From contig JAIUOK010000012.1 in assembly GCA_020161245.1 (NCBI GenBank), positions 1 to 64,000 on the forward strand: a stretch of DNA of 64,000 nt. Reading direction: 5' to 3'. The DNA is from Actinomycetota bacterium. Its GTDB lineage: Bacteria; Actinomycetota; Actinomycetes; S36-B12; CAIYMF01. Every line of letters starts with the position of its first letter. Positions within the stretch are counted from its first letter, which is position 1. Position numbers and translations under genes: made by a program. The notes under the pieces are model-generated. The model was not told where the DNA came from, ran no database searches, and worked only from the letters and a program-made list of their open reading frames with translations. Positions 1 through 64,000 of the stretch are shown piece by piece.

Positions 1-160
1 CCACGGGCCCGAGCCGCCGACCGACCCACCCTTCTAAGCACCCCCCTTCGAGCTGCGAACCCTCCACCACCCCAGTGCGAGGGCCACAGCCACGCCGACA
101 TGCCAGCCGAACCGCCCCGTATCCGGCATTCGGCATCACTTCGTCAGGCAAGATCAGCCT

Positions 161-544
161 GTGACAGGGGACCGGGACTGGCCAGCGGAGAACGAGTTGG
201 ACGAGCGTCTGGCTGTCTTGGAGGTGGCCGCTAGCCACTTCTACGGGGTGAGGGAGATCGAGCACCTTCTCGTCGGTCTACTGGATCTCATGCGGTCCGA
301 CCGATTGCCCAAGGATCGTTCACTGGCCGCCCTGGAAGCCCGCATGGTGGCGTGGCCGCCAGGAACTGTGGAGTTGCTGGAGTTCACTATGCGAGAGCTC
401 CGCTGGCCTGAGGTTCAGTCCTCACTGAAGATGTCAGCCGCCAACCATCCCGACTTCCGGGCTCGCGACCAGGCGAGACAGGCGCTCGAGGTCTACGCCG
501 AGGACTGGCCGAACGGCGAGATTTACCGGACCTACGCCGAGTGA
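161..544 (+). CDS. Small acidic protein of unknown function
   Basis: I do not recognise this 127-residue protein. It is acidic, Trp- and Glu-rich, predicted soluble and mostly helical, with no signal peptide or membrane segment. The GTG start follows no clear Shine-Dalgarno sequence. Its stop overlaps the GTG start of the next gene by four bases (GTGA), so the two are probably translationally coupled. Small soluble pairs of this kind next to insertion sequences are often immunity proteins or phage remnants, but nothing here proves that. Confidence 0.55.
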   Translation: MTGDRDWPAENELDERLAVLEVAASHFYGVREIEHLLVGLLDLMRSDRLPKDRSLAALEARMVAWPPGTVELLEFTMRELRWPEVQSSLKMSAANHPDFRARDQARQALEVYAEDWPNGEIYRTYAE

Positions 545-864
545 CGTCGTCGAGAAGAAGTGACGATCTCGATCGCTTCACAAGGCATCCTTGCTACGTG
601 ACTGAGGACGAGTTGGACGCTGTTCTGCAACGCGCTGAGGCGGCTGGGCCGGGACCGTGGTGGTCTTCTTGGGAAGGCAGAGACCACGAGTCTGGCGACT
701 CGTTCGTCGGGACCGGGACGCAGGACTCTCGCGGTCCGGACCTGTACATCTCGGCCGACGGCGTCCCTGCCCCCGTCGAGGTGCTGGACTTCATCGCTGC
801 GGCTCGTCAGGACGTGCCAGCGCTGGTGGCAGAGATCCGGCGCCTGCGCCAGTCCCAGCAATAG
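541..864 (+). CDS. Conserved hypothetical protein, paired with upstream gene
   Basis: This 107-residue soluble protein has a Trp-rich centre (GPWWSSWEGRDH) and an amphipathic C-terminal helix (FIAAARQDVPALVAEIRRLR). From memory, this combination recurs in short actinobacterial and phage-associated hypothetical proteins; no biochemical role is known to me. The GTG start overlaps the preceding stop by four bases. The gene ends about 240 bp before the IS110 transposase and may sit immediately beside the insertion point of that element. Confidence 0.55.
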   Translation: MTSSRRSDDLDRFTRHPCYVTEDELDAVLQRAEAAGPGPWWSSWEGRDHESGDSFVGTGTQDSRGPDLYISADGVPAPVEVLDFIAAARQDVPALVAEIRRLRQSQQ

Positions 865-888
865 TGCCCGCGCAGATGTGCCTGATGG

Positions 889-1005
889 ATGGTTCTGGCG
901 GGCGTTGAGCGGTTGCTCGTAGCGTCCGGGGTTCTGGCGGGCCGTCTCGAGAAGTGCCTGCTACCGGTGCCGGTTGGCTTTCGAACGAAGCGTCGGCCCG
1001 CCAGT
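889..1005 (+). ncRNA. Candidate bridge RNA in the IS110 left end
   Basis: The segment holds a 13-bp direct repeat (GGTTCTGGCGGGC at 891-903 and 930-942). The second copy is complementary over 10 bases to GGCCCGCCAG at 995-1004, giving a long stem around smaller hairpins (TCTCGAGA at 945-952; ACCGG/CCGGT at 963-974). IS110-group elements are known to express a structured bridge RNA from this position, with loops that pair to donor and target DNA. The assignment is inferred from position and folding potential; the guide loops were not identified. Confidence 0.4.
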
Positions 1006-1101
1006 TCCTCAGGCGGTGGCGTGGCTCGTAAGAGGCAAGCACCGGTTCGCATCAGGAGTGCCTGCGGCCGCCGTTCCCTTCGGGTTCCTGAAGGAGGAGC
1101 C

Positions 1102-2118
1102 ATGGTGCTGATCGGGATCGACTCTCACAAGGCCACCCACACCGCGGTGGTGGTCGACGATGACGAGCGCGAGCTCGCGCGGATCAAGGTGAGGTCAGAC
1201 CGCTCGCAGGTCGCGGTGCTGCTGGAGTTCGCCGAGGCCTACCGGCCGCGCCGGTGGGCGATCGAGTCCGCCGGCGGTCTGGGGTTCCTGCTGGCACAGC
1301 AGCTGGTGCGTGCCGGCGAGGACGTCGTCGACGTGCCGGCGACGCTGGCGGCGCGGGTGCGTCTGCTGGGGTCGGGGCGCGGTTCCAAGAACGACCCGAA
1401 CGATGCGCTCTCGACCGCGATCGCGGCGCTGCGGGACCCGCACCTGCGCACGGTGGTGGTCGAGGACCACGCGATGGTGCTGCGGCTGCTCGCCGACCGC
1501 CACCAGGACCTGACCTCGCTGCGGACCCAGGCGGTCTGCCGCCTGCACGCGCTGATCGCCGCTCTGGTGCCGGGCGGGGTCGGGCGGCGGATCTCCGCTG
1601 ATGGCGCGCTATCCCAGCTCCAGGCGGTGCGCCCGAGCACGGTCGTGGAGACCGCCCGCCGCGACCTGGCCCTCGACCTCGTCGCCGACATCCGCCGCCT
1701 CGACGCCGGCATCGCCGCGGTCAAGGCCAGCACCGCCGTCGCGGTCGCCGCGTCGGCAACGACCGTCACCGACGTGTTCGGCGTCGGGCCGGTCGTGGCC
1801 GCGCTGCTGATCGGGCACACCGGCGACATCACCCGGTTCCCGACCCCGGGCCACTACGCCTCCTACAACGGAACGGCCCCGATCGAGGCCTCGTCCGGGA
1901 AGGTCGTGCGGCACCGGCTCAACCAGCGCGGCAACCGCCAGCTCAACCACGCCCTGCACATGGCCGCAGTCACCCAGATCCGCTTCGACACCCCCGGCCG
2001 CGCGTACTACCTGCGCAAGATCGAGGAGGGGAAGTCGGCCAAGGAGGCCCGCCGCGCGCTCAAGCGCAGGATCAGCGACGCGGTCTACCGGCAGATGCGC
2101 GCCGACGCGCTGGGCTGA
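1102..2118 (+). CDS. IS110-family transposase (recombinase)
   Basis: This 338-residue protein is an RNA-guided DNA recombinase that moves the element. The N-terminal DEDD RuvC-like domain shows the first Asp in GIDSHK (residues 5-10), an acidic residue in RWAIES, and the KNDPNDA segment. The C-terminal Transposase_20 domain contains a GVGP helix-hairpin-helix segment and SYNGTAPIEASSGK, where the family has its catalytic Ser. The ATG at 1102 is chosen because AAGGAGGAG lies just upstream and the protein then begins at the conserved VLIGIDSHK; the open frame extending further upstream lies in the non-coding left end. It appears intact. Confidence 0.93.
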   Translation: MVLIGIDSHKATHTAVVVDDDERELARIKVRSDRSQVAVLLEFAEAYRPRRWAIESAGGLGFLLAQQLVRAGEDVVDVPATLAARVRLLGSGRGSKNDPNDALSTAIAALRDPHLRTVVVEDHAMVLRLLADRHQDLTSLRTQAVCRLHALIAALVPGGVGRRISADGALSQLQAVRPSTVVETARRDLALDLVADIRRLDAGIAAVKASTAVAVAASATTVTDVFGVGPVVAALLIGHTGDITRFPTPGHYASYNGTAPIEASSGKVVRHRLNQRGNRQLNHALHMAAVTQIRFDTPGRAYYLRKIEEGKSAKEARRALKRRISDAVYRQMRADALG

Positions 2119-2126
2119 CCACGACC

Positions 2127-2148
2127 CGGACATGAAGAGGTCCGGGAG
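2127..2148 (+). terminator. Hairpin after the IS110 transposase
   Basis: CCCGGAC and GTCCGGG form a 7-bp stem around an 8-nt loop nine bases past the transposase stop. It could end the transposase transcript or belong to the right end of the element. No U-tract follows. The DNA from here to 2377 (about 230 bp) shows no gene. Confidence 0.4.
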
Positions 2149-2377
2149 GGCAACCAGGGCGCGACTCTGACTCCAGCGCGGCCGGCACCACACCCTGATA
2201 GCCGGCTCTTCGGATGAGCCACTCCCGGACTCGAAACCGAAAGTACGCCTCTGACATCACCCTGCCAAGAGGCGATCCCGCCATGCCTGAAACCAGGCCT
2301 TGACAAGCAAGAGGCTTCGATAGTGCTTGGTCGGTGGCGCGGCTGACAGCGGTCGTGCGGCTCGGCATAGTGGCGGC

Positions 2378-2581
2378 ATGACGTGCCCGTACTGCGAGAC
2401 GGAGATGGCGGCCGGCGTGACCGTGGGTCGCTCGCCGGGTGTGAAGTTCAAGCCCGAGCGCAGCATCGCCGGCGACATCGGCGGCACGCTGCTGACCGAC
2501 GGCTTCTTCAACCATTCCGCGCCGGCGCTCCGATGCGCGACCTGCGGCACGGTCATCGTCCCTGGGCCGAAGAGGCGCTGA
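2378..2581 (+). CDS. Small zinc-ribbon protein (DUF6487 type)
   Basis: This 67-residue protein carries two Cys pairs, CPYC at residues 3-6 and CATC near residue 53, which form a four-Cys zinc ribbon. The stretch LLTDGFFNHSAPALRC is a recurrent signature of this family as I recall it. Its role is unknown; proteins like this are usually single-domain, cytosolic and widespread in actinobacteria and firmicutes. The ATG at 2378 is preferred over upstream in-frame TTG codons because the ribbon starts immediately after it. It stands alone and converges on the DUF4188 gene 15 bp downstream. Confidence 0.75.
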   Translation: MTCPYCETEMAAGVTVGRSPGVKFKPERSIAGDIGGTLLTDGFFNHSAPALRCATCGTVIVPGPKRR

Positions 2582-2596
2582 ATCCGAGCCGATCCC

Positions 2597-3067
2597 TCAG
2601 CTGCCGAGGCGGGTGCGGGCGGAGTCGCGGGCCTCGGTGACGGTGAGCGGGCGGCCTGCTCGCTGCAGACCCATGACCGGCATGTTCTGGTAGACCGACT
2701 CGTAGTCGCCCGCCGACACCTTGAAGGTCTCGTGCCAGATGCCGGCGCCAGCGCGGTCGCCCTCGGCGAGGCGGTTCCACTCGCGCCACACCGGTGCGTG
2801 CTTCGCGGACGGGTTGCGCGCGTAGGCCTCGAGGGCATCGAACGACCGCCAGTACTGCACGATCACGCCGCCGACGTCGCCGTAGACCTGGAAGCTGAGC
2901 AGCCCGTGCGACGGATCGGACGCGAGCTCGACGAGCATCTCCCGCATGGCCTGCAGCAGCCGGACGGCATCCGGGTGCGCCGAGGGGTCGTGCACGGCGG
3001 CACCGATGAGGAAGACGACGAAGTCGCCGTCGAGCTCGGCCGTCCAGCGGCCCGGTTGCAGCGCCAT
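2597..3067 (-). CDS. DUF4188 family protein (possible monooxygenase-like fold)
   Basis: The 156-residue protein matches the DUF4188 family, dimeric alpha-beta barrel-like proteins. Recognisable pieces are the opening PGRWTAELDGDFVVFLIGAAVHD, the central VIVQYWRSFDALEAYAR and the closing WHETFKVSAGDYESVYQNMP. Family members have been linked to phenylacetaldoxime dehydratase-like or alkane-oxidation functions by annotation only. It lies downstream of the catabolic operon but is separated from it by a strong hairpin (3129-3184), so it probably has its own promoter and is not a pathway member. Confidence 0.8.
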   Translation of the reverse strand: MALQPGRWTAELDGDFVVFLIGAAVHDPSAHPDAVRLLQAMREMLVELASDPSHGLLSFQVYGDVGGVIVQYWRSFDALEAYARNPSAKHAPVWREWNRLAEGDRAGAGIWHETFKVSAGDYESVYQNMPVMGLQRAGRPLTVTEARDSARTRLGS

Positions 3068-3128
3068 GGCGAGACCGTGCCACGGGCCAGCGCCCGACGT
3101 CCTCGGATTCGCGGCGACGGGGACGCGT

Positions 3129-3184
3129 GTTACACCCGCGACTGCACAGAAGCGGCCCCGTTCTTGTGCAGTCCCGGGTGTAAC
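3129..3184. terminator. Long imperfect hairpin ending the leftward catabolic operon
   Basis: Two arms of about 22 bases, beginning GTTACACCCG and ending CGGGTGTAAC, pair with one mismatch and a one-base bulge around a GC-rich loop. It starts 20 bp past the stop of the HAD gene, read leftward, and lies just before the DUF4188 start. It is likely the terminator of the nine-gene operon. Confidence 0.6.
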
Positions 3185-3203
3185 TCGAGGCGGGGGAGAG
3201 GCG

Positions 3204-3833
3204 TCAGACGCCGAGGGTGTTCCGCAGCTCGGCGACGGAGGCGGCGGGGTCGGTGGTGTCGAACCGGAAGGCCTGCAGGCCGGCCGAGCGGGCGCCCTCG
3301 ACGTTGGCGGTGAGGTCGTCGATGAACAGCGTGCGCGCGGGGTCGGCGCCGAGGGCGACCACGGCAGCGGTGTACGACGCCGGGTCGGGCTTGCGCACGC
3401 CGATGTCGAGGGAGTCGACGATGCGCTCGAAGTACTGCTTGTACTCCCAGGTGTCTTTCCAACCGACGCCGAGGAACTTGGTGGCGTCGTTGGTCAGGAC
3501 GGCCTGGCGGTAGCGCTTCGGGATGTCGCCGAGGAGCGCGACGACGACCGGCCGGCCGCGGCCCTCCCAGCCGAGCTCGCGTAGCGCGTCGTAGAGGTGC
3601 AGGCCCGGCACGGTCTTGCGGGCGAGGTCCTCGATGTCGCGCCAGTACTCGGGCTCGTCGCGCTCGCCTGAGTCGACCTTGTCGTACTCGGCGTCGCCCT
3701 CGGGCACGAACGGGCCGCGCGGCAGGGTGCCGCGCGGCATGCCGGTCGCGTCCTCGAGCTCGTCGAAGCGCTCGAACGGGCTCTCGTAGAGCACCTGGCC
3801 GATGTCCCAGAGCACCACGTCGATGTCGGTCAC
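3204..3833 (-). CDS. HAD-superfamily phosphatase, last gene of the lower-pathway operon
   Basis: This 209-residue HAD hydrolase has nucleophile motif I DIGQV (Asp10), motif II LTND, motif III RKPDP and motif IV FIDD, so the phosphotransfer core is complete. The acid two residues after the nucleophile is replaced by Gly, as in DxGxV phosphatases such as YihX, which are active. The GTG start overlaps the Rieske ferredoxin stop by four bases. In a cluster with an aryl-phosphate-forming enzyme, it is a candidate to release phosphate from an aryl phosphate or its oxidised product, much as the HAD protein CreD does in the Corynebacterium p-cresol pathway. Substrate is inferred from context. A paralogue lies at 18056-18703. 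Confidence 0.85.
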   Translation of the reverse strand: MTDIDVVLWDIGQVLYESPFERFDELEDATGMPRGTLPRGPFVPEGDAEYDKVDSGERDEPEYWRDIEDLARKTVPGLHLYDALRELGWEGRGRPVVVALLGDIPKRYRQAVLTNDATKFLGVGWKDTWEYKQYFERIVDSLDIGVRKPDPASYTAAVVALGADPARTLFIDDLTANVEGARSAGLQAFRFDTTDPAASVAELRNTLGV

Positions 3834-4216
3834 GCCGTCTCCGTCCCGGTAGGTCGGCCCTCGCGGGCATGGGCAAGCAGGATCTCGCGCATCGTCAGCA
3901 CCGGCGCGGGATCGGGCACCTCGATCTCGATCTCGTCGCCGACGACGGTCACGGGGTAGGCCGGCAGCGGCTCGCCGAGGGTGTCGACGCGCGACCCGGT
4001 GCGCAGGTCGTACTGCCAGAAGTGCGACGGGCAGGTGACGACGCCGTCGCGCACGACGCCGGTCAGCAGCGACGCCTGCCGGTGGCGGCAGGCGTCCTCG
4101 ACGGCGTACGGGCGGCCCTCGACGAGCGCGACGAGGACGGGGCAGGACGGCGTCTCGACGCGCATCCTGCCCCGCTGCTCCAGCTCCTCGAGCCGGACGC
4201 GGACGACCTGGGCCAT
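3830..4216 (-). CDS. Rieske [2Fe-2S] ferredoxin
   Basis: This 128-residue soluble protein has the Rieske ligands Cys43-x-His45 (ACRHRQASL) and Cys62-x2-His65 (TCPSHFWQYDL). The short length and absence of a mononuclear-iron domain mark it as an electron carrier rather than an oxygenase. Its likely partners are the Rieske oxygenase at 15711-16973 and the FprA-type reductase at 18767-20104, both in the divergent operon, giving a three-component system. The C-terminus extends about 25 residues beyond the usual ferredoxin fold (MREILLAHAREGRP). It overlaps the HAD gene and sits 3 bp after the tautomerase. Confidence 0.9.
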   Translation of the reverse strand: MAQVVRVRLEELEQRGRMRVETPSCPVLVALVEGRPYAVEDACRHRQASLLTGVVRDGVVTCPSHFWQYDLRTGSRVDTLGEPLPAYPVTVVGDEIEIEVPDPAPVLTMREILLAHAREGRPTGTETA

Positions 4217-4219
4217 CCG

Positions 4220-4459
4220 CTACGTGCCCTCGGCGGGGGAGGACGGTCCGTTGGTCGCGTTGGGGTCGGTACCGCGGACGAGGGAGTACGGCTGGCCGCC
4301 GACGCCCCAGTCGTCCGGGCCCACCTCTCGGATGACCACGCGGATGCGGTCGCGCGGGGTGCCGGTCGCCTCGAAGGCGGCCTCGGTGAGCTTGCTGATG
4401 AGCGCGTGCTTCTGCTCGACGGTGCGTCCCTGCACCATCGTGACCTCGATGAGCGGCAT
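4220..4459 (-). CDS. 4-Oxalocrotonate tautomerase family enzyme
   Basis: This 79-residue protein begins MPLIEVTMVQGRTVEQKHAL. Removal of Met leaves the catalytic N-terminal Pro of the family, and the Arg-rich strand RIRVVIREV follows. It interconverts 2-hydroxymuconate and 2-oxo-3-hexenedioate in the oxalocrotonate branch of meta-cleavage pathways. The C-terminal tail after about residue 62 is longer than the 62-residue XylH/DmpI type. A Shine-Dalgarno stretch AGGAAGGGACC precedes the start. It lies between a hydratase/decarboxylase gene and the Rieske ferredoxin. Confidence 0.92.
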   Translation of the reverse strand: MPLIEVTMVQGRTVEQKHALISKLTEAAFEATGTPRDRIRVVIREVGPDDWGVGGQPYSLVRGTDPNATNGPSSPAEGT

Positions 4460-4506
4460 GGTCCCTTCCTAGTCCTGGGCCCGCGCGGGGCCTGCAGTCG
4501 TTCGCC

Positions 4507-5280
4507 TCACCGGAACGCCACCTCGAGGCTGCCGAGCCGGTCGAACCGGGCGACGACCGTGTCGCCCGGAGCGACGGCGACAGCCTCCGTCATGCCGCCG
4601 GCCATGACGACGTGCCCGGCCTCCAGCCCCTTGCCGCGGGCGGCCAGCGTGCGCACCAGCCAGGCGACGGCCGCGGCCGGGTGGCCCATGACGGACGCGC
4701 CAGCGGCGGTGTGGGCGAGCTCGCCGTTCTTCTCCAGCACGCAGCCGGTGAGGCGCAGGTCGATGCCGTAGGGGTCGATGGCCGTGCCGCCGAGGATGAA
4801 GCCCGCCGACGACGCGTTATCGGCCACGACGTCGTTGAACGTGAAGCGGTAGCCGGCGTAGCGGGAGTCGAGGACGTCGAGCGCGCCGAAGCACGCCTCG
4901 GTGGCGGCGAGCACGTGCGACGCCGTGATGTGCGGCCCTTCGAGGTCGCGGCCGAGCAGGAAGGCGATCTCGGGCTCGACCCGCGGCTGGATGTAGTCGC
5001 CGCACACGACGGTCTGGCCGGTGTCGATCTGCATGTCGTCGGTGAGCCACCCGTAGAGCGGCCGGTCGACCTTCATCTGCACCTGCTTGGCGCGGCTGGT
5101 GAGGCCGAGCTTGGCCCCCACCAGCCGGGCGCCGCCGTCGATGCGGGCCTGGACGACGGCGTCCTGCACCTCGAGCGCCGTGGGCTCGTCGAGCTCCTGC
5201 TCGTCGCTGAGCGGCGCGATGCCGGTGCGGTCGCGGACGGCCGCGAGCAGCTTCTCGGCGAACGGGCCGGGGCCGGTCAC
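4507..5280 (-). CDS. 2-Oxopent-4-enoate hydratase / 4-oxalocrotonate decarboxylase family, paralogue 1
   Basis: This 257-residue protein belongs to the family containing 2-hydroxypenta-2,4-dienoate hydratase (DmpE/MhpD) and 4-oxalocrotonate decarboxylase (DmpH/XylI). The divalent-metal motif is PRVEPEIAFLLG, with VGAKLGLTS as the substrate-pocket segment. The GTG start is set by its four-base overlap with the aldolase stop. The two activities cannot be separated reliably by eye. Because the cluster has a tautomerase and three such paralogues, one is expected to be the decarboxylase and another the hydratase; adjacency to the tautomerase makes this one a reasonable decarboxylase candidate. Confidence 0.88.
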   Translation of the reverse strand: MTGPGPFAEKLLAAVRDRTGIAPLSDEQELDEPTALEVQDAVVQARIDGGARLVGAKLGLTSRAKQVQMKVDRPLYGWLTDDMQIDTGQTVVCGDYIQPRVEPEIAFLLGRDLEGPHITASHVLAATEACFGALDVLDSRYAGYRFTFNDVVADNASSAGFILGGTAIDPYGIDLRLTGCVLEKNGELAHTAAGASVMGHPAAAVAWLVRTLAARGKGLEAGHVVMAGGMTEAVAVAPGDTVVARFDRLGSLEVAFR

Positions 5281-6341
5281 GGGGCGGCCTCGCGCTCGGC
5301 GTGACGGCGGGCGAGGTCGACCGCGACGTCGATGATCATGTCCTCCTGGCCGCCGACCATCTTGCGCCGGCCGAGCTCGATGAGGATGTCGGCCTCCGGC
5401 ACCCCGTACCGCTCGGCGGCCTTCTTGGCGTGCAGCAGGAACGAGCTGTAGACGCCGGAGTAGCCGAGCAGCAGGCCGGCCCGGTCGATGATCTGCTGGC
5501 GCGGCATGAGCGGCCGGGTGATGTCCTCGGCGACGTCCATGAGCGCGAGCGGGTCGACGCCGCTGGCGATGCCTTCGCGCTCGCACACCGCGGCGAGGAT
5601 CTCGGTGGGGCAGTTGCCCGCGCCGGCACCGAGGCCCGCGCTGGTGCCGTCGAGGTTGCGTGCACCTTCCTCGTAGGCCGCGATTGAGTTCGCGACCGCG
5701 AGGGAGAGGTTCTGGTGGGCGTGCACGCCGAGAGGCACATCGATGCGGCTCACGACCTCGGCGACGCGGGCCCGTACGGCGTTGGTGGTGAGGGCTCCTG
5801 CGGAGTCGGCGAAGTAGACCGTGTCGGCGCCGTAGGACTCGAGCAGCTTCGCCTGCTCGGCGAGCCCCTCGGGGGAGTTCATGTGCGCCATCATGAGGAA
5901 GCCGACGGCCTCCATGCCGAGGTCCTTGGCCATCTTGATGTGCTGCTCGGTGATGTCGGCCTCGGTGCAGTGCACCGCGATGCGGGCCACGCCGACGCCG
6001 AGGTCGCGCACCTTCTTCAGCTCGTCGACGGTGCCGATGCCGGGAACGAGCAGCACCGCGATCTGGGCGTTCGTCGTCGCCTCGACGGCAGCGGCGACGA
6101 GCTGCATCTCGTCGACCTTGCTGAACCCGTAGTTGAACGACGAGCCGCCGAGGCCGTCGCCGTGCGACACCTCGATCACCTGCACGCCTGCGGCGTCGAG
6201 GCCCTTGACGATCGCCACGACCTGGTCGACGTCGTATTGGTGGGAGATCGCGTGCGAACCGTCGCGCAGCGTGGAGTCGATGAGCCGGAAATCCCGCTTC
6301 ACCTCGGTGCCGGATGCGGGCTGCTCGACGACGGCGGTCAT
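5277..6341 (-). CDS. 4-Hydroxy-2-oxovalerate aldolase
   Basis: This 354-residue class II aldolase of the DmpG/BphI/HsaF family splits 4-hydroxy-2-oxovalerate into pyruvate and acetaldehyde. [10 protein letters not shown] near residue 22 supplies the catalytic Arg-Asp pair, and [13 protein letters not shown] supplies the two metal-binding His. The C-terminal communication domain that channels acetaldehyde to the dehydrogenase is present. The ATG at 6341 overlaps the dehydrogenase stop (ATGA), the usual arrangement for the complex-forming partners. A short N-terminal tail ([16 protein letters not shown]) precedes the barrel. Confidence 0.97.
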
Positions 6342-7258
6342 GCCATCACCTCCTGGGTGCTGGCGGCGCGGTGGTGCGCGATGGCCTCGCCGACGCGCAG
6401 CGCGGCGGCGGTCATGATGTCGAGGTTGCCGGCGTAGGTCGGCAGGTAGTCGCCGGCGCCCTCCACCTCGAGGAGGACCACCACGCGGTGCGGCACGACG
6501 CCGCCCGGGGTGTGGAAGGGGCCCTCCTCGATGAGGGGCACGCTCTTGAGCCGGTAGCCGGGCACGTAAGCCGCGACGCTCGCCACCATCTCCTCGACGG
6601 AGTCGATGACGGCCTGGTGATCGGTGCCCTCCGGCAGACCGCAGAACACGGTGTTGCGCATGAGGATCGGCGGCTCGGCGGGGTTGAGCACGATGATCGC
6701 CTTGCCGATCTCGGCGCCGCCGATCTCCTCGAGCGCGCGCGAGGTCGTGCGGGTGAACTCGTCGATGTTCTGGCGCGTGCCGGGGCCCGCGGACTTCGAC
6801 GACACCGACGACACCATCTCGGCGTAGGGGACCCGGGTCACCCGGCTGACCGCAGCGACCATCGGCGTGGTCGCCTGGCCGCCGCACGTCACCATGTTGA
6901 CGTTGGGGGCATCGAGGTGGGCGCCGAGGTTCACCGGCGGGATCACCTTCGGGCCGATGGCCGCGGGCGTGAGGTCGACGGCGGTGATGCCGAGGCCCTG
7001 CAGCACCTCGTTGTGCTTGCGGTGCACATAGGCGCTCGTGGCGTCGAAGACGATCTTCACGGCGTCGGGGTTCTCGGCCACCCAGTCGATGCCGTTGTGC
7101 GGCGCCTCGTAGCCGCGGTCGCGGGCGCGGCGCAGGCCGTCGCTCGCAGGGTCGATGCCGATGAGCGCCACGAGGTCGAGCACGTCGGAGCGCTCAAGCT
7201 TGTACATCAGGTCGGTGCCGATGTTGCCCGACCCGATGATGGCGACGGGGAGTCCCAC
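6338..7258 (-). CDS. Acetaldehyde dehydrogenase (acylating)
   Basis: This 306-residue NAD-dependent enzyme converts acetaldehyde plus CoA to acetyl-CoA and forms a channelling complex with the aldolase. The Rossmann motif GSGNIGTD lies near the N-terminus and the catalytic Cys is Cys125 in [12 protein letters not shown]. Length matches the DmpF/BphJ family. The GTG start at 7258 is favoured by the purine-rich AGAAGAGGCGG upstream and by starting directly at the nucleotide-binding strand. It is followed by the aldolase with a four-base overlap, and a 26-bp gap separates it from the hydratase gene upstream. Confidence 0.97.
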
Positions 7259-7284
7259 GGGATCCGCCTCTTCTCTGGTGGTGT

Positions 7285-8073
7285 TCAGACGATCCGGACT
7301 GTCACGGGGCCGAGCCGGTCGAACTCGGCGCGGTAGGTCTCGCCCGCCTGCACGGGCACGGCGGCGTGGAGGGCGCCGGTCATGACGACGGAGCCGGCCT
7401 TGAGCGAGTCGCCGAGGCCGTGGAGCGTGCGGACGAGCCAGGCGACGGCGGCGGCGGGGTCGCCGAGCGCGGCTGCCCCGGCCCCGGTGGCCACGACGTC
7501 GCCGTCGCGGGTGAAGACCATGCCGATGAGGCGCAGGTCGACGTCGGTCACCGGGACGGCGCGGCCCGAGAGCACGATCGCCCCGGAGCTGGCCATGTCC
7601 GCGACGGTGTCGGGGAGCTTGATCTTCCAGTCGGCCACGCGCGAGTCGACGAGCTCCTGCGCCGCGACCACGCCCTCGGTGGCCCGCAGGACGTCGAGCG
7701 GGGTGCAGCGCGGCCCGGAGAGGTCCTCGCCGAGCACCAGCGCGATCTCGGCCTCGAGCTTGGGGGAGATGTAGTCGGTCGCGGCAACGGCGGCGCCGTC
7801 GATGTTCACGTGGCTGGCCATCACCGGTGCGAAGTCCGGCGACCCGACGCCGAGCATCTCCTGCATCGGCTTGCTGGTGAGGCCGAGCTTGTAGCCGACG
7901 ATCGAGTCTCCGTCCTCGAGGTAGCGGCGCACGATGCCCTGCTGCACCAGGTAGCCGTCCTCCATCGTCAGCGAGGGGTCGGCGTCGGTGAGGGGCGGGA
8001 TCGGCTCGCGGGTGAGGCGGGCCTGGTAGAGCGCGGCGGCGAGCTCGTCGGCGCGCTCCGGGCTGATCGTCAT
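7285..8073 (-). CDS. 2-Oxopent-4-enoate hydratase / 4-oxalocrotonate decarboxylase family, paralogue 2
   Basis: This 262-residue enzyme has the segment VGYKLGLTS, the metal motif [12 protein letters not shown] and [22 protein letters not shown]. It acts in the lower meta-cleavage pathway, adding water to 2-hydroxypenta-2,4-dienoate or decarboxylating oxalocrotonate. The ATG at 8073 overlaps the IclR stop (ATGA). In the metal motif, Ala replaces the Pro found in paralogues 1 and 3 (LEAEI versus VEPEI), so it may be the functionally distinct member. Position directly before the dehydrogenase-aldolase pair favours a hydratase role, but this is inference. Confidence 0.88.
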
Positions 8074-8912
8074 CGGTTCCCTCCCTGGCGGGCGGCCCCG
8101 CCTGCTCGTCCGGCGGCCGGCTCCTGCCAGCCGAGCCGGCGGCTGATGGCGGCCGCGGCCTCGACCGCGTGCCGGGTGAAGCGGCGCAGGTTGGCGCCGT
8201 CGAGGCGCTGCACCGGGCCGGCGACCGAGAGCGCGGCGACGACCTGGCCGCGTGCATCGCGCACGGGTGCGGCCACCGAGGCGACGCCGATCTCGGACTC
8301 GTTGACGTTCTCCGCCCACCCCTGCACCCGCACCTGCGCCAGCTGGCGGCGCAGCGACTCGTGGTCGCCGATCGTGTAGGGCGTCTTCCGGGGCAGCCGC
8401 CACCCGAGCAGGATCTCGTCGAGCTCGGCGGGGGGCAGGTAGGCGAGCAGAACCTTGCCGGTCGAGGTGGAGTGCGCGTCGTTGCGGTGGCCCACGCGGC
8501 CGAACAGGCGGATGGTCTGCGGGCTCTCGCGCCGCTCGACGTAGACGACGTGGCGGCCGTCGAGCACGGCGACCTGCACGGTCTCCTTGGTCATGTTCCG
8601 CAGCTGGTCGATGACTGGGCTCGCAGCGCTGTGCAGGTCGTGGGCGGACTGCACGCTCGCGCCGAGCTCGTGCATGGTGAGCGAGAGGCGGTACATGCCG
8701 GTCTCGGCGTCCTGCTCGAGCAGCCGCTCGACGGTGAGCGTGTGCAGCAGCCGGTGGGTGGTGCTCTTGCCGATCCCGAGCCGGCGCGAGAGCTCGCTGA
8801 CGCCGATCTCCCGGTCGCCTTTCCCGAACTCCTTGAGCAGGCGGGCGGCGTTGGACACGCTGGCGAGCACCTGGGTGTCGCCGACGGGGCGCAGCTCCCG
8901 GGGCTGGGTCAT
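8070..8912 (-). CDS. IclR-family transcriptional regulator of the catabolic cluster
   Basis: This 280-residue regulator has an N-terminal winged helix-turn-helix ([20 protein letters not shown], about residues 37-56) and a C-terminal IclR effector domain with the typical [12 protein letters not shown] segment. IclR proteins commonly control aromatic degradation and bind aromatic acids or phenols. The ATG at 8912 overlaps the stop of the upstream gene. A 15-bp inverted repeat in the divergent promoter region (9634-9648) is its likely operator. Whether it activates or represses cannot be read from sequence; being second in the operon, it probably autoregulates. Confidence 0.93.
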
Positions 8913-9595
8913 CGCGGGCTCCCTGCGGGGTTGCGCACGGCCGCCAGCAGCGCCTGGCGGACGGCGGTGTCGTCGGCGCCGGCGTCGGCGCACACCTCGG
9001 CGACGCGCTCGTCGCGCGGCGCGATCTCCTGCGCCAGCAGCCGCATCGCCCGGTGCATCCCGAGCCGCTCGGCCAGGGCGAGCTCGTCGGCGAGCGCGGC
9101 CTTCGAGCCTGCGAGCGACCGGATGGTCTCGTGGTCGCGGTGCGACGCGGCGTGCTGGTTGGCCAGGGCGGTGCCGGCGTGCTGCGCGTGGTGGGCCGAG
9201 AGCCCGCCGCCGGGGGAGACCGAGAGGTGGTACACCACCTCGCCCACCCCGAGCACGCGCCGCACCTCGGCCGAGGCCGGCCCCTCGGACTCGTCGAGCA
9301 GACCGAGCGAGGGCACGACGACGGGGTCGAAGAAGCGCACGGTCCAGCGCAGGCCCGGCATCTCGCCGGCGATCTCCACCTCCGGGCCCTGCGGCACGGG
9401 AAGGCGGTCAGGGGTCGCCAGCACGTGCAGGTGGCGCACGCCGACGGCGAGCACGGTCACCTCGCCGGCGCGCACGAGCGGCAGCGCTGCCTGCTCGCCG
9501 ACCGGCAGCAGCCGGGCCTGGTCGAGGTACGCGCGGTGGAGGTGGGCGACGAAGGCGGCCATCGCATCGCGGAGCTGCCCGGGGTCGGCCGTCAT
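8909..9595 (-). CDS. Unknown protein, first gene of the lower-pathway operon, His-rich segment
   Basis: I do not recognise this 228-residue soluble protein. Its N-terminal half has beta-rich stretches (EVTVLAVGVRHLHVLATP) and mentions no known motif. The C-terminal half contains seven His in 22 residues (AHHAQHAGTALANQHAAS and following RDH), then long helices ending in ALLAAVRNPAG. The His cluster could bind metal. It is the promoter-proximal gene of the leftward operon and is coupled to the IclR gene by a four-base overlap, so it is probably a pathway protein (accessory enzyme or sensor). The ATG at 9595 lies seven bases after a TAGCGT hexamer, suggesting leaderless translation; upstream extension would enter the operator. 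Confidence 0.75.
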   Translation of the reverse strand: MTADPGQLRDAMAAFVAHLHRAYLDQARLLPVGEQAALPLVRAGEVTVLAVGVRHLHVLATPDRLPVPQGPEVEIAGEMPGLRWTVRFFDPVVVPSLGLLDESEGPASAEVRRVLGVGEVVYHLSVSPGGGLSAHHAQHAGTALANQHAASHRDHETIRSLAGSKAALADELALAERLGMHRAMRLLAQEIAPRDERVAEVCADAGADDTAVRQALLAAVRNPAGSPR

Positions 9596-9602
9596 GGATC
9601 GG

Positions 9603-9608
9603 ACGCTA
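9603..9608 (-). promoter_or_regulatory. -10 element of the leftward catabolic operon (leaderless)
   Basis: TAGCGT on the minus strand ends seven bases before the ATG at 9595. With no Shine-Dalgarno sequence, transcription probably starts at or next to the start codon. Confidence 0.5.
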
Positions 9609-9633
9609 CGCCGAACGCGTCCCGCATGGGGGG

Positions 9634-9648
9634 ACATCGGTCCGATGT
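9634..9648. promoter_or_regulatory. Candidate IclR operator between the divergent operons
   Basis: ACATCGG and CCGATGT are perfect inverted arms around a single T. Outer bases also show partial symmetry (CCCGCA at 9621-9626 against TGCGGG at 9648-9653). The repeat lies between the two inferred -10 boxes (9603-9608 and 9665-9670), about where both -35 regions should be, so a bound dimer could act on both promoters. The IclR gene is second in the leftward operon. Confidence 0.55.
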
Positions 9649-9664
9649 GCGGGACAGCCAGTCC

Positions 9665-9670
9665 TACCTT
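9665..9670 (+). promoter_or_regulatory. -10 element of the rightward catabolic operon (leaderless)
   Basis: TACCTT ends seven bases before the ATG of the first extradiol dioxygenase at 9678, with no ribosome-binding site between, the same geometry as the opposite promoter. Confidence 0.5.
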
Positions 9671-9677
9671 CCCGGTT

Positions 9678-10586
9678 ATGGGAGTCCTCCGGCTGAGCCA
9701 CGTGGATGTGACCGTCACCGACCTCGACCTCGCCACGGCGTACTACACCGAGGTCATGGGGATGCTCGTCGTCGAGCGCGACGCCGAGTCCGTCTACCTC
9801 AAGTGCTGGGACGAGGTCGACCACCACTCGCTGCGCCTGGTCTACGCGCCGCGGGTGGGCTTCGACCTCATGAGCTTCAAGGTCGAGCGCGACGACGACC
9901 TGTCCGAGCTCGAGAACGCTGTCACCCGCTACGGCTTCCCCGTGCAGCGGGTGAGCAAGGGGGAGTCGATCGGCCAGGGCGAGTCGATCCGCTTCTCGAC
10001 GCCGTCCGGCCATGTGATGGAGCTCGTGCACGACGTCGAGAAGGTCGGCGGCGCGCTGCCGAAGATCAACCCGGCGCCGTTCGTGCCAGGCCTGTCCGGC
10101 ATCGCGCCCCCGCGCATGGACCACCTGCTGGTCACTGCGGAGGAGGTCGGCGAGGCGACGACGTTCTACACCAACGTCCTCGGGTTCCGGGTCACCGAGC
10201 AGATGCTCGACGGCAACGGGCACCAGATCGGCACGTGGATGGAGCGGTCGCACTCGCCGCACGACCTCGCCGTCGTCGCCGGGCCGAACGGCGGCCTGCA
10301 CCACTTCGCCTACTGGCTCGACGACTGGGAGGCCGTGCGCAAGGCGGCCGACACGCTCGCCTACAACGGCATCCAGATCGACATCGGCCCGACGCGCCAC
10401 GGCGTCACCCGCGGCAGCACGATCTACTTCTTCGACCCGCTGGGCACCCGCAACGAGGTGTTCACCGGCGGCTACCGCCCCGACCCCGACTTCCCCACGA
10501 TCACCTGGACCGAGGACAACATCGGCCGCGCCGTCTTCTACTACGAGGGCGAGCTCAACGACCGCTTCATGAAGGTGCACACCTGA
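9678..10586 (+). CDS. Extradiol ring-cleavage dioxygenase (catechol 2,3-dioxygenase type), copy 1
   Basis: This 302-residue two-domain VOC protein cleaves catecholic rings next to the hydroxyl pair. Iron ligands are visible at His149 (MDHLLV), His208 (GGLHHF) and Glu260 (TRNEVF). Second-sphere catalytic residues His195, His241 and Tyr250 sit at spacings matching XylE. IYFFDPLGTRNE fits the extradiol signature. LKCWDEVDHHSLRL in domain 1 resembles catechol 2,3-dioxygenases more than biphenyldiol enzymes. It opens the rightward operon and is followed by a close paralogue with a one-base stop-start overlap. The exact catechol is unknown. Confidence 0.93.
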   Translation: MGVLRLSHVDVTVTDLDLATAYYTEVMGMLVVERDAESVYLKCWDEVDHHSLRLVYAPRVGFDLMSFKVERDDDLSELENAVTRYGFPVQRVSKGESIGQGESIRFSTPSGHVMELVHDVEKVGGALPKINPAPFVPGLSGIAPPRMDHLLVTAEEVGEATTFYTNVLGFRVTEQMLDGNGHQIGTWMERSHSPHDLAVVAGPNGGLHHFAYWLDDWEAVRKAADTLAYNGIQIDIGPTRHGVTRGSTIYFFDPLGTRNEVFTGGYRPDPDFPTITWTEDNIGRAVFYYEGELNDRFMKVHT

Positions 10587-11497
10587 TGAGCATCCTGCGC
10601 CTCTCCCACGTCGAGGTCCGCGTGCCCGACCTCGAGCTGGCCACGGCCTACTACTGCGAGGTCGTCGGCCTCATCGAGACCGCCCGCGAGCCGGGTCGCG
10701 TCTTCCTCAAGTGCTGGGACGAGCACCAGCACCACTCGACCGTGCTCACCTTCGAGCCCACCCACGGCCTCAACCACTTCGGCTTCAAGGTCACCGAGCG
10801 CGAGGACCTCGACGAGTACGCCGGGCGGCTCAAGGAGGCCGGCATCGACGTCGTGCGCTACGCGGCCGGCGAGTGGGGCCCGGGCCACGGCGAGTCGATC
10901 CGCTTCACGCTGCCGAGCGGCCACTCGATGGAGCTGGTCCACGGCATGCAGCAGATCGGCAACCTGCTCCCGCTCACCAACCCGCCGCCCAAGCCGATGG
11001 GCCTGGTCGGCATCGCGCCCCCGCGCATCGACCACCTGTTCCTCACGGCCGAGGACGTCGGCGCGATGACCGACTTCTTCGTCGACGTGCTCGACTTCCG
11101 CGTCACCGAGCAGGTCGTCGGCGACGACGGCTTCCGCATCGCGACGTGGCTCGAGGTCTCGCACGCCAGCCACGACATCGCCCTGGTCACCGGCCCCAAC
11201 GGCGGGCTGCACCACTTCGCGTGGGCGGTCGAGGACTGGACCGCCATCCGCGACGCCGCCGACGCCTGCGCCTACCACGGCGTCCGGGTCGAGAAGAACC
11301 CCACGCGCCACGGCGCCACGCGCGGGCACTGCCTGTACTTCTTCGACCCCGTGGGCAACCGCAACGAGGTCTTCACCGGCGGCTACTGGGTCGACCCCGA
11401 CAGCGAGCCGACCGTCTGGACGGAGGCCGAGATGGGCCGAGCGCTGTTCTGGTACGACGGCGTCGTCGACCAGAAGTTCCTGACGGTGCACACGTGA
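10586..11497 (+). CDS. Extradiol ring-cleavage dioxygenase (catechol 2,3-dioxygenase type), copy 2
   Basis: This 303-residue paralogue of the preceding gene keeps all the iron ligands (His150, His209, Glu261) and the second-sphere His242 and Tyr251, so both copies should be active. The two differ most around residues 52-100, where domain 1 packs on the active site, and in the linker near 130-140. Tandem type I extradiol enzymes usually differ in substrate range or form a heteromer. Its ATG overlaps the previous stop by one base (TGATG), and its own stop overlaps the phosphatase start by four. Confidence 0.93.
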   Translation: MSILRLSHVEVRVPDLELATAYYCEVVGLIETAREPGRVFLKCWDEHQHHSTVLTFEPTHGLNHFGFKVTEREDLDEYAGRLKEAGIDVVRYAAGEWGPGHGESIRFTLPSGHSMELVHGMQQIGNLLPLTNPPPKPMGLVGIAPPRIDHLFLTAEDVGAMTDFFVDVLDFRVTEQVVGDDGFRIATWLEVSHASHDIALVTGPNGGLHHFAWAVEDWTAIRDAADACAYHGVRVEKNPTRHGATRGHCLYFFDPVGNRNEVFTGGYWVDPDSEPTVWTEAEMGRALFWYDGVVDQKFLTVHT

Positions 11498-12588
11498 CCG
11501 CCGTCGTGCCGGGCCGCGAGGAGACCACGCGGGCCCCGCTGCCCACCACCGAGCGCCCCGACGCGCCGGCCTACCTCGCGCGCTACCGCGCCCGCGAGGC
11601 GCAGGCCCGCGAGCAGGTCGAGACCGCCGACGACCCGAACGTGCCTCTCTACCTGCGCCGCTTCCGGGAGCGCAAGGAGAGCATCGACCCGTTCCAGAAC
11701 CGCGTCACCACCGAGGACGGCCAGGACCTCGGCACCACGCGCGGCTGGGCGGAGGTCACCCGCACCAAGGAGATCGTCCCCGAGCGCCGCGAGCAGGCGG
11801 CTAAGGCGGTCACGGACGTGTACTTCGTGCGCCACGGCGAGACGCAGGGCTACTCGTCGGAGTCCGGCCTCACCCCGCTCGGCGCGTGGCAGGCCCACCG
11901 CCGCGGGCAGGAGCTGGCCCGCCGCGTCATGAACGGCCACACCGTGCGGATGGCGTGCGCCGACACCAACCGCGCCCGGCAGACGGCCGAGGGCCTGCGC
12001 CGCGGCATGCTCGACGGCATGGAGCTCTTCGGCCGCACGGCGGAGGTGGGCGACATCGTCGCCTACGACGAGTTCCAGAACTTCGGCGTGGCCACGCCCG
12101 AGGGCGTCCGCGACGTCACCTCGGCCTTCCGCCTGTACGCCAAGGAGATCGAGAAGTACGAGCGCCTGTCGATGGGCGAGCGGCCGGGCTGGCTGGTCGA
12201 GATCGACCGGTTCTGGAAGATCCAGCAGGGCGGCGGCGACCCGATCACCCACTGGCTGACGATGCCGCTCATCCACTTCGAGCCGCCCGTGTCGGCCGTG
12301 CGGCGGTTCTGGAAGGGCCTGCTGCGCATCCACACCGAGACGCCCGGCAACTCGGTGGTCGTGGCCACCCACTCCGGCCCGATCCGGGCCTTCGCCACGT
12401 GGGCCATGGGCTACGACCCCGGCGAGCCGTTCAACACCGAGTTCGTGCGCGTGCGCCTGCTCGACGGCGGCGTCACCGCTCTCGTCCTCTACCGCAACCG
12501 CGTGCAGGAGGTCCACGTGCCGGACCTCGCTGCGACGCCGGACTGGTGGCGCACGACCAGCATCGTCAACGACGACGAGGAGGCCTGA
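11494..12588 (+). CDS. Histidine-phosphatase superfamily protein with long N-terminal extension
   Basis: This 364-residue protein has the phosphoglycerate-mutase-like active site: VYFVRHGETQG gives catalytic His114, and VVVATHSGPIRAF supplies the second His. About 105 residues precede the core, rich in Arg and Glu with a YLARYRARE / YLRRFRER repeat-like pattern, which is unusual for the family. The core is also enlarged, with a long insertion before the second His. GTG start with a four-base overlap to the dioxygenase stop. Between extradiol dioxygenase and aryl-kinase genes, it most likely hydrolyses a phosphorylated aromatic intermediate; alternatively it could act on the phosphohistidine of the downstream enzyme. 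Both are inference. Confidence 0.85.
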   Translation: MTAVVPGREETTRAPLPTTERPDAPAYLARYRAREAQAREQVETADDPNVPLYLRRFRERKESIDPFQNRVTTEDGQDLGTTRGWAEVTRTKEIVPERREQAAKAVTDVYFVRHGETQGYSSESGLTPLGAWQAHRRGQELARRVMNGHTVRMACADTNRARQTAEGLRRGMLDGMELFGRTAEVGDIVAYDEFQNFGVATPEGVRDVTSAFRLYAKEIEKYERLSMGERPGWLVEIDRFWKIQQGGGDPITHWLTMPLIHFEPPVSAVRRFWKGLLRIHTETPGNSVVVATHSGPIRAFATWAMGYDPGEPFNTEFVRVRLLDGGVTALVLYRNRVQEVHVPDLAATPDWWRTTSIVNDDEEA

Positions 12589-13682
12589 TGACCACGACCA
12601 TCACCTGGTTCGAGAGCTACTGGGCCGGGATGAAGTCCGAGGTCGGCGGCAAGGCCGCGAGCCTCGGCGAGATGACCGGCGCCGGCCTGCCCGTACCCCC
12701 CGGCTTCGCCGTGACGACGTCGGCCTACCGGCGGGCCCGCGACGAGTCAGACCTCGACGCCCACATCGCCCGGCTGCTGCACGGCCTCGACATCACCGAC
12801 ACCGACATGGTGTCCGAGCGCTGCGCCAAGATCCGCCAGCACATCGCGACGATGCCGATCCCCGAGGGCATCGAGCTGCAGATCCGCGGCGCCTACCTCG
12901 AGCTCGGCGCCAGGTTCGGCATGAAGGACGTGCCGGTCGCGGTTCGGTCGTCGGCGACGTCCGAGGACTCCCCGGACGCCTCGTTCGCCGGGGAGCACGA
13001 CACGTACCTGTGGGTGCGCGGCGCCGAGGACGTCATCGATGCCGTCCGCCGTTGCTGGGCGAGCCTGTTCACCGACCGCGCCACCTGCTACCGGGTCGAG
13101 ATGGGCTACGAGCACCGCAGCGTCGAGATGTGCGTCGTCATCCAGAAGATGGTGCACCCCAAGGCGGCAGGCGTTGCCTTCACGCTCGACCCCACCAACG
13201 GCGACCGCTCGCAGGTGGCCATCGACGCCGCCTGGGGCTTCGGCGAGGGGGTCGTGGCCGGCGAGGTCACGCCGGACAACTACCGCGTCGACAAGGTGAT
13301 GCTCGACATCACCAAGCGCATCGTCAGCGAGAAGACCCACGAGTACGTGCTGACCGACCACGACACGGTCGAGCGGGTCGAGACCCTGCCCGAGCGGGCA
13401 TCCGCACCCTGCCTCACCGACAGCGAGATCAAGGCGATCGCGCGCCTCGCCAAGACCGCGGAGCGGCACTACGGCTGCCCGCAGGACATCGAGTGGGCGG
13501 TCGACGTCGACCTGCCGGAGGGCGACAACATCATCCTCCTCCAGTCGCGGCCCGAGACCGTGTGGAGCAAGAAGGGGCCCATCACCGTGGTGGCGCCCGG
13601 CCAGAAGACCGGCGACTACATGTCGAGCATCGTCTCGACGCTCATGTCGCCGCTGTACACGAAGGGTCCGGACGGTTCCTGA
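12588..13682 (+). CDS. Phenylphosphate synthase-like ATP-grasp subunit (PpsB/CreI-type)
   Basis: This 364-residue protein equals the N-terminal, ATP-binding third of PEP synthase. VGGKAASLGEM (residues 19-29), VAVRSSATSEDSPDASFAG with its phosphate-binding Arg, GVAFTLDP, and DIEWAVD ... LLQSRPET are all present. It lacks the phosphohistidine and PEP-binding domains, which in PEP synthase are on the same chain. In Thauera phenylphosphate synthase and in the Corynebacterium p-cresol kinase CreHI, this domain is a separate subunit that phosphorylates the His of its partner with ATP, releasing AMP and phosphate. The partner gene is next. It overlaps the phosphatase stop by one base. Confidence 0.88.
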   Translation: MTTTITWFESYWAGMKSEVGGKAASLGEMTGAGLPVPPGFAVTTSAYRRARDESDLDAHIARLLHGLDITDTDMVSERCAKIRQHIATMPIPEGIELQIRGAYLELGARFGMKDVPVAVRSSATSEDSPDASFAGEHDTYLWVRGAEDVIDAVRRCWASLFTDRATCYRVEMGYEHRSVEMCVVIQKMVHPKAAGVAFTLDPTNGDRSQVAIDAAWGFGEGVVAGEVTPDNYRVDKVMLDITKRIVSEKTHEYVLTDHDTVERVETLPERASAPCLTDSEIKAIARLAKTAERHYGCPQDIEWAVDVDLPEGDNIILLQSRPETVWSKKGPITVVAPGQKTGDYMSSIVSTLMSPLYTKGPDGS

Positions 13683-13776
13683 CCGGCCGTTCGGCAGCAC
13701 CAGTACGACCCGGGCACGCGCGGCGTGCACGGCCACCCCAGTGAGAACACCCGCAAGGGATCGAGAAGGAGACCGC

Positions 13777-15585
13777 ATGGCTGGGTTCCCGCTGCCGTCG
13801 GAGATCACCACTCCGCCCGGCGCAGAAGGCTGGCAGGAGCTGTACTCGTACTCGTCGACGTGCAGCCCCGCGCGCGCCGCGTACGAGGACTCGATGTTCT
13901 GGTTCCAGGACGGCGTGCACTGGCCCAAGGCCCTGCTCCCGTGGGACGCCTCCCTCATGGAGTTGGCCATCATGTCGCTGTCGCAGTACAACACCCGGCA
14001 CCTGCTCGTGCCGCCGGCGAACGGCATCGACTACCGCATCGTCAACGGCTACACGTACCTGTCGCCGGTGCCGGCCCCCGAGGCCGACATCCCCGCCCGC
14101 GCCGAGCACTTCATGCAGCGCGCCGGCCACTACTTCATGAACTGGAACGAGCTCTACGACAACTGGCTGGTCAAGATCCGCGACCTCGTCAAGGAGATGG
14201 AGGGCATCAGCTTCGAGCCGCTGCCCGACATCGAGCCGCTCGAGGTCGTGACCTCCGGTGCCGGAAAGGGCTCGGGCGGCGACCTGCAGGCCAACTACCT
14301 CAAGCTGCTCACCTGTGCGAGCACCCTGTGGCAGTACCACTTCGAGTTCCTCAACCTCGGCTACGCCGCCTACCTCGACTTCTTCGGGTTCTGCAAGACG
14401 GCGTTCCCGGGCATCTCCGACCTCGCCATCGCCAAGATGGTGGCGGGTGTCGAGGTCGACCTGTTCCGTCCGGACGAGGAGCTCAAGCGCCTGGCCCGGA
14501 TGGCGGTCGACACCGGCATCACCGACGCCTTCAAGCTCGGCGACGTGGAGGGCACCTGCGAGGCCCTGCGCGCCAAGGGCGAGGCGGGCCAGGCCTGGAT
14601 CTCGTCCTTCCAGCAGTCGGCCGAGCCGTGGTTCAACTTCTCGACCGGCTCCGGGTTCTCCAGCCAGGACAAGATCTGGATCGAGCACGTCGAGATCCCG
14701 TTCGACTTCATCAAGGGCTACATCGACAACCTGCAGAAGGGCGACGACATCGCCCGCCCGACCGAGGCCATCTCGGCCGAGCGCGACCGCATCGTCAGCG
14801 AGTACGCCGCCCTGCTGGCGTCGGACGAGGACCGCGAGGCCTTCAACGGCAAGCTCGGCCTGGCCCGCGTGGTGTTCCCGTACGTCGAGAACCACAACTT
14901 CTACGTCGAGCACTGGAGCCACTCGGTCATCTGGCGCAAGATGAAGGACCTCGGCGGCGTCCTGGCCAAGGAGGGCTTCTTCGAGGAGCCCGAGGACATC
15001 TTCTTCATGAAGCGCCACGAGATCCCCGACGCGCTGTTCGACCTGTTCTGCGCGTGGGCCGCGCCGGCCCAGCCCGCGGGCCCGTCGTACTGGCCGCCGA
15101 TCATCGCCAAGCGCAAGTCGATCCACGCGGCGCTCAACCAGTGGAAGCCGACGCCCGCCCTCGGCACGCCGCCGGAGGTCGTCACCGAGCCCTTCACGAT
15201 CATGCTCTGGGGCATCACGTCGGACTCCATCGCCAGCTGGCTCGGCGGCGGGGCGAGCGACGACGGCTCCCTCGGCGGCATGGCGGCGTCGCCCGGCGTC
15301 GAGGAGGGCCTGGCCCGCGTCATCTTCGGGCCGGACCAGATCAACGAGGTGCAGGAGGGCGAGATCCTCGTCGCCCCGCTCACCGCGCCGAGCTGGGCCC
15401 CGATCTTCGGCAAGATCAAGGCCACCGTCACCGACACCGGCGGCATGATGAGCCACGCCGCCATCGTCTGCCGCGAGTACGGGCTGCCGGCTGTCACGGG
15501 CACCGGCTTCGCGACGTCGACCATCAAGACCGGCCAGCGGATCCGCGTCGACGGGTCCAACGGCAAGGTGACGATCCTCGACTGA
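13777..15585 (+). CDS. Phenylphosphate synthase-like phosphohistidine subunit (PpsA/CreH-type)
   Basis: This 602-residue protein ends in a PEP-utilising mobile domain with catalytic His560 in TGGMMSHAAIVCRE. The preceding roughly 480 residues resemble the aryl-substrate domain of phenylphosphate synthase subunit A, not the TIM-barrel PEP domain of PEP synthase, which is absent. The phospho-His would pass phosphate to a phenolic hydroxyl. The aromatic-rich segment FFGFCKTAFPG and following may line the substrate pocket. ATG chosen for the GAGAAGGAG upstream. A 94-bp gap holding a small GC hairpin separates it from the ATP-grasp gene. A rifampicin-phosphotransferase-like activity on another phenol cannot be excluded. 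Confidence 0.87.
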   Translation: MAGFPLPSEITTPPGAEGWQELYSYSSTCSPARAAYEDSMFWFQDGVHWPKALLPWDASLMELAIMSLSQYNTRHLLVPPANGIDYRIVNGYTYLSPVPAPEADIPARAEHFMQRAGHYFMNWNELYDNWLVKIRDLVKEMEGISFEPLPDIEPLEVVTSGAGKGSGGDLQANYLKLLTCASTLWQYHFEFLNLGYAAYLDFFGFCKTAFPGISDLAIAKMVAGVEVDLFRPDEELKRLARMAVDTGITDAFKLGDVEGTCEALRAKGEAGQAWISSFQQSAEPWFNFSTGSGFSSQDKIWIEHVEIPFDFIKGYIDNLQKGDDIARPTEAISAERDRIVSEYAALLASDEDREAFNGKLGLARVVFPYVENHNFYVEHWSHSVIWRKMKDLGGVLAKEGFFEEPEDIFFMKRHEIPDALFDLFCAWAAPAQPAGPSYWPPIIAKRKSIHAALNQWKPTPALGTPPEVVTEPFTIMLWGITSDSIASWLGGGASDDGSLGGMAASPGVEEGLARVIFGPDQINEVQEGEILVAPLTAPSWAPIFGKIKATVTDTGGMMSHAAIVCREYGLPAVTGTGFATSTIKTGQRIRVDGSNGKVTILD

Positions 15586-15618
15586 CGTCGCCGTCCAGCC
15601 AGGCGACGTCGACACGCG

Positions 15619-15655
15619 TCCCGCCGGGAGGTCCGAGAAGGCCCTCCCGGCGGGA
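15619..15655 (+). terminator. Strong hairpin between the aryl-phosphotransferase and Rieske oxygenase genes
   Basis: Two perfect 13-base arms (TCCCGCCGGGAGG and its complement) flank an 11-nt loop, 34 bp after the phosphotransferase stop. No U-tract follows and the Rieske gene starts 55 bp later in the same direction. It may partly terminate, mark an RNA-processing site or protect the upstream message, setting unequal expression of the two halves of the operon. Confidence 0.55.
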
Positions 15656-15710
15656 ACTCCAGGCGACACTCGGACGTAGACCCCCAGCAGAAGCAGGAAA
15701 GAGGACCGCG

Positions 15711-16973
15711 ATGCTCACCGTCGAGCAGAACAACGAGCTCACCCAGATCGGCCCGGGCACGCCGATGGGCGAGCTGCTGCGCCGCTACTGGTACCCCATC
15801 GCGTTCGAGCAGGACTTCGACACGCTCCCGTCCAAGACGGTCCGCCTCCTCAGCGAGGACTGGACGCTCTACAAGACCCCGAGCGGCAAGTACGGGATCA
15901 TCGGCGAGAAGTGCGCCCACCGCCGCGCCTCGCTGACCTACGGCGTGGTCCACGAGGACGGCATCCGCTGCGGCTACCACGGCTGGAAGTTCGGCTTCGA
16001 CGGCCAGTGCCTCGAGCAGCCCGCCGAGGCCGACAACCAGAACTTCCGCGAGCGCGTGAAGATGAAGTCGGGCAAGGCCGAGGTCATGGGCGGCATGGTC
16101 TGGGTGTACGTCGGCCCCGACCCCGCCCCTGAGCTCCCGCGCTTCGACGTGTTCGTCAAGCCCGGCATCCGCGACGTCGGCTACACGACGATCCCGTGCA
16201 ACTGGCTGCAGATCATGGAGAACTCGGTCGACCCTCACCACGTCGAGTGGCTGCACGGCTACTACTTCAACTTCCTCGGCGAGACCAACGGCTTCGAGGC
16301 GCCGAAGGCGTTCCAGAAGAAGCACATCCGCACCGGCTTCGACGAGATGGAGTGGGGAATCCTCAAGCGCCGCGTGCTCGAGGGCGGCACCGAGGACAAC
16401 GACGACTGGGCCATCGGCCACCCGCTGGTGTTCCCGTTCTACATGCGCGTCGGCGGCGCCTACATCGACCAGATGCAGATCCGCGTCCCTATTGACGAGA
16501 CGACCACCTGGAAGCTGTTCTACTCGACCCACAACCCGGGCGAGGAGCTCGCGACGCAGGAGCGCCCCACGGTCTACGAGTACCTGTGGAAGGACGAGCA
16601 GGGACGCTTCATCACCGACTACATCGAGGGCCAGGACATCATGGCCTGGGTGTCGCAGGGAGCGATCACCGACCGCACCCAGGAGCACCTCGGCCGCTCG
16701 GACGCCGGCGTCGCGCTGCTGCGCAAGATGTTCAAGGAGAACATGCGCAAGGTCGCCAACGGCGAGGACCCGATCGCGATCACCCGCGAGAAGCACGACA
16801 TCATCAACCTGCCCTGCGAGAAGGACAAGTTCGGTGCCGAGCGCACCTTCGCAGCCGCCTGGATCAACGGCGGCTCGATGCGCTACAGCCCGATCAAGGA
16901 GCAGCTCCTCGAGCTGCACGAGTCCTACTGGCAGCGTCAGGAGGAGGGGCAGAAGGCCGGCAGCGGTGCCTGA
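15711..16973 (+). CDS. Rieske non-haem iron aromatic oxygenase, phthalate-dioxygenase type
   Basis: This 420-residue oxygenase has Rieske ligands Cys68-x-His70 (KCAHRRASL) and Cys87-x2-His90 (RCGYHGWKF). The mononuclear-iron motif is Asn171-x2-Asp174-x2-His177-x4-His182 (NSVDPHHVEWLH), with the bridging Asp174. The later segment MAWVSQGAITDRTQEHLGRSDAGV is typical of phthalate 4,5-dioxygenase-like and O-demethylase enzymes, a class with only alpha subunits, consistent with the lack of a beta-subunit gene. Following an aryl-phosphate synthase, its likely substrate is an aryl phosphate. Hydroxylation or demethylation are both possible outcomes. Start preceded by GGAAAGAGG. Confidence 0.94.
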   Translation: MLTVEQNNELTQIGPGTPMGELLRRYWYPIAFEQDFDTLPSKTVRLLSEDWTLYKTPSGKYGIIGEKCAHRRASLTYGVVHEDGIRCGYHGWKFGFDGQCLEQPAEADNQNFRERVKMKSGKAEVMGGMVWVYVGPDPAPELPRFDVFVKPGIRDVGYTTIPCNWLQIMENSVDPHHVEWLHGYYFNFLGETNGFEAPKAFQKKHIRTGFDEMEWGILKRRVLEGGTEDNDDWAIGHPLVFPFYMRVGGAYIDQMQIRVPIDETTTWKLFYSTHNPGEELATQERPTVYEYLWKDEQGRFITDYIEGQDIMAWVSQGAITDRTQEHLGRSDAGVALLRKMFKENMRKVANGEDPIAITREKHDIINLPCEKDKFGAERTFAAAWINGGSMRYSPIKEQLLELHESYWQRQEEGQKAGSGA

Positions 16974-17262
16974 CGAGCGTTCCGAGGTGGTGGCGCGGGC
17001 TGCTGAGTCCGCGCCGCTCCCGCCTGACCCGCACGAGCTGCCGGCCCCGGGGCAGTGGTTCGCCCCGGACGCCGAGCGGCACTACCTCGACCGGCCGAGG
17101 TTCTGCCCGATGTGCGCCGCCTCGATCGCCGAGCACGGCGGCATCACCACCGAGTACTGGACCGGCGACACCCGCAACTTCATGACCTGGTGCGGGGAGT
17201 GCGGCTGGTTCGGCGAGGTCGTGCGGTTCGACCGCGTGACCATCATGGAGGAGGACCACTGA
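16966..17262 (+). CDS. Small zinc-ribbon protein embedded in the catabolic operon
   Basis: This 98-residue protein has two CxxC pairs (RFCPMCAAS and TWCGECGWFGE) spaced like a rubredoxin or zinc-ribbon knuckle, and many aromatic residues between them (EYWTGDTRNFMTW). The N-terminal 30 residues are acidic and Pro-rich. GTG start overlaps the Rieske oxygenase stop by eight bases, a sign of tight coupling. It could be an assembly or electron-transfer partner of the oxygenase, or a small subunit of the aryl-phosphate system in place of the PpsC subunit of phenylphosphate synthase. I know no named family for it. Confidence 0.75.
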   Translation: MPDERSEVVARAAESAPLPPDPHELPAPGQWFAPDAERHYLDRPRFCPMCAASIAEHGGITTEYWTGDTRNFMTWCGECGWFGEVVRFDRVTIMEEDH

Positions 17263-18059
17263 GCCAGCCGGCCGCCGGCGCCGTCGCGCCGGACCCCGCC
17301 GCCCTCGCGGAGCGGATCGACCGCGCCCATCTCGCCGGCGAGCTCCTCGACGCCGCGTCGCTGCCCGTGCCGGGCATCGGCGCGGCGTACGCCGTCCAGG
17401 AGGCGCTGACCGAGCTGCGGCTGCAGCGCGGCGGGCGTGTCGTCGGCTGGAAGCTGGGCTACACCTCGGCCGTCATGCGCGAGCAGATGGGCGTCCCCTC
17501 GCCCAACCTCGGGCCGCTGCTCACCTCGATGATCCTCGACGGCGTCGTCGGCGAGGGCTTCGTGCATCCCCGGGTCGAGCCCGAGATCGCCCTCGTGCTC
17601 GACCGCGATCCCGGTCCCGACGCCGACGTCGACCACGTGCTGGCCTGCTGCTCCGGCGCCCGGGTCGCCCTCGAGGTCGTCGACTCGGTCTGGACCGGCT
17701 ACCGCTTCGACCTCGAGCACAACACCGCCGACGGGTCGTCGGCCGCGGGCGTCGTGCTGGGCCCGGCGATCCCCCTCGACCGGCTCGACGAGGTGCGCGT
17801 CACGATGACCGTCGACGGCGAGGCTGCGGGCTCCGGTGCCGGCGCCGATGCGTCGGGGCACCCGGCCGCCGGCGTGGCCTGGCTGGCCTCCGAGCTGGCG
17901 GCGCGACGCCGGCACCTGCGTTACGGCGACGTCGTCATCACCGGCGGGCTGACCGCCGCGGCACCGCTCCACCCCGGCTCCCGGGCCGGGGCCGTCTTCG
18001 TCCATCCGGTCGCGGGCGCGACGTCGGTCTCGGTCATGCGGGCGGGGGAGCCGCGATGA
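17259..18059 (+). CDS. 2-Oxopent-4-enoate hydratase / 4-oxalocrotonate decarboxylase family, paralogue 3 (probable CTG start)
   Basis: This 266-residue protein carries VGWKLGYTS and the metal motif PRVEPEIALVLD of the family. Homologous N-terminal helix residues (LAERIDRAHLAGELLDAA) require a start upstream of the first in-frame ATG or GTG. The best candidate is CTG at 17259, which overlaps the preceding TGA exactly as ATGA junctions do elsewhere in this operon and lies 5-6 bases after GGAGGAGG. It is the only hydratase-family gene in the rightward operon and may act on a substituted intermediate or as the decarboxylase. Its stop overlaps the HAD gene by four bases. Confidence 0.85.
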   Translation: MSQPAAGAVAPDPAALAERIDRAHLAGELLDAASLPVPGIGAAYAVQEALTELRLQRGGRVVGWKLGYTSAVMREQMGVPSPNLGPLLTSMILDGVVGEGFVHPRVEPEIALVLDRDPGPDADVDHVLACCSGARVALEVVDSVWTGYRFDLEHNTADGSSAAGVVLGPAIPLDRLDEVRVTMTVDGEAAGSGAGADASGHPAAGVAWLASELAARRRHLRYGDVVITGGLTAAAPLHPGSRAGAVFVHPVAGATSVSVMRAGEPR

Positions 18060-18703
18060 CGCGCGCGCTCGTCCTCGACTTCGGCGGCCCGGTGCTGCGC
18101 ACCCCGTTCGAGCTGCTCCGTCTCGGGGAGCAGCGCAGCGGCTTGCCACCGGGGACCCTGGCCTGGACCGGCCCGTTCGACCCGGCGGCCGACGACGACT
18201 GGCGGCTCATGCAGGACCACGCCATCACCGAGCGCGAGTACTGGCAGCGCAAGGCCGACGAGTTCGCCCGGCTGACCGGCGCGGACGCGTCATTCCGCGG
18301 CCTCATGGGCGTGCTCTTCGCCGCCGACGAGTCAGACCTGGTGCGGCCGGAGGCGCGCGACGTCGTGCACGATGCGCGCATCAACGGCTACGCGGTCGCG
18401 GTGCTCACCAACGACATGCGCGCCTTCCACGGCGACGAGTGGGTCGCACGCATGACGGTCCTCGAGCAGCTCGACGCCCTCGTCGACGGCTCGGTCGAGC
18501 ACGTGCTCAAGCCCGACCCTGCGATCTACCACCTCGTGGTCGAGCGCCTCGGCGTCGCAGCCGAGGACTGCCTGTTCGTCGACGACCAGCCCGGCAACGT
18601 CGCCGGAGCCGAGTCGGTCGGCATGCAGGCGCTGTGGTTCGACGTGACCGATCCCGTCGGCTCCTGGGGGAAGGTCCGTGCCGTCCTGGGGCTGGTGGCC
18701 TGA
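18056..18703 (+). CDS. HAD-superfamily phosphatase, paralogue in the upper-pathway operon
   Basis: This 215-residue HAD hydrolase has nucleophile motif LDFGGPV (Asp9), motif II LTND, motif III LKPDP and motif IV FVDDQPGN. Its cap region (DDWRLMQDHAITEREYWQRKADEF) is alpha-helical, type IA. It is a distant paralogue of the HAD protein at 3204-3833, with the same DxG variation of motif I. Having one HAD phosphatase in each divergent operon beside an aryl-phosphate-forming enzyme argues that dephosphorylation is central to the pathway. ATG start overlaps the hydratase stop (ATGA). Confidence 0.86.
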   Translation: MTRALVLDFGGPVLRTPFELLRLGEQRSGLPPGTLAWTGPFDPAADDDWRLMQDHAITEREYWQRKADEFARLTGADASFRGLMGVLFAADESDLVRPEARDVVHDARINGYAVAVLTNDMRAFHGDEWVARMTVLEQLDALVDGSVEHVLKPDPAIYHLVVERLGVAAEDCLFVDDQPGNVAGAESVGMQALWFDVTDPVGSWGKVRAVLGLVA

Positions 18704-18766
18704 CCCCTTGCGGCGCGCCGGGACGGACTCCGCGACACAGGGGCACCCGTGTGGAAAGGTGCGAGC

Positions 18767-20104
18767 GTGACGTACCGCGCTGCTGTCGTCGGCGCCGGGC
18801 CCTCGGGCCTGTATGCCGCCGACGCCCTCGCCTCCGCAGGCGCCCAGGTCGATGTGATCGAGCGGCTGCCCGTCCCCTTCGGACTCGTGCGCTACGGCGT
18901 CGCGCCCGACCACTTCTCGATCCGCTCGGTGCGCGACACCCTCGCCAAGGTGCTGGCCCGGCCGGAGGTGCGCCTGCTCGCGGGCGTCGAAGTCGGCTCG
19001 GACGTGTCGGTGGCCGAGCTGGTCGACGCCTATGACGCCGTGGTACTCACCTACGGCGCGTCGCGGGACCGCCACCTCGACGTGCCAGGAGAGGACCTGC
19101 GCGGAAGCGTGGCAGCCACCGATCTCGTCAACTGGTACTGCGGCCACCCGGACGCCGACCGCGCCACCATCGAGGCGGCGCTGAGCGCGGCCACGTCCGT
19201 CGTGGTGGTGGGGGTCGGCAACGTCGCGGTCGACGTGGCACGGGTGCTCGTCGCTCCGGCGTCGCGGCTCGACGCCACCGATATGCCGCAGCACGTGCTC
19301 GACGTCGTCGAGTCGAGCGGCATCACCGACGTGCACATCCTCGGCCGCCGCACGGCCGCCCACGCGAACTGGACAACCAAGGAGCTGCGCGAGCTCGGCG
19401 AGCTCGACGGCGTCGACGTCGTGTGCCAGCCGGTCGAGCTCGTCAGCGAGCCGGTGGCCGACAAGCTCGACGAGGAGGACCGCGTCGTCCACCGCAACCT
19501 CGAGGTGCTCCACGAGTGGTCGCAGCGCGAGCCCACCGGTGCGCCGAAGCGGATCCACCTGCACTTCCATGCGCGGCCGCACGAGCTGCTCGGCGACGGG
19601 CGCGTCGAGACGGTGGTCGTCGAGCGCACGCGCGTCGACGACGATGGCAGCGCCCACGGCACCGGCGAGACCTGGGAGCTGCCTGCTCAGCTCGTGGTGA
19701 GGTCGGTGGGCTACCGCGGCCTGCCTCTGGAGGACGTGCCCTTCGACAGCCGGCGCAACGTCGTGCGCAACGAGGAAGGGCGCGTCGTCGACGAGTCGGG
19801 CGCGCAGGTGCCCGGCCTCTACGTGGCCGGATGGATCAAGCGGGGCCCGAGCGGGATCATCGGCACCAACAAGAAGGACGCGGCCGCCACGGTGGCGCAC
19901 CTGCTCGAGGACCTCGAGGGCGCCGAGCCGAAGGGCGGCGACGGCATCGTGCCGCTGCTCGCGGAGCGCGGCGTGGTGCCCGTCGGTCTCGAGGGCTGGC
20001 ACGCGGTCGACGCCGCCGAGCGCTCCCTGGGCGGCACGCGCGGCCGCGACCGCACCACCATCCACGAGCGCCAGGCCCTGCTCGACGCCGCCCGCTCGAT
20101 CTAG
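18767..20104 (+). CDS. fprA: FprA-type NADPH-ferredoxin reductase
   Basis: This 445-residue FAD enzyme of the adrenodoxin-reductase type has FAD motif VVGAGPSGLYAADAL at the N-terminus and NADP motif VVVGVGNVAVDVARVL near residue 150. GYRGLPLEDVPFDS and GLYVAGWIKRGPSGIIGTNKKDA are hallmark segments. It passes NADPH electrons to a ferredoxin, here plausibly the Rieske ferredoxin of the opposite operon. The GTG at 18767 is preferred to a GTG 18 bases upstream because it follows GGAAAGG at usable spacing and starts right at the FAD strand. A 63-bp gap after the HAD gene leaves open whether it is cotranscribed; actinobacteria also have housekeeping copies. Confidence 0.92.
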   Translation: MTYRAAVVGAGPSGLYAADALASAGAQVDVIERLPVPFGLVRYGVAPDHFSIRSVRDTLAKVLARPEVRLLAGVEVGSDVSVAELVDAYDAVVLTYGASRDRHLDVPGEDLRGSVAATDLVNWYCGHPDADRATIEAALSAATSVVVVGVGNVAVDVARVLVAPASRLDATDMPQHVLDVVESSGITDVHILGRRTAAHANWTTKELRELGELDGVDVVCQPVELVSEPVADKLDEEDRVVHRNLEVLHEWSQREPTGAPKRIHLHFHARPHELLGDGRVETVVVERTRVDDDGSAHGTGETWELPAQLVVRSVGYRGLPLEDVPFDSRRNVVRNEEGRVVDESGAQVPGLYVAGWIKRGPSGIIGTNKKDAAATVAHLLEDLEGAEPKGGDGIVPLLAERGVVPVGLEGWHAVDAAERSLGGTRGRDRTTIHERQALLDAARSI

Positions 20105-20117
20105 CCGGTACGAGCCG

Positions 20118-20630
20118 CTAGACGTCCTGCGGGACGAGAGCGCCGCTGCGCACGTCGTAGACCGCGCCGGCCACGACGAGGTCGCGGGGGAGCAGCGGGT
20201 AGGCGCGGATGCGCCTCACGTCGTAGGCGAGCGCGGCCGTCTGGTCCTCGACGGTGCGGAACTCGACCGACGAGGTCTCGACGCCGTAGTCGGCGCGAAT
20301 CCGGTCGTGGATCTGCTCCTCGGTGGCGCTGGCCATCTTGCAGTCGGTGTGCGGCATCACCAGCACTCGTTCCACGCCGAGCAGGTAGGCCGCGAGGACC
20401 AGGGTGCGCAGGACGTCGTCGGTGACGCGGGCACCGGCGTTGCGCAGGATCTTGGCGTCGCCCTTCTTCATCCCGACGAGCGCGAGCGGCTCGATGCGGC
20501 TGTCCATGCAGGTGACGATGGCGAGGCCCTGCAGCGCTCGGCCGCCGAGGTCGCTGGCGCTGAAGCTCTCGACGTAGGAGGCGTTGCCGGCCAGGACGTC
20601 GGCGAAGGTATCGGCCGGGAAGTCGCTCAT
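20118..20630 (-). CDS. Beta-class carbonic anhydrase
   Basis: This 170-residue zinc enzyme interconverts CO2 and bicarbonate. Zinc ligands are Cys and Asp in VTCMDSRIEP, with His and Cys in MPHTDCKM. The short form resembles mycobacterial Rv1284. Starts at ATG 20630, six bases after a TATGGT hexamer, with no Shine-Dalgarno sequence, so it is probably leaderless. A perfect 9-bp inverted repeat overlaps the promoter. It converges on the fprA gene with a 13-bp gap. Confidence 0.95.
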   Translation of the reverse strand: MSDFPADTFADVLAGNASYVESFSASDLGGRALQGLAIVTCMDSRIEPLALVGMKKGDAKILRNAGARVTDDVLRTLVLAAYLLGVERVLVMPHTDCKMASATEEQIHDRIRADYGVETSSVEFRTVEDQTAALAYDVRRIRAYPLLPRDLVVAGAVYDVRSGALVPQDV

Positions 20631-20636
20631 ACCACG

Positions 20637-20642
20637 ACCATA
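20637..20642 (-). promoter_or_regulatory. -10 element of the carbonic anhydrase gene
   Basis: TATGGT on the minus strand ends six bases before the start codon; no ribosome-binding site is present. Confidence 0.45.
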
Positions 20643-20662
20643 CCCGAAGCGCACTTCGGGTA
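20641..20662. promoter_or_regulatory. Inverted repeat: operator for carbonic anhydrase or terminator of the upstream gene
   Basis: TACCCGAAG and CTTCGGGTA are perfect 9-base arms around CGCA. Read leftward it starts 18 bases after the sucrase/ferredoxin-like gene stop and ends overlapping the -10 box of the carbonic anhydrase gene. It can be a terminator for the upstream transcript, a repressor operator, or both. Confidence 0.5.
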
Positions 20663-20679
20663 TCGGCACCGGGGCCCGA

Positions 20680-21663
20680 TCAGGCCCAGCGCGCCGCGGC
20701 GACGACGTCGACCGCGCGCCACCCCACGGCAGCGACGGCCGCCTTGCCGCACGACTCGGCGCGGTCGGGTGCGACGGTCTCGCGGCGCACCCGGACGTCC
20801 CACGCGCGGCCGTCGACGTGGCGAACCTCGAGGCGCACCTCGTCGCGCTCGGGCGCGAGGCCGAGCGGCACCGGGACGCTGTGCTCGCCGACGCGGTGCA
20901 GGACGTCGAGGTCGTCGATGCCGACAGCGCCAGCCTCGATGCGGACGGCGATCGCGGCCGCCTGCGCCGGTGCGGGCCCGGACGACCGGCCGCGCATGCG
21001 GTCGAGCGCGGCGAGCCGTCCCTCCTGCGCGGCGGCGAGGATCTCGGCGCCGGCGGCGGCGTCGAGCCGGCCGTAGAGGAAGCCGCTGGGCAGCAGCAGG
21101 GCCGTGGGCGCGAACCGGTGGCCGCCGAGGTGGTTGGCCTCGAGCACGCGCGCACCGTACGGGCCCTTCGCCAGCTCGGCGGCCAGCGGCCGTCCCTCGA
21201 GCGCGCAGCAGCGGTCGCGGCGGGAGTTCGTGCACACCAGCAGCAGCGGCTCGTCGTCCTTGCTGCCCCACGGCGGCAGATGCCCGCGGGCGGCATCGCG
21301 CATGATGCCGGGCAGGTCGGGGCGCAGCAGCACGGCGTCGTCGAGCGAGCCGCTGCGCATGCGCGTGCCGCCCGAGGCGCAGTGGGCGAACCAGAACCGC
21401 CGCGACGTCGAGCCGGAGTGGTCGTCGGCGTGGTGGCCGGGCCTGCGCGCCAGCACCACCGTGACGCGGGTGCCCTCGGCCGCGCGGGCGACCGCGGCAC
21501 CGACGTCGGCGGGCAGGTGCGACTCGGTGAGCGCCTGCCGCCCGTACGGGCCGGGCTGCTCGAGCACCAGCCAGGCGCGGGCCAGCGGGGCGCTGCCGGC
21601 GAGCGGCTCGTCGAGCCGGGCCGAGACGACCGAGCAGCGCTCGTCGTCGGGCAGCGGGCTCAC
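20680..21663 (-). CDS. Sucrase/ferredoxin-like family protein
   Basis: This 327-residue protein belongs to the Suc_Fer-like family, with thioredoxin-like [2Fe-2S] domains. [19 protein letters not shown] and [19 protein letters not shown] are the recognisable family segments, giving the Cys and His residues thought to bind the cluster. No enzymatic function is established for actinobacterial members; the sucrase name is historical. The GTG start overlaps the ParC stop by four bases, so it is cotranscribed with the topoisomerase gene, an association with no evident functional meaning. Confidence 0.87.
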
Positions 21664-24158
21664 TGCTCGGGCCCGTCCGGCGGCGCCGCCGGGCGCGGGC
21701 CGCCCGGCACCAGCGGGCCGCCGACGGCCGCGACCGGCTTCGACGTCGGCAGGCCGGAGCCGTCGCGGCGGGTGTCGATCGGCGGCAGCGGCGCGGGGGA
21801 GCCCTGCGGAGTGGCCGCGCGCGCCGGGCCGGGGCCGACCCAGGCCACGACGAGGGTGTCCTCGCCCTTGAGGAAGCGCTGCGCGCGCACGCCGCCGGTG
21901 GCGCGGCCCTTGCCGGGGTACTCAGCGAGCGGCGTGACCTTGACCGTGGCGCCCGACGTGCCCGGCAGCGCGCCCGTGGTGCCGGCAGCGGTGACGACCA
22001 CGCAGTCGCGGCCCGCGTCCACCGCGCCGAAGAACAGCACCGAGGCGCCGTCCGAGAGCCGGATGCCGGCCATGCCGCCTGCAGGGCGACCCTGCGGCCG
22101 CACGGACGATGCCGGGAAGCGCAGCAGCTGCGCGTCGGTGGTGAGGAAGACCAGCTCCTCGTCGCCCGTGGCCAGCTCGACCGCGCCGACGACCCGGTCG
22201 CCGTCGTCGAGGCGGATGACGGTCCACGAGTCGGCCGAGGACGGGACGTCCGGCGCCACGCGCTTGACGACGCCGTTGGCGGTGCCGAGCGCCAGCCCGG
22301 GACCGTCGCCGACGACCGAGCACAGGCCGACCGGCTGCTCGCCCCTCTCGAGCTCGATGATCGCGGCGAGCGGCACGCCGCCGGCCAGCGACGGGGCGCC
22401 GTGGGTGGGCGGCAGGGCGGGCAGCTCGATGACGGGCATGCGCACGACGCGGCCGAGGCTCGTGACCAGCCCGACCTGGCCGCGCGCGGTGGCGCGGACG
22501 GCCGACACCACGACGTCGTGCGCCCCGCGCTCGCCGTCTCCGGGGAGGTCGCGGTCGTCGCTGGTGCGCGCGAGCAGCCCGGTGCTGGAGAGCAGGACGA
22601 CGCACGGGTCGTCGCTCACCTCGACCGGCATCGCGGCGGCGGCCGCTGCCTTCGTGGGCGCGCCCGAGCCCTCGAGGAGCACGGTGCGCCGCGGCGTGCC
22701 GTGCTCCTTCGCGACGGCCGCGAGCTCGTCGGAGACGACCTTCCGCAGCTTCTTCTCGTCGTCGAGGATCTCGGTGAGCTCGGCGATGCGCTGCTGCAGC
22801 TCGTCGCGCTCGCTCTCGAGCTCGAGGCGGCTGAACTTCGTCAGCCGGCGCAGCGGCATGTCGAGGATGTAGTTGGCCTGGACCTCGGACAGGTCGAAGA
22901 CCTGGATGAGCCGTGTGCGCGCCGCCGCGGCGTCGTCGCTGCTGCGGATCAGCTGGATGACCTCGTCGATGTCGAGGATCGCGACGAGCAGGCCCTCGAC
23001 GAGGTGCAGCCGCTCCTCGGCCTTGCGACGCCGGTACGACGACCGGCGTCGCACGACCTCGAGGCGGTGGTCGATGAAGACCTGCAGCATGTCGCGCAGG
23101 CCCAGCGTGCGCGGCTGGCCGTCGACGAGTGCCACGGCGTTGATGCTGAAGGAGTCCTCCATCGGCGTCAGCGCGTAGAGCTGCTCGAGCACGGCCTCGG
23201 GCACGAAGCCGTTCTTGATCTCGATGACCAGCCGCAGTCCCGACTCCATGTCGGTGAGGTCGATGATGTCGGAGATGCCCTGCAGCTTCTTGGCGTCGAC
23301 GGCCTCCTTGATGCGCTGCATCACCTTCTCGGGGCCGACGTTGTAGGGCAGCTCGGTGACGACGATGCCCTTGCGCCGGGGCGTGACGTTCTCGATGTGC
23401 GCGGTGGCGCGCACCCGGAAGCTGCCGCGGCCGGTCTCGTAGGCCTCACGGATGCCTTCGAGGCCGATCACGCGCCCGCCGCTGGGCAGGTCGGGCCCGG
23501 GCACGTAGCCCATGAGGTCGTCGAGCGTCGCGCGCGGGTGCGAGAGCAGGTGGCGCGCGGCGGCGACGACCTCGACGAGGTTGTGCGGCGCGATGTTGGT
23601 GGCCATGCCCACCGCGATGCCGGACGCGCCGTTGACGAGCAGGTTGGGGATCGCGGCGGGCAGGACCTGCGGCTCCTCCTCGCGGCCGTCGTAGTTCGGC
23701 GAGAAGTCGACGACGTCCTCGTCGAGCGACGCCGTCATGAGCATCGCGGCCTGCGCCGATCGGCACTCGGTGTAGCGCATGGCGGCGGGGCCGTCGTCGA
23801 GCGAGCCGAAGTTGCCGTGGCCGTCGACCAGCGGCAGACGCAGCGAGAACGGCTGCGCCATGCGCACGAGCGCGTCGTAGATCGCGCTGTCGCCGTGGGG
23901 GTGCAGCTTGCCCATGACCTCGCCGACGACGCGGGCGCTCTTCACGTGGCCGCGGTCGGGGCGCAGGCCCATCTCGGCCATCTGGAACAGGATCCGGCGC
24001 TGTACCGGCTTGAGGCCGTCGCGGGCGTCGGGCAGCGCCCGGGAGTAGATGACCGAGTAGGCGTACTCGAGGAACGACCCGCGCATCTCGTCGGAGACGT
24101 CGATGTCGACGATCTTCTCGGGGACGCTCGGCGGCGGGGTGGGGGTCTTGCGGGCCAT
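21660..24158 (-). CDS. parC: DNA topoisomerase IV subunit A (ParC/GyrA family)
   Basis: This 832-residue type IIA topoisomerase subunit has the catalytic Tyr129 in AAMRYTECR. The quinolone-resistance region [15 protein letters not shown] has Ser91 and Asp95, the unmutated residues. The C-terminal part has six weak beta-pinwheel repeats but no clear GyrA box (QRRGGKG type), which favours ParC over GyrA. The C-terminus ends in a Pro-rich tail of about 50 residues. A parE partner is not in the window. It unlinks daughter chromosomes. ATG start at 24158. Confidence 0.9.
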
Positions 24159-24228
24159 GCGGGTTCGACTGCTCCGTGGTCGTGGGCGGGCGTGCTCGTG
24201 GTCGGTGCTGGCGTGCCGGGGATGCGCG

Positions 24229-24642
24229 TCAGCGCACGTGCGGGTCCTTGGGGTCGGCCGCCACCGCCGCGATGAGCAGGGCGACGACGCCGATGGCGAT
24301 CGCGCCCCACGCGCCGGGCCCGACCGTCGAGACGAGCACCTTGCCGCCCTTGCCCAGTATGTTCACCAGCAGCCACGCCGTGGGCAGGCCGACGGCGATG
24401 AGGCCGCCGATCACCAGCAGCATCCTGCTGCCGAACAGCGACGCGAGCAGGATCAGCACCGCGGCGGCGGTGATGCCGATCGCCAGCGACGCCAGCCAGC
24501 TGCCGGGCGCGGTGGTCCCGGGGGACACCAGGGTGCCGAAGGCGATCTGGTGCACCGAGACGTTGCCGACCCAGTGCAGGTAGGTCGTCCCGAACAGGGC
24601 GAGCGCCAGGACGAACGCGATGAACCGGGAGAACGTCCGCAT
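24229..24642 (-). CDS. Small four-helix membrane protein, unknown function
   Basis: This 137-residue protein has four predicted membrane helices (starting [49 protein letters not shown] and [17 protein letters not shown]) and a short polar tail DPKDPHVR. I know no function. Two in-frame ATG codons are possible; the inner one at 24642 is chosen because GGGAGG lies nine bases before it, whereas it would directly abut the outer ATG at 24651. The gene sits between psuK and parC on the same strand, with gaps of 70 and about 100 bp. Confidence 0.7.
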
Positions 24643-24743
24643 GCCGCGCATCCTCCCATCGCGCTGCCCGAGGTCGGTGCACCCGGGCGGCGGACGCGGC
24701 AGGTGTCGCCCGTGCCCGCCTGCGCGTCACGCTCCGTGATGGG

Positions 24744-25688
24744 TCAGGGACGCGCGCCGACCCGGGCGACCACCCGGGCGGCGGCACGGTTGCCGCGCAG
24801 GAGCGCCGCGTGCAGGCCGGCGCCGTCGCACCAGGCGGGCAGGAAGCCCGCCGCGAACGCGTCGCCGGCGCCGGTGGTGTCGACGACGTCGACAGGCTCC
24901 GCCGGCACATGCTCCTCGCCGTGCTCGTCGACCGCGATCGCGCCGTGCGGACCGACCTTGACCACCACCGTCGACGCCGTGGCGCGCAGGATCCTGGCGG
25001 CGGCGACCGCGTGGGCCACCGCGTCCCCGAGCCCGGTGCCCTCCGCCGGAGCGGGCAGGCCGGCCAGCAGCGCGGCCTCGGCGCCGTTGGCGAGCAGCAC
25101 GTCGACGCCGGAGACCCACGACAGGAACCTCGTGGCGCCCGTGTCGGCCAGGGGGCCGACGCTCGCGACGTCGACCGAGGTGGTCATCCCGCGCGGGCGG
25201 GCGCGGTCGAGCGCCGACAGGCCGGCCATCCGGCTGGTGTCGACCATGAGCAGGTAGCCCGACAGGTGCAGGTGGCTGCCCGGCGAGAACAGCGAGTCGG
25301 GGAGGTCGGCGGGGACCAGCGCCTGGTTGGCGCCCGGGTCCGGGATCATCGTGCGCTCGCCGTCCGGGTTGACGAGGACGACGCAGGTGCCGGTTGGCCG
25401 GCGGTGGTCGACCACCAGGCAGCACTCCACGCCGCCGCGCTCGAGCTCGGCGCGGCCGGCCCGGCCGAGGAGGTCGTCGCCGATACGGCCTGCGAACGTC
25501 GTCGGGTGGCCGTCGTGGGCGAGCCAGGCCGCGGTGTTGGCCGCGGCCCCGCCGCCCATGACGCGGACGTCGGCCGGGGTGTCGGTGCCCGTGCGCAGCG
25601 GCCCGGGCAGGGCGGCCACGACGTCGGTCATGTACTGGCCTACCGCGACGAAGCGTCGCGGCTGCCCGGCAGGTGCGCCGTCGGCCAC
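24744..25688 (-). CDS. psuK: PfkB-family sugar kinase, probable pseudouridine kinase
   Basis: This 314-residue kinase has the N-terminal GGGAAANTAAWLA segment and the C-terminal PfkB signature DTTGAGDAFAAGF, containing the catalytic Asp. Sequence alone does not give the sugar. It follows the pseudouridine-5'-phosphate glycosidase gene by 16 bp, and PsuK-PsuG pairs are standard, so phosphorylation of pseudouridine is the most likely role. GTG start at 25688. Ribokinase or adenosine-kinase-like activity is an alternative. Confidence 0.82.
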   Translation of the reverse strand: MADGAPAGQPRRFVAVGQYMTDVVAALPGPLRTGTDTPADVRVMGGGAAANTAAWLAHDGHPTTFAGRIGDDLLGRAGRAELERGGVECCLVVDHRRPTGTCVVLVNPDGERTMIPDPGANQALVPADLPDSLFSPGSHLHLSGYLLMVDTSRMAGLSALDRARPRGMTTSVDVASVGPLADTGATRFLSWVSGVDVLLANGAEAALLAGLPAPAEGTGLGDAVAHAVAAARILRATASTVVVKVGPHGAIAVDEHGEEHVPAEPVDVVDTTGAGDAFAAGFLPAWCDGAGLHAALLRGNRAAARVVARVGARP

Positions 25689-25704
25689 GGTGGGTCCTCC
25701 CGGA

Positions 25705-26607
25705 TCAGGCGGCGGCCGCGGCCGCGATGCCCGCGGCCAGCGCCGCGTTGCTGCGGACGAGCGCGACGTTGACCTCGAGGCTGCGGCCCTGCGTCGCAGT
25801 GTGGAAGAACTCGAGCAGGAACGGCGTCACGTCCTTGCCCCTCACCCCCGCCGCCTCGGCCGCCGCGAGCCCCTGCGCCAGCACCGAGTCGTGCAGATCC
25901 CGGTCGAGCTCGTCCTGCGCGCTCACCGGGTTGACGACGACGAGCCCGGAGTCGAGGCCGAGCGCGGAGCGCGCGTGCATGACCGCCGCGATCTCGGCGG
26001 CCGAGTCGACCCGCCACTCGACGGCGTGGCCGGAGTCGGCGAGGTAGAACCCGGGGAAGCGGTCGGTGCGGTAGCCGACGACGCCGACGTTGAGGGTCTC
26101 GAGCCGCTCGAGGGTCGCCTCGACGTCGAGGATCGACTTCACGCCGGCGCAGACCACCGTGATCGGCGTCGTCGACAGCGTGGTGAGGTCGGCCGACTCG
26201 TCCCACGTCTCGCGGGCGCCGCGGTGCACGCCGCCGAGGCCGCCGGTCGCGAAGACGCGGATCCCCGCGAGGACGGCGAGGTGGGACGTGGCGGCCACCG
26301 TCGTCGCGCCGTTGCCGCGCTTGGCCACGAGGGTGCCGAGGTCGCGCACGCTGACCTTCACCACGGAGTCGTCGTCGGCCACCACCCGCAGGGCGTCGTC
26401 GTCGAGGCCGATGCGCGGGATCCCGTCGACGACCGCGATCGTCGCCGGCACGGCCCCGGCGTCGCGGACCGACTGCTCGATCTCGCGCGCCACGCGCAGG
26501 TTGTCCGGGCGGGGGAGCCCGTGGCTGATGATCGTCGACTCGAGCGCCACGACGGGGCGCCCAGCCTCGAGCGCGTCCTCGACCTCAGGATGGATCTGCA
26601 GGTGCAT
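25705..26607 (-). CDS. psuG: Pseudouridine-5'-phosphate glycosidase
   Basis: This 300-residue enzyme reversibly splits pseudouridine 5'-phosphate into uracil and ribose 5-phosphate. Hallmarks include VALESTIISHGLPRPDN, the NGATTVAAT segment, FATGGLGGVHRGA and the GVKSILD stretch with the catalytic Lys, then GYRTDRFPGFY. The ATG at 26607 is preferred over ATG 26616 because AAGGA lies eight bases before the former and abuts the latter. It forms an operon with the PfkB kinase and is divergent from the GNAT/acyl-CoA synthetase gene. Confidence 0.95.
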   Translation of the reverse strand: MHLQIHPEVEDALEAGRPVVALESTIISHGLPRPDNLRVAREIEQSVRDAGAVPATIAVVDGIPRIGLDDDALRVVADDDSVVKVSVRDLGTLVAKRGNGATTVAATSHLAVLAGIRVFATGGLGGVHRGARETWDESADLTTLSTTPITVVCAGVKSILDVEATLERLETLNVGVVGYRTDRFPGFYLADSGHAVEWRVDSAAEIAAVMHARSALGLDSGLVVVNPVSAQDELDRDLHDSVLAQGLAAAEAAGVRGKDVTPFLLEFFHTATQGRSLEVNVALVRSNAALAAGIAAAAAA

Positions 26608-26687
26608 AGGGGACATCCTTGCGGTCCCGCCCGCGGATCTCCTGCCGGGGTCGCGCGGGTCGCGGGGACTGCGCGGCGGCCGCTCGC

Positions 26688-26693
26688 TACGTT
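26688..26693 (+). promoter_or_regulatory. -10 element of the GNAT/acyl-CoA synthetase gene (leaderless)
   Basis: TACGTT ends seven bases before the GTG start at 26701 and no ribosome-binding site lies between. Confidence 0.5.
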
Positions 26694-26700
26694 TGTCGTT

Positions 26701-29526
26701 GTGAGCGAGGCTGCCGGTGCCGAGGGCGTCGTCGCTGCTGCTGCGCCGGCCCTGCCCGAGCCGCCCGCGCACTGGGAGGCCGACGTCGTGCTGCGCGACG
26801 GGCGCACCGCCAGGGTGCGGCCCATCCGGCCCGACGACGGCGAGCGGCTCGCGGAGTTCCACCGGTCGCTGTCGGCCGAGACGGTCTACTTCCGGTTCTT
26901 CGCGCCGTACCCGGAGCTGACCACGAAGGACGTCGTCCGCTTCACCACCGTCGACTACGACGACCGGGTCGCGTTCGTGGCGATGACGGGCGACTCCATC
27001 ATCGGCGTCGGCCGCTACGACCGGGTCGACGCGCGCGACGCCGAGGTGGCCTTCGTCATCCGCGACGAGCACCAGGGCCGCGGCCTCGGCTCGGTGCTGC
27101 TCGAGCACCTGGCCGCAGCCGCCCGCGAGCGCGGTGTGAAGCGGTTCGTCGCCGAGGTGCTGCCCACCAACCGTCGCATGCTCATGACCTTCGAGGAGGC
27201 GGGCTACCACCCGTCGCACACCATGGAGGACGGCGTCGTCAGCCTGTCCTTCGACCTCGAGCCCACCGAGTCGTCGGTGGCCGTGCGCATCGCCCGCGAG
27301 CACCGGGCCGAGGCCCGCAGCGTGCAGTCGCTGGTGGCGCCGGAGTCCGTGGTCGTCGTCGGTGCGAGCCGCGACCCGGGCTCCATGGGCAACCAGATGC
27401 TGCGCCACGTCGTCGAGGGCGGCTTCGGCGGGCGCATCTACGCCGTCAACCGCGCCGCCCACGACGAGGGGGTCGACGTCCTCGGCGTGCCGACGTTCCC
27501 GTCGGTGTCCTCGATCCCCGACCCCGTGACGCTGGCGGTCCTCTGCGTCCCGGCGGACGAGGTCCTCGGCGTCGTCGACGACTGCGCACGGGCGCGGGTC
27601 GCGGGACTGCTCGTCGTGGCGAGCGGGTTCGCGGAGGCGGGGAGCGAGGGTGTCGCCAAGCAGCGCCAGCTCGTCCGCCGCGCGCGGCTCAACGGGATGC
27701 GTGTGATCGGCCCCAACGCGCTCGGCATCCTCAACACGGCGGATCCCGTGCGGCTCAACGCATCGCTCGCACCGCGGCTTCCCGACGCCGGCCCGCTGGG
27801 GTTCTTCTGCCAGAGCGGCTCGCTCGGCAGCACGATCCTCGCCCGGGCGGTGCGCCGGGGCCTCGGCATCTCGACCTTCGTCTCTGCGGGCAACCGCGCC
27901 GACGTCAGCGGCAACGACCTGCTGCAGTACTGGGAGGACGACGAGGCCACCTCGACCGTCCTGCTCTACCTCGAGAGCGTCGGCAACCCGCGCAAGTTCA
28001 CCCGTATCGCCCGGCGGCTCTCGCGCTCCAAGCCCGTCGTCGCCATGCGCACCGGCCGGTCGACCCAGTCGTACCCCATCGGCCACGCCGTCCGCCGCAC
28101 CACGCTGCCGCCGGCGGCCATCGACTCGATGTTCGCCCAGGCGGGCATCGTCGAGGTCGAGTCGCTCGGCGAGATGTTCGACGTCGCCGGGCTGCTGGCC
28201 TACCAGCCGCTGCCCGCCGGCCGCGGCGTCGCGATCGTCGGCAACTCCGACGCGCTGGCAGTGCTCGCCGAGGACGCCTGCCACGCCGCCGAGCTCGACG
28301 TCGTCGGCGAGCCGTGGACCCTCCCGCACGAGTGCACGCCGCAGGACCTCCAGCGGGCGCTCGCCGCGCTGCTCGACGACCCCGCCGTCGACTCCGTCGT
28401 CGTCACCTACGTGCCGGTGCTCGGGCGCGACGGCTCCGCCTATGAGCAGGTGGTCGCCGAGACCGTCGCCCGCGGCACGAAGCCCGTGGTGGCCGTCCTC
28501 GTCGCAGCCGAGGAGGAGAGCGGGCTGATCCCGGCTGCGGTGGAGGTGCCCGGGCGGCCCGACCACGGCTCGGTGCCCTTCTACGGCACCGTCGAGGACG
28601 CCGTGCGCGCCCTGCGCCACGTCACGCGCTACGCCGAGTGGCGGATGCGGCCGCTCGGCGAGGAGCCGGAGTTCCCCGACATCGACGTCGCCCGGGCCCG
28701 GGCCATCGTCGAGCGGCTCATCGGCGACGACGACTCCGCCGCCCCGACCCATGCGCTGGCGGGCCGTCCGCGCGCCGGGCACGGGCCCGCCGCCACCACC
28801 GACACCGCCCACGTCGACCACGACGCCGAGGCCATCGAGCTGCTCGCCGAGCGCGAGGACGACGACCTCACCGCCCTGCTCGAGGCCTACGGCATCCCGG
28901 TGTGGCCCGTGCACCCCGTGACCAGCGTCGAGGAGGCGGTCGAGGTCGCCGACCGCATCGGCTACCCGGTGGTGCTCAAGACCCTCGACCCGAGGTTCGC
29001 CCAGCGCACCGACCTCGGCGGACTGCGGCTCAACATCGAGAACGAGCGCGCGGTGCGCACGGCTTACCGCTCGATGGTCTCCAACCTCGACCCCGACGCC
29101 GCCGACCGGCTCGTGCTCCAGCACATGGCCACGCCCGGCGTCGCCTGCGTCGTCGGATCTGCGGAGGACCCGCTGTTCGGTCCGGTCGTCTCCTTCGGCA
29201 TCGCCGGCGTCGTGCCCGAGCTGCTCGGCGACCGCGGCTACCGCATCCCGCCCCTCACCGACTTCGACGCCGCCGACCTCGTGGACGCCCCCGGCGCGGC
29301 GCCGATCCTGCACGGCCTTGGCGGCACCGAGCCGGTCGACCGCAAGTCGCTCGAGGACCTGCTGCTGCGCGTCGGCCAGCTCGCCGACGACATCCCCGAG
29401 CTCGGCGACCTGCGCCTCGAGCCGGTCGTCGTGGCCGAGGAGGGTCTCGCCGTCCTCGGCGGCCGCGCGGTGCTGCGCCGACCCTCGGTGAGGACCGACG
29501 CCGACGCGAGACGTCTGACGACGTAG
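26701..29526 (+). CDS. Fused GNAT acetyltransferase / ADP-forming acyl-CoA synthetase-like protein
   Basis: This 941-residue protein has an N-terminal GNAT domain (about 28-190, acetyl-CoA loop HQGRGLGSVLL). A CoA-binding Rossmann domain follows (VVVVGASRDPGSMGNQM, about 218), then succinyl-CoA-ligase-like domains (about 350-640) and a C-terminal ATP-grasp domain (AYGIPVWPVHPVTSVEEAV onward, about 725-941). Related GNAT/ACD fusions in actinobacteria and proteobacteria (Pat type) acetylate metabolic enzymes such as acetyl-CoA synthetase. In this order, with GNAT first, it is the common actinobacterial form. A low-complexity linker (about 690-715) separates the ligase and ATP-grasp parts. GTG start, probably leaderless. 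Confidence 0.88.
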   Translation: MSEAAGAEGVVAAAAPALPEPPAHWEADVVLRDGRTARVRPIRPDDGERLAEFHRSLSAETVYFRFFAPYPELTTKDVVRFTTVDYDDRVAFVAMTGDSIIGVGRYDRVDARDAEVAFVIRDEHQGRGLGSVLLEHLAAAARERGVKRFVAEVLPTNRRMLMTFEEAGYHPSHTMEDGVVSLSFDLEPTESSVAVRIAREHRAEARSVQSLVAPESVVVVGASRDPGSMGNQMLRHVVEGGFGGRIYAVNRAAHDEGVDVLGVPTFPSVSSIPDPVTLAVLCVPADEVLGVVDDCARARVAGLLVVASGFAEAGSEGVAKQRQLVRRARLNGMRVIGPNALGILNTADPVRLNASLAPRLPDAGPLGFFCQSGSLGSTILARAVRRGLGISTFVSAGNRADVSGNDLLQYWEDDEATSTVLLYLESVGNPRKFTRIARRLSRSKPVVAMRTGRSTQSYPIGHAVRRTTLPPAAIDSMFAQAGIVEVESLGEMFDVAGLLAYQPLPAGRGVAIVGNSDALAVLAEDACHAAELDVVGEPWTLPHECTPQDLQRALAALLDDPAVDSVVVTYVPVLGRDGSAYEQVVAETVARGTKPVVAVLVAAEEESGLIPAAVEVPGRPDHGSVPFYGTVEDAVRALRHVTRYAEWRMRPLGEEPEFPDIDVARARAIVERLIGDDDSAAPTHALAGRPRAGHGPAATTDTAHVDHDAEAIELLAEREDDDLTALLEAYGIPVWPVHPVTSVEEAVEVADRIGYPVVLKTLDPRFAQRTDLGGLRLNIENERAVRTAYRSMVSNLDPDAADRLVLQHMATPGVACVVGSAEDPLFGPVVSFGIAGVVPELLGDRGYRIPPLTDFDAADLVDAPGAAPILHGLGGTEPVDRKSLEDLLLRVGQLADDIPELGDLRLEPVVVAEEGLAVLGGRAVLRRPSVRTDADARRLTT

Positions 29527-29901
29527 TCGACAGCCCCTCCAAGCCCGCCTCCTCCGTCGGCGGGCGTCGGGGCACCGCTCGCCTTGGTCGTCCGCCCCGC
29601 TCGCTGCGCTCGCAGGGGTCGGCCCGTTCGCCGAGGCCTCGCTGCGCATCGGCCCCGGCTCCGGACCTCCGGGGCGGACGAGGGGGCGCCGGCTTCGCCG
29701 GCAGGGTGAGCAGTCCGCGCGGCTCCGCAAGCTCCGCCGCGGCGCTGCCGTGGCCTCGGTCTCGCTGGGCGACCGGTCGGGCCCAGGCTCGCTGCGCTCG
29801 CGGTCGGCCGGTTCGCGGGGCCTCGCTGCGCTCGGCCCGGCTCCCGTCCTCCGGGCCCGCCCGTCCGCTTCTGTCTCTGGTCGGTGCCGAGGGGCGCACG
29901 G

Positions 29902-29944
29902 TTGGGGGTCGGATCGCGTCCTCAGCGACGCGTTTCGACCCCCA
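29902..29944. repeat. 43-nt palindromic repeat, copy 1
   Basis: The unit begins TTGGGGGTCG and ends CGACCCCCA, so its ends pair, and the interior CGCGTC/GACGCG also pairs. An identical copy starts 61 bp downstream and a diverged copy lies after dxs (60654-60696). Confidence 0.75.
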
Positions 29945-29962
29945 GCTCGGTGGGGTTCTGGG

Positions 29963-30005
29963 TTGGGGGTCGGATCGCGTCCTCAGCGACGCGTTTCGAC
30001 CCCCA
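29963..30005. repeat. 43-nt palindromic repeat, copy 2
   Basis: It is identical over all 43 bases to the copy at 29902-29944 and is followed by the same AGCTC-GGTGGGG flank apart from one inserted base, so the duplicated unit is about 61 bp. It ends about 60 bp before the MFS gene. Confidence 0.75.
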
Positions 30006-30067
30006 GCTCCGGTGGGGCGTCCGGTGGGGGCAAACGGGGTCGCTTGGTGTCGGCGGGTTCTGGTGGG

Positions 30068-31360
30068 ATGAGTGCCATGGGCGGCGAGGCGGTGCAGCAG
30101 GTGCAGTCCGTCTCCGTCCGGGAGGTGCTCACCCCGCAGATCACGCGGATGCTCGTGGGCGTCGGGATCTCGTCGCTCGGCGGCGGCCTCATCATGTCGC
30201 TGCTCGCGGTGTACCTGCACCAGGTGCGCGGCCTGCCGCTGCAGCTCGCCGGACTCGTGCTCACGTTCCAGGCCGTGCTCGGCCTCGCGGTGTCGCCCGT
30301 GGTGGGCCTGCTCGTCGACCGCATCGGCCCTCGGCCCGTGCTGCTCACGGCGCTCGGCGTCGAGGCGGTGGGCACCGTCGCGATCGGGTTCGTGCAGACC
30401 GCGCCGCAGGCGTTCCTCGCCGCCGGGATCGTGGCCGTGGGCAACGCCGGCCTCTGGGCGCCGCAGGCCGCGATCCTGTCGCGCCTCACCACGCCGGAGC
30501 GACGCCAGCGGGTCTTCGGCCTGCAGTTCATGCTGCTCAACCTCGGCATCGGCCTGGGTGGCCTGGTCGGCGCTGCGGTCGTCGACGTGTCGCGGCCCGG
30601 GACGTTCACCGTGCTCTACGCCGCCAACGCCGTGACCTTCCTCGCCTACGCCGTCGTGCTGCTCGGCGTGCGCGGGGTGAGCGGACCCGAGGCGCACGCG
30701 CCCGCGGACGACGACGACGGTCCTGGCGGCTACCTGCAGGTCCTGCGCGACCGCCGGCTGCGCCGCTACGTGCTCGGGGCGCTCGTGCTGCTCACCTGCG
30801 GCTACGGCTCGATGGAGGTGGGCATCCCGGTCTTCATGACCACCGAGGCGGGCCTGCCGGTGAACGCGATCGGCATCGTGTTCTTCTTCAACACGCTGGT
30901 GATCGTCCTGGCGCAGGTCTGGGTGCTCAAGCGGATCGAGGGCCGGTCGCGGTCGAGGATCCTGCTCGTCGTGGCCGTCTCGTGGTCGGCCTGCTGGCTG
31001 CTGCTCGCCGCCTCGTCGCTGGTGGGCCCGGTCGCGGCCGCGATCATCATCACGCTCGGCGTCAGCGTGTTCGCCGTGGGGGAGACCCTGTGGTCGCCTG
31101 TCGCGCCGTCGCTGGTCAACGACTTCGCAGCGCCCCACCTGCGCGGGCGCTACAACGCCGTCGGCGGCCTCGTGTGGAGCGTCGCGGGCGCGGTCGGGCC
31201 GGCGCTCGCGGGGGCGATGCTCGGCGCCGGGCTGGGCGTGCTCTGGGCGCTCGTGGTCGCCGGCGGCGCGCTCGTCGCCGGCCTGGTCCTGCTGTCGCTG
31301 CGCACCCTGCTGACCCCGGCCGAGGACGGCCGCACCGTCCGCGACCCGGTCGCGGCCTGA
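30068..31360 (+). CDS. Major facilitator superfamily transporter
   Basis: This 430-residue membrane protein has about 12 hydrophobic helices and an MFS motif A-like loop (GLLVDRIGPRP, about residues 80-90). A central cytoplasmic loop carries an acidic stretch (APADDDDGPGG). Substrate is unknown; drug or metabolite efflux is a typical guess for this subfamily. Start ATG 30068, with a second in-frame ATG nine bases on; GGTGGG just upstream may be the ribosome-binding site. The GNAT gene follows after 16 bp, suggesting a two-gene operon. Confidence 0.85.
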   Translation: MSAMGGEAVQQVQSVSVREVLTPQITRMLVGVGISSLGGGLIMSLLAVYLHQVRGLPLQLAGLVLTFQAVLGLAVSPVVGLLVDRIGPRPVLLTALGVEAVGTVAIGFVQTAPQAFLAAGIVAVGNAGLWAPQAAILSRLTTPERRQRVFGLQFMLLNLGIGLGGLVGAAVVDVSRPGTFTVLYAANAVTFLAYAVVLLGVRGVSGPEAHAPADDDDGPGGYLQVLRDRRLRRYVLGALVLLTCGYGSMEVGIPVFMTTEAGLPVNAIGIVFFFNTLVIVLAQVWVLKRIEGRSRSRILLVVAVSWSACWLLLAASSLVGPVAAAIIITLGVSVFAVGETLWSPVAPSLVNDFAAPHLRGRYNAVGGLVWSVAGAVGPALAGAMLGAGLGVLWALVVAGGALVAGLVLLSLRTLLTPAEDGRTVRDPVAA

Positions 31361-31376
31361 TCGAGGAGGAGGCGGC

Positions 31377-31841
31377 ATGAGGGTCGAGCTCGTCCCCGTC
31401 GACGACGGCAACCGTGAGCAGGCGCTCGCGCTCGCCCTGGGGCCGGGGCAGGAGCGCTTCGTCGCGTCGGTGGCCCAGTCCTTCGACGACGCCGAGCAGC
31501 ACCCGGAGGCCCGCCCGTGGATGCGGCTGGCGCTGGCCGACGGCGTGCCCGCCGGGTTCGTCATGCTCAGCTGGGACGCCGTGCCCGACCCGCCCCGCGT
31601 CTACGGCCCGTGGTTCCTATGGCGCCTGCTGGTCGACGTCGGCGCGCAGGGCACCGGTGTCGGACGGGCGATCATCGAGCAGGTGGCCGCCCTGATCCGC
31701 GAGCAGGGCGCCACCGAGCTGCTCACCAGCTACGTGCCGGGCGGGGACGGGCCCGAGGGCTTCTACCGGCGGCTGGGCTTCGAGCCGACCGGCGAGGTCG
31801 ACCCCGACGGCGAGATCCTGCTGCGGCTCCCGCTGGTCTGA
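31377..31841 (+). CDS. GNAT-family N-acetyltransferase
   Basis: This 154-residue single-domain acetyltransferase has the acetyl-CoA-binding strand-loop VDVGAQGTGVGRAIIEQV and the C-terminal GFYRRLGFEPTGEVD, a pattern shared with diamine and spermidine acetyltransferase-like proteins. Substrate unknown. It lies 16 bp after the MFS gene with GAGGAGGCGGC before its ATG, so the pair may together inactivate and export a toxic amine or antibiotic; that is a contextual guess only. Confidence 0.85.
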   Translation: MRVELVPVDDGNREQALALALGPGQERFVASVAQSFDDAEQHPEARPWMRLALADGVPAGFVMLSWDAVPDPPRVYGPWFLWRLLVDVGAQGTGVGRAIIEQVAALIREQGATELLTSYVPGGDGPEGFYRRLGFEPTGEVDPDGEILLRLPLV

Positions 31842-31884
31842 CCGAGCCGGCGTCGGTGCGGCCCGGGCGTGGGAGGATGCGCGC

Positions 31885-32472
31885 ATGGCGAACGACGCGA
31901 CCCTCGCCCCGCGGCTGCGGGCCGACATCGAGCGCAGCGGGTACTACCCGGAGCTCGTAAGCGACACCCTCGACACCGCCCTGGCCGGCGAGGCGGTGTC
32001 GGCCTACGTCGTGCACCACGAGGCGACGTTCGACCACGACGAGCTGCGCCGCCATGTCACGGTGCTCGCCCTCACGCCCACCCGCCTCATCGTCGGCCAC
32101 ACCGACGAGCACCCCGCCGACGAGACCAGCCCGGCGCCCTACGCCACGGCGTCCACCGAGGCGGTGCGCATCGAGCGGATCGACTCCGTCGTGGTGACCC
32201 GCGTGGCGTCCGACGCCGCCCGCCACCGCAAGGGCGCGCCGGTGCGCGAGGTGGTGCTGACGATCGGCTGGGGCGCGGTGTCGCGCATCGACCTCGAGCC
32301 GGCCAGCTGCGGCGACCCGCAGTGCGACGCCGACCACGGCTACACCGGCACGGCGTCCAACGACGACCTGGCGCTCCGGGTGTCCGAGGCGGCCGACGGC
32401 GCCGAGGTGGTCGCCCGCACCCTCGCCTTCGCCGGCGCCCTGAGCGAGGCCACCGCCCACCGGGCCCGCTGA
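31885..32472 (+). CDS. DUF5998 family protein
   Basis: This 195-residue soluble protein is a conserved actinobacterial protein of the DUF5998 family as I recall it: DIERSGYYPELVSDTLDTAL at the start, VSAYVVHHEATFD, and a C-terminal PASCGDPQCDADHGYTG motif with two Cys and one His that may bind metal. No function is known. The ATG follows GGGAGGATG. It precedes the thymidine kinase gene by 150 bp, a stretch containing only a GC-rich hairpin (about 32500). Confidence 0.8.
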   Translation: MANDATLAPRLRADIERSGYYPELVSDTLDTALAGEAVSAYVVHHEATFDHDELRRHVTVLALTPTRLIVGHTDEHPADETSPAPYATASTEAVRIERIDSVVVTRVASDAARHRKGAPVREVVLTIGWGAVSRIDLEPASCGDPQCDADHGYTGTASNDDLALRVSEAADGAEVVARTLAFAGALSEATAHRAR

Positions 32473-32622
32473 CCCGTCCTCCCGGGGTGTCCCTCCCCGC
32501 GCCGGGCGCGGGCAGGGGATACTGGGGCCCTTCCCCGAGCCGTACCCGCACGACCACGCCCGTCCCGCGCGATCTCCAGCGACGCTGCGCGCCCGGACGC
32601 CGACGACTCGAGGAGCCCGCGC

Positions 32623-33279
32623 ATGGCCGAGCTGGTCTTCTTCTCCGGGACCATGGACTGCGGGAAGTCCACCCTCGCGCTGCAGACCGACCACAACCAC
32701 GCGGCTCGCGGCCGCGCCGGCATCGTGTTCAGCCGCCTCGACCGCGCGGGCGAGGACACGCTCTCGAGCCGGCTCGGCCTCAAGGTGCCCGCGGTGGAGG
32801 TGGGCGCCGGCACGGACTTCTGGCAGCACGTCACCGACGCGCTGGCGGGCGGTGCGCGGGTCGACTACCTCATCTGCGACGAGGCCCAGTTCTACTCCCG
32901 CGAGCAGGTCGACCAGCTCGCGGCGATCGTCGACGACCTCGGCATCGACGTGTTCGCCTTCGGGATCCTCACCGACTTCCGCACCGCGCTGTTCCCGGGC
33001 TCCCAGCGCCTGGTCGAGCTGGCCGACCGCATGCAGGTGCTGCAGGTCGAGGCGCTGTGCTGGTGCGGTCGCCGTGGCACCCACAACGCCCGCACCATCA
33101 ACGGCGAGATGGTTGTCGAAGGCGAGCAGGTCGTCGTCGGCGACACGTTCAGCGCCGACGTCGTCGCCTACGAGGTGCTGTGCCGGCGCCACCACCGCCG
33201 TCGCGCCACCGCGCACACCGCGAAGGCCGCGCACATGAGCCCCACCCCGCTGCCGTTCGACGAGCCGGCCAGCGCATGA
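32623..33279 (+). CDS. tdk: Thymidine kinase (type II)
   Basis: This 218-residue enzyme phosphorylates thymidine with ATP in the salvage pathway. Walker A is SGTMDCGKST (residues 8-17), the DE box is ICDEAQFY, and the zinc-lasso Cys lie in LCWCGRRGTH and VLCRRHH. Length and motif order match the TK1-like bacterial family. GAGGAGC precedes the ATG. The sulfurtransferase start overlaps its stop by four bases. Confidence 0.96.
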   Translation: MAELVFFSGTMDCGKSTLALQTDHNHAARGRAGIVFSRLDRAGEDTLSSRLGLKVPAVEVGAGTDFWQHVTDALAGGARVDYLICDEAQFYSREQVDQLAAIVDDLGIDVFAFGILTDFRTALFPGSQRLVELADRMQVLQVEALCWCGRRGTHNARTINGEMVVEGEQVVVGDTFSADVVAYEVLCRRHHRRRATAHTAKAAHMSPTPLPFDEPASA

Positions 33280-34139
33280 CCGGCCTGCTCGTCGACGCGG
33301 CGGCGCTGCACGACGAGCTCGCGTCGGCTCGTCCGCCCGTCGTCCTCGACGTCCGCTGGTCGCTGGCCGGTCCGCCGGGGCGCGATCTCCACGAGCAGGG
33401 CCGGATCCCCGGCGCGGTGTTCGTCGACCTCGACACCGGGCTCGCGGCGCCGCCCGGCGACGGCGGCCGCCACCCGCTGCCCGACCCCGCGGTGTTCGCA
33501 GCCGCGATGCGGCGGGCCGGAGTCGCGCCCGACCGGCGCGTGGTCGTCGCCGACGCCCGCGACGGGTCGGTCGCGGCCCGGGCGTGGTGGCTGCTGCGCC
33601 ACCACGGCCACGACGACGTCCGGCTCCTCGACGGCGGGCTGGCCGCGTGGGCGGCCGCGGGCTACGACGTCGAGACCGGCGAAGCCGTGGCCCCGTTCGG
33701 CGACGACGGGCCGCCCGGGCCCAGGTTCGAGCCGCTCGTGCCGGGACGGATGCCGCTCCTCGACGCCGATACGGCCGCCGCGCTCGCCCGTGAGGGCGTG
33801 CTGCTCGACGCCCGCGCTGCGGCTCGCTACCGCGGCGAGACCGAGCCGGTGGATCCGGTCGCCGGCCACATCCCCGGAGCCGTGAGCTCGCCCACCACGT
33901 CGCTGGTCGACGCCTCCGGCCGGCTGCTGCCCGCCGACGAGCTGCGGGCCCACTTCGCCGCCCTGGGCGCCGGTGGTGGCAGGCCCGTGGGCGCCTACTG
34001 CGGCTCGGGGGTCACGGCGTCGCACGAGGTGCTGGCGCTCGCCGTCGCCGGCATCGACGCCGCGCTCTACGCCGGCTCGTGGTCGGAGTGGGTCGTCGAT
34101 CCGGGCCGGCCGGTGGCGACCGGCAGCGACCCGGGCTGA
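33276..34139 (+). CDS. Thiosulfate/3-mercaptopyruvate sulfurtransferase (tandem rhodanese)
   Basis: This 287-residue protein has two rhodanese domains. The N-terminal domain is inactive, with DARDGSVAARAWW in place of the active loop. The C-terminal domain has the catalytic Cys in YCGSGVTAS, a loop associated with 3-mercaptopyruvate specificity in SseA-like proteins, and GSWSEW near the end. It transfers sulfane sulfur to acceptors such as cyanide or thioredoxin. ATG overlaps the thymidine kinase stop by four bases. It converges on sepH. Confidence 0.94.
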   Translation: MTGLLVDAAALHDELASARPPVVLDVRWSLAGPPGRDLHEQGRIPGAVFVDLDTGLAAPPGDGGRHPLPDPAVFAAAMRRAGVAPDRRVVVADARDGSVAARAWWLLRHHGHDDVRLLDGGLAAWAAAGYDVETGEAVAPFGDDGPPGPRFEPLVPGRMPLLDADTAAALAREGVLLDARAAARYRGETEPVDPVAGHIPGAVSSPTTSLVDASGRLLPADELRAHFAALGAGGGRPVGAYCGSGVTASHEVLALAVAGIDAALYAGSWSEWVVDPGRPVATGSDPG

Positions 34140-34160
34140 TCGGCCGCGGACTGCGGGGGG

Positions 34161-35111
34161 TCAGGACTCCGGGTCGCGGGCTCCGAACAGGATCTCGTCC
34201 CAGCTCGGCACGGTGGCTCGCGGCTTGCTGCCCTTCTGCGCGTCGCCCGCGGGCGGCGGGGCCTGGCGCGCGGTCTTGCGGCGGCCGAGCCGGGTGCGCT
34301 TGCCCTCGGGCCGCTTGAGACCGGGCAGCGTGTCGTAGAGGTCGTCGAGCGGGCTCTCGTCGTCCGGCTCGACGGGCGGCCGGTCCATGAGGTCGACGAC
34401 ATCGGCGCCCACCTCGGGGTCGACGAGTGCGGTGAACGCGGCGTCGGGGTCCTCGGTGTCGTCGTCCCAGTGGTCGACCTCGTCGCCCCCGGGCAGCCCG
34501 ACCAGGATCGGACGGCCCTCGGGCCGCACCTCCTCGGTGGGGCGCTCGCCGAGCAGCCACGAGGCGGCGGTGTCGTCGCCCGACACCGTGCGCACGGCGG
34601 CGTCGTAGACCCAGAGGGCGGCGGTAGCGCCGCCGGCCACGGCGGGAACGGGCTCCCACGAGGCCAGCACCGACCACGTGCCGTCCTCGCGGCGCCAGGC
34701 GTCCCACTCGAGGGTGGACGGGTCGCCGCCCGCCTGCTCGAGCGCGGCGACGACGGCGCCCTCGAGCGTGGTGGTGGTGCCGTCGGCGCGCAGCTCGGCC
34801 GACCGCGCCTGCGTGGCGAGGTGGTCGCGCTCGGCGAGGACCGGCCCGGCGAAGCGCAGCACACGCTCGAGGGTGAGGCCCGAGCTGGCGACGATGTCGT
34901 CGGGGCTCTGCCCGTGCCGGATGCGCAGCTGGATGTCTCGCGGCGTCGTGCCGTCGAGCGCGATCTCGAGCTGGCCGAGACGGCTGCGGTCGCGCCGCAC
35001 TGCGCTCTCGAGCCGCTCGTCGATCGGGACGGTGTAGCGCGTGCCGTCGGTGCTGCTGAGGACGAGGCCGGTGCCGTCCTCGCTCAGCCCGACGAACCCC
35101 AGCTCGCGCAT
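34161..35111 (-). CDS. sepH: Cell division protein SepH
   Basis: This 316-residue protein is the actinobacterial divisome protein (formerly DUF3071) that binds FtsZ and stimulates filament assembly. The N-terminal domain (about 1-110) includes RELGFVGLSEDGTGLVL and a helix-turn-helix segment (ARSAELRADG region preceded by IRHGQSPDDIVASSGLTLERVLRFAGPV). A long acidic disordered middle follows, then a short conserved C-terminal motif VPSWDEILFG. The ATG at 35111 is preferred over an upstream in-frame ATG because GGAGG is correctly spaced from it. Confidence 0.94.
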   Translation of the reverse strand: MRELGFVGLSEDGTGLVLSSTDGTRYTVPIDERLESAVRRDRSRLGQLEIALDGTTPRDIQLRIRHGQSPDDIVASSGLTLERVLRFAGPVLAERDHLATQARSAELRADGTTTTLEGAVVAALEQAGGDPSTLEWDAWRREDGTWSVLASWEPVPAVAGGATAALWVYDAAVRTVSGDDTAASWLLGERPTEEVRPEGRPILVGLPGGDEVDHWDDDTEDPDAAFTALVDPEVGADVVDLMDRPPVEPDDESPLDDLYDTLPGLKRPEGKRTRLGRRKTARQAPPPAGDAQKGSKPRATVPSWDEILFGARDPES

Positions 35112-35248
35112 CGGTCCTCCTGCCTGGCGCACCCCGGTGACGGGCGGTCCCGGTCAGTCTCGCCCGAGGAAGGGCCCGCGTCGAGGACCGCCACGCGGGC
35201 AGGCGGCCGCGCCGCCGCTGGCGCGTACGGACTCCGGAGCCTGGCGGG

Positions 35249-36490
35249 CTACTCCGCGAGGGCGGTGGGCGCCTCGGGCGAGTAGGCCGCCTCGGCGTCG
35301 GCGCGCGCCAGCGCCCGCTCGAGGTGGCGGCCGCCGGCGAGGCCGACCACGGCGCAGGCGATCGCGGAGCCGGTGAGGATCCAGTAGGCGGTGGCCGGGC
35401 CCAGGGAGTCGATGACCAGGCCCGACGTCGGGGCCGCCAGCGCGAACCCGACGGTGATCCCGGCGAAGCTGATGGTCAGGCCCTCGGTGAGCCGGGTGCT
35501 GGGCACGAGCCGCTCCACCAGCGCCATGCCGGTGATGAGCGACGGCGCCACCGCGACGCCGGCCACGAAGGCGACGGCGCCGAGCAGCACGGGGGAGTGC
35601 AGGAACGGGAAGGGCACGCTGACGACGGCGAGCAGCACCAGGAACCACCGCAGCTGTGCGGGCAGCGCCGCCTTGAGGTGAAGGGCGCCCAGGGTGAGGC
35701 CCGCGATGCCCGAGCCGAGCGCGTAGACGGCGAGGAGCACACCGGTCCACCCCTGGACGCCGAGCTCCTCCGCCGAGGCGACGGTGACGACCTCGAACGC
35801 GCCGAAGACACCGCCGAGGAAGAAGAACACGGCGGTGACGAGCGCGATGCCGGGGTAGCGGATGGCGCCCCGCCCCTCGCGGTGCGCGTCGCCGGCGGGC
35901 GGCGGCTCGGTGCGCCGCTGGGGGACGAGCCAGAGCGTGCCGACGATCAGCAGGACGACGGCGGCGCCGACGGCGCCCCACTGCACGACCGAGATGGCCA
36001 GCAGCGTGGCGATGGGCGGGCCGGCGATGAAGACGACCTCGTCGATGACCGACTCGAGCGCGAAGGCCGTGCGCACATCGGCGGCGTCGTCGAGCACGTA
36101 GGCCCAGCGCGCGCGGACCAGCGATCCGACGGTCGGCACGAACGCCTCGCCCAGGCAGAACGCGGCGAACCAGGTCCACACCGGCCAGCCCTCGAGGACC
36201 GACACCACGAACAGCACCTGGAACGTCACCGCGATGCTGATGGCGACCGGGACGATCCGGTGCTGGCTGTAGCGGTCGATGTAGCGCGACAGGAACGGGC
36301 CGACGACGGCGTTGGACAGAGCGCCGGCCGCGGAGACCGCGCCCGCCAGCGCGTAGGACTCGCCGCGCAGCGTGAGGAAGAGCACCGCGCCCAGGCCGAG
36401 CATCGACATCGGCAGCCGCATGACGAACGCCGCCGCGCAGAACCGGAGCGCGCCCGGCTTGCGCAGGATGTCGGCGTAGGTCGTCAGCAC
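35249..36490 (-). CDS. Major facilitator superfamily transporter
   Basis: This 413-residue protein has about 12 membrane helices and the general MFS pattern, starting [16 protein letters not shown] and with loops such as [10 protein letters not shown] between helices 2 and 3. Substrate is not indicated. GTG start at 36490. It is divergent from the ferrochelatase gene with a 58-bp shared upstream region, and precedes sepH on the same strand by 137 bp with no gene between. Confidence 0.84.
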
Positions 36491-36548
36491 CCGAACGACC
36501 TTAGAGCCCCAGGATGCCGGGTGCGAAACCGGTTGGGAGGATCGGCGG

Positions 36549-37640
36549 GTGAGCCTGACCGGCCCCCGCGGGTCCTACGACGCCCTCCTCCTCGTGTCCT
36601 TCGGCGGGCCGGAGGGGCCCGACGACGTCGTGCCCTTCCTCGAGAACGTCACCCGGGGCCGCGGTATCCCGCGCGAGCGGCTCGTCGAGGTGGGCGCGCA
36701 CTACACCGCCTTCGGCGGCGTCTCGCCCATCAACGGGCAGAACCGCGAGCTGGTCGCCGCCATCCGCGCGGACCTCGCCGCCGCCGGCATCGACCTGCCG
36801 GTGTACTGGGGCAACCGCAACTGGCAGCCGTACCTCGCCGACGCCCTGCGGCAGATGCGCGACGACGGCGTCGGCTCGGCGCTGTGCCTCATGACGAGCG
36901 CCTACTCCTCCTACTCCGGCTGCCGCCAGTACCGCGAGAACCTCTTCGACGCGGCTGCCGCGGTGGAGGAGGACGGCGTCGGGCCCGCGCCCCGCCTGGA
37001 CAAGCTGCGGCACTACTTCGACCACCCGGGCTTCGTCGAGCCGATGGTCGACGCCGTCGTGGCGGGTGTCCGCGCGCTCGGCGAGCAGGGCGTCGTCGAG
37101 CCCCGGCTGGTCTTCACCACCCACTCGATCCCGATCGCGTCCGATGCGTCGTCCGGGCCGGCCGGCGGGGCGTACACCTCGCAGCACCGCGCGGTGGCCG
37201 AGGCAGTCGCGTCGCGGGCTGCCGGGCTCGTCGACGTCGAGGAGGAGTGGGACCTCGTCTTCCAGTCGCGGTCGGGCGCTCCAGGAGTGCCCTGGCTCGA
37301 GCCCGACGTCGGCGACCGCCTCGAGGCGCTCGCGGCCGATGGCGCGCGCGGCGCGGTGATCGTCCCGATCGGTTTCGTGTCCGACCACATGGAGGTGGTG
37401 TGGGACCTCGACACCGTGGCACTGGAGCAGGCCCGCGCCGTCGGCCTGCCCGCCGTACGGGCCGCGACGGTCGGCACCGATCCGCGCTTCGTGGCGATGG
37501 TGCGCGAGCTCGCGCTCGAGCGGGTGGGCCTGGCAGGGCCGCGAGCGCTGTCGCCGCTGGGCCCCTCGCACGACGTCTGCCCGGGGACCTGCTGCCCCAA
37601 CCCGCGCGGGCCGCGCCCGGCCCTGTGCCAGGGGGGCTGA
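36549..37640 (+). CDS. cpfC: Coproporphyrin III ferrochelatase
   Basis: This 363-residue enzyme inserts iron into coproporphyrin III in the haem pathway used by actinobacteria. [11 protein letters not shown] carries the catalytic His. The C-terminal VCPGTCCPN and a final Cys, with a Cys in the SGCRQY loop, provide ligands for the [2Fe-2S] cluster typical of actinobacterial enzymes. The GTG start lies nine bases after GGGAGG. It stands apart from other haem genes and is followed after 17 bp by an inositol-phosphatase-like gene. Confidence 0.95.
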
Positions 37641-37657
37641 CACGGCAGACTGGCCGT

Positions 37658-38494
37658 GTGACCACCGACGACATCGAGTACGACGACGTCCTCCTCGACG
37701 AGCTGCGCGAGCTGGCCGTCGAGGCGGCCCGCGAGGCCGGCGCGCTGGTGCTCGAGGCGCGGCGCTCGGACGTGTCCGTGGCGGGTACGAAGTCGAGCGC
37801 GACCGACGTCGTCACCGAGGTCGACCGGCGCAGCGAGGCCCTGCTGGTAGACCGGCTGCTCTCCAGCCGCCCGGACGACGGCATCCTCGGCGAGGAGGGG
37901 GCCGACCACGTCGGCGAGACCGGCGTCCGGTGGGTCATCGACCCGATCGACGGCACCGTGAACTACCTCTACGGGCTGCACCACTGGGCTGTGTCGGTCG
38001 CCGCGGAGATCGACGGGATCGTCGTCGTCGGCGTCGTCGAGGCCCCGGCGCTCTGCGAGACCTACGTGGCCGTCCGTGGCCGCGGCGCCCGCCGGCACGA
38101 CGGCGACGGCGTCCACGATCTGTCCGTGAACGACCCCGTGGCGCTCGACCGGGCGCTGGTCGCGACCGGCTTCGGGTACCTCGCAGACCGGCGTTCTGCG
38201 CAGGGCCGGGTCGTGTCTCAGGTCGTGCCGCGGGTGCGCGACATCCGCCGCGACGGCGCGTGCAGCCTCGACCTGTGCGGGCTGGCGTCCGGGCGGCTCG
38301 ACGCGTACTTCGAGCGCGGCCCGCAGGCGTGGGACCTCGCGGCCGGCGGCCTCGTGGCCACCGAGGCGGGCGCCCGGCTCGAGGGTCTGCACGGGAGGGC
38401 CGCGGGGGAGGACCTCATCGTGGCCGCGGGCCCCGCGCTCTTCGGTCCCCTGCACGACCTGCTCGCCGAGCTCCGGGCCGACACCGACGACTGA
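37658..38494 (+). CDS. Inositol monophosphatase family protein
   Basis: This 278-residue magnesium-dependent phosphatase has GEEG and DPIDGTVNYLYGLHHW, the two metal-binding motifs of the family, plus the C-terminal QAWDLAAGGLVATEAG. Substrate could be inositol phosphate, histidinol phosphate or another sugar phosphate. GTG start at 37658 in a stretch without a strong ribosome-binding site; CAGACT six bases before could be a -10 box. A perfect palindrome follows its stop. Confidence 0.92.
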   Translation: MTTDDIEYDDVLLDELRELAVEAAREAGALVLEARRSDVSVAGTKSSATDVVTEVDRRSEALLVDRLLSSRPDDGILGEEGADHVGETGVRWVIDPIDGTVNYLYGLHHWAVSVAAEIDGIVVVGVVEAPALCETYVAVRGRGARRHDGDGVHDLSVNDPVALDRALVATGFGYLADRRSAQGRVVSQVVPRVRDIRRDGACSLDLCGLASGRLDAYFERGPQAWDLAAGGLVATEAGARLEGLHGRAAGEDLIVAAGPALFGPLHDLLAELRADTDD

Positions 38495-38499
38495 GTGGT

Positions 38500-38551
38500 C
38501 GCTCTGGATGGGTGAGCGACGGCTATAGCCGTCGCTCACCCATCCAGAGCG
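38500..38551. terminator. Perfect 52-bp palindrome between convergent genes
   Basis: The left arm runs 38500-38525 (CGCTCTGGATGGG ... GGCTA) and the right arm 38526-38551 is its exact reverse complement, with no unpaired centre. It lies five bases past the stop of the inositol phosphatase gene and four before the stop of the convergent hexapeptide-repeat gene. It is the natural bidirectional terminator of both, though its perfection is unusual. Confidence 0.7.
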
Positions 38552-38555
38552 GGTC

Positions 38556-39074
38556 CTAGTCGAGGCGGCGCAGCTCCGCGCGATACCAGTGGCCGTTGTG
38601 GACGTACTTCTCGACGGCGTAGCGGAAGGCGTCCTCGCCCACGGCGTCCTCGCGGATACGGGCCGGGACGCCGAGCGCCATGGCCCGCGTCGGCACCTCG
38701 GTGCCGTTGGGCACCAGGGCCCCGGCGCCCACCAGCGCGCCGCGCCGGACGACGACGCGGTGCAGCACCACCGACCCGGACCCGATGAGGCAGTCGTCCT
38801 CGACGGTGCAGCCCTCGAGGTGGGCGTTGTGGCCCACCACGCACCGGTCGCCGATCACGGTGGGCAGGTCCTCCGTGCAGTGGACGACGGTGCCGTCCTG
38901 CACCGAGGTCTGCGACCCGACGACGATCCGCCCGTGGTCGCCCCGCAGCACCGCGGTGGGCCAGACGGTCGACTCCGGCCCGATCACGACGTCGCCGATC
39001 ACGACCGCATCGGGGTGGACGAAGGCGGCCGGGTCGATCTGCGGCGAGCGTTCGCCGATCGCGTACAGGGGCAT
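38556..39074 (-). CDS. Gamma carbonic anhydrase-like hexapeptide-repeat protein
   Basis: This 172-residue left-handed beta-helix protein has repeated hexapeptides (VVIGDV, VIGPES, VWPTAVLRGDHGRIVVGSQTSVQDGTVVHC). The zinc-site His residues expected for gamma carbonic anhydrases occur in VVHC and VVGHNAHLEG. It is similar to the YrdA/CaiE-type family, where activity is often unproven. ATG at 39074 follows GGAGG. It converges on the inositol phosphatase gene. Confidence 0.9.
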   Translation of the reverse strand: MPLYAIGERSPQIDPAAFVHPDAVVIGDVVIGPESTVWPTAVLRGDHGRIVVGSQTSVQDGTVVHCTEDLPTVIGDRCVVGHNAHLEGCTVEDDCLIGSGSVVLHRVVVRRGALVGAGALVPNGTEVPTRAMALGVPARIREDAVGEDAFRYAVEKYVHNGHWYRAELRRLD

Positions 39075-39322
39075 AGCGGACCTCCGTCGGGCGCTGTCCG
39101 GGTGGACGGTGTGAGCCATCACACCACTGCCGTGTCCCGCTCCGCCGGGGGGTCGTGTCGCCCCGGAGCGCCAGGTGCGGCACAATCCCCCGCACGTGAC
39201 GGCTCGGGCCGCCGGAACAAACCGGGGGATCGGGCCGTTGACGGGCTGCCAGAACGCGAACGAGACCTCCGACGACGCAGGCCGACGGCGCGATACGCAC
39301 GGAACTGAGGACGACTGAGACG

Positions 39323-39619
39323 ATGGCCACCGACTACGACGCCCCCCGCAAGACCGACGACGAGCTCGCCGAGGACTCCCTCGAGGAGCTCAAGGCGCAG
39401 CGTGCCACCAAGGCCGCCTCGAGCGTCGACGTCGACGAGGTGGAGCTCGCGGAGAACCTCGAGCTCCCCGGCGCCGACCTGTCCGACGAGTCGCTGACGG
39501 TGCGCGTCATCCCGCGCCAGGCCGACGAGTTCACCTGCTCCAAGTGCTTCCTGGTCCACCATCGCAGCCAGCTGGCCAAGGAGGTCGGCGGGCAGCCGGT
39601 CTGCCGCGACTGCGCCTGA
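39323..39619 (+). CDS. DUF4193 family zinc-finger protein
   Basis: This 98-residue acidic protein is the conserved actinobacterial DUF4193 family. It starts MATDYDAPRK, has a Glu-rich middle, and ends in a four-Cys ribbon (FTCSKCFLVHH and VCRDCA). High expression and essential-like conservation are typical, but the function is unknown to me. It is preceded by 248 bp of non-coding DNA that contains a possible TTGACG -35 (39238-39243) without a clear -10. A strong hairpin follows. Confidence 0.9.
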   Translation: MATDYDAPRKTDDELAEDSLEELKAQRATKAASSVDVDEVELAENLELPGADLSDESLTVRVIPRQADEFTCSKCFLVHHRSQLAKEVGGQPVCRDCA

Positions 39620-39637
39620 GCGCACCCACCCCCGCTC

Positions 39638-39677
39638 GACGAGCGCCCCGTCCGCACCCGCGGGCGGGGCGCTCGTC
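39638..39677 (+). terminator. Terminator hairpin after the DUF4193 gene
   Basis: GACGAGCGCCCCG pairs perfectly with CGGGGCGCTCGTC, and an inner CCGC/GCGG pair extends the stem past one mismatch. It starts 18 bases after the stop. A second palindrome (CGTGGCCG/CGGCCACG, 39721-39736) lies further on; the 163 bp up to the next gene otherwise show nothing. Confidence 0.7.
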
Positions 39678-39782
39678 TGCGTGCGCGCTGGCGGCGCTGC
39701 GGCTGCCGCTGCCGCTGCGGCGTGGCCGCGGCCACGCGGTTCTGCCGTGTGCCCGGGCGTGCGACCGGGTAGGAAAGGGGAT

Positions 39783-40664
39783 GTGACCCAGCCGAACGAG
39801 GCCGACCGGCCCGCCGCTCCCGCGTCGGACGCCCCCACCGCCGCGATCCCGGACGAGCCCGTCCCCCTTCCCGACCATGTCCGCGAGGCGCAGGGCCGCG
39901 ACGTCGCGGACATCGTCGGCCAGCTCGGCGCGGACGGGGTGACCGCCAAGGAGCGCGCCCAGCTGCTCGGCCGTCTCGCCGGCGTCGCGGCGCAGCGGGC
40001 CAAGTTCGCCGGTGCCAAGGCGATCGGCAGCGGCAAGTACCTCGCCGACCTCCTGGTGGACGCCGCGCCCCACATCCCGGTTCGCGACCTCGCCACGCTG
40101 CAGGAGCACCACAAGGGGCTCGCCGGTGAGCAGCTGGCCGACGCCCTGGTCCGCAACGCCCAGCGCACCACCGCCGGCATCGGTGCCGCGGGCGGCGCCG
40201 TCGCCGCGATCGAGTGGGCCGCCATGCCGGTGCTGGTCGCGGTGCCCCTCGAGGTCGTCGTCGAGACGGTCGCCGTAGCGGCGGTCGAGGTGAAGCTGAC
40301 CGCGGAGCTGCACGCGGTCTACGGGATCCCGGTGGAGGGCTCCGGGGCCGAGCGGGCGATCGCCTTCGCCGGTGCCTGGGCCAACCGCCGCGGCATCGAT
40401 CCCATGCGGCCCTGGACGATCCCCAACGTGCTGGGCATCGCCGGCCGCCAGCAGCTGGCCAAGCGGATGCTCATGCGCTTCGCCCGCAACCTCGGCACGG
40501 TCATCCCGTTCCTGGTGGGCGCGGCGGTAGGCGCCCGGGTCAACCACACCGAGACCAAGCGGCTCGGCGAGACCCTGCGCGCGGACCTGCGCCGTGTGGC
40601 CGCCGAGCGGGCGTCGCTCGGCTACCCGGCGCCGCCGACGATCGTCGTGCGGCCCGAGGCCTGA
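39783..40664 (+). CDS. Conserved actinobacterial protein, possibly EcsC-like
   Basis: This 293-residue protein has a Pro-rich N-terminal tail and then conserved segments (DHVREAQGRDVADIVGQLGADGVT, AAPHIPVRDLATL). Two Ala/Val-rich stretches could be membrane-associated helices (GAAGGAVAAIEWAAMPVLVAVPLEVVVETVAVAAVEV; FLVGAAVGA). It resembles widespread actinobacterial hypotheticals sometimes annotated EcsC. Function unknown. The GTG start at 39783 follows AGGAAAGGGG. It converges on the DUF4235 gene 10 bp away. Confidence 0.72.
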   Translation: MTQPNEADRPAAPASDAPTAAIPDEPVPLPDHVREAQGRDVADIVGQLGADGVTAKERAQLLGRLAGVAAQRAKFAGAKAIGSGKYLADLLVDAAPHIPVRDLATLQEHHKGLAGEQLADALVRNAQRTTAGIGAAGGAVAAIEWAAMPVLVAVPLEVVVETVAVAAVEVKLTAELHAVYGIPVEGSGAERAIAFAGAWANRRGIDPMRPWTIPNVLGIAGRQQLAKRMLMRFARNLGTVIPFLVGAAVGARVNHTETKRLGETLRADLRRVAAERASLGYPAPPTIVVRPEA

Positions 40665-40674
40665 TCCTGCGGCG

Positions 40675-40959
40675 TCAGGAGGAGTGGACGCGCTTGGGCG
40701 CGGCCATCCGGTCGAAGGCGACGTTGACGACGGCGACCGCTGCGGCCGTGGCCACGGCGTAGAGCAGGATCCTGCCGGTGCGCTGGTCGGGGTCGCTGGC
40801 CTTGGGCGGCTCGTGCCCGGTGACCTTCTCGTAGCCCTTGTCCATGATCTTGCGGACCAGCAGCGTGGCTCCGATTGCGGCGATCGGGAGCAGGATCGTG
40901 ACCAACGTGTTGGGCTCGACGATCTCGCCGTCGTTGTCGAAGTCGAGCAGGTCGCTCAT
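40675..40959 (-). CDS. DUF4235 family small membrane protein
   Basis: This 94-residue protein has two predicted membrane helices (LVTILLPIAAIGATLLV and ILLYAVATAAAVAVVNVAF) separated by a charged loop with KIMDKGYEKVTGHEPPKASDP, which is the signature region of DUF4235. The N-terminal 15 residues are acidic. The function is unknown. It lies 30 bp after the DUF3093 gene on the same strand and the two may be cotranscribed. Confidence 0.88.
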   Translation of the reverse strand: MSDLLDFDNDGEIVEPNTLVTILLPIAAIGATLLVRKIMDKGYEKVTGHEPPKASDPDQRTGRILLYAVATAAAVAVVNVAFDRMAAPKRVHSS

Positions 40960-40989
40960 GGGGCCCCTCCAGATGGGAACGCGTCGGGG

Positions 40990-41481
40990 TCAGCCTGCCA
41001 CGTCGCCGGCCTGCGCGCGGGCGCGGTCCCGCGCGTCCGCGATGAGGGGCGCGAGCTCCCGCGGCCGCCGGGTCGACACGAGCCAGTACGGATGGGGGTC
41101 GTCCGCGTCGTCGACCTCGACCAGCAGCGACCAGCTGATCCAGCCGCGGATCGTCAGGTAGGCACGGGGATCGGCCTTGCGGCCGCGCGCCTCGCGGGTG
41201 CGCTCGGGATCGAGGACGGCGACGCGGCCGACGACGTCGAGCGGCAGACGGGCACGGCCCGCGCGCAGGACGCCGTGGCCGACGGAGACCACCGGCGTCG
41301 TCGCCAGCAGGACGGCGACGACCACGAGGGCGGACACCACGAACGCCGCGACGCCCGGGCCGGTGCCGAGGCGCCAGCCGTAGGCGACGCCGAGGACGAA
41401 CGACAGCACCAGCGCGACCACCCACAGCCATACCGGCGGGCCCAGCCGCTCCCGGTACAGGACGCCGTCGTCGGTCCTCAT
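40990..41481 (-). CDS. DUF3093 family membrane protein
   Basis: This 163-residue protein has two adjacent N-terminal membrane helices (VWLWVVALVLSFVLGVAYG and VAAFVVSALVVVAVLLA) and a cytosolic C-terminal part with WSLLVEVDDADDPHPYWLVSTRRPRELA, the diagnostic segment of DUF3093. Function unknown; the gene is conserved beside dut in many actinobacteria. ATG at 41481; the divergent thioesterase gene starts 53 bp away. Confidence 0.9.
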   Translation of the reverse strand: MRTDDGVLYRERLGPPVWLWVVALVLSFVLGVAYGWRLGTGPGVAAFVVSALVVVAVLLATTPVVSVGHGVLRAGRARLPLDVVGRVAVLDPERTREARGRKADPRAYLTIRGWISWSLLVEVDDADDPHPYWLVSTRRPRELAPLIADARDRARAQAGDVAG

Positions 41482-41520
41482 GCTCCGAGCCTGCCACGGG
41501 GCCGCAGGGACGCCTCCCGG

Positions 41521-41526
41521 TAGGGT
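41521..41526 (+). promoter_or_regulatory. -10 element of the thioesterase-dut operon (leaderless)
   Basis: TAGGGT ends seven bases before the GTG start at 41534, with no ribosome-binding site between. Confidence 0.5.
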
Positions 41527-41533
41527 CCGGCAC

Positions 41534-42145
41534 GTGACGAGCGACGCCGGCATCCCGGGCCGCGGCGGCCTCCTGCCCACCACGCCGCCGCCCGACGCGG
41601 TGCTGCCGGAGCGCAACCCCAGCGCTCCCGCGCCGGGACAGCCGATCCCCAGCCACTACAGCCGCTGCTACGTCTGCGGCGACGCCCACGAGATGGGCCT
41701 GGCGCTCCGCGTCGTGGCGGGGGAGGGGCTCTCGCTCACCGGCGAGTTCACCGTCACTGAGCACCACCAGGGAGCACCCGGCCTCGCCCACGGCGGGCTG
41801 CTGACCGCGGCGTTCGACGACGCCCTCGGCTCCCTCAACTGGCTGCTCACCGCCCCGGCGGTGACGGGGCGGCTCGAGACCGACTTCCGCCGCCCGGTGC
41901 CGGTCGGCTCGACCCTGCACATCCACGCCGAGGTCGTCGGGGTCAAGGGGCGCAAGGTGTTCACCCGCGCCGTCGGCCGTCTCGACAGCCCGGACGGACC
42001 GGTGGCGCTCACCGCGGCGGCCCTGTTCATCCAGGTGCCGATCGAGCACTTCACGACCCACGGCCGTGCCGAGGACGTCGAGCGGGCGCGGGCCGACCGC
42101 GCCGTCCAGCGCAGCGTCGCCAACCTGCCCGAGGTGAACCCGTGA
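41534..42145 (+). CDS. PaaI/HotDog-fold thioesterase family protein
   Basis: This 203-residue HotDog protein has [21 protein letters not shown], the family's active-site helix, with [21 protein letters not shown] following. An N-terminal extension carries a [14 protein letters not shown] segment with two Cys. It probably hydrolyses an acyl-CoA or similar thioester, substrate unknown. GTG start, probably leaderless. Its stop overlaps the dut start by four bases. Confidence 0.88.
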
Positions 42146-42606
42146 CCGGTGGCCCCGCCCGGCCGTCCAACGCCGTCGACGTCCTGCTGCAGCGCATCGA
42201 CCCCGGCGTCCCGGTCCCGGGGTACGCCCACCCCGGCGACGCCGGCGTCGACCTCGTCACCGCCGTCGACGCCGAGGTGGCGCCCGGCGAGCGGGTGCTG
42301 CTGCCCACCGGCATCGCCATCGCGCTGCCCGAGGGCTACGCCGCGCTGGTCCACCCGCGGTCCGGCCTGGCGGTGAAGTACGGCGTCTCGCTGGTCAACG
42401 CGCCCGGCACCGTCGACGCCGGCTACCGCGGCGAGATCCGGGTGTCGCTGATCAACCTCGACCCGCGCGACGCGGTGGTCCTGCGGCGCGGCGACCGGAT
42501 CGCCCAGCTGGTGATCCAGAAGGTCGAGCACGCCGTCTTCCACGAGGTCGAGCGCCTGCCCGGATCCGACCGCGGCGAGGGCGGCTTCGGGTCGTCGGGG
42601 CGCTGA
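42142..42606 (+). CDS. dut: dUTP pyrophosphatase
   Basis: This 154-residue trimeric enzyme hydrolyses dUTP to dUMP, keeping uracil out of DNA. All five motifs are seen: HPGDAGVDL (motif 1), [12 protein letters not shown] (2), [14 protein letters not shown] with the catalytic Asp and base-stacking Tyr (3), RGDRIAQLV (4) and the C-terminal [10 protein letters not shown] (5). GTG start overlaps the thioesterase stop. The DUF3710 gene follows on the same strand after 78 bp. Confidence 0.98.
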
Positions 42607-42684
42607 ACCGGCGTCCGCGGGGCATAAGGTCGGAGCAGCGAGTACGAGCGGGGCAGGGGCCCCGCGCCAGCAGGAGGGATCCCG

Positions 42685-43425
42685 GTGTTCCGACGCCGCA
42701 AGGGTGCGCAGGGCGACGACGCCGTCGAGACCGACGTCGATGCCGTGGAGGAGCTCGACGCCGCCGATGACGACGAAGGCGACGCCGTCGAGGAGGCGCG
42801 GCCCGAGGTCGACCGCTCGGCCGGCCCGTTCGACGAGTCCGAGGCCCCCGACGACGGCCTGACCCGCCTCGACATCGGCGGCATGCGCGTGGCTGCCGCC
42901 GACGGCATGGAGCTGCGGCTCGACGTCGACCAGGCCTCGGAGTCGGTCATGGGCGTGACCGCCGTCCTCCAGGACTCCGCGCTGCAGCTGATGGCCTTCG
43001 CCGCTCCGCGCACCGAGGGCATCTGGGACGAGGTCCGCGGCGAGATCCGCCGCAGCCTCGCGGCCCAGGGCCCGGTCGAGGAGCTCGAGACCGAGTTCGG
43101 CACCGAGCTCCGCGCGACGCTGCCGGTCGAGGGCGGTGGAGCCGTCCAGCCGGTGCGCTTCGTGGGCATCGACGGCCCGCGCTGGTTCCTGCGCGGCCTG
43201 TTCAGCGGCCGCGCGGCGCGCGACCGCGAGGCCGCGGCGCCGCTCGAGGCGGTGCTGCGCGCGACGGTCGTCGTCCGCGGCGGCGACCCGATGGCGCCGG
43301 GCGACCAGATCCCGCTGCGCATCCCCACCGACGTTCCCGAGGGCCTCGACCGCACCGACGGCCCGGCCGAGCGGGCGCCGCTCACCATGCCCGAGCGCGG
43401 GCCGGAGATCACCGAGATCCGCTGA
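42685..43425 (+). CDS. DUF3710 family protein
   Basis: This 246-residue acidic soluble protein is the actinobacterial DUF3710 family, conserved downstream of dut. It starts FRRRKGAQGDDAVETDVDAVEELDAADDDEGD, a charged low-complexity stretch, then a folded part with AGPFDESEAPDDGLTRLDIGG-like and DGPRWFLRGLFSGRAA segments. Function unknown. GTG start follows AGGAGGG. Its 3' end overlaps the convergent hydrolase gene by 17 bp. Confidence 0.92.
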   Translation: MFRRRKGAQGDDAVETDVDAVEELDAADDDEGDAVEEARPEVDRSAGPFDESEAPDDGLTRLDIGGMRVAAADGMELRLDVDQASESVMGVTAVLQDSALQLMAFAAPRTEGIWDEVRGEIRRSLAAQGPVEELETEFGTELRATLPVEGGGAVQPVRFVGIDGPRWFLRGLFSGRAARDREAAAPLEAVLRATVVVRGGDPMAPGDQIPLRIPTDVPEGLDRTDGPAERAPLTMPERGPEITEIR

Positions 43426-44113
43426 GCAGCTCCCGCCCGACCCGGCCGAGCACGCCGGGCTCGGCCGCGGGCGCCAGCCGCGGCACGGTCGCCAGCACAG
43501 CCCCGGGGATGGCCTCGGCCCACTCGCGGGCCACGTCCTCGGGGTGCAGCGGGTCGTCGGCCAGCGCCACCACGGCGACGGCCGCGGCCCGCACGCGCGA
43601 CAGGTCCTCGGCCGACGGCGCCGGGCTCGCCGCCGCGAGCCGCAGCGCCCGTACGAGACCCGCGTCGTCGCCGTCGGACCACGACCGCTCCAGCTCGTGC
43701 AGCACCCAGTCGCCCGAGAGAGCGGGGTCGCTGCGCAGCCGTGCGAGCACCCGGGCCGACCCGTCGCGCTCGATCTCGTCCGCCGTCGCCGCCGTCAGCC
43801 CGGCGACGGCTCCCGGCGGGCCCGTCCACGCCGGCATCACCAGCAGCAGCGCGGGAGCCGTACCGCCCTGCTCGAGGGCCCAGCGGACGGCAGCGTGCGC
43901 GCCCAGCGAGATGCCGCCGACGATCGACACCGGCCGGCCCGCCCGCGCAGCCGCGGCCGCTGCCTCGTGGATCCGGTCGGCCACCCGCTCCACGCCATCG
44001 CGCGCGTCGACGGCGTCGACGGCGGCGGCCCCGAGGCAGGCCGGCGCGAGCAGGCCGCGCACGACAGCCGGGCGCGACCCGGCGCCATGGGCGAGGACGG
44101 CGGTCGAGGGCAC
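43409..44113 (-). CDS. Alpha/beta-hydrolase-like protein
   Basis: This 234-residue protein starts STAVLAHGAGSRP, the oxyanion loop of alpha/beta hydrolases. The nucleophile elbow is GGISLGAHAA, and a late ALADDPLHP supplies the acid position; a C-terminal His is not obvious. Activity is therefore uncertain. GTG start at 44113; a CAGGAT hexamer six bases before suggests a leaderless transcript. It overlaps the end of the convergent DUF3710 gene. Confidence 0.78.
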   Translation of the reverse strand: MPSTAVLAHGAGSRPAVVRGLLAPACLGAAAVDAVDARDGVERVADRIHEAAAAAARAGRPVSIVGGISLGAHAAVRWALEQGGTAPALLLVMPAWTGPPGAVAGLTAATADEIERDGSARVLARLRSDPALSGDWVLHELERSWSDGDDAGLVRALRLAAASPAPSAEDLSRVRAAAVAVVALADDPLHPEDVAREWAEAIPGAVLATVPRLAPAAEPGVLGRVGRELLSGSR

Positions 44114-44158
44114 GGGCGCATCCTGCCCTGTCGGGGATGCCCGGGGGAGCGCAGCGCT

Positions 44159-44164
44159 TACGCT
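44159..44164 (+). promoter_or_regulatory. -10 element of the OB-fold / DUF3159 operon (leaderless)
   Basis: TACGCT ends six bases before the GTG start at 44171. No ribosome-binding site is seen. Confidence 0.5.
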
Positions 44165-44170
44165 GGATGC

Positions 44171-44539
44171 GTGAGCACCAAGCAGGGCTTCCTGTCGCGA
44201 CTGCTGAAGTCGCAGACCGACCTCGACGCCGACCGCCTCCAGACCGAGGCGGAGGACAAGGGCGCCACTCTGGTCAAGGACTGCCAGGGCGGATGCGTGT
44301 CGACGGTGCAGGGGCGTCTCCGCTCGGTCACCCTGCGCCCGGTCGGCAAGGCCCCCGCGGTCGAGGCCGAGCTCTGGGACGGCAGCGGCCGCCTCACCCT
44401 CCTCTTCCTCGGCCGTCGTCGGATCCCGGGCATCACTCCGGGCCGCTCGATCGTGGTGCACGGGCGCGCGATCCTGCGCGACGGGTCGGCGGTCATGGTC
44501 AACCCGCGTTACGAGCTGCTCCCGGCCTCGGCCGAGTGA
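44171..44539 (+). CDS. OB-fold nucleic-acid-binding domain protein
   Basis: This 122-residue single-domain protein has the OB-fold pattern VSTVQGRLRSVTLRPVGKAPAVEAELWDGSGRLTLLFLGRRRIPGI. These proteins resemble the OB domain of RecG/Asp-tRNA synthetase and are conserved beside DUF3159 genes in actinobacteria; the ligand is unknown. GTG start is probably leaderless. Its stop overlaps the DUF3159 start by four bases, so the two proteins are made together. Confidence 0.88.
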   Translation: MSTKQGFLSRLLKSQTDLDADRLQTEAEDKGATLVKDCQGGCVSTVQGRLRSVTLRPVGKAPAVEAELWDGSGRLTLLFLGRRRIPGITPGRSIVVHGRAILRDGSAVMVNPRYELLPASAE

Positions 44540-45258
44540 GCGGCGTGCAGCGCGACGACGCGCCCGAGCCCGAGGGCTATCCCGAGGAGGATCTCGGCGC
44601 CAGCGGTCTCGAGGGCGGCAGCGGCCAGCCCGGCGACGCCACGACCGAGCAGCTCATGGCGAATGCGATCGGCGGCTGGCGCGGGCTCCTCGACGGATCG
44701 CTGCCGTCGGCGGTCTTCCTCGTGGGCTACATCGTGAGCGGCCAGCAGCTGCGGCCGGCCGTCATCGGTGCGGTCGCCGCGGGTCTGCTCATCGCGGTCC
44801 TGCGCATCGTCCGCAAGCAGTCGCTGCAGCAGGTGCTGTCGGGGTTCCTGGGCGTCGCGTTCTGCGCGTGGTTCGCCTCGCGCACCGGCAACGCCGAGGA
44901 CTACTACCTGCCGGGACTGCTCATCAACGCCGTCTACGGCACCGTGCTGGCGGTGTCGTGCCTCGTCGGCCACCCACTGCTCGGCTACGGCGTCGGAGCC
45001 GCTATCGGCGACGTCACGGGCTGGCGTTCCGTCCCGGAGCAGCGCCGCGCCTACGCGCTGGCGACGTGGTTCTTCGTCGCGGTGTTCGCTCTGCGCATCG
45101 TCGTGCAGCTGCCGCTCTACCTGGCCGGGTCCGTGGCGGCGCTGGGCACTGCGCGGCTGTTCATGGGCTGGCCGCTGTTCGCGCTGGCGGCCTTCCTGGC
45201 CTTCCGCGTGATCAGCACCGCACGGCGCGAGGCGCCCGTGCCCGCCCGCGAGGACTGA
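44536..45258 (+). CDS. DUF3159 family membrane protein
   Basis: This 240-residue protein has an acidic N-terminal 40 residues and then about six membrane helices (SAVFLVGYIVSG, AVIGAVAAGLLIAVLRIV, LSGFLGVAFCAWFAS, LPGLLINAVYGTVLAVSCLVG and two more). QRRAYALATWFFVAVFALRIVVQLPLYL is a family landmark. Function unknown. GTG start coupled to the OB-fold gene. It converges on the potassium-regulatory genes with a 29-bp gap. Confidence 0.9.
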   Translation: MSGVQRDDAPEPEGYPEEDLGASGLEGGSGQPGDATTEQLMANAIGGWRGLLDGSLPSAVFLVGYIVSGQQLRPAVIGAVAAGLLIAVLRIVRKQSLQQVLSGFLGVAFCAWFASRTGNAEDYYLPGLLINAVYGTVLAVSCLVGHPLLGYGVGAAIGDVTGWRSVPEQRRAYALATWFFVAVFALRIVVQLPLYLAGSVAALGTARLFMGWPLFALAAFLAFRVISTARREAPVPARED

Positions 45259-45287
45259 CCCGGGCTCGCTGCTGGCTCGTCCGCTCG

Positions 45288-45944
45288 CTAGTCGGCGAGC
45301 AGCTCCTCGAGCGCGGACTCCTGCTCGCTGCTCGACACGAACAGCAGCTCGTCGCCGGACTCGAGGGTGTCGTCGAGGCTGGGCGCGATGACCCGGGTGT
45401 CGCGGATGATGGCGACGAGCGCGGTGTCGACCGGCCAGGTGACGTCGCCGACGCGCGAGCCCACGACGGCCGCGTTGGCCGGCAGGGTCATCTCGACGAG
45501 GTTGGCGTTGCCCTGGCGGAAGGTGAACAGCCGCACCAGGTCGCCGATGCTGACCGCCTCCTCGACGAGGGCGGAGAGCATGCGCGGCGTCGACACCGCG
45601 ACGTCGACGCCCCAGGCCTCGTCGAACATCCACTCGTTCTTGGGGTGGTTCACGCGCGCGACGACGCGGGGGACGCCGTACTCGGTCTTGGCGAGCAGCG
45701 ACACCACGAGGTTGACCTTGTCGTCTCCGGTGGCGGCGATGAGCACCTGGCAGCCGGGGAGGTCGGCCTCGTCCAGGACGGCGATCTCGCAGGTGTCGCC
45801 GAGCAGCACCTCGGCGCCGGGCACGACGCCCTCGCGGCCCTTCTCGGGGTCCTTGTCGATGAGCAGCACCTGGTGGTAGTTGCTCAGCAGCTCGCGGGCG
45901 ATGGCGCGCCCGACCTTGCCGGCCCCGGCGATCGCGACCCTCAC
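45288..45944 (-). CDS. TrkA-family RCK potassium-uptake regulatory protein (second of pair)
   Basis: This 218-residue cytosolic protein has an N-terminal RCK_N Rossmann domain (AIAGAGKVGRAIARELL, with acidic IDKDPEK binding the ribose) and a C-terminal RCK_C domain (about 140-218). It senses NAD(H) or nucleotides and gates a potassium transporter. The GTG start overlaps the stop of its sister gene. Together they match the CeoB/CeoC pair of actinobacteria, here beside a KimA-like permease. Confidence 0.92.
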   Translation of the reverse strand: MRVAIAGAGKVGRAIARELLSNYHQVLLIDKDPEKGREGVVPGAEVLLGDTCEIAVLDEADLPGCQVLIAATGDDKVNLVVSLLAKTEYGVPRVVARVNHPKNEWMFDEAWGVDVAVSTPRMLSALVEEAVSIGDLVRLFTFRQGNANLVEMTLPANAAVVGSRVGDVTWPVDTALVAIIRDTRVIAPSLDDTLESGDELLFVSSSEQESALEELLAD

Positions 45945-46606
45945 TCCGCGCCTCCCGGTCCGCCGGCGAAGGCCGCCACGACCTCGGCGCGGCGCGCCGG
46001 GTCGAACAGCACGTGCAGGACGTCGTCGGCCTGGACGACGGTGTCGGCGTCGGGCAGCAGGCCCTCGCCGAACCGGCTGAGGTAGGCGATCCGGGCGCCG
46101 GACTCGCGCTCGAGGAGCGTCATCCGGTGCCCGACCCAGGCCTCGCCGGCGCGGACGATCGTCATGACGACCTTGCCGGAGCTGTCGCGCCACTCGTCGC
46201 CGACGGTCTCGGGGAGGATGCGGCCCAGGATCTGGCCGGTCTGCCAGGCCACGCTCGCGACCGTGGGGATGCCCAGGCGCTGGTAGACCTCGGCGCGGCG
46301 GGGGTCGTAGATGCGGGCGACGACGTTCTCGACGCCGAAGGTCTCGCGGGCGACGCGCGCGGCGAGGATGTTGGAGTTGTCGCCGCTGCTCACGGCAGCG
46401 AAGGCGTGGGCGCGCTCGATGCCCGCCTCGCGCAGCCGGTCGCGGTCGAATCCGATGCCCGTGATGGTGGTTCCGGAGAACGAGGAGTGCAGCTTGCGGA
46501 AGGAGCTGCTCTCCTGGTCGATGATGGCGACCGAGTGCCCCGCCTCGTCGAGGGTATGGGCGAGCGCCGACCCGACCCGGCCGCATCCCATGATGACCAC
46601 GTGCAC
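45941..46606 (-). CDS. TrkA-family RCK potassium-uptake regulatory protein (first of pair)
   Basis: This 221-residue RCK protein has VIMGCGRVGSALAHTLDEAGHSVAIID at the N-terminus and an RCK_C domain at the C-terminus. It differs from its partner in lacking the charged loop after the second strand. GTG start at 46606 lies eight bases after a TAGCGT hexamer. It is transcribed away from the permease gene; the 65-bp intergenic region holds both promoters. Confidence 0.92.
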   Translation of the reverse strand: MHVVIMGCGRVGSALAHTLDEAGHSVAIIDQESSSFRKLHSSFSGTTITGIGFDRDRLREAGIERAHAFAAVSSGDNSNILAARVARETFGVENVVARIYDPRRAEVYQRLGIPTVASVAWQTGQILGRILPETVGDEWRDSSGKVVMTIVRAGEAWVGHRMTLLERESGARIAYLSRFGEGLLPDADTVVQADDVLHVLFDPARRAEVVAAFAGGPGGAE

Positions 46607-46614
46607 GAACCGGA

Positions 46615-46620
46615 ACGCTA
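46615..46620 (-). promoter_or_regulatory. -10 element of the RCK gene pair
   Basis: TAGCGT on the minus strand ends eight bases before the GTG at 46606. Confidence 0.4.
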
Positions 46621-46657
46621 CACGGCGCACTGCCGGGCCCGCCGTGCGGTCGACGCG

Positions 46658-46663
46658 TATCGT
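46658..46663 (+). promoter_or_regulatory. -10 element of the KimA-like permease gene
   Basis: TATCGT ends eight bases before the GTG at 46672. No riboswitch-sized leader is possible in the 65-bp intergenic space. Confidence 0.4.
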
Positions 46664-46671
46664 GAGGCCAC

Positions 46672-48729
46672 GTGTCCAACGTGACGGGCTCCGCCAAGCG
46701 CCTGCTGGTCGGCCGTGCCCTCTCCAGCGAGCAGATGGGCGAGACCCTCCTGCCCAAGCGCATCGCGCTGCCCGTGTTCGCCTCGGACGCCCTCTCGTCC
46801 AACGCCTACGCCACCCAGGAGATCCTCCTGGTGCTCGCGCTGGGCGGCGCGACCATGTACGCCTACGCCCCGTGGGTCGCCGCGCTGGTGATCCTGGTGT
46901 ACCTGGTCGTCGTCCTGTCGTACCGGCAGAACGTCTACGCCTACCCGAGCGGCGGCGGCGACTACGAGGTCGTCACCACGAACCTCGGTCCGAAGGCCGG
47001 CGTGTTCGTGGCCAGCGCCCTGCTCGTCGACTACGTGCTCACGGTCGCGGTGTCGATCGCCGCGGCCGTCGCCAACCTCGCGTCCGCCTACCCGGTGATC
47101 GAGGAGCACAAGACGCAGTGGGCCGTCGGGTTCATCGTGCTCATCACGCTGATGAACCTGCGCGGCGTCCGCGAGTCCGGGCTCGCCTTCGCCATCCCGA
47201 CCTACGGCTTCATGGCGGGGATCTTCTTCATGCTCGGCAGCGCCCTGTGGCAGATCTCGCGCGGGGAGGTGCTGCGGGCGGAGAGCGCCGACTGGCAGGT
47301 CGTCCCTGAGCCGGGGTACGTCGGTCTCACCACGATCGCCCTGGTGTACCTCATCGCCAGGGCGTTCTCCTCCGGCACGACCGCGCTCACCGGCATCGAG
47401 GCGATCGCCAACGGCGTGCCGGCCTTCCGCAAGCCCAAGAGCCGCAACGCCGCCGTCACCCTCGCGATGCTCGGCGGCATCGCGATGACCATGTTCGCCG
47501 GCATCACCTGGCTCGCGCTCTACACCAAGGTGCAGGTGACCGAGTTCGACGAGGACCTGCTCGGCCTGCCCGACGGCCAGGCGCAGAAGACCGTCATCGC
47601 GCAGATCGCCGGGGCGGTGTTCGGCGACGGCACCTTCTGGTTCCTCTACATCTCCTTCGCGACGGCGCTCATCCTGGCGCTGGCGGCGAACACCGCCTTC
47701 AACGGCTTCCCGGTGCTCGGCTCGATCCTGGCGCGCGACGGCTACCTGCCCCGCCAGCTGCACACCCGCGGCGACCGGCTCGCTTTCAGCAACGGCATCC
47801 TCGTGCTGGCCAGCCTCGCGATCCTCCTGGTGATCATCTACCAGGCCGAGGTCACCAACCTCATCCAGCTCTACATCCTCGGCGTCTTCGTCTCGTTCAC
47901 GCTGAGCCAGCTCGGCATGATCCGGCACTGGAACCGCAACATGAGGGCAGGTGTCAGCGCCAGCGAGAAACGCAGGATGATGACGAGCCGCACGATCAAC
48001 GCCATCGGCTTCGTCATGACCGGCAGCGTGCTCGTGATCGTCCTGCTGACGAAGTTCACGCACGGCGCCTACATCGTCGTCGTCGCGATGCCCCTGATCT
48101 ACCTGCTCATGCAGTCGATCCGCAAGCACTACGACACCGTCAGCCTCGAGCTCGCCGCCGGCGACAACGAGCAGGTGACGCTGCCCGCGCGCGTGCACGC
48201 CGTCGTCCTCGTCTCGAAGGTGCACAAGCCCACGCTGCGCGCACTGGCCTTCGCCCGGGCTACGCGGCCGTCCACGCTCGAGGCGGTGACCGTCGACGTC
48301 GACACCGACAGCACCGAGCGGCTCTCCGCGGAGTGGGACCGCCGGCAGCTGCCGGTGCCGCTGCGGGTGCTCGAGTCGCCCTACCGCGAGGTGACGCGGC
48401 CGATCCTCGACCACGTCAAGAACCTCCGCCGCAGCAGCCCCCGTGACCTCGTGATCGTCTACGTGCCCGAGTACGTCGTGGGCCACTGGTGGGAGCAGCT
48501 GCTGCACAACCAGAGCGCGCTGCGGCTCAAGAGCCGGCTGCTCTTCCTGCCCGGCGTCATGGTGTGCGCCGTGCCCTGGCAGCTGATGTCCAGCGAGCTG
48601 GTGGCCGACCGGCCGGATCCGCTCGGGCCGGGGTCGGTCCGCCGCGGAGAGCCCACCGCCGAGATCCAGGAGGCGGTCGTGGCCGCCGAGATCGACGCCG
48701 AGGACGGCGTCGCGGGCCGACGGGGCTGA
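46672..48729 (+). CDS. KimA-like APC-superfamily potassium transporter
   Basis: This 685-residue protein has about 12 membrane helices and a C-terminal cytosolic domain of some 200 residues. Opening LPKRIALPVFASDALSSNAYATQEIL and central ARAFSSGTTALTGIEAIANGVPAFRKP are typical of the KimA (YdaO) subfamily, which imports potassium with protons. Annotation as amino-acid permease is common but less specific. It is divergent from two RCK regulators, consistent with a potassium locus. Its 3' end is two bases from the RNA methyltransferase gene. Confidence 0.86.
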   Translation: MSNVTGSAKRLLVGRALSSEQMGETLLPKRIALPVFASDALSSNAYATQEILLVLALGGATMYAYAPWVAALVILVYLVVVLSYRQNVYAYPSGGGDYEVVTTNLGPKAGVFVASALLVDYVLTVAVSIAAAVANLASAYPVIEEHKTQWAVGFIVLITLMNLRGVRESGLAFAIPTYGFMAGIFFMLGSALWQISRGEVLRAESADWQVVPEPGYVGLTTIALVYLIARAFSSGTTALTGIEAIANGVPAFRKPKSRNAAVTLAMLGGIAMTMFAGITWLALYTKVQVTEFDEDLLGLPDGQAQKTVIAQIAGAVFGDGTFWFLYISFATALILALAANTAFNGFPVLGSILARDGYLPRQLHTRGDRLAFSNGILVLASLAILLVIIYQAEVTNLIQLYILGVFVSFTLSQLGMIRHWNRNMRAGVSASEKRRMMTSRTINAIGFVMTGSVLVIVLLTKFTHGAYIVVVAMPLIYLLMQSIRKHYDTVSLELAAGDNEQVTLPARVHAVVLVSKVHKPTLRALAFARATRPSTLEAVTVDVDTDSTERLSAEWDRRQLPVPLRVLESPYREVTRPILDHVKNLRRSSPRDLVIVYVPEYVVGHWWEQLLHNQSALRLKSRLLFLPGVMVCAVPWQLMSSELVADRPDPLGPGSVRRGEPTAEIQEAVVAAEIDAEDGVAGRRG

Positions 48730-48731
48730 CG

Positions 48732-49979
48732 GTGCTGGAGAAGGGCGCCCGCGTCGTCGTCGACGTCGGGCCGGTGGCGCACGGCGGCCACTGCGTCGCG
48801 CGGCACGAGGGCCAGGTGCTCTTCGTGCGCCATGCGCTGCCCGGCGAGCGGGTCGAGGCCGTGGTGACCGAGGTCGGTCGCAAGGGCCGCTGGGTGCGCG
48901 CCGACGCCGTGTCCGTCGTCCAGGCGTCCGCCGACCGCGTGGTGCCGCCGTGCCCGCACGCCGGCCCGGGGCGCTGCGGCGGGTGCGACTGGCAGCACGC
49001 CTCGCTGCCCGGCCAGCGCGCGCTCAAGGCGGCCGTGCTGCGCGAGCAGCTCGCCCGGCTCGGCGGTGTCGACGAGATCGACGGGGTGCCGCTCGAGGAC
49101 GCGGTGAAGGTGGACGCCGTGCCCGGCGACCGCGACGGGCTGGCCTGGCGCACCCGCGTGCGCTACGCGGTCGACGCCTCGGGGCGCGCCGGCTTCCACC
49201 GCCACCGGTCGCACGCCGTGGAGCCCGTCGAGCACTGCCTGCTCGTCACCGACGACGTCCAGGGCACCGGCACCACCCTGCAGCAGTGGCAGGGCGCCGA
49301 CGCGGTCTCGGCAGTGGCGTCGTCCGGCGGCGACCGCGCCGTGGTCGTCGACCCGGCATCGCTCGCCTCGACGCTGCCGCGCGAGATCAACGTGCCGGGG
49401 CTGCGCGGGCGCGGCTGGGTGCGCGAGCAGGCCGCCGGCCGCGACTGGCGAGTGCGGGCCGACGGCTTCTGGCAGGTGCACCCCGGTGCCGCCGGCACCC
49501 TCGTCGCCGCGGTCCGCGACGCGCTCGACCCGCAGCCGGGCGAGACGCTGCTCGACCTGTACTGCGGCGTGGGCCTGTTCGCCGGAGCCCTCGCGCCGCT
49601 CCTCGACGGCGCGCGCGTCGACGCCGTGGAGTTCGGCATCGCGGCCTGCGCCGACGCGCGCCGCAACCTGCACGACCTGCCGGAGGTTCGCATCCACGCC
49701 GACGACGTCGCGCGCTGGCTGAGACGCCCCGATGCGCCCGACTCCGCCGACCTCGTCGTGCTCGACCCGCCCCGCTCGGGCGCGGGCGCCGATGTCATGG
49801 ACGCCGTGCTCGACCGCGCGCCTCGGGCCATCGCCTACGTGGCCTGCGACCCCGCTGCGCTCGGGCGCGACGTCGGCCACGCCCGCGCCGCCGGCTGGCG
49901 CCTGGCCTCGGTGCGGGGCTTCGACCTGTTCCCGATGACCCACCACCTCGAGGCCGTCGCCCTGCTCGTGCCCGGGTGA
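48732..49979 (+). CDS. TRAM-domain RNA (uracil-5-)-methyltransferase
   Basis: This 415-residue SAM-dependent enzyme has an N-terminal TRAM domain (1-60). Iron-sulfur Cys lie in PCPHAGPGRCGGCDWQH and later EHCLL. The SAM-binding motif is LLDLYCGVGLFAGAL, LDPPRSG and the catalytic Cys in VACDPAAL follow. It methylates U in rRNA or tRNA, like RlmD/TrmA; which one is not determined. The GTG start is two bases past the permease stop, indicating coupling. Confidence 0.92.
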   Translation: MLEKGARVVVDVGPVAHGGHCVARHEGQVLFVRHALPGERVEAVVTEVGRKGRWVRADAVSVVQASADRVVPPCPHAGPGRCGGCDWQHASLPGQRALKAAVLREQLARLGGVDEIDGVPLEDAVKVDAVPGDRDGLAWRTRVRYAVDASGRAGFHRHRSHAVEPVEHCLLVTDDVQGTGTTLQQWQGADAVSAVASSGGDRAVVVDPASLASTLPREINVPGLRGRGWVREQAAGRDWRVRADGFWQVHPGAAGTLVAAVRDALDPQPGETLLDLYCGVGLFAGALAPLLDGARVDAVEFGIAACADARRNLHDLPEVRIHADDVARWLRRPDAPDSADLVVLDPPRSGAGADVMDAVLDRAPRAIAYVACDPAALGRDVGHARAAGWRLASVRGFDLFPMTHHLEAVALLVPG

Positions 49980-50005
49980 GCCTTCCGGACCGCCCCGCCG
50001 TTCCG

Positions 50006-50011
50006 TACGGT
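50006..50011 (+). promoter_or_regulatory. -10 element of the glyoxalase-like gene (leaderless)
   Basis: TACGGT ends six bases before the ATG at 50018, with no ribosome-binding site between. Confidence 0.5.
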
Positions 50012-50017
50012 CGAACC

Positions 50018-50383
50018 ATGACGCCACCGCAGTTCCAGGAGGTCGCCCCCGTGCTCATCACGGGGGACGTCGCAGCGGCGCTCGAGCGCTACCGGCTGCT
50101 CGGGTTCGAGGCCACGCCGTACGAGGACGGCAGCCGCTACGGCTACCTGCGCCGCGGCTCCGTCGCGCTGCACGTCTCGTGGGAGGAGGTCGACCCGGAC
50201 CGCACCTGCGTCTCGGCCTACCTCTACGTCGACGACGCCGACGCGGTGCACGCCGAGTGGTCGGCGTCCGGCGTCGACGGCGTCCACCATGCGCCGGTCG
50301 ACACCGTCTACGGCCTGCGCGAGGGCGCCTACGTCGACCCCGACGGCAACGAGCTGCGGTACGGCTCGCCGCTCCCGTCGTAG
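50018..50383 (+). CDS. Glyoxalase/bleomycin-resistance-type VOC protein
   Basis: This 121-residue single-domain VOC protein has VAPVLITGDVAAALERYRLLGFEA at the start, VSAYLYVDDADAVHAEW centrally and GAYVDPDGNELRYG at the end. Such proteins bind drugs or act as small isomerases and dioxygenases; no substrate can be assigned. It is unrelated to the two-domain dioxygenases at 9678-11497 beyond fold. Probably leaderless ATG start. Confidence 0.85.
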   Translation: MTPPQFQEVAPVLITGDVAAALERYRLLGFEATPYEDGSRYGYLRRGSVALHVSWEEVDPDRTCVSAYLYVDDADAVHAEWSASGVDGVHHAPVDTVYGLREGAYVDPDGNELRYGSPLPS

Positions 50384-50454
50384 CCCTGCAGGGCTACCTC
50401 CCGGGGAGCGGACGCGCCGCGCACCCCGTGCCCGGCGGAGGTGGTGCGGCCCGC

Positions 50455-50460
50455 TACGAT
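50455..50460 (+). promoter_or_regulatory. -10 element of the aconitase gene
   Basis: TACGAT is followed five bases later by the 18-bp palindrome. The predicted start of transcription would lie within the palindrome, leaving a 5' leader of about 45 bases with a ribosome-binding site (GGAAGGA). Confidence 0.4.
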
Positions 50461-50464
50461 GAAG

Positions 50465-50482
50465 TATCTTGACGTCAAGATA
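50465..50482. promoter_or_regulatory. Perfect 18-bp palindrome upstream of aconitase, candidate operator
   Basis: TATCTTGAC and GTCAAGATA are exact reverse complements. The site overlaps the predicted transcription start of the aconitase gene and is AT-rich against the surrounding GC-rich DNA, as dimeric-repressor sites usually are. The regulator is not known; it does not look like the AcnR sites I recall. Confidence 0.6.
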
Positions 50483-50511
50483 AATTCTGCTCGGCAGTCG
50501 GAAGGACGGAC

Positions 50512-53175
<2,664 letters not shown>

Positions 53176-53189
53176 CGCACGGCAGACCC

Positions 53190-53229
53190 CGAGGGCGGGG
53201 CGGGACCGCGAGGTCCTGCCCCGCCCTCG
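53190..53229 (+). terminator. Aconitase terminator hairpin
   Basis: Two arms of 18 bases (CGAGGGCGGGGC ... GGGACC and its complement with one G-U pair) flank GCGA, starting 14 bases after the aconitase stop. Confidence 0.75.
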
Positions 53230-53230
53230 T

Positions 53231-53285
53231 GCATCTGGTCGTGGGAGCGCGCCGCAGAGCGCGCGATACGGCTGCCGGATCGTCG
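53231..53285. repeat. Imperfect palindromic repeat with GCAGAGCGCGCG core, copy 1
   Basis: The element has ATCTGG and CCGGAT ends and a GCGCGC-rich core. In the opposite orientation a related copy lies at 61697-61756, again between convergent genes. The shared core is GCAGAGCGCGCG. Confidence 0.55.
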
Positions 53286-53293
53286 TGCCGCGG

Positions 53294-53665
53294 CTAGAGC
53301 TTCTGGGTCCAGCGGTGGCCCTGCAGCGCCTCCTCGACCAGCGCCACCTCGCGCGCGGCACGGGCGAGGCGTGCCCCTTCGGCCTCGAGCGCGCGCAGCG
53401 CGGCGTCGACGACCTCGGGGGAGACCTGGTCGCCGAGCTCGCGGCGCGCCGACCCGTAGGCCGAGCGCGCACCTGCGAGAGCCGCGTGCACGTGGTGGGA
53501 CGCGAACCTCGCCAGCACCAGCGGATGGCGCCGCAGCACCTCGTGCGCGCGGTAGTCGGGCGGGCACTGGTCGAGCAGCCACGACACCGCCGCCTTCTCC
53601 CAGGACGGCGAGCCGGGCGGTGCGACGCTGCGCGGCCAGCCCGGGGGAGCGAGAGCGTCGGCCAC
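53294..53665 (-). CDS. Conserved actinobacterial protein of unknown function
   Basis: This 123-residue soluble helical protein starts VADALAPPGWPRSVAPPGSPSWEKAAVSWLLDQCPPDYR and continues VLRRHPLVLARFASHHVHAALAG. A family of close relatives occurs beside aconitase in many actinobacteria as I recall, with no assigned role. GTG start at 53665, six bases after a TACCGT hexamer, so probably leaderless. It is convergent with acnA. Confidence 0.8.
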   Translation of the reverse strand: MADALAPPGWPRSVAPPGSPSWEKAAVSWLLDQCPPDYRAHEVLRRHPLVLARFASHHVHAALAGARSAYGSARRELGDQVSPEVVDAALRALEAEGARLARAAREVALVEEALQGHRWTQKL

Positions 53666-53671
53666 GGGCGC

Positions 53672-53677
53672 ACGGTA
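53672..53677 (-). promoter_or_regulatory. -10 element of the unknown gene next to acnA (leaderless)
   Basis: TACCGT on the minus strand ends six bases before the GTG at 53665. Confidence 0.5.
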
Positions 53678-53737
53678 CCCGGGGCGGCCGACGTCGGGCG
53701 CTGTCCCTCGCATCGGGGCGACAGCGACGCGATGACA

Positions 53738-53771
53738 CCGCTTTCATCGCCGCAAGCCGTAGTGAAAGCGG
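53738..53771. promoter_or_regulatory. Inverted repeat upstream of the sugar transporter
   Basis: CCGCTTTCA (53738-53746) and TGAAAGCGG (53763-53771) are perfect 9-base inverted arms 16 bases apart, in the 324-bp region before the sugar-binding protein gene. Each arm resembles half of a LacI or ROK site. It may control either the transporter or the opposite gene. Confidence 0.45.
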
Positions 53772-53809
53772 ACAAACGGCCAACGCCCGGCGACCTCCGC
53801 GTGACGAAA

Positions 53810-53844
53810 TTGTTACCGGACACAACGAACTTTGTTGCCGGTAA
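53810..53844. promoter_or_regulatory. Direct-plus-inverted repeat, candidate ROK operator
   Basis: TTGTTACCGG (53810-53819) and TTGTTGCCGG (53832-53841) form a direct repeat 22 bp apart, two helical turns. The outer TTACCGG (53813-53819) and CCGGTAA (53838-53844) are inverted. This AT-rich patch lies about 150 bp before the sugar-binding protein gene, whose operon ends with a ROK regulator, the natural candidate to bind here. Confidence 0.5.
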
Positions 53845-53989
53845 GGGTGGCCCCCGTCACAGCGGCGGGAATATGTTCGCGCTGGCAACATTCATGCCCG
53901 GTCGTCACCCAGCGTCCGGGCTCTGCTCCCTCCCGGGTGGCTCACCCGGGGCCTTCAGGCACGGCGGACCCGTGCGAGAGAGGACAAGA

Positions 53990-55117
53990 ATGAGCAAGCG
54001 TCACGTGGGCCTCGCCGCCGCAGCTGCGGCCGCGGCCCTGCTGCTCGCAGCGTGCGGCTCCAGCAGCGACAACGGTGGCAGCTCGTCGGCCGCCCCGAGC
54101 GGCAGCGACACCGCTGCTGCCGGTGGCAAGGTCGGCGTCATCCTCCCCGACGCGGCGTCGTCGCCCCGCTGGGAGAACAACGACCGTCCGGCGCTCGACA
54201 AGGCCATCACCGCGGCGGGCTACGAGGCGATCATCCAGAACGCCGACAAGGACGTCTCGAAGTTCGCGACCCTCTGCGACTCGATGATCAACCAGGGCGT
54301 CAACGTCCTCATGATCGTCAACCTCGACTCGGAGTCGGGCGCTGCCTGCGAGAAGAAGGCCGCTGACGCCGGTATCCCGTCGATCGACTACGACCGTCTC
54401 ACGCTCGGCGGCTCGGCCAAGTACTACGTGTCGTTCGACAACGTCCAGGTCGGCAAGCTCATGGGCGAGGGCCTCATCAAGTGCCTCGACACCGCGGGCA
54501 AGACCAAGGCCAACGTCGTCATGATCAACGGCGACCCGACCGACAACAACGCCGCGCTGTTCAAGGCCGGCTACGTCGAGGCCCTCAAGGCCAAGGTCGA
54601 CTCGGGCGACTACAAGATCGTCGGCGACCAGACGGGCAAGTGGGACGCCACCGTCGCTCAGACCACCTTCGAGCAGCTGTACACGCAGAACGAGGGCAAG
54701 GTCGACGGCGTCATCTCCGCCAACGACACGATGGCGGGCGGCATCGTCACCGTCCTGACCAACAACAAGGTCGCCGGCCAGGTGCCGGTCACCGGCCAGG
54801 ACGCCTCTGACGAGGGCCTTCAGCGGGTCATCGCCGGCACGCAGTGCGGCACCGTGTTCAAGGACGTCAACCTCGAGGCCAAGGCTGCGGCCGACCTCGC
54901 GATCGCCATCCTCAAGAACGACGGCTCCGCCGACGCACTGGTCAACGGCGAGGTCGAGGACTCCACCACCAAGGTGAAGGTCCCCTCGGTCTTCGCGACC
55001 CCGGTCTGGGTCACCCAGGAGAACATCAAGGTTCCGTTCGACGCCGGCTACACCACGGTCGAGAAGGTCTGCACCGCGGACTACGCCGACGCGTGCGCCA
55101 AGCTCGGTCTGAGCTGA
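53990..55117 (+). CDS. Sugar ABC transporter substrate-binding lipoprotein, xylose type
   Basis: This 375-residue lipoprotein has a signal peptide ending LLLAACGSSS with lipid-anchored Cys22. A Ser/Gly-rich linker follows, then a periplasmic-binding-protein type I fold. GVILPDAASSPRWENNDRPALDKA, DYDRLTLGGSAKYYVSFDNVQVGKLMGEGL and GQDASDEGLQRVIAGTQCGTV are closest to XylF-like proteins. The ligand is probably D-xylose or a similar pentose. ATG follows GAGAGAGGAC. A strong hairpin follows and likely raises its level over the membrane components. Confidence 0.9.
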   Translation: MSKRHVGLAAAAAAAALLLAACGSSSDNGGSSSAAPSGSDTAAAGGKVGVILPDAASSPRWENNDRPALDKAITAAGYEAIIQNADKDVSKFATLCDSMINQGVNVLMIVNLDSESGAACEKKAADAGIPSIDYDRLTLGGSAKYYVSFDNVQVGKLMGEGLIKCLDTAGKTKANVVMINGDPTDNNAALFKAGYVEALKAKVDSGDYKIVGDQTGKWDATVAQTTFEQLYTQNEGKVDGVISANDTMAGGIVTVLTNNKVAGQVPVTGQDASDEGLQRVIAGTQCGTVFKDVNLEAKAAADLAIAILKNDGSADALVNGEVEDSTTKVKVPSVFATPVWVTQENIKVPFDAGYTTVEKVCTADYADACAKLGLS

Positions 55118-55123
55118 ACCGTG

Positions 55124-55157
55124 GCGGGGGCCCGGTACTCCGGTACCGGGCCCCCGC
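55124..55157 (+). terminator. Perfect hairpin after the sugar-binding protein gene
   Basis: GCGGGGGCCCGGTAC pairs perfectly with its complement around TCCG, six bases after the stop. It probably acts as a partial terminator or mRNA stabiliser so that the binding protein is made in excess over the ATPase and permease. Confidence 0.75.
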
Positions 55158-55239
55158 TCTACCTGCAGTCCCTAGTCTCGACACTGCGCGGCCCGACGCC
55201 GCGCGCACGCTCCTCGTACTCCCTCAACCGAGAGGCGCC

Positions 55240-56076
55240 ATGACCGTCACGACGACCTCAGGCGGCACCGCGACGTCGCCCGACAGCGCACCCCTGCTGT
55301 CGCTGCGCAAGGTCAACAAGAGCTTCGGTGCTGTCGACGTCCTCAAGGACGTCGACCTCGACGTCCGGCTCGGCCGGGTCACCGCCCTCGTGGGCGACAA
55401 CGGCGCCGGCAAGTCCACGCTCATCAAGGGCATCGCCGGCATCTACGGCTTCGACTCCGGCGAGTACCTCTGGGAGGGCCAGCCCGTCACAGTCGGCCAC
55501 CCGAAGGACGCCAACGCGCTCGGGATCGAGGTCGTCTACCAGGACCTCGCCCTGTGCGACAACCTCGACATCGTCCAGAACATGTTCCTGGGCCGCGAGG
55601 AGAAGTCGGCCGCCGTCCTCGACGAGATCACTATGGAGGAGCGCGCCAAGGAGACCCTGGCGGGGCTCTCGGTGCGCACCGTGAAGTCCGTGCGGCAGAA
55701 GGTCGCGAGCCTGTCCGGCGGTCAGCGCCAGACCGTGGCGATCGCGCGCGCGGTGCTCTGGAACTCCAAGCTCGTGATCCTCGACGAGCCGACCGCGGCC
55801 CTCGGCGTCGCCCAGACCGAGCAGGTGCTGCGGCTCGTCCGCGCGCTGGCCGACAACGGCCTCGCTGTGATCCTCATCAGCCACAACATGAACGACGTGC
55901 TCGCCGTGGCCGACGACATCGCGGTCCTCTACCTCGGCCGGCGCACCGCGCACGTCGAGGCCAAGGACATCACCCACTCGCAGGTGGTCGAGCTGATCAC
56001 CGGCGGCGGCGCCGCCCCTGCGTCGATGACCAGTGCCGCGGCCGACGAGCCGGGCGTCGAGGGAGATGCGTCGTGA
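55240..56076 (+). CDS. Sugar ABC transporter ATP-binding protein (single domain)
   Basis: This 278-residue ATPase has Walker A GDNGAGKST, Q-loop YQDLALCDN, signature LSGGQRQTVAIARAVL, Walker B LVILDEPTAAL and H-loop ISHNM. The first 20 residues are a Ser/Thr-rich tail. XylG and most CUT2-family ATPases have two fused nucleotide-binding domains; this one has only one, so it must homodimerise, like FrcA-type proteins. The last 25 residues are low-complexity. Its stop overlaps the permease GTG by four bases. Confidence 0.92.
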   Translation: MTVTTTSGGTATSPDSAPLLSLRKVNKSFGAVDVLKDVDLDVRLGRVTALVGDNGAGKSTLIKGIAGIYGFDSGEYLWEGQPVTVGHPKDANALGIEVVYQDLALCDNLDIVQNMFLGREEKSAAVLDEITMEERAKETLAGLSVRTVKSVRQKVASLSGGQRQTVAIARAVLWNSKLVILDEPTAALGVAQTEQVLRLVRALADNGLAVILISHNMNDVLAVADDIAVLYLGRRTAHVEAKDITHSQVVELITGGGAAPASMTSAAADEPGVEGDAS

Positions 56077-57341
56077 GCGAGACCTCCATCACCCAGAAGC
56101 AGCTCGAGAACGCCGAGCAGGCGCCGGACTCCGGCCTGGCTGCGGCTGCCCGCGAGTACGTTGCCCGCGTCCGAGGCGGCGACGTCGGCCCGCTGCCGGC
56201 GATCCTGGGCCTAGTCGCCCTGCTCATCGTCTTCTCGGCCTTGCGCCCCTCGACGTTCACCAACCCGTTCAACTTCGCCAACCTCATCGTGCAGAGCGCG
56301 GCCGTCATCGTGATCGCGATGGGCCTCGTGTTCGTGCTCCTGCTCGGCGAGATCGATCTGGCCGCCGGGTTCACGGCCGGTGTCTGCGGCGCCATGCTCG
56401 GGATCACCACCACGAGGTGGGGCCTGTCCTGGGTCGTGGGAGTGCTCGTCTGCCTGGCCGTCGGCGCGCTCATCGGGTTCATCAACGGTGCCCTGGTCTC
56501 GAGGGTCGGCATCCCGTCGTTCGTCGTGACACTGGCCATGTTCCTCGCGCTGCAGGGCGCGCTGCTCGCGCTCATCGGCGAGGGCGGCACCATCCGCATC
56601 ACCAGCCCCGTGATCCTCGCGATCATGGCCAACACCCTGCCCCCGTGGCTGGGCTGGCTGCTCTACGTGGTCGTGATCGCGGCGTTCGCGTTCTTCACCT
56701 ACCGCTCGATGATGGTGCGCCGCAGGAAGAACCTCGTCGCGCAGTCCACGTCGGTGTGGGCGGTGAAGGTCGTGAGCCTCGCCCTCCTGCTCGGCCTGGC
56801 GACGGCGTACCTGAACGTCGAGCGCAGCCGCAACCCCGCCGTCAGCTCCATCAAGGGCATCCCGATCATCGTCGTGCTGCTGCTGGTGCTGCTGGTCGCG
56901 CTGACCTTCCTGCTGACGCGTACGGCTTTCGGCCGCCACCTCTACGCGATCGGCGGCAACGCCGAGGCGGCGCGCCGCGCGGGCATCAACGTCCCGATGA
57001 TGCGGACGATGGCGTTCGTGCTGTGCTCCTCGATCGCTGCGATCGCGGGAATCGTGCTGGCCAGCCGTGTGAACTCGGTGACGCCCTCGACGGGTGGCGG
57101 CGAGACGCTGCTGTTCGCCGTCGGCGCGGCCGTCATCGGCGGAACGTCGCTGTTCGGCGGCAAGGGCCGGCCGGTGGACGCGATCATCGGCGGCCTCGTG
57201 GTCGCGGTCGTGGCCAACGGCATGGGTCTGCTCAACCAGTCGGCTGCCGTCGTCTACATCGTCACCGGCTTCGTCCTGCTGCTCGCAGCGGGCGTCGACG
57301 CCCTGTCGCGCCGGCGCGCGGCGGCCACCGGGCGCGGCTAG
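56073..57341 (+). CDS. Sugar ABC transporter permease (XylH/RbsC family)
   Basis: This 422-residue membrane protein has about 10-12 helices and the CUT2 permease signature GEIDLAAGFTAGVCGAMLG and GIPSFVVTLAMFLALQGALL. VGAAVIGGTSLFGGKGRPVDAIIGGLVVAV near the C-terminus is the conserved cytoplasmic loop that contacts the ATPase. Its large size and extra loop at about 210-260 match XylH rather than RbsC. The N-terminal 50 residues are cytosolic. GTG start coupled to the ATPase gene. Confidence 0.92.
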   Translation: MSETSITQKQLENAEQAPDSGLAAAAREYVARVRGGDVGPLPAILGLVALLIVFSALRPSTFTNPFNFANLIVQSAAVIVIAMGLVFVLLLGEIDLAAGFTAGVCGAMLGITTTRWGLSWVVGVLVCLAVGALIGFINGALVSRVGIPSFVVTLAMFLALQGALLALIGEGGTIRITSPVILAIMANTLPPWLGWLLYVVVIAAFAFFTYRSMMVRRRKNLVAQSTSVWAVKVVSLALLLGLATAYLNVERSRNPAVSSIKGIPIIVVLLLVLLVALTFLLTRTAFGRHLYAIGGNAEAARRAGINVPMMRTMAFVLCSSIAAIAGIVLASRVNSVTPSTGGGETLLFAVGAAVIGGTSLFGGKGRPVDAIIGGLVVAVVANGMGLLNQSAAVVYIVTGFVLLLAAGVDALSRRRAAATGRG

Positions 57342-57379
57342 CGGCTGCACGACCGGACGCAACGGAGGGAGGTCGACCC

Positions 57380-58591
57380 GTGTCGCTCGCAGGGGCCACG
57401 CAGGACGAGGTACGCCGCCACAACCTGGCTGCGCTCGTCCGGTTCCTGCACGAGCACGGGTCGACCTCCCGCTCCGAGCTGGTCAGCCACACCGGCCTCA
57501 ACCGCTCCACTGTCGGTGGGCTCATCTCCGACCTCGTGGCGGTCGGTCTCGTGCGGGAGACCGAGCCGGTGGCGAGCGGAGTGGGCCGCCCGTCGTACGG
57601 CGTCGAGCCCGTCAGCGAGCGTGCCTTCGTGCTGGCCATCGACCTGAGGGTCGATCGCGCGATCGTCGCGATCGTGGGGCTCGGGGGAGCGGTGCTGGCA
57701 CGCCGGGAGCACCGGTTCCGCAAGGGCCAGCAGCGCGAGGAGCGCATCGTGGCGCAGACCGTCGAGGTCTGCCGCGAGGTGCTGGGCTCCGCGCCCGAGG
57801 GCGGCCTGCTGGTCGGCGTCGGTGTCGGGGTCCCGGGCCTGGTGCGCCAGCCCGACGGCCTGGTGCGGTTCGCGCCCAACCTCGGCTGGGTCGACGTCCC
57901 GCTCGGCGACCACGTGGCGGAGAGCCTCGGCGTCGACGTGCCCATCGTGGTGGGCAACGACTCCGACCTCGGTGCCGTGGCCGAGCGCGTCCGCGGCAGC
58001 GCCATGGGCGCGGCCAACGTGATCTACCTGTCCGGCCAGGTCGGCGTCGGCGGCGGGATCCTGCTCGACGGCCGGCTGCTCATGGGCGCCCAGGGGTACG
58101 GCGGCGAGGTCGGCCACATGCGGGTGAACCCGAAGGGCCGCGCCTGCCGCTGCGGCTCGGTCGGCTGCTGGGAGACCGAGATCGGCGAGCCCGCCCTGCG
58201 CGAGGCCGCCGGCGTCGGCGACTCGGTGCCGGTCGCCGAGATCGTCGCCCGCGCCTCGGGCGGCGACAAGGCGGCCCGCCGCGGTCTGCGCGGCGTCGGC
58301 CGCTGGCTGGGCATCGGCGTGGCGAACCTGGTCAACATCTTCAACCCCGACGTCGTGGTGTTCGGAGGCTCGCTGCGCGAGATCCTCCCCGCCACCCGCG
58401 ACCTCGTCGAGGACGCCGTCGGCGGGGCGCTCACCGCGCCCGGCGAGCACGTCCTGCTCGCGCTGCCGGCCCTGGGCGACGACTCCACGCTGCTCGGCGC
58501 GGCCGAGGCGGCGTTCACCGCGCTGCTCGACGACCCGCTCGGCGCTGTCTCCGGCCACGCTGCCCGCTCCCGGACTGCTGCCGGCGCCTGA
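57380..58591 (+). CDS. ROK-family transcriptional regulator of the sugar transporter
   Basis: This 403-residue protein has an N-terminal winged helix (SRSELVSHTGLNRSTVGGLISDLVAVGLV, about 30-60) and a C-terminal ROK sugar-kinase-like domain. GVGVGVPGLV and the zinc motif CRCGSVGCWET (CxCGxxGCxE) are clear. Such XylR/Rok7B7-like proteins repress pentose operons and are released by sugar or sugar phosphate. It lies 38 bp after the permease gene, preceded by GGAGGGAGG, so it is in the operon. In Streptomyces the equivalent rok gene flanks xylFGH, supporting the assignment. Confidence 0.93.
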   Translation: MSLAGATQDEVRRHNLAALVRFLHEHGSTSRSELVSHTGLNRSTVGGLISDLVAVGLVRETEPVASGVGRPSYGVEPVSERAFVLAIDLRVDRAIVAIVGLGGAVLARREHRFRKGQQREERIVAQTVEVCREVLGSAPEGGLLVGVGVGVPGLVRQPDGLVRFAPNLGWVDVPLGDHVAESLGVDVPIVVGNDSDLGAVAERVRGSAMGAANVIYLSGQVGVGGGILLDGRLLMGAQGYGGEVGHMRVNPKGRACRCGSVGCWETEIGEPALREAAGVGDSVPVAEIVARASGGDKAARRGLRGVGRWLGIGVANLVNIFNPDVVVFGGSLREILPATRDLVEDAVGGALTAPGEHVLLALPALGDDSTLLGAAEAAFTALLDDPLGAVSGHAARSRTAAGA

Positions 58592-58694
58592 GCGGACGCG
58601 TCGGCCGGGCCGGCCTGACTGCGTCGTCGCAGGTCAGGGTCACGACCCGGCCACGTCGTCGGCGTCACGGGAGGCCGGACGGCTCCAGGCTCCC

Positions 58695-58700
58695 TAGACT
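58695..58700 (+). promoter_or_regulatory. -10 element of dxs (leaderless)
   Basis: TAGACT ends six bases before the ATG at 58707; no ribosome-binding site lies between. Confidence 0.5.
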
Positions 58701-58706
58701 CGGTGC

Positions 58707-60641
58707 ATGAGCGTGCTCGCCCGGATCTCGTCGCCCCGCGACCTCCAGCAGCTGCCGGCCGACGACCTGCCGCAGCTCGCGGAGGAGATCCGCGCGGCCC
58801 TCGTCGAGAAGGTGACCCGGACCGGCGGCCACCTCGGCCCCAACCTCGGCGTCGTCGAGCTCACCATCGCGCTGCACCGCGTGTTCCGGTCGCCGGACGA
58901 CGTGCTCGTCTTCGACACCGGGCACCAGGCCTACGTCCACAAGATGCTGACCGGCCGGCTCGACGGGTTCGAGCACCTGCGCCAGGGCGGCGGCCTGTCG
59001 GGCTACCCGAGCCGGGCCGAGTCGCCGCACGACGTCGTCGAGAACTCCCACGCGTCCACGGCGCTGTCGTGGGCCGACGGCATCGCCAAGGGATTCGAGC
59101 GCACCGGCCAGCTCGGTCGGCGGCACGTGGTCGGCGTCATCGGCGACGGCGCCCTCACGGGCGGCATGGCGTGGGAGGCGATCAACAACATCGCCGGCGC
59201 CCCCGACCGTCCCCTGGTGATCGTGGTCAACGACAACGAGCGCTCGTACTCGCCGACCATCGGCGGCCTCGCCAGCCACCTCGCGACGCTGCGCACGACC
59301 CGCAGCTACGAGAAGGTCCTCGACTGGGGCAAGCACGTCCTGGGCCGCACGCCGGTGGTGGGCGCGCCGCTCTACGAGACGCTGCACGGCGTGAAGAAGG
59401 GCGTGAAGGACGTCCTCGCGCCCCAGGGCATGTTCGAGGACCTGGGGCTGAAGTACATCGGGCCCGTCGACGGCCACGACATCGAGGCGCTCGAGCACGC
59501 GCTCGGCCGCGCGAAGGTCTACGGCGGCCCCGTGATCGTGCACGTCATCACCGAGAAGGGCCGCGGCTACCAGCCCGCCCTGCAGGACGAGGCCGAGCGG
59601 TTCCACGCCGTCGGCATCATCGACCCCGAGACCGGCCAGCCGCTCGCGTCCAAGGGCACCACGTGGACGTCGGTGTTCTCGCGCGAGCTCGTCGAGATCG
59701 GCCACGAGCGCTCCGACGTCGTCGCCATCACGGCGGCGATGATGGGGCCCACGGGCCTCGACCGGTTCCAGGCGGAGTTCCCGGATCGCACCTACGACGT
59801 CGGCATCGCCGAGCAGCACGCCGCGACCAGTGCCGCAGGCATGGCGTTCGGCGGCCTGCACCCCGTCGTCGCCGTGTACGCCACGTTCCTCAACCGCGCC
59901 TTCGACCAGCTGCTCATGGACTGCGCGCTCCACCGCGCCGGTGTCACCTTCGTGCTCGACCGCGCCGGCATCACCGGCGACGACGGCGCCAGCCACAACG
60001 GCATGTGGGACATGACGATCGTCGGCGTCGTGCCCGGCGCGCGGCTCGCCGCCCCTCGCGACGCCGCGACGCTGCGCGAGGAGCTGCGCGAGGCCGTCGA
60101 CGTCGCGGACGCCCCCACGGTCGTCCGATTCCCCAAGGGCGGCGTGGCCGACGACGTGCCCGCCCTCGAGCGGATCGACGGCGTCGATGTGCTCCGCCGC
60201 GACGGCTCCGCCGACGTGCTGCTCGTCTCGATCGGCGCATTCGCCGGTCTCGCGCTCGAGGTGGCCGACCGGCTCGCGGCGCAGGGGATCGGCGTCACCG
60301 TGGTCGACCCGCGCTGGGTGCTCCCCGTCCCGGACGCCGTCGTGGACCTGGCCCGCGCGCACCGCCTCGTCGTGTCGGTGGAGGACAACAGCCGCGCTGG
60401 CGGTGTCGGCACCGCGATCGCGGCGGCACTGCGCGACGCCGACGTCGACGTCGCGTTCCGCGACTTCGGCGTCGAGAAGCGCTTCCTCGACCACGGCACG
60501 CGCGCCGCGGTGCTCGCCGAGCTCGGCCTCACCGCGCAGGACGTCTCCCGCGCCGTCGTCGAGACCGTCGCGCGTCTGGACAACGGCCACGACGTCACCG
60601 ACGCGACCCAGCCGGCCGAGCAGCGCGAGCAGTCCGAGTAG
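58707..60641 (+). CDS. dxs: 1-Deoxy-D-xylulose-5-phosphate synthase
   Basis: This 644-residue thiamine-diphosphate enzyme condenses pyruvate and glyceraldehyde 3-phosphate at the entry of the MEP isoprenoid pathway. [14 protein letters not shown] carries His42, [16 protein letters not shown] is the cofactor motif, [12 protein letters not shown] has the catalytic Glu and [11 protein letters not shown] is conserved. It is full length. The ATG at 58707 is supported by the -10 box six bases before. A palindromic repeat follows its stop. Confidence 0.98.
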
Positions 60642-60653
60642 GTCGAGCCCGCG

Positions 60654-60696
60654 TTGGGGGTCGATCCGCGCTCTCTGCGACGCCTTCCGACCCCCA
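60654..60696. repeat. 43-nt palindromic repeat, diverged copy 3
   Basis: It matches the copies at 29902 and 29963 at about 35 of 43 positions by my count, with identical ends TTGGGGGTCG and CGACCCCCA. It is 12 bases past the dxs stop and could also end that transcript. Confidence 0.7.
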
Positions 60697-60715
60697 TCTG
60701 CGGTGCGGCCGCGCC

Positions 60716-60721
60716 TAGGCT
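60716..60721 (+). promoter_or_regulatory. -10 element of the aldo-keto reductase gene (leaderless)
   Basis: TAGGCT ends six bases before the ATG at 60728. Confidence 0.5.
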
Positions 60722-60727
60722 GCGCCC

Positions 60728-61696
60728 ATGGAGACGACGCTGCTCGGACGCACGGATCTCGAGGTGAGCCGGATCGCCCTGGGCTGCATGAGCTACGGCG
60801 ATCCGACCGTCGGCCTCCACACGTGGACGCTGGACGAGGAAGCGTCGCAGCCCTTCTTCCGTCAGGCCGTCGAGCTCGGGATCACCTTCTGGGACACCGC
60901 CAACGTCTACCAGGGCGGGACGTCGGAGGAGTTCGTCGGCCGCGCGGTCCGCCGCTACAGCCGGCGGGAGGACGTCGTCCTGGCGACGAAGGTGTTCGGG
61001 CGCATGCACGACGGACCGACCGGCGGGGGGCTGTCTCGAGCGGCGATCCTCGAGCAGTGCGACGCCTCGCTGCGCCGCCTGGGCACCGACTGGATCGACG
61101 TGTACTTCATCCACCGCTTCGACGACGACGTCCCCGTCGAGGAGACGATGGAGGCCCTGCACGAGCTCGTCGTCGGGGGGAAGGTGCGCCACCTCGGAGC
61201 GTCGTCGATGTGGGCCTGGCAGTTCGCCAAGATGCAGACGGCGGCGCTGGTCAACGGCTGGACGCCGTTCGCCGCGATGCAGGACCAGTACAACCTCCTC
61301 AAGCGCGAGGAGGAGCGCGAGATGCTGCCGATGTGCGCCGACCAGGGCGTCGGCGTCGTGCCCTACTCGCCGCAGGGCAAGGGGCGCCTGACCCGGCCCT
61401 GGGGCGAGCAGACCGCCAGGGCCTCGGTCGACGAGGTTGCCAAGGCCTTCGACTCGCCCGCCGATCAGCCGATCGTGGAGGCGACGGAAGCGGTCGCACG
61501 CGAGCGCGGCGTCCCGATGGCGCAGGTGGCGCTGGCCTGGGTGCTGAGCAAGCCGGTGGTGAGCGCACCGATCGTGGGCGCCACCAAGCCGCAGCACCTC
61601 GTCGATGCGGCCGCAGCCGCCGATCTCGTGCTGACCGACGAGGAGATTGCCCGCCTCGAGTCGCCCTACGTCCCGCAGGCCCCCTACTGGTGGTGA
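60728..61696 (+). CDS. Aldo-keto reductase
   Basis: This 322-residue NADPH-dependent (beta/alpha)8-barrel enzyme has the full catalytic tetrad Asp56, Tyr61, Lys88 and His129 (FWDTANVYQ, ATKVF, VYFIHR). It resembles the YajO/IolS-like group acting on sugar or small carbonyl compounds, whose natural substrate is often unknown. ATG start is probably leaderless. It converges on the unknown gene at 61758, with a palindromic repeat in between. Confidence 0.92.
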   Translation: METTLLGRTDLEVSRIALGCMSYGDPTVGLHTWTLDEEASQPFFRQAVELGITFWDTANVYQGGTSEEFVGRAVRRYSRREDVVLATKVFGRMHDGPTGGGLSRAAILEQCDASLRRLGTDWIDVYFIHRFDDDVPVEETMEALHELVVGGKVRHLGASSMWAWQFAKMQTAALVNGWTPFAAMQDQYNLLKREEEREMLPMCADQGVGVVPYSPQGKGRLTRPWGEQTARASVDEVAKAFDSPADQPIVEATEAVARERGVPMAQVALAWVLSKPVVSAPIVGATKPQHLVDAAAAADLVLTDEEIARLESPYVPQAPYWW

Positions 61697-61756
61697 GACG
61701 CGGTCTGGTAGTCGCAACGCGCGCTCTGCCGCGCGAAACGACTGCCAGATCGCGTG
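61697..61756. repeat. Imperfect palindromic repeat with GCAGAGCGCGCG core, copy 2 (inverted)
   Basis: TCTGGTAGTCG and CGACTGCCAGA are long near-perfect inverted arms around a CGCGCG-rich centre. Read on the minus strand it shares the core GCAGAGCGCGCG with the element at 53231-53285. It starts directly after the AKR stop and ends at the stop of the convergent gene, so it is probably a shared terminator. Confidence 0.6.
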
Positions 61757-61757
61757 G

Positions 61758-62654
61758 CTAGGCGGGGCGGCGCCTCGGCGGGGCGGGGTGCTCGTCCGGG
61801 GCGGGGTCGGCCAGCGACTGGCGGATCGGGTCGCCGGCGAGCTTGATGAGCGCGACCTCGTCGCGGGTGATGAGGACGGGCCGGGAGAAGCCGCGGTCGT
61901 CGGGCTCGGTGAGCTCGGCGGCGCTGACGGCGAACGCCGGGTCGATGCGGCCGAGGTCGAGCCAGCCGCGGTTGCGGACCGGGACGGCGGCCGAGCGCAT
62001 CCCCATGCCCTCCACGAGCACCTCCCGCAGGTTGCGGTGGGCGAGCAGGGTGAGCACGTCGGCGTCGCCGAGGGGGCGCAGCACGCCGTTGGTGTCGCGG
62101 CGGACGCGTTCGGCGGCCAGCCGTGCCATGTCGGCGAGGTGGCGGTCGGCGCGCTCGGTGGCGGCGGCGACGTCGATGCCGGCGACGCGCAGCAGGGTCA
62201 CGGGGACGACACCCACGCCCTCGGGGTCGGGCAGGCCGTCGTCGTCGACACCGCGCAGGGCGAGGCCGACGTCGAGCGCGCCACCGAGCACGGAGCGGAT
62301 GGTCCAGACCGTGCCGGGATGCACCGCGTGGTCGTGGGGGAGCGCCCGCATGCGGATCTGCGAGACGACCTTGATGCTGCCGTCGCGGGCGTCGCCATCG
62401 GAGTGCACCAGTGCGTGGACGTGGACGCGCAGGCGCATCCAGCGGGCCACCCGGCGGGCGAGCAGCGCGGAGTCGGCGGCGCCGTCGGCGGCGAGCTGGA
62501 GCTCGTTCCACGACACCAGCAGCGGGGGGAAGCCCTCGGGCTCGTGGTGGATGCCGTCGTCGGTCAGCTCGACGTCGCCGAGGGCGTCGTCGGAGGACAG
62601 CACGACCGCGAGCACAGCGCGGCGCAGCGGCGTCGCGGGAGGCACGGCGGTCAT
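61758..62654 (-). CDS. Conserved actinobacterial protein of unknown function
   Basis: I do not recognise a named domain in this 298-residue soluble protein. It has a VSWNELQLAADGAADSALLARRVARWMRLRVHVHALVHSDG stretch and later RADRHLADMARLAAERVRRDTNGVLRPLGDADVLTLLAHRN. The C-terminus is Pro- and Arg-rich. ATG start at 62654 lies six bases after a TACCGT hexamer. It sits between an aldo-keto reductase and a fatty-acid oxidation gene, but has no evident link to either. Confidence 0.75.
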   Translation of the reverse strand: MTAVPPATPLRRAVLAVVLSSDDALGDVELTDDGIHHEPEGFPPLLVSWNELQLAADGAADSALLARRVARWMRLRVHVHALVHSDGDARDGSIKVVSQIRMRALPHDHAVHPGTVWTIRSVLGGALDVGLALRGVDDDGLPDPEGVGVVPVTLLRVAGIDVAAATERADRHLADMARLAAERVRRDTNGVLRPLGDADVLTLLAHRNLREVLVEGMGMRSAAVPVRNRGWLDLGRIDPAFAVSAAELTEPDDRGFSRPVLITRDEVALIKLAGDPIRQSLADPAPDEHPAPPRRRPA

Positions 62655-62660
62655 GCCACG

Positions 62661-62666
62661 ACGGTA
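62661..62666 (-). promoter_or_regulatory. -10 element of the unknown gene (leaderless)
   Basis: TACCGT on the minus strand ends six bases before the ATG at 62654. Confidence 0.5.
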
Positions 62667-62812
62667 CGCGGGGGCCAGTGTCAGGGCCGAGACCCCGGCG
62701 GGTGACCTCCGACGACGCAGAGCACGCGGACGAGCACGTTTCGTCACGAGGCGTGGGGTTTCCTCTCCGGAGCCTCCCTAATCACGAAAGACGAGATACC
62801 ACCCGGACGAGT

Positions 62813-62849
62813 GACGGCCCGGGCACCGACGATCGGTGCCCGGGCCGTC
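62813..62849 (-). terminator. Terminator hairpin of the fatty-acid oxidation gene
   Basis: A perfect 17-bp stem (GACGGCCCGGGCACCGA with its complement) closes a 3-nt CGA loop, starting 25 bases past the stop of the minus-strand gene. The remaining intergenic DNA to 62655 holds no other clear feature. Confidence 0.75.
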
Positions 62850-62873
62850 CGGGTCGAGCTGGGGCGTGGGCGG

Positions 62874-64000
62874 TCAGGCGGTCGGCACGCTTGCGACGCC
62901 CGGTGCGAGGAAGCGGGCACCCGTCACGCGCTCGCTGGTGCCGGTGCGGTCGAGGTAGGGCGTGATCCCGCCCAGGTGGAACGGCCAGCCGGCGCCGAGC
63001 AGCATGCACAGGTCGATGTCCTGCGGCTCGGCCACGACGCCCTCGTCGAGCATGAGGCGGATCTCCTGGGCGATCGCGTCGAGGGCCCGCTGGCGGACCT
63101 CGTCGCCGGTCGATGGCGAGTCGCCGAGGACGAGCAGCTCGGCGACGTCGTCGGCGATCCGCGGGGTGGGGCCGTCCCAGGCGAGCAGGACGGTCTTGCC
63201 CGCCTCGACGATGCGGCGCTGGTTCTCGGAGATGCCGTAGCGGTCGGGGAAGGCCTGGTGCATGGTCTCGGAGGTGTGGAAGGCCACCGCGGGGCCGACG
63301 AGCTGGAGCAGCACGAACGGCGACATCGGCAGGCCCATGGGGTCGAGCGCCGACTCGGCGACGTCGAAAGGCGTGCCCTCGTCGAAGGCCGCGGTCACCT
63401 CGCCGAGGAACCGGGTGAGGAGGCGGTTGACGACGAACGCGGGCGCGTCCTTGACCAGCACGCAGGACTTCTTCAGCGACTTGCCGAGGGCGAACGCGGT
63501 GGCGAGCGATGCGTCGTCGGTGCGCTCGGCGCGCGCGATCTCCAGCAGCGGCATGAGCGCCACCGGGTTGAAGAAGTGGAAGCCCACGACGCGCTCGGGG
63601 TGCTGCAGGTTCTCCGCCATCGCGGTGACCGACAGCGAGCTGGTGTTGGTCAGCAGCACGCACTCGGGCGCGACGACCGCCTCGACCTCGGCGAAGACCT
63701 GCTGCTTGACCTTGAGGTCCTCGAACACCGCCTCGATGACGACCGAGGCGTCGGCGAAGCCGGCCTTGCTGGTCGACCCGCTCACCAGTGCGGTGAGGCG
63801 GTTGGCCTTGTCCTGGTTGAGCCGGCCCTTGGCCAGCTGCTTGGCGATCTCGCCGTGGACGTAGGCCACTCCCTTGTCGACCCGCTCCTGGTCGAGGTCG
63901 GTCAGCACGACCGGCACCTCGAGGCGCTGCACGAACAGAAGCGCGAGCTGGCTGGCCATGAGGCCGGCGCCGACGACGCCCACCTTCGTGATCGGGCGCG
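62874..64000 (-). CDS. 3-Hydroxyacyl-CoA dehydrogenase part of a fatty-acid oxidation protein (5' end outside window)
   Basis: The frame is open through the right edge of the window, so only the C-terminal 375 codons are present. It begins with the NAD-binding motif VGVVGAGLMASQLALLFVQ and has ANRLTALVSG. NPVALMPLLEIARAE and GKSLKKSCVLVKDAPAFVVNRLL belong to the dehydrogenase domain, and LMLDEGVVAEPQDIDLCMLLGAGWPFHLGG to the second C-terminal domain. The complete protein is probably a FadB/FadJ-like alpha subunit with an enoyl-CoA hydratase domain upstream. It performs beta-oxidation of acyl-CoA. Confidence 0.92.
   Translation of the reverse strand, partial: RPITKVGVVGAGLMASQLALLFVQRLEVPVVLTDLDQERVDKGVAYVHGEIAKQLAKGRLNQDKANRLTALVSGSTSKAGFADASVVIEAVFEDLKVKQQVFAEVEAVVAPECVLLTNTSSLSVTAMAENLQHPERVVGFHFFNPVALMPLLEIARAERTDDASLATAFALGKSLKKSCVLVKDAPAFVVNRLLTRFLGEVTAAFDEGTPFDVAESALDPMGLPMSPFVLLQLVGPAVAFHTSETMHQAFPDRYGISENQRRIVEAGKTVLLAWDGPTPRIADDVAELLVLGDSPSTGDEVRQRALDAIAQEIRLMLDEGVVAEPQDIDLCMLLGAGWPFHLGGITPYLDRTGTSERVTGARFLAPGVASVPTA

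Follow-up and report, generated by a model that had tools for sequence, protein, structure and literature searches.

The divergent locus

The window, that is the whole 64-kb stretch of DNA analysed here, carries two divergent operons that are separated by 82 bases (9596-9677), the leftward one beginning with an ATG at 9595 on the minus strand and the rightward one with an ATG at 9678 on the plus strand. Their genes are the following:

3204-8076, minus strand: rest of the leftward operon, lower meta pathway (FAA_hydrolase, HMGL-like plus DmpG_comm, and HAD recognised by domain; the others from the translation)
8070-8912, minus strand: P0001, IclR-family regulator of 280 aa, with the recognition helix GKSTTHR at residues 48-54
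8909-9595, minus strand: P0003, first gene of the leftward operon, 228 aa, function unassigned, with an apparently leaderless start at 9595
9678-10586, plus strand: P0002, catechol 2,3-dioxygenase, first gene of the rightward operon (TIGR03211, 372 bits, cut-off 320)
10586-15585, plus strand: rest of the rightward operon (second extradiol dioxygenase, histidine-phosphatase-family protein, PEP-synthase-like ATP-binding and PEP-utiliser mobile-domain proteins)

As the preliminary description of this DNA had it, the IclR gene is the second of the leftward operon (8912-8070), where it overlaps the first gene by an ATGA. The remainder of this operon encodes hydratases, an acylating aldehyde dehydrogenase, a DmpG-type aldolase, tautomerase-like and Rieske-like proteins, and a HAD hydrolase. 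On the other side, a split PEP-synthase-like pair and a histidine-phosphatase-family gene are found beside the dioxygenases (12585-15585, plus strand) and suggest, by analogy with the hpe cluster, an aerobic route via aryl phosphates (PMC9618137). When the literature was searched for a close regulator of such an aerobic aryl-phosphate route, the paper on the acetovanillone (hpe) cluster proved to refer to just two putative regulators (PMC9618137). Farther along the rightward gene row, a strong GC hairpin with a 13-bp stem and a fold z-score of -3 lies between the PEP-utiliser and Rieske oxygenase genes (15618-15656); it has no T-run, and was rejected as a second operator, being a hairpin of the RNA type rather than a copy of the tandem motif.

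The product of the first leftward gene, P0003, has no match in Pfam, NCBIfam, PHROGs or PDB sequences. Its AlphaFold2 model is confident (pLDDT 94.7), and comparison of this model with PDB structures gave no clear match (best Z 4.5). The family has at least 31 members, always located beside this IclR gene and the dioxygenase gene in the loci seen, and shares the conserved motif HHAxHAGxGLAxxHA.

A conserved tandem element between the operons

Within the 82 bases, the following features are discussed below:

9603-9608, minus strand: leftward -10 box TAGCGT, 10 nt from the operator edge and 7 nt before the ATG at 9595
9619-9655: predicted IclR operator GTCCCGCATGGGGGGACATCGGTCCGATGTGCGGGAC, 37 bp, composed of two 17-bp sites with centres 20 bp apart
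9619-9635: site 1, GTCCCGCATGGGGGGAC, centre 9627, outer half-site GTCCCGC near-invariant, one mismatch to GTCCCGCNNNGCGGGAC
9634-9648: palindrome ACATCGG-T-CCGATGT of the preliminary description, overlapping both 17-bp sites off-centre, its symmetry not conserved
9639-9655: site 2, GGTCCGATGTGCGGGAC, centre 9647, outer half-site TGCGGGAC near-invariant, inner half degenerate, three mismatches
9665-9670, plus strand: rightward -10 box TACCTT, 9 nt from the operator edge and 7 nt before the ATG at 9678

Searching with the IclR protein returned 27 loci from GTDB genomes, and 60 genomes were searched on the basis of kinship. Every locus with a readable region shows the same gene order, namely IclR, P0003 and the divergent dioxygenase, with IclR proteins that are 49-85% identical. 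Comparison of 28 orthologous intergenic sequences, all non-identical though some are close to each other, revealed a conserved 37-bp element around the palindrome, GTCCCGCAT...GTGCGGGAC (9619-9655). It is kept in 28 of 28 regions, with a length of 37 bp in 27 of them and 38 bp in L041, the most distant locus, where IclR is only 49% identical. The 27 regions with the 37-bp form correspond to 21 distinct 37-mers, whose invariant bases are 2, 4, 5, 7, 14, 16, 17, 21, 24, 30-34, 36 and 37; the inner positions G14, A16, C17, G21 and C24 are thus invariant, and the outer GTCCCGC/GCGGGAC near-invariant. The ungapped consensus across regions reads GTCCCGCATGnGGGnAC-AnC-GTnCTTCCATGCGGGAC. The longest perfect inverted repeat returned by a repeat finder in the region, GTCCCGCA (9619-9626) with TGCGGGAC (9648-9655), corresponds to the two ends of this element and is kept in relatives.

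The element is made of two 17-bp palindromes of the form GTYCC-N7-GGRAC (bases 1-17 and 21-37), and both sites of the window have strong outer and weaker inner halves. The main consensus for IclR regulators, known as group 1, is GKTYCRYW3-4RYGRAMC, and tandem IclR sites are found 18-22 nt apart, mainly 19-21, which agrees with binding of a tetramer (Suvorova and Gelfand, 2021, PMC8222616). The 17-bp palindromes are of this GKTYC...GRAMC type, with a C at the third base that deviates from the consensus T, and their centres at 9627 and 9647 lie 20 nt apart; by its sequence, the predicted operator is a new example of the tandem group-1 operators already described.

Presence of the element follows that of the regulator. 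With R1, a sequence-only model of the element that was built partly from some of the surveyed loci, one strong match was found in the genome of origin (9619-9655, E 2.3e-8), the next best having an E of 0.086. Of the 60 surveyed genomes, the 12 with an IclR ortholog all carry the element at the IclR locus (E <= 7.8e-7), and an R1 match never reaches E 1e-4 in the 48 others. The 17-bp site was also looked for in 12 loci that were retrieved via P0003 elsewhere in the phylum: the summed best score was 140, against a mean of 112 and a maximum of 117 in shuffles. These sequences had been seen beforehand, but the scored pattern was derived from the nearer loci. Perfect or near-perfect 17-bp copies, such as GTCCCGCGGTGCGGGAC and GTCCCGCATGGCGGAAC, occur among the distant loci, and four of the 12 show no excess individually.

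One genome, G009, has lost P0003; the divergent gene is hydratase-like there, and of IclR only a 120-aa frame encoding the DNA-binding domain is left. Upstream of this shortened gene, the 37-bp site is nevertheless preserved, together with a TAGCGT box. This shortened IclR is found on two contigs (L095 2848-3300, C115, and L096, C195), and the place of P0003 is taken by an 11-codon GTG frame (VTTAAVRRGAR*) whose stop overlaps the IclR start as ATGA. A wider regulon was also considered and set aside: a pattern search allowing three mismatches gave 91 matches versus 86 for the reversed control, and R1 has no second strong site, so that the evidence for an IclR regulon in this genome covers one locus only.

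Two -10 boxes and their start codons

The TAGCGT and TACCTT boxes were already recognised in the preliminary description, and each lies exactly 7 nt before its start codon (9595, minus strand, and 9678, plus strand). In Actinobacteria, a TANNNT that precedes the start codon by about 10-12 nt is the signature of leaderless genes, and promoters of M. tuberculosis show no -35 consensus (PMC3160421, PMC3898074). Such a leaderless-type arrangement is present on both sides of the window, with 7 nt between box and ATG. A scan with the sigma-70 consensus found no promoter here, as expected because actinobacterial promoters lack a -35 consensus.

Among the 28 orthologous regions, a TANNNT is found 7-10 nt from the operator edge on the leftward side and 8-10 nt on the rightward side, in 28 of 28 cases each. 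Since the chance of finding a TANNNT within four positions in DNA of high G+C content is only a few percent per locus (an estimate from base composition), the boxes on both sides are real conserved features. On the leftward side, the distance from the box to an in-frame start codon downstream is 6-10 nt in all 28 regions, and the mRNA is apparently leaderless throughout. On the rightward side, the start lies 7 nt after the box only in the clade of the window (L016, L017, L043, L046) and 6 nt after it in the distant L041, so that the mRNA appears to be leaderless in these loci only; the other 23 regions have leaders of 38-78 nt, most with a purine-rich Shine-Dalgarno-like sequence. The rightward mRNA thereby differs among L016-L054, with the positions of operator and -10 box constant. 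Most leftward boxes are extended -10 elements (TGN before TANNNT), the exceptions being the window's clade and L041, and the rightward promoters show neither a recognisable -35 nor an extended -10.

The regulator

P0001 belongs to the IclR family, as indicated by its matches to PF09339 (HTH_IclR; 55.3 bits, cut-off 22, E 5e-15) and PF01614 (IclR_C; 167.3 bits, cut-off 24, E 3e-49). Its best-scoring NCBIfam relative is the PcaR/PcaU/PobR subfamily (TIGR02431), to which it cannot be assigned, with 175.8 bits against a cut-off of 284.75. The recognition helix is highly conserved: across 53 homologs, S50, H53 and R54 are found in 53 and K49 in 51. Such a helix alone is, of course, no proof of specificity.

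Proposed control of both operons

From the sequence comparisons, an IclR-type regulator very probably binds the 37-base site between the operons (9619-9655). Our preferred reading, to which we give a probability of roughly 0.62, is that the region forms a bidirectional promoter containing a single IclR operator (9619-9655), from which a tetramer would repress both operons, its own gene included, until released by a ligand. Two IclR dimers (encoded at 8912-8070) would sit side by side on one face of the DNA as a tetramer, since the centres of the two sites are two helical turns apart. Two dimers are expected on this double site, rather than the single dimer envisaged in the preliminary description; the degenerate inner half of site 2 counts against the preferred reading. 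With +1 placed at the A of both start codons, the operator would extend from -59 to -23 of the rightward start (centre -41) and from -60 to -24 of the leftward start (centre -42); at either promoter it takes in the -35 region and the greater part of the spacer, ending 9-10 nt short of the -10 box. It is because of this coverage that steric repression of both promoters is favoured, the tetramer presumably blocking RNA polymerase at both. Release of IclR would be brought about by an aromatic substrate or intermediate of the encoded pathway, these compounds being the obvious candidates for the ligand, and autoregulation would result from the presence of the IclR gene within the leftward operon.

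The IclR family includes repressors, activators and dual regulators (PMC8222616), and the sign of regulation can for this reason not be read from the site. It is thus possible, although distinctly less probable than repression, that the same regulator on the same operator activates the rightward operon in response to a ligand, or has a dual role in which it activates the catabolic promoter and represses its own, like its PcaU/PobR-type relatives. The subfamily score of P0001, albeit below cut-off, points in this direction, and so does the dyad centre at -41/-42, a position also used by class II activators. Rightward promoters without a clear -35 or TGN would suit activation, and most leftward promoters, with their extended -10 (TGN-TANNNT), would fire alone. 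On the other hand, site 2 extends to -23 of the rightward start and lies partly in the spacer between -35 and -10, a placement typical of steric repression, and the near-symmetric placement of the two promoters does not suggest opposite responses. A missing -35 moreover says little, as actinobacterial promoters generally have no conserved -35 (PMC3898074), and the leftward promoter lacks the TGN in the window's own clade.

Other possible binders and sites

The genome encodes an IclR paralog that is 39% identical to P0001 and has the recognition helix KSTAHR, both proteins sharing KSTxHR. Its gene is part of a second dioxygenase-IclR cluster (L098, G000:C50:38000-45000), where the palindromes GTTCCGTTTTCGGGAAC and GTTCCAGCATCGGGAAC are present upstream of the dioxygenase gene; they are probable operators of the paralog, and are group-1 palindromes of the form GTTCC-N7-GGAAC. 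Given the shared recognition helix and these group-1 palindromes, cross-binding between P0001 and the paralog is possible. A His-to-C contact has been predicted at the third base of the site (PMC8222616), and was considered as a discriminator for this base; it was dropped, as the paralog has the same His yet GTTCC sites. That the 37-bp element is bound by another protein altogether, whether this paralog (G000:C50) or an unrelated regulator, is nevertheless highly improbable: genomes contain up to 13 IclR-like matches and the paralog has the same helix, but presence of the site tracks the P0001 ortholog and not other IclR genes, and the site stays beside the isolated DNA-binding domain in G009.

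The preliminary description placed the operator on the perfect 7-1-7 inverted repeat ACATCGG-T-CCGATGT (9634-9648). The repeat reads as described and has a single exact copy in the 4.29-Mb genome. Repeats of this kind are common in this DNA: the window holds 20 perfect 7-1-7 palindromes, and when the 82 bp are shuffled with their dinucleotides kept, 7% of the shuffles contain a perfect inverted repeat with arms of at least 7 and a loop of at most 8, as do 13% of real stretches of 82 bp. Taken alone, the palindrome is weak evidence for an operator. It corresponds to bases 16-30 of the 37-bp element, and its centre (9641) coincides neither with the conserved dyad (9637) nor with the site centres (9627 and 9647). 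All seven pairs are intact in only two of the 28 regions, the window itself (L043) and L046, five of the seven being intact in at most 9 of 27 regions; in the 12 distant loci, the motif is no commoner than in shuffles (score 99 versus 101.6). The repeat was also said to sit at both -35 regions, which is true of the rightward one (9642-9647 for a 17-nt spacer) and not of the leftward one (9626-9631), which lies outside. Although it is perfect, unique in the genome, overlaps the rightward -35 and resembles the PobR half-site GTCCGAT (motif given in PMC8222616), this 15-bp palindrome is thus very unlikely to be itself the operator, bound by one dimer. What is retained of the preliminary description is a predicted IclR-type operator that lies between two divergent promoters, both apparently leaderless, and could serve to control the two operons, with the difference that this operator is 9619-9655.

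Relation to known systems

At the aceBAK promoter of E. coli, the IclR tetramer site known as box II extends from about -52 to -19, overlaps the -35 and mediates repression. Unlike the site described here, it has an A/T-rich motif, TGGAAATNATTTCCA, and does not serve a divergent pair.

The closest likeness is to the tandem group-1 operators of the IclR family (PMC8222616), which are also 17-bp odd-length GTYCC-N7-GGRAC palindromes, paired at 20 nt from centre to centre, and which precede both an autoregulated IclR gene and a neighbouring operon. In contrast to the published consensus, the third base is C and not T here (GTCCC versus GTTYC), and strong outer half-sites are combined with weak inner ones. 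The PcaU and PobR operators of Acinetobacter share with the present one an IclR-family regulator, a role in aromatic catabolism and more than two half-sites; they are made of three boxes (PMC8222616), instead of four half-sites in two palindromes. In TtgV of Pseudomonas putida (PDB 2XRO), the DNA-contacting residues of the HTH, R47-S48-T49-x-Q51-R52, align with K49-S50-T51-x-H53-R54 of P0001, with Q51 where P0001 has H; TtgV differs in controlling an efflux pump, and the sequence similarity is weak. Comparable too is PheR of Sphingobium, a member of the IclR family that represses an operon for aromatic degradation and protects a single long stretch of 44 bp, but its footprint extends from -21 to +23 with a GCAACG core, and no divergent pair of leaderless promoters was described (PMC13273656). 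A literature search, in which many journals fell outside coverage, found no described close relative.

Implications

A broader interpretation, which we regard as rather unlikely, is that the locus represents an actinobacterial regulon not described before and conserved across several parts of the phylum, in which an IclR tetramer would shut two leaderless promoters from a symmetric 37-bp operator, and in which P0003, an obligate partner of no known family, would feed back on IclR or on the dioxygenase. In practical terms, the eye-catching palindrome at 9634-9648 is the wrong target for mutagenesis. The promoter can be traced through relatives as the rightward mRNA switches between leadered and apparently leaderless forms, which makes it a clean case for studying the origin of leaderless genes. 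Finally, the 37-bp element provides an exact and testable predicted operator for a widespread and apparently uncharacterised aromatic-catabolism cluster of Actinobacteriota.

Follow-up and report, generated by a model that had tools for sequence, protein, structure and literature searches.

A dispersed family of 52-bp palindromes at gene ends in a draft actinobacterial genome

The palindrome at 38500–38551 of the window, the whole 64-kb stretch of DNA analysed here, is one copy of a lineage-specific dispersed 52-bp inverted repeat, beyond whose ends the sequence is less conserved. Copies of this repeat gather just past stop codons and favor the gaps between convergent genes. The palindrome probably marks the end of transcripts arriving from both sides, serving as a terminator without a U-tract, as a block to 3' exonucleases, or as both.

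An earlier note on this DNA described a perfect, loopless palindrome of 52 bp that fills nearly the whole gap between two convergent genes, and both descriptions were borne out. Inverted-repeat search finds two arms of 26 nt each (38500–38525 and 38526–38551) that are 100% complementary with 0 nt between them. By our own gene calls, the stops of the convergent pair (38494 and 38556) enclose 61 bp, of which the palindrome takes up 52. The hexapeptide-repeat protein on the far side is presumably gamma-carbonic-anhydrase-like. Long palindromes are unstable, a property that concerns mainly ones longer than 52 bp. Table 1 gives the coordinates of the palindrome, its parts and its neighbors.

Table 1. 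The palindrome, its parts and the two flanking genes (positions in the window; G009 is the sister genome).
Feature	Position	Strand	Basis or remark
52-bp perfect palindrome, member of the dispersed family	38500..38551	none	Inverted-repeat search and family-model score
Central 8 nt, GCTATAGC	38522..38529	none	Most variable part of the family; self-complementary in this copy
Left foot, CGCTCTGGA	38500..38508	+	Arm part common to the G009 cousin family
Right foot, reverse complement of the left foot	38543..38551	-	Comparison with the G009 cousin family
Left-arm part that differs between the families	38509..38516	+	TGGGTGAG here, GGTCTGAG in most G009 copies
Inositol monophosphatase family gene (PF00459)	37658..38494	+	Stops 5 nt ahead of the palindrome
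Hexapeptide-repeat protein gene (PF00132)	38556..39074	-	On the other strand; its end is 4 nt from the palindrome

Within the window the palindrome stands alone. Its 28-nt core occurs once at up to 3 mismatches and never in 100 dinucleotide shuffles, and neither the core at that threshold nor the family model finds a second family copy in the 64 kb. A 75th candidate copy, at window position 44159, had 7 mismatches and was dropped as chance. Rfam yields no match at gathering score in the window. Strong inverted repeats outside the family also lie between window genes, at 62813–62849, 55124–55157, 53190–53229, 15619–15655, 3129–3184 and 39638–39677, and these are perhaps ordinary terminators.

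Searching for the same sequence elsewhere in the genome, a check that the earlier note had proposed, shows that the site is far from unique. The window's own genome (G000) is a draft assembly of 4.29 Mb in 95 contigs, and a similarity search of it, in which the best 40 of 388 candidates were scored, gave at least 80 matches on both strands. When the outer arms are fixed and the 10 nt of the centre left free, the pattern fits 56 places in G000 with no more than 3 mismatches; its reversed control fits none. Trained on 74 copies, a covariance model finds at least 75 places (at least 150 rows over both strands) and scores the window copy, itself one of the 74 training rows, at 87.8 bits on the plus strand and 86.2 bits on the minus strand. 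These repeated copies across G000 rule out a single-site reading: the palindrome is real, as the earlier note held, but what the note took for a singular perfect site is a member of a repeat family. The exact 12-nt arm occurs 66 times in G000, and the 4 occurrences outside palindromes among the matches listed equal the 4 of the reversed control; the repeated unit is therefore the palindrome and not the arm.

The earlier note had also worried about an assembly artefact, and a false hairpin joint is a natural concern in a draft of 95 contigs. Yet the sequence recurs at 75 or more places, with varied surroundings on 31 contigs among the matches listed, and 71 of 74 copies are imperfect, which leaves an artefact next to no probability. 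Outside G000, the exact pattern was absent from a wider collection of genome contigs, to which the window's own genome possibly does not belong. A phage or plasmid origin was rejected: phage and plasmid records contain no similar DNA at E 0.01, and the exact pattern is absent from viral contigs. A literature search, covering open PMC literature only, found no description of this palindrome family.

To place the copies relative to genes, we read the window and 36 stretches around copies, 340 kb in all, which hold 74 copies when as many as 5 outer-arm mismatches are allowed. The stretches were chosen because they hold copies, and genes were called with our own simple caller. A stop codon lies within 20 nt of 64 of the 74 copies, and 59 of these 64 sit 1–14 nt downstream of it; for 5 of the 74 the nearest stop is a TGA within the palindrome itself. 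Of the 10 copies more than 20 nt from any stop, 7 are in divergent gaps. Start codons lie within 20 nt of 4 of the 74 copies. No copy is wholly inside a called gene, and some gene calls run into a copy.

The type of gap matters as well. Among gaps of at least 60 bp, a copy is present in 23 of 33 that are convergent, 34 of 92 that are tandem and 7 of 40 that are divergent (Fisher p=1e-5 for convergent versus divergent and p=0.04 for tandem versus divergent); since loci were chosen by the presence of copies, these rates cannot be read as genome-wide, and the comparison between gap types is fairer than the raw copy rates. Successive copies less than 3 kb apart bound 31 intervals: 23 with a single gene, 5 with a same-strand run, 2 with a mixed set and 1 with no called gene. 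The predominance of single genes and same-strand runs is the pattern expected if copies mark where transcription units end. A copy is not required at every gene end, since 10 of 38 convergent gaps of 55–120 bp in the loci read lack one; another 15 convergent gaps are shorter than 30 bp, too short for a copy, and fall outside the gap comparison.

This placement bears on two other explanations. The first is that a DNA-binding protein of the nucleoid, of replication or of recombination recognises the palindrome, which lies between genes by happenstance. Dyad symmetry would suit such a site, as would the keeping of the foot in two genomes whose arms differ, as if the arms followed a changing protein. 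The copies, however, are biased to gene 3' ends and convergent gaps and not to promoters (4 of 74 near a start), and 52 bp of symmetry is long for a single site, so that we consider a protein site improbable. The second is an integron-like attC recombination site, in which each cassette gene would carry its own palindrome. Runs of single genes, each closed by a copy (loci L066 and L072), have this appearance, and at one locus G000 has an extra alpha/beta hydrolase gene (PF07859, Abhydrolase_3; L080:12076–13140) between two copies where the sister genome G009 has a single copy (L156). But some copies separate convergent genes, which are on different strands, and the best match to the integrase model TIGR02249 in the draft of G000 reaches 78.5 bits against a cut-off of 265, with weak matches in 14 of 14 control genomes as well. 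Cassette sites are thus highly improbable, and with no integrase above cut-off in the draft we set the integron reading aside.

Variation among the copies reveals what the family shares. All 26 pairs are perfect in 3 of 74 copies and the outer 22 pairs in 11, and mismatches peak within the central 8 nt. The four central pairs are unpaired in 44, 15, 31 and 21 of the 74 copies, together 111 of 255 unpaired cells; the remaining unpaired cells are scattered along the stem (pair 5, for example, has 20 and pair 17 has 17). The family is thus built as a stem of some 22 pairs whose centre, about 8 nt long, varies, and the missing loop of the window copy is therefore accidental. Two inner types can be distinguished, one of 55 copies that resemble the window copy and one of 19 copies with the centre consensus GGCGTCGGTATACCGACGC.

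Pairing is kept beyond what shuffles give, at 88.5% of cells versus 82.2%, although differences between subfamilies account for much of this signal. Subfamily 1 taken alone shows 14 complementary double changes compared with 6.0 in shuffles, a value reached in 2 of 2000 shuffles; 8 of the 14 fall at a single pair and may be inherited. Replication template switching is proposed, in the available text of PMC8794818, to make and repair perfect hairpins. Because hairpins may be mended in this way, kept symmetry alone is no proof of selection on RNA.

As RNA, the palindrome would form a very stable hairpin. The window copy has a folding energy of −53.7 kcal/mol whichever strand is read, and the median of the 74 copies is −42.3 kcal/mol; random 70-mers drawn from the sister genome average −27.3 (sd 7.1), a comparison in which both lengths and genomes differ. 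Two features are looked for in intrinsic terminators. The first, a stable hairpin shortly past the stop, is present, at 1–14 nt in 59 of the 74 copies. The second, a U-tract, is absent: the 10 nt after the palindrome contain a mean of 1.66 T across 59 copies. A consensus terminator scan of 38000–39400 returned nothing. Of the earlier note's suggestions, a terminator agrees best with the location after stops and the preference for convergent gaps. Perfection is no family trait (3 of 74).

A stable hairpin with no U-tract is the ground for proposing a two-way transcript end that works without one. Copies would be gained mostly at gene 3' ends, the transcript of either strand would fold into a very stable hairpin just past the stop codon, and this hairpin would then end transcription without a U-tract, shield the 3' end from exonuclease, or do both. 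We infer termination or 3'-end protection from the placement of copies, their gene contexts and the variation of the stem. The "I-shaped" terminators of high-GC actinobacteria likewise have no U-tract and are of unrelated sequence at each gene. The G000 hairpins resemble them in being GC-rich and right past the stop, and differ from them in forming one copied sequence family. At some orthologous ends in the sister genome an ordinary hairpin takes the place of a copy (L177, L179), clearly so, by eye, at 3 of 18 empty ends. Most of the 18 show no clear hairpin by eye, which counts against the proposed role.

Alike copies at unrelated genes need copying, and this speaks for a selfish REP- or MITE-like mini repeat that brings no host benefit and piles up at gene ends by tolerance or by targeting. 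Comparison with relatives favors the same explanation: of 21 orthologous ends with a copy in G000, 18 have none in G009, clear matches occur in 2 of 148 genomes of the order under stricter filters, and one copy (L089) parts two G000 genes whose G009 counterparts (L154) overlap by 4 nt, one of the gene pairs being only 49% identical. Against it, the Y1 transposase family PF01797, which matches in 5 of 14 control genomes, has no match in the draft of G000; the flanks of 59 copies carry no constant GTAG or CGTC tag; and among 20 proteins beside copies outside the window (17 matching some Pfam family, 3 none) no transposase family was found. The clustering within a few nucleotides of stops and the convergent bias are also tighter than mere tolerance suggests. 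A purely selfish repeat is, on balance, unlikely, and a REP/RAYT element in particular was rejected for want of both a Y1 transposase in the draft and a constant tag in the 59 flanks.

The relatives fit the earlier note's suggestion of a recent insertion. By eye, none of 10 other genomes of the genus has a copy in the 190 bp past the orthologous gene; 6 of the 10 keep the same neighbor close to that gene, and the hairpin that G005 has at this place differs in sequence. Looking for the same sequence in relatives, as the note had also advised, turned up a clear cousin family in 1 of the 10, G009. Under stricter filters the family model matches 4 of 148 genomes of the order, namely G000, G009 (30 rows) and, weakly, G007 (one place) and G011 (two places). 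Two of these three weak matches are palindromes of other sequence, and the one at L164 is absent from the palindrome-finder list. G011, from another genus of the same family, has a different palindrome, GGTCGAGCG...CGCTCGACC, at L163:2109 and L164:5763.

The two arm types are nearly exclusive to their genomes. A DNA search finds one place in G009, at 76% identity. The type peculiar to G009, GGAGGTCTGAG...CTCAGACCTCC, is found at 20 places there, for the most part on the foot CGCTCTGGA, and occurs nowhere in G000 at up to 3 mismatches. Of the G000 copies 73 of 74 are nearer the G000 arms, with 1 tie; the 17 copies of G009 likewise include 1 tie, while 15 have a closer match to the G009 arms and 1 to those of G000. 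A stop codon is no more than 15 nt away from 14 of these 17. The sequences point to a clear cousin family in G009, with the same foot and different arms. That an arm type should be genome-specific without a known means of spread is the mildly surprising part.

Orthologous ends allow occupancy to be compared. Of 61 reciprocal gene ends between G000 and G009, 21 have a copy in G000 (19 copies), and 3 of these (2 independent sites) are occupied in G009, compared with 1 of the 40 ends without a G000 copy (Fisher p=0.11, not significant); part of the G009 sequence was chosen because it holds copies, and this pushes the overlap upward. Turnover is high, because 18 of the 21 ends occupied in G000 are empty in G009. 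Concerted replacement at shared sites gained no significant support, as 3 of 21 against 1 of 40 is not a significant difference. As a tentative idea, less likely than not, each species may spell one transcript-ending palindrome in its own way, with the foot kept, the middles of the arms changed together in nearly all copies of a genome and the symmetry preserved.

Several known systems offer points of comparison. In having many similar copies between genes, the G000 family agrees with dispersed palindromic repeats in general. REP palindromes tagged with GTAG or CGTC are 20–40 bp long with an unpaired tag at one end (PMC3733652). The likeness lies in short, high-copy intergenic palindromes with hypothesised roles in termination and mRNA stabilisation, and the CGTC type is alike in being apparently without a dedicated transposase. 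The G000 family differs in its 52-bp length, its near symmetry, the absence of a constant GTAG or CGTC tag and the absence of a Y1 transposase from the draft. The word "actinobacteria" does not occur in the available text of PMC3733652.

Uptake-sequence terminators of Neisseria and Pasteurellaceae (PMC1852404) also consist of inverted pairs of a genome-specific motif enriched at tail-to-tail sites, and theirs are used as terminators. Their motif, however, is about 9–11 nt with generally at least 1,000 occurrences, compared with 66 for the 12-nt arm in G000, and the G000 family has no U-tail. We rejected an uptake sequence because lone arms are not in excess, either in the window (26 matches versus 32 expected) or in the genome (4 outside palindromes among the matches listed versus 4 for the control). 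The SLS families (PMC2267715) are alike, by description alone, as repeated stem-loops of which some are proposed as terminators.

Other palindromes and neighborhoods came to light in the stretches read. A second dispersed family, CGAGTAACTGGCGTTG..., has nearly perfect arms and two copies (L073:1640–1701 and L089:5069–5130), and a third, with GCGTGTAACAG feet, also has two (L079:1468–1536 and L089:832–897). Loci L065 and L066, on G000 contig C33, are rich in copies and encode DUF4062/NACHT, DEAD helicase, NERD and DUF559/MTES_1575-like proteins; this region is possibly defence-rich.

Were species-specific spelling true, it would imply fast loss and re-spread by an unknown, non-Y1 mobiliser. 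Alternatively, it would imply homogenisation in place, possibly tracking a binding protein that itself changes, the arms being kept matched by template switching. The family is an easily traced, lineage-specific set of gene-end palindromes in a little-studied actinobacterial group. Its occupied and empty sites, together with two sister arm types, provide a handle on how a repeat spreads without a known transposase, and the same sites can be used to ask whether a copied hairpin replaces ordinary terminators.
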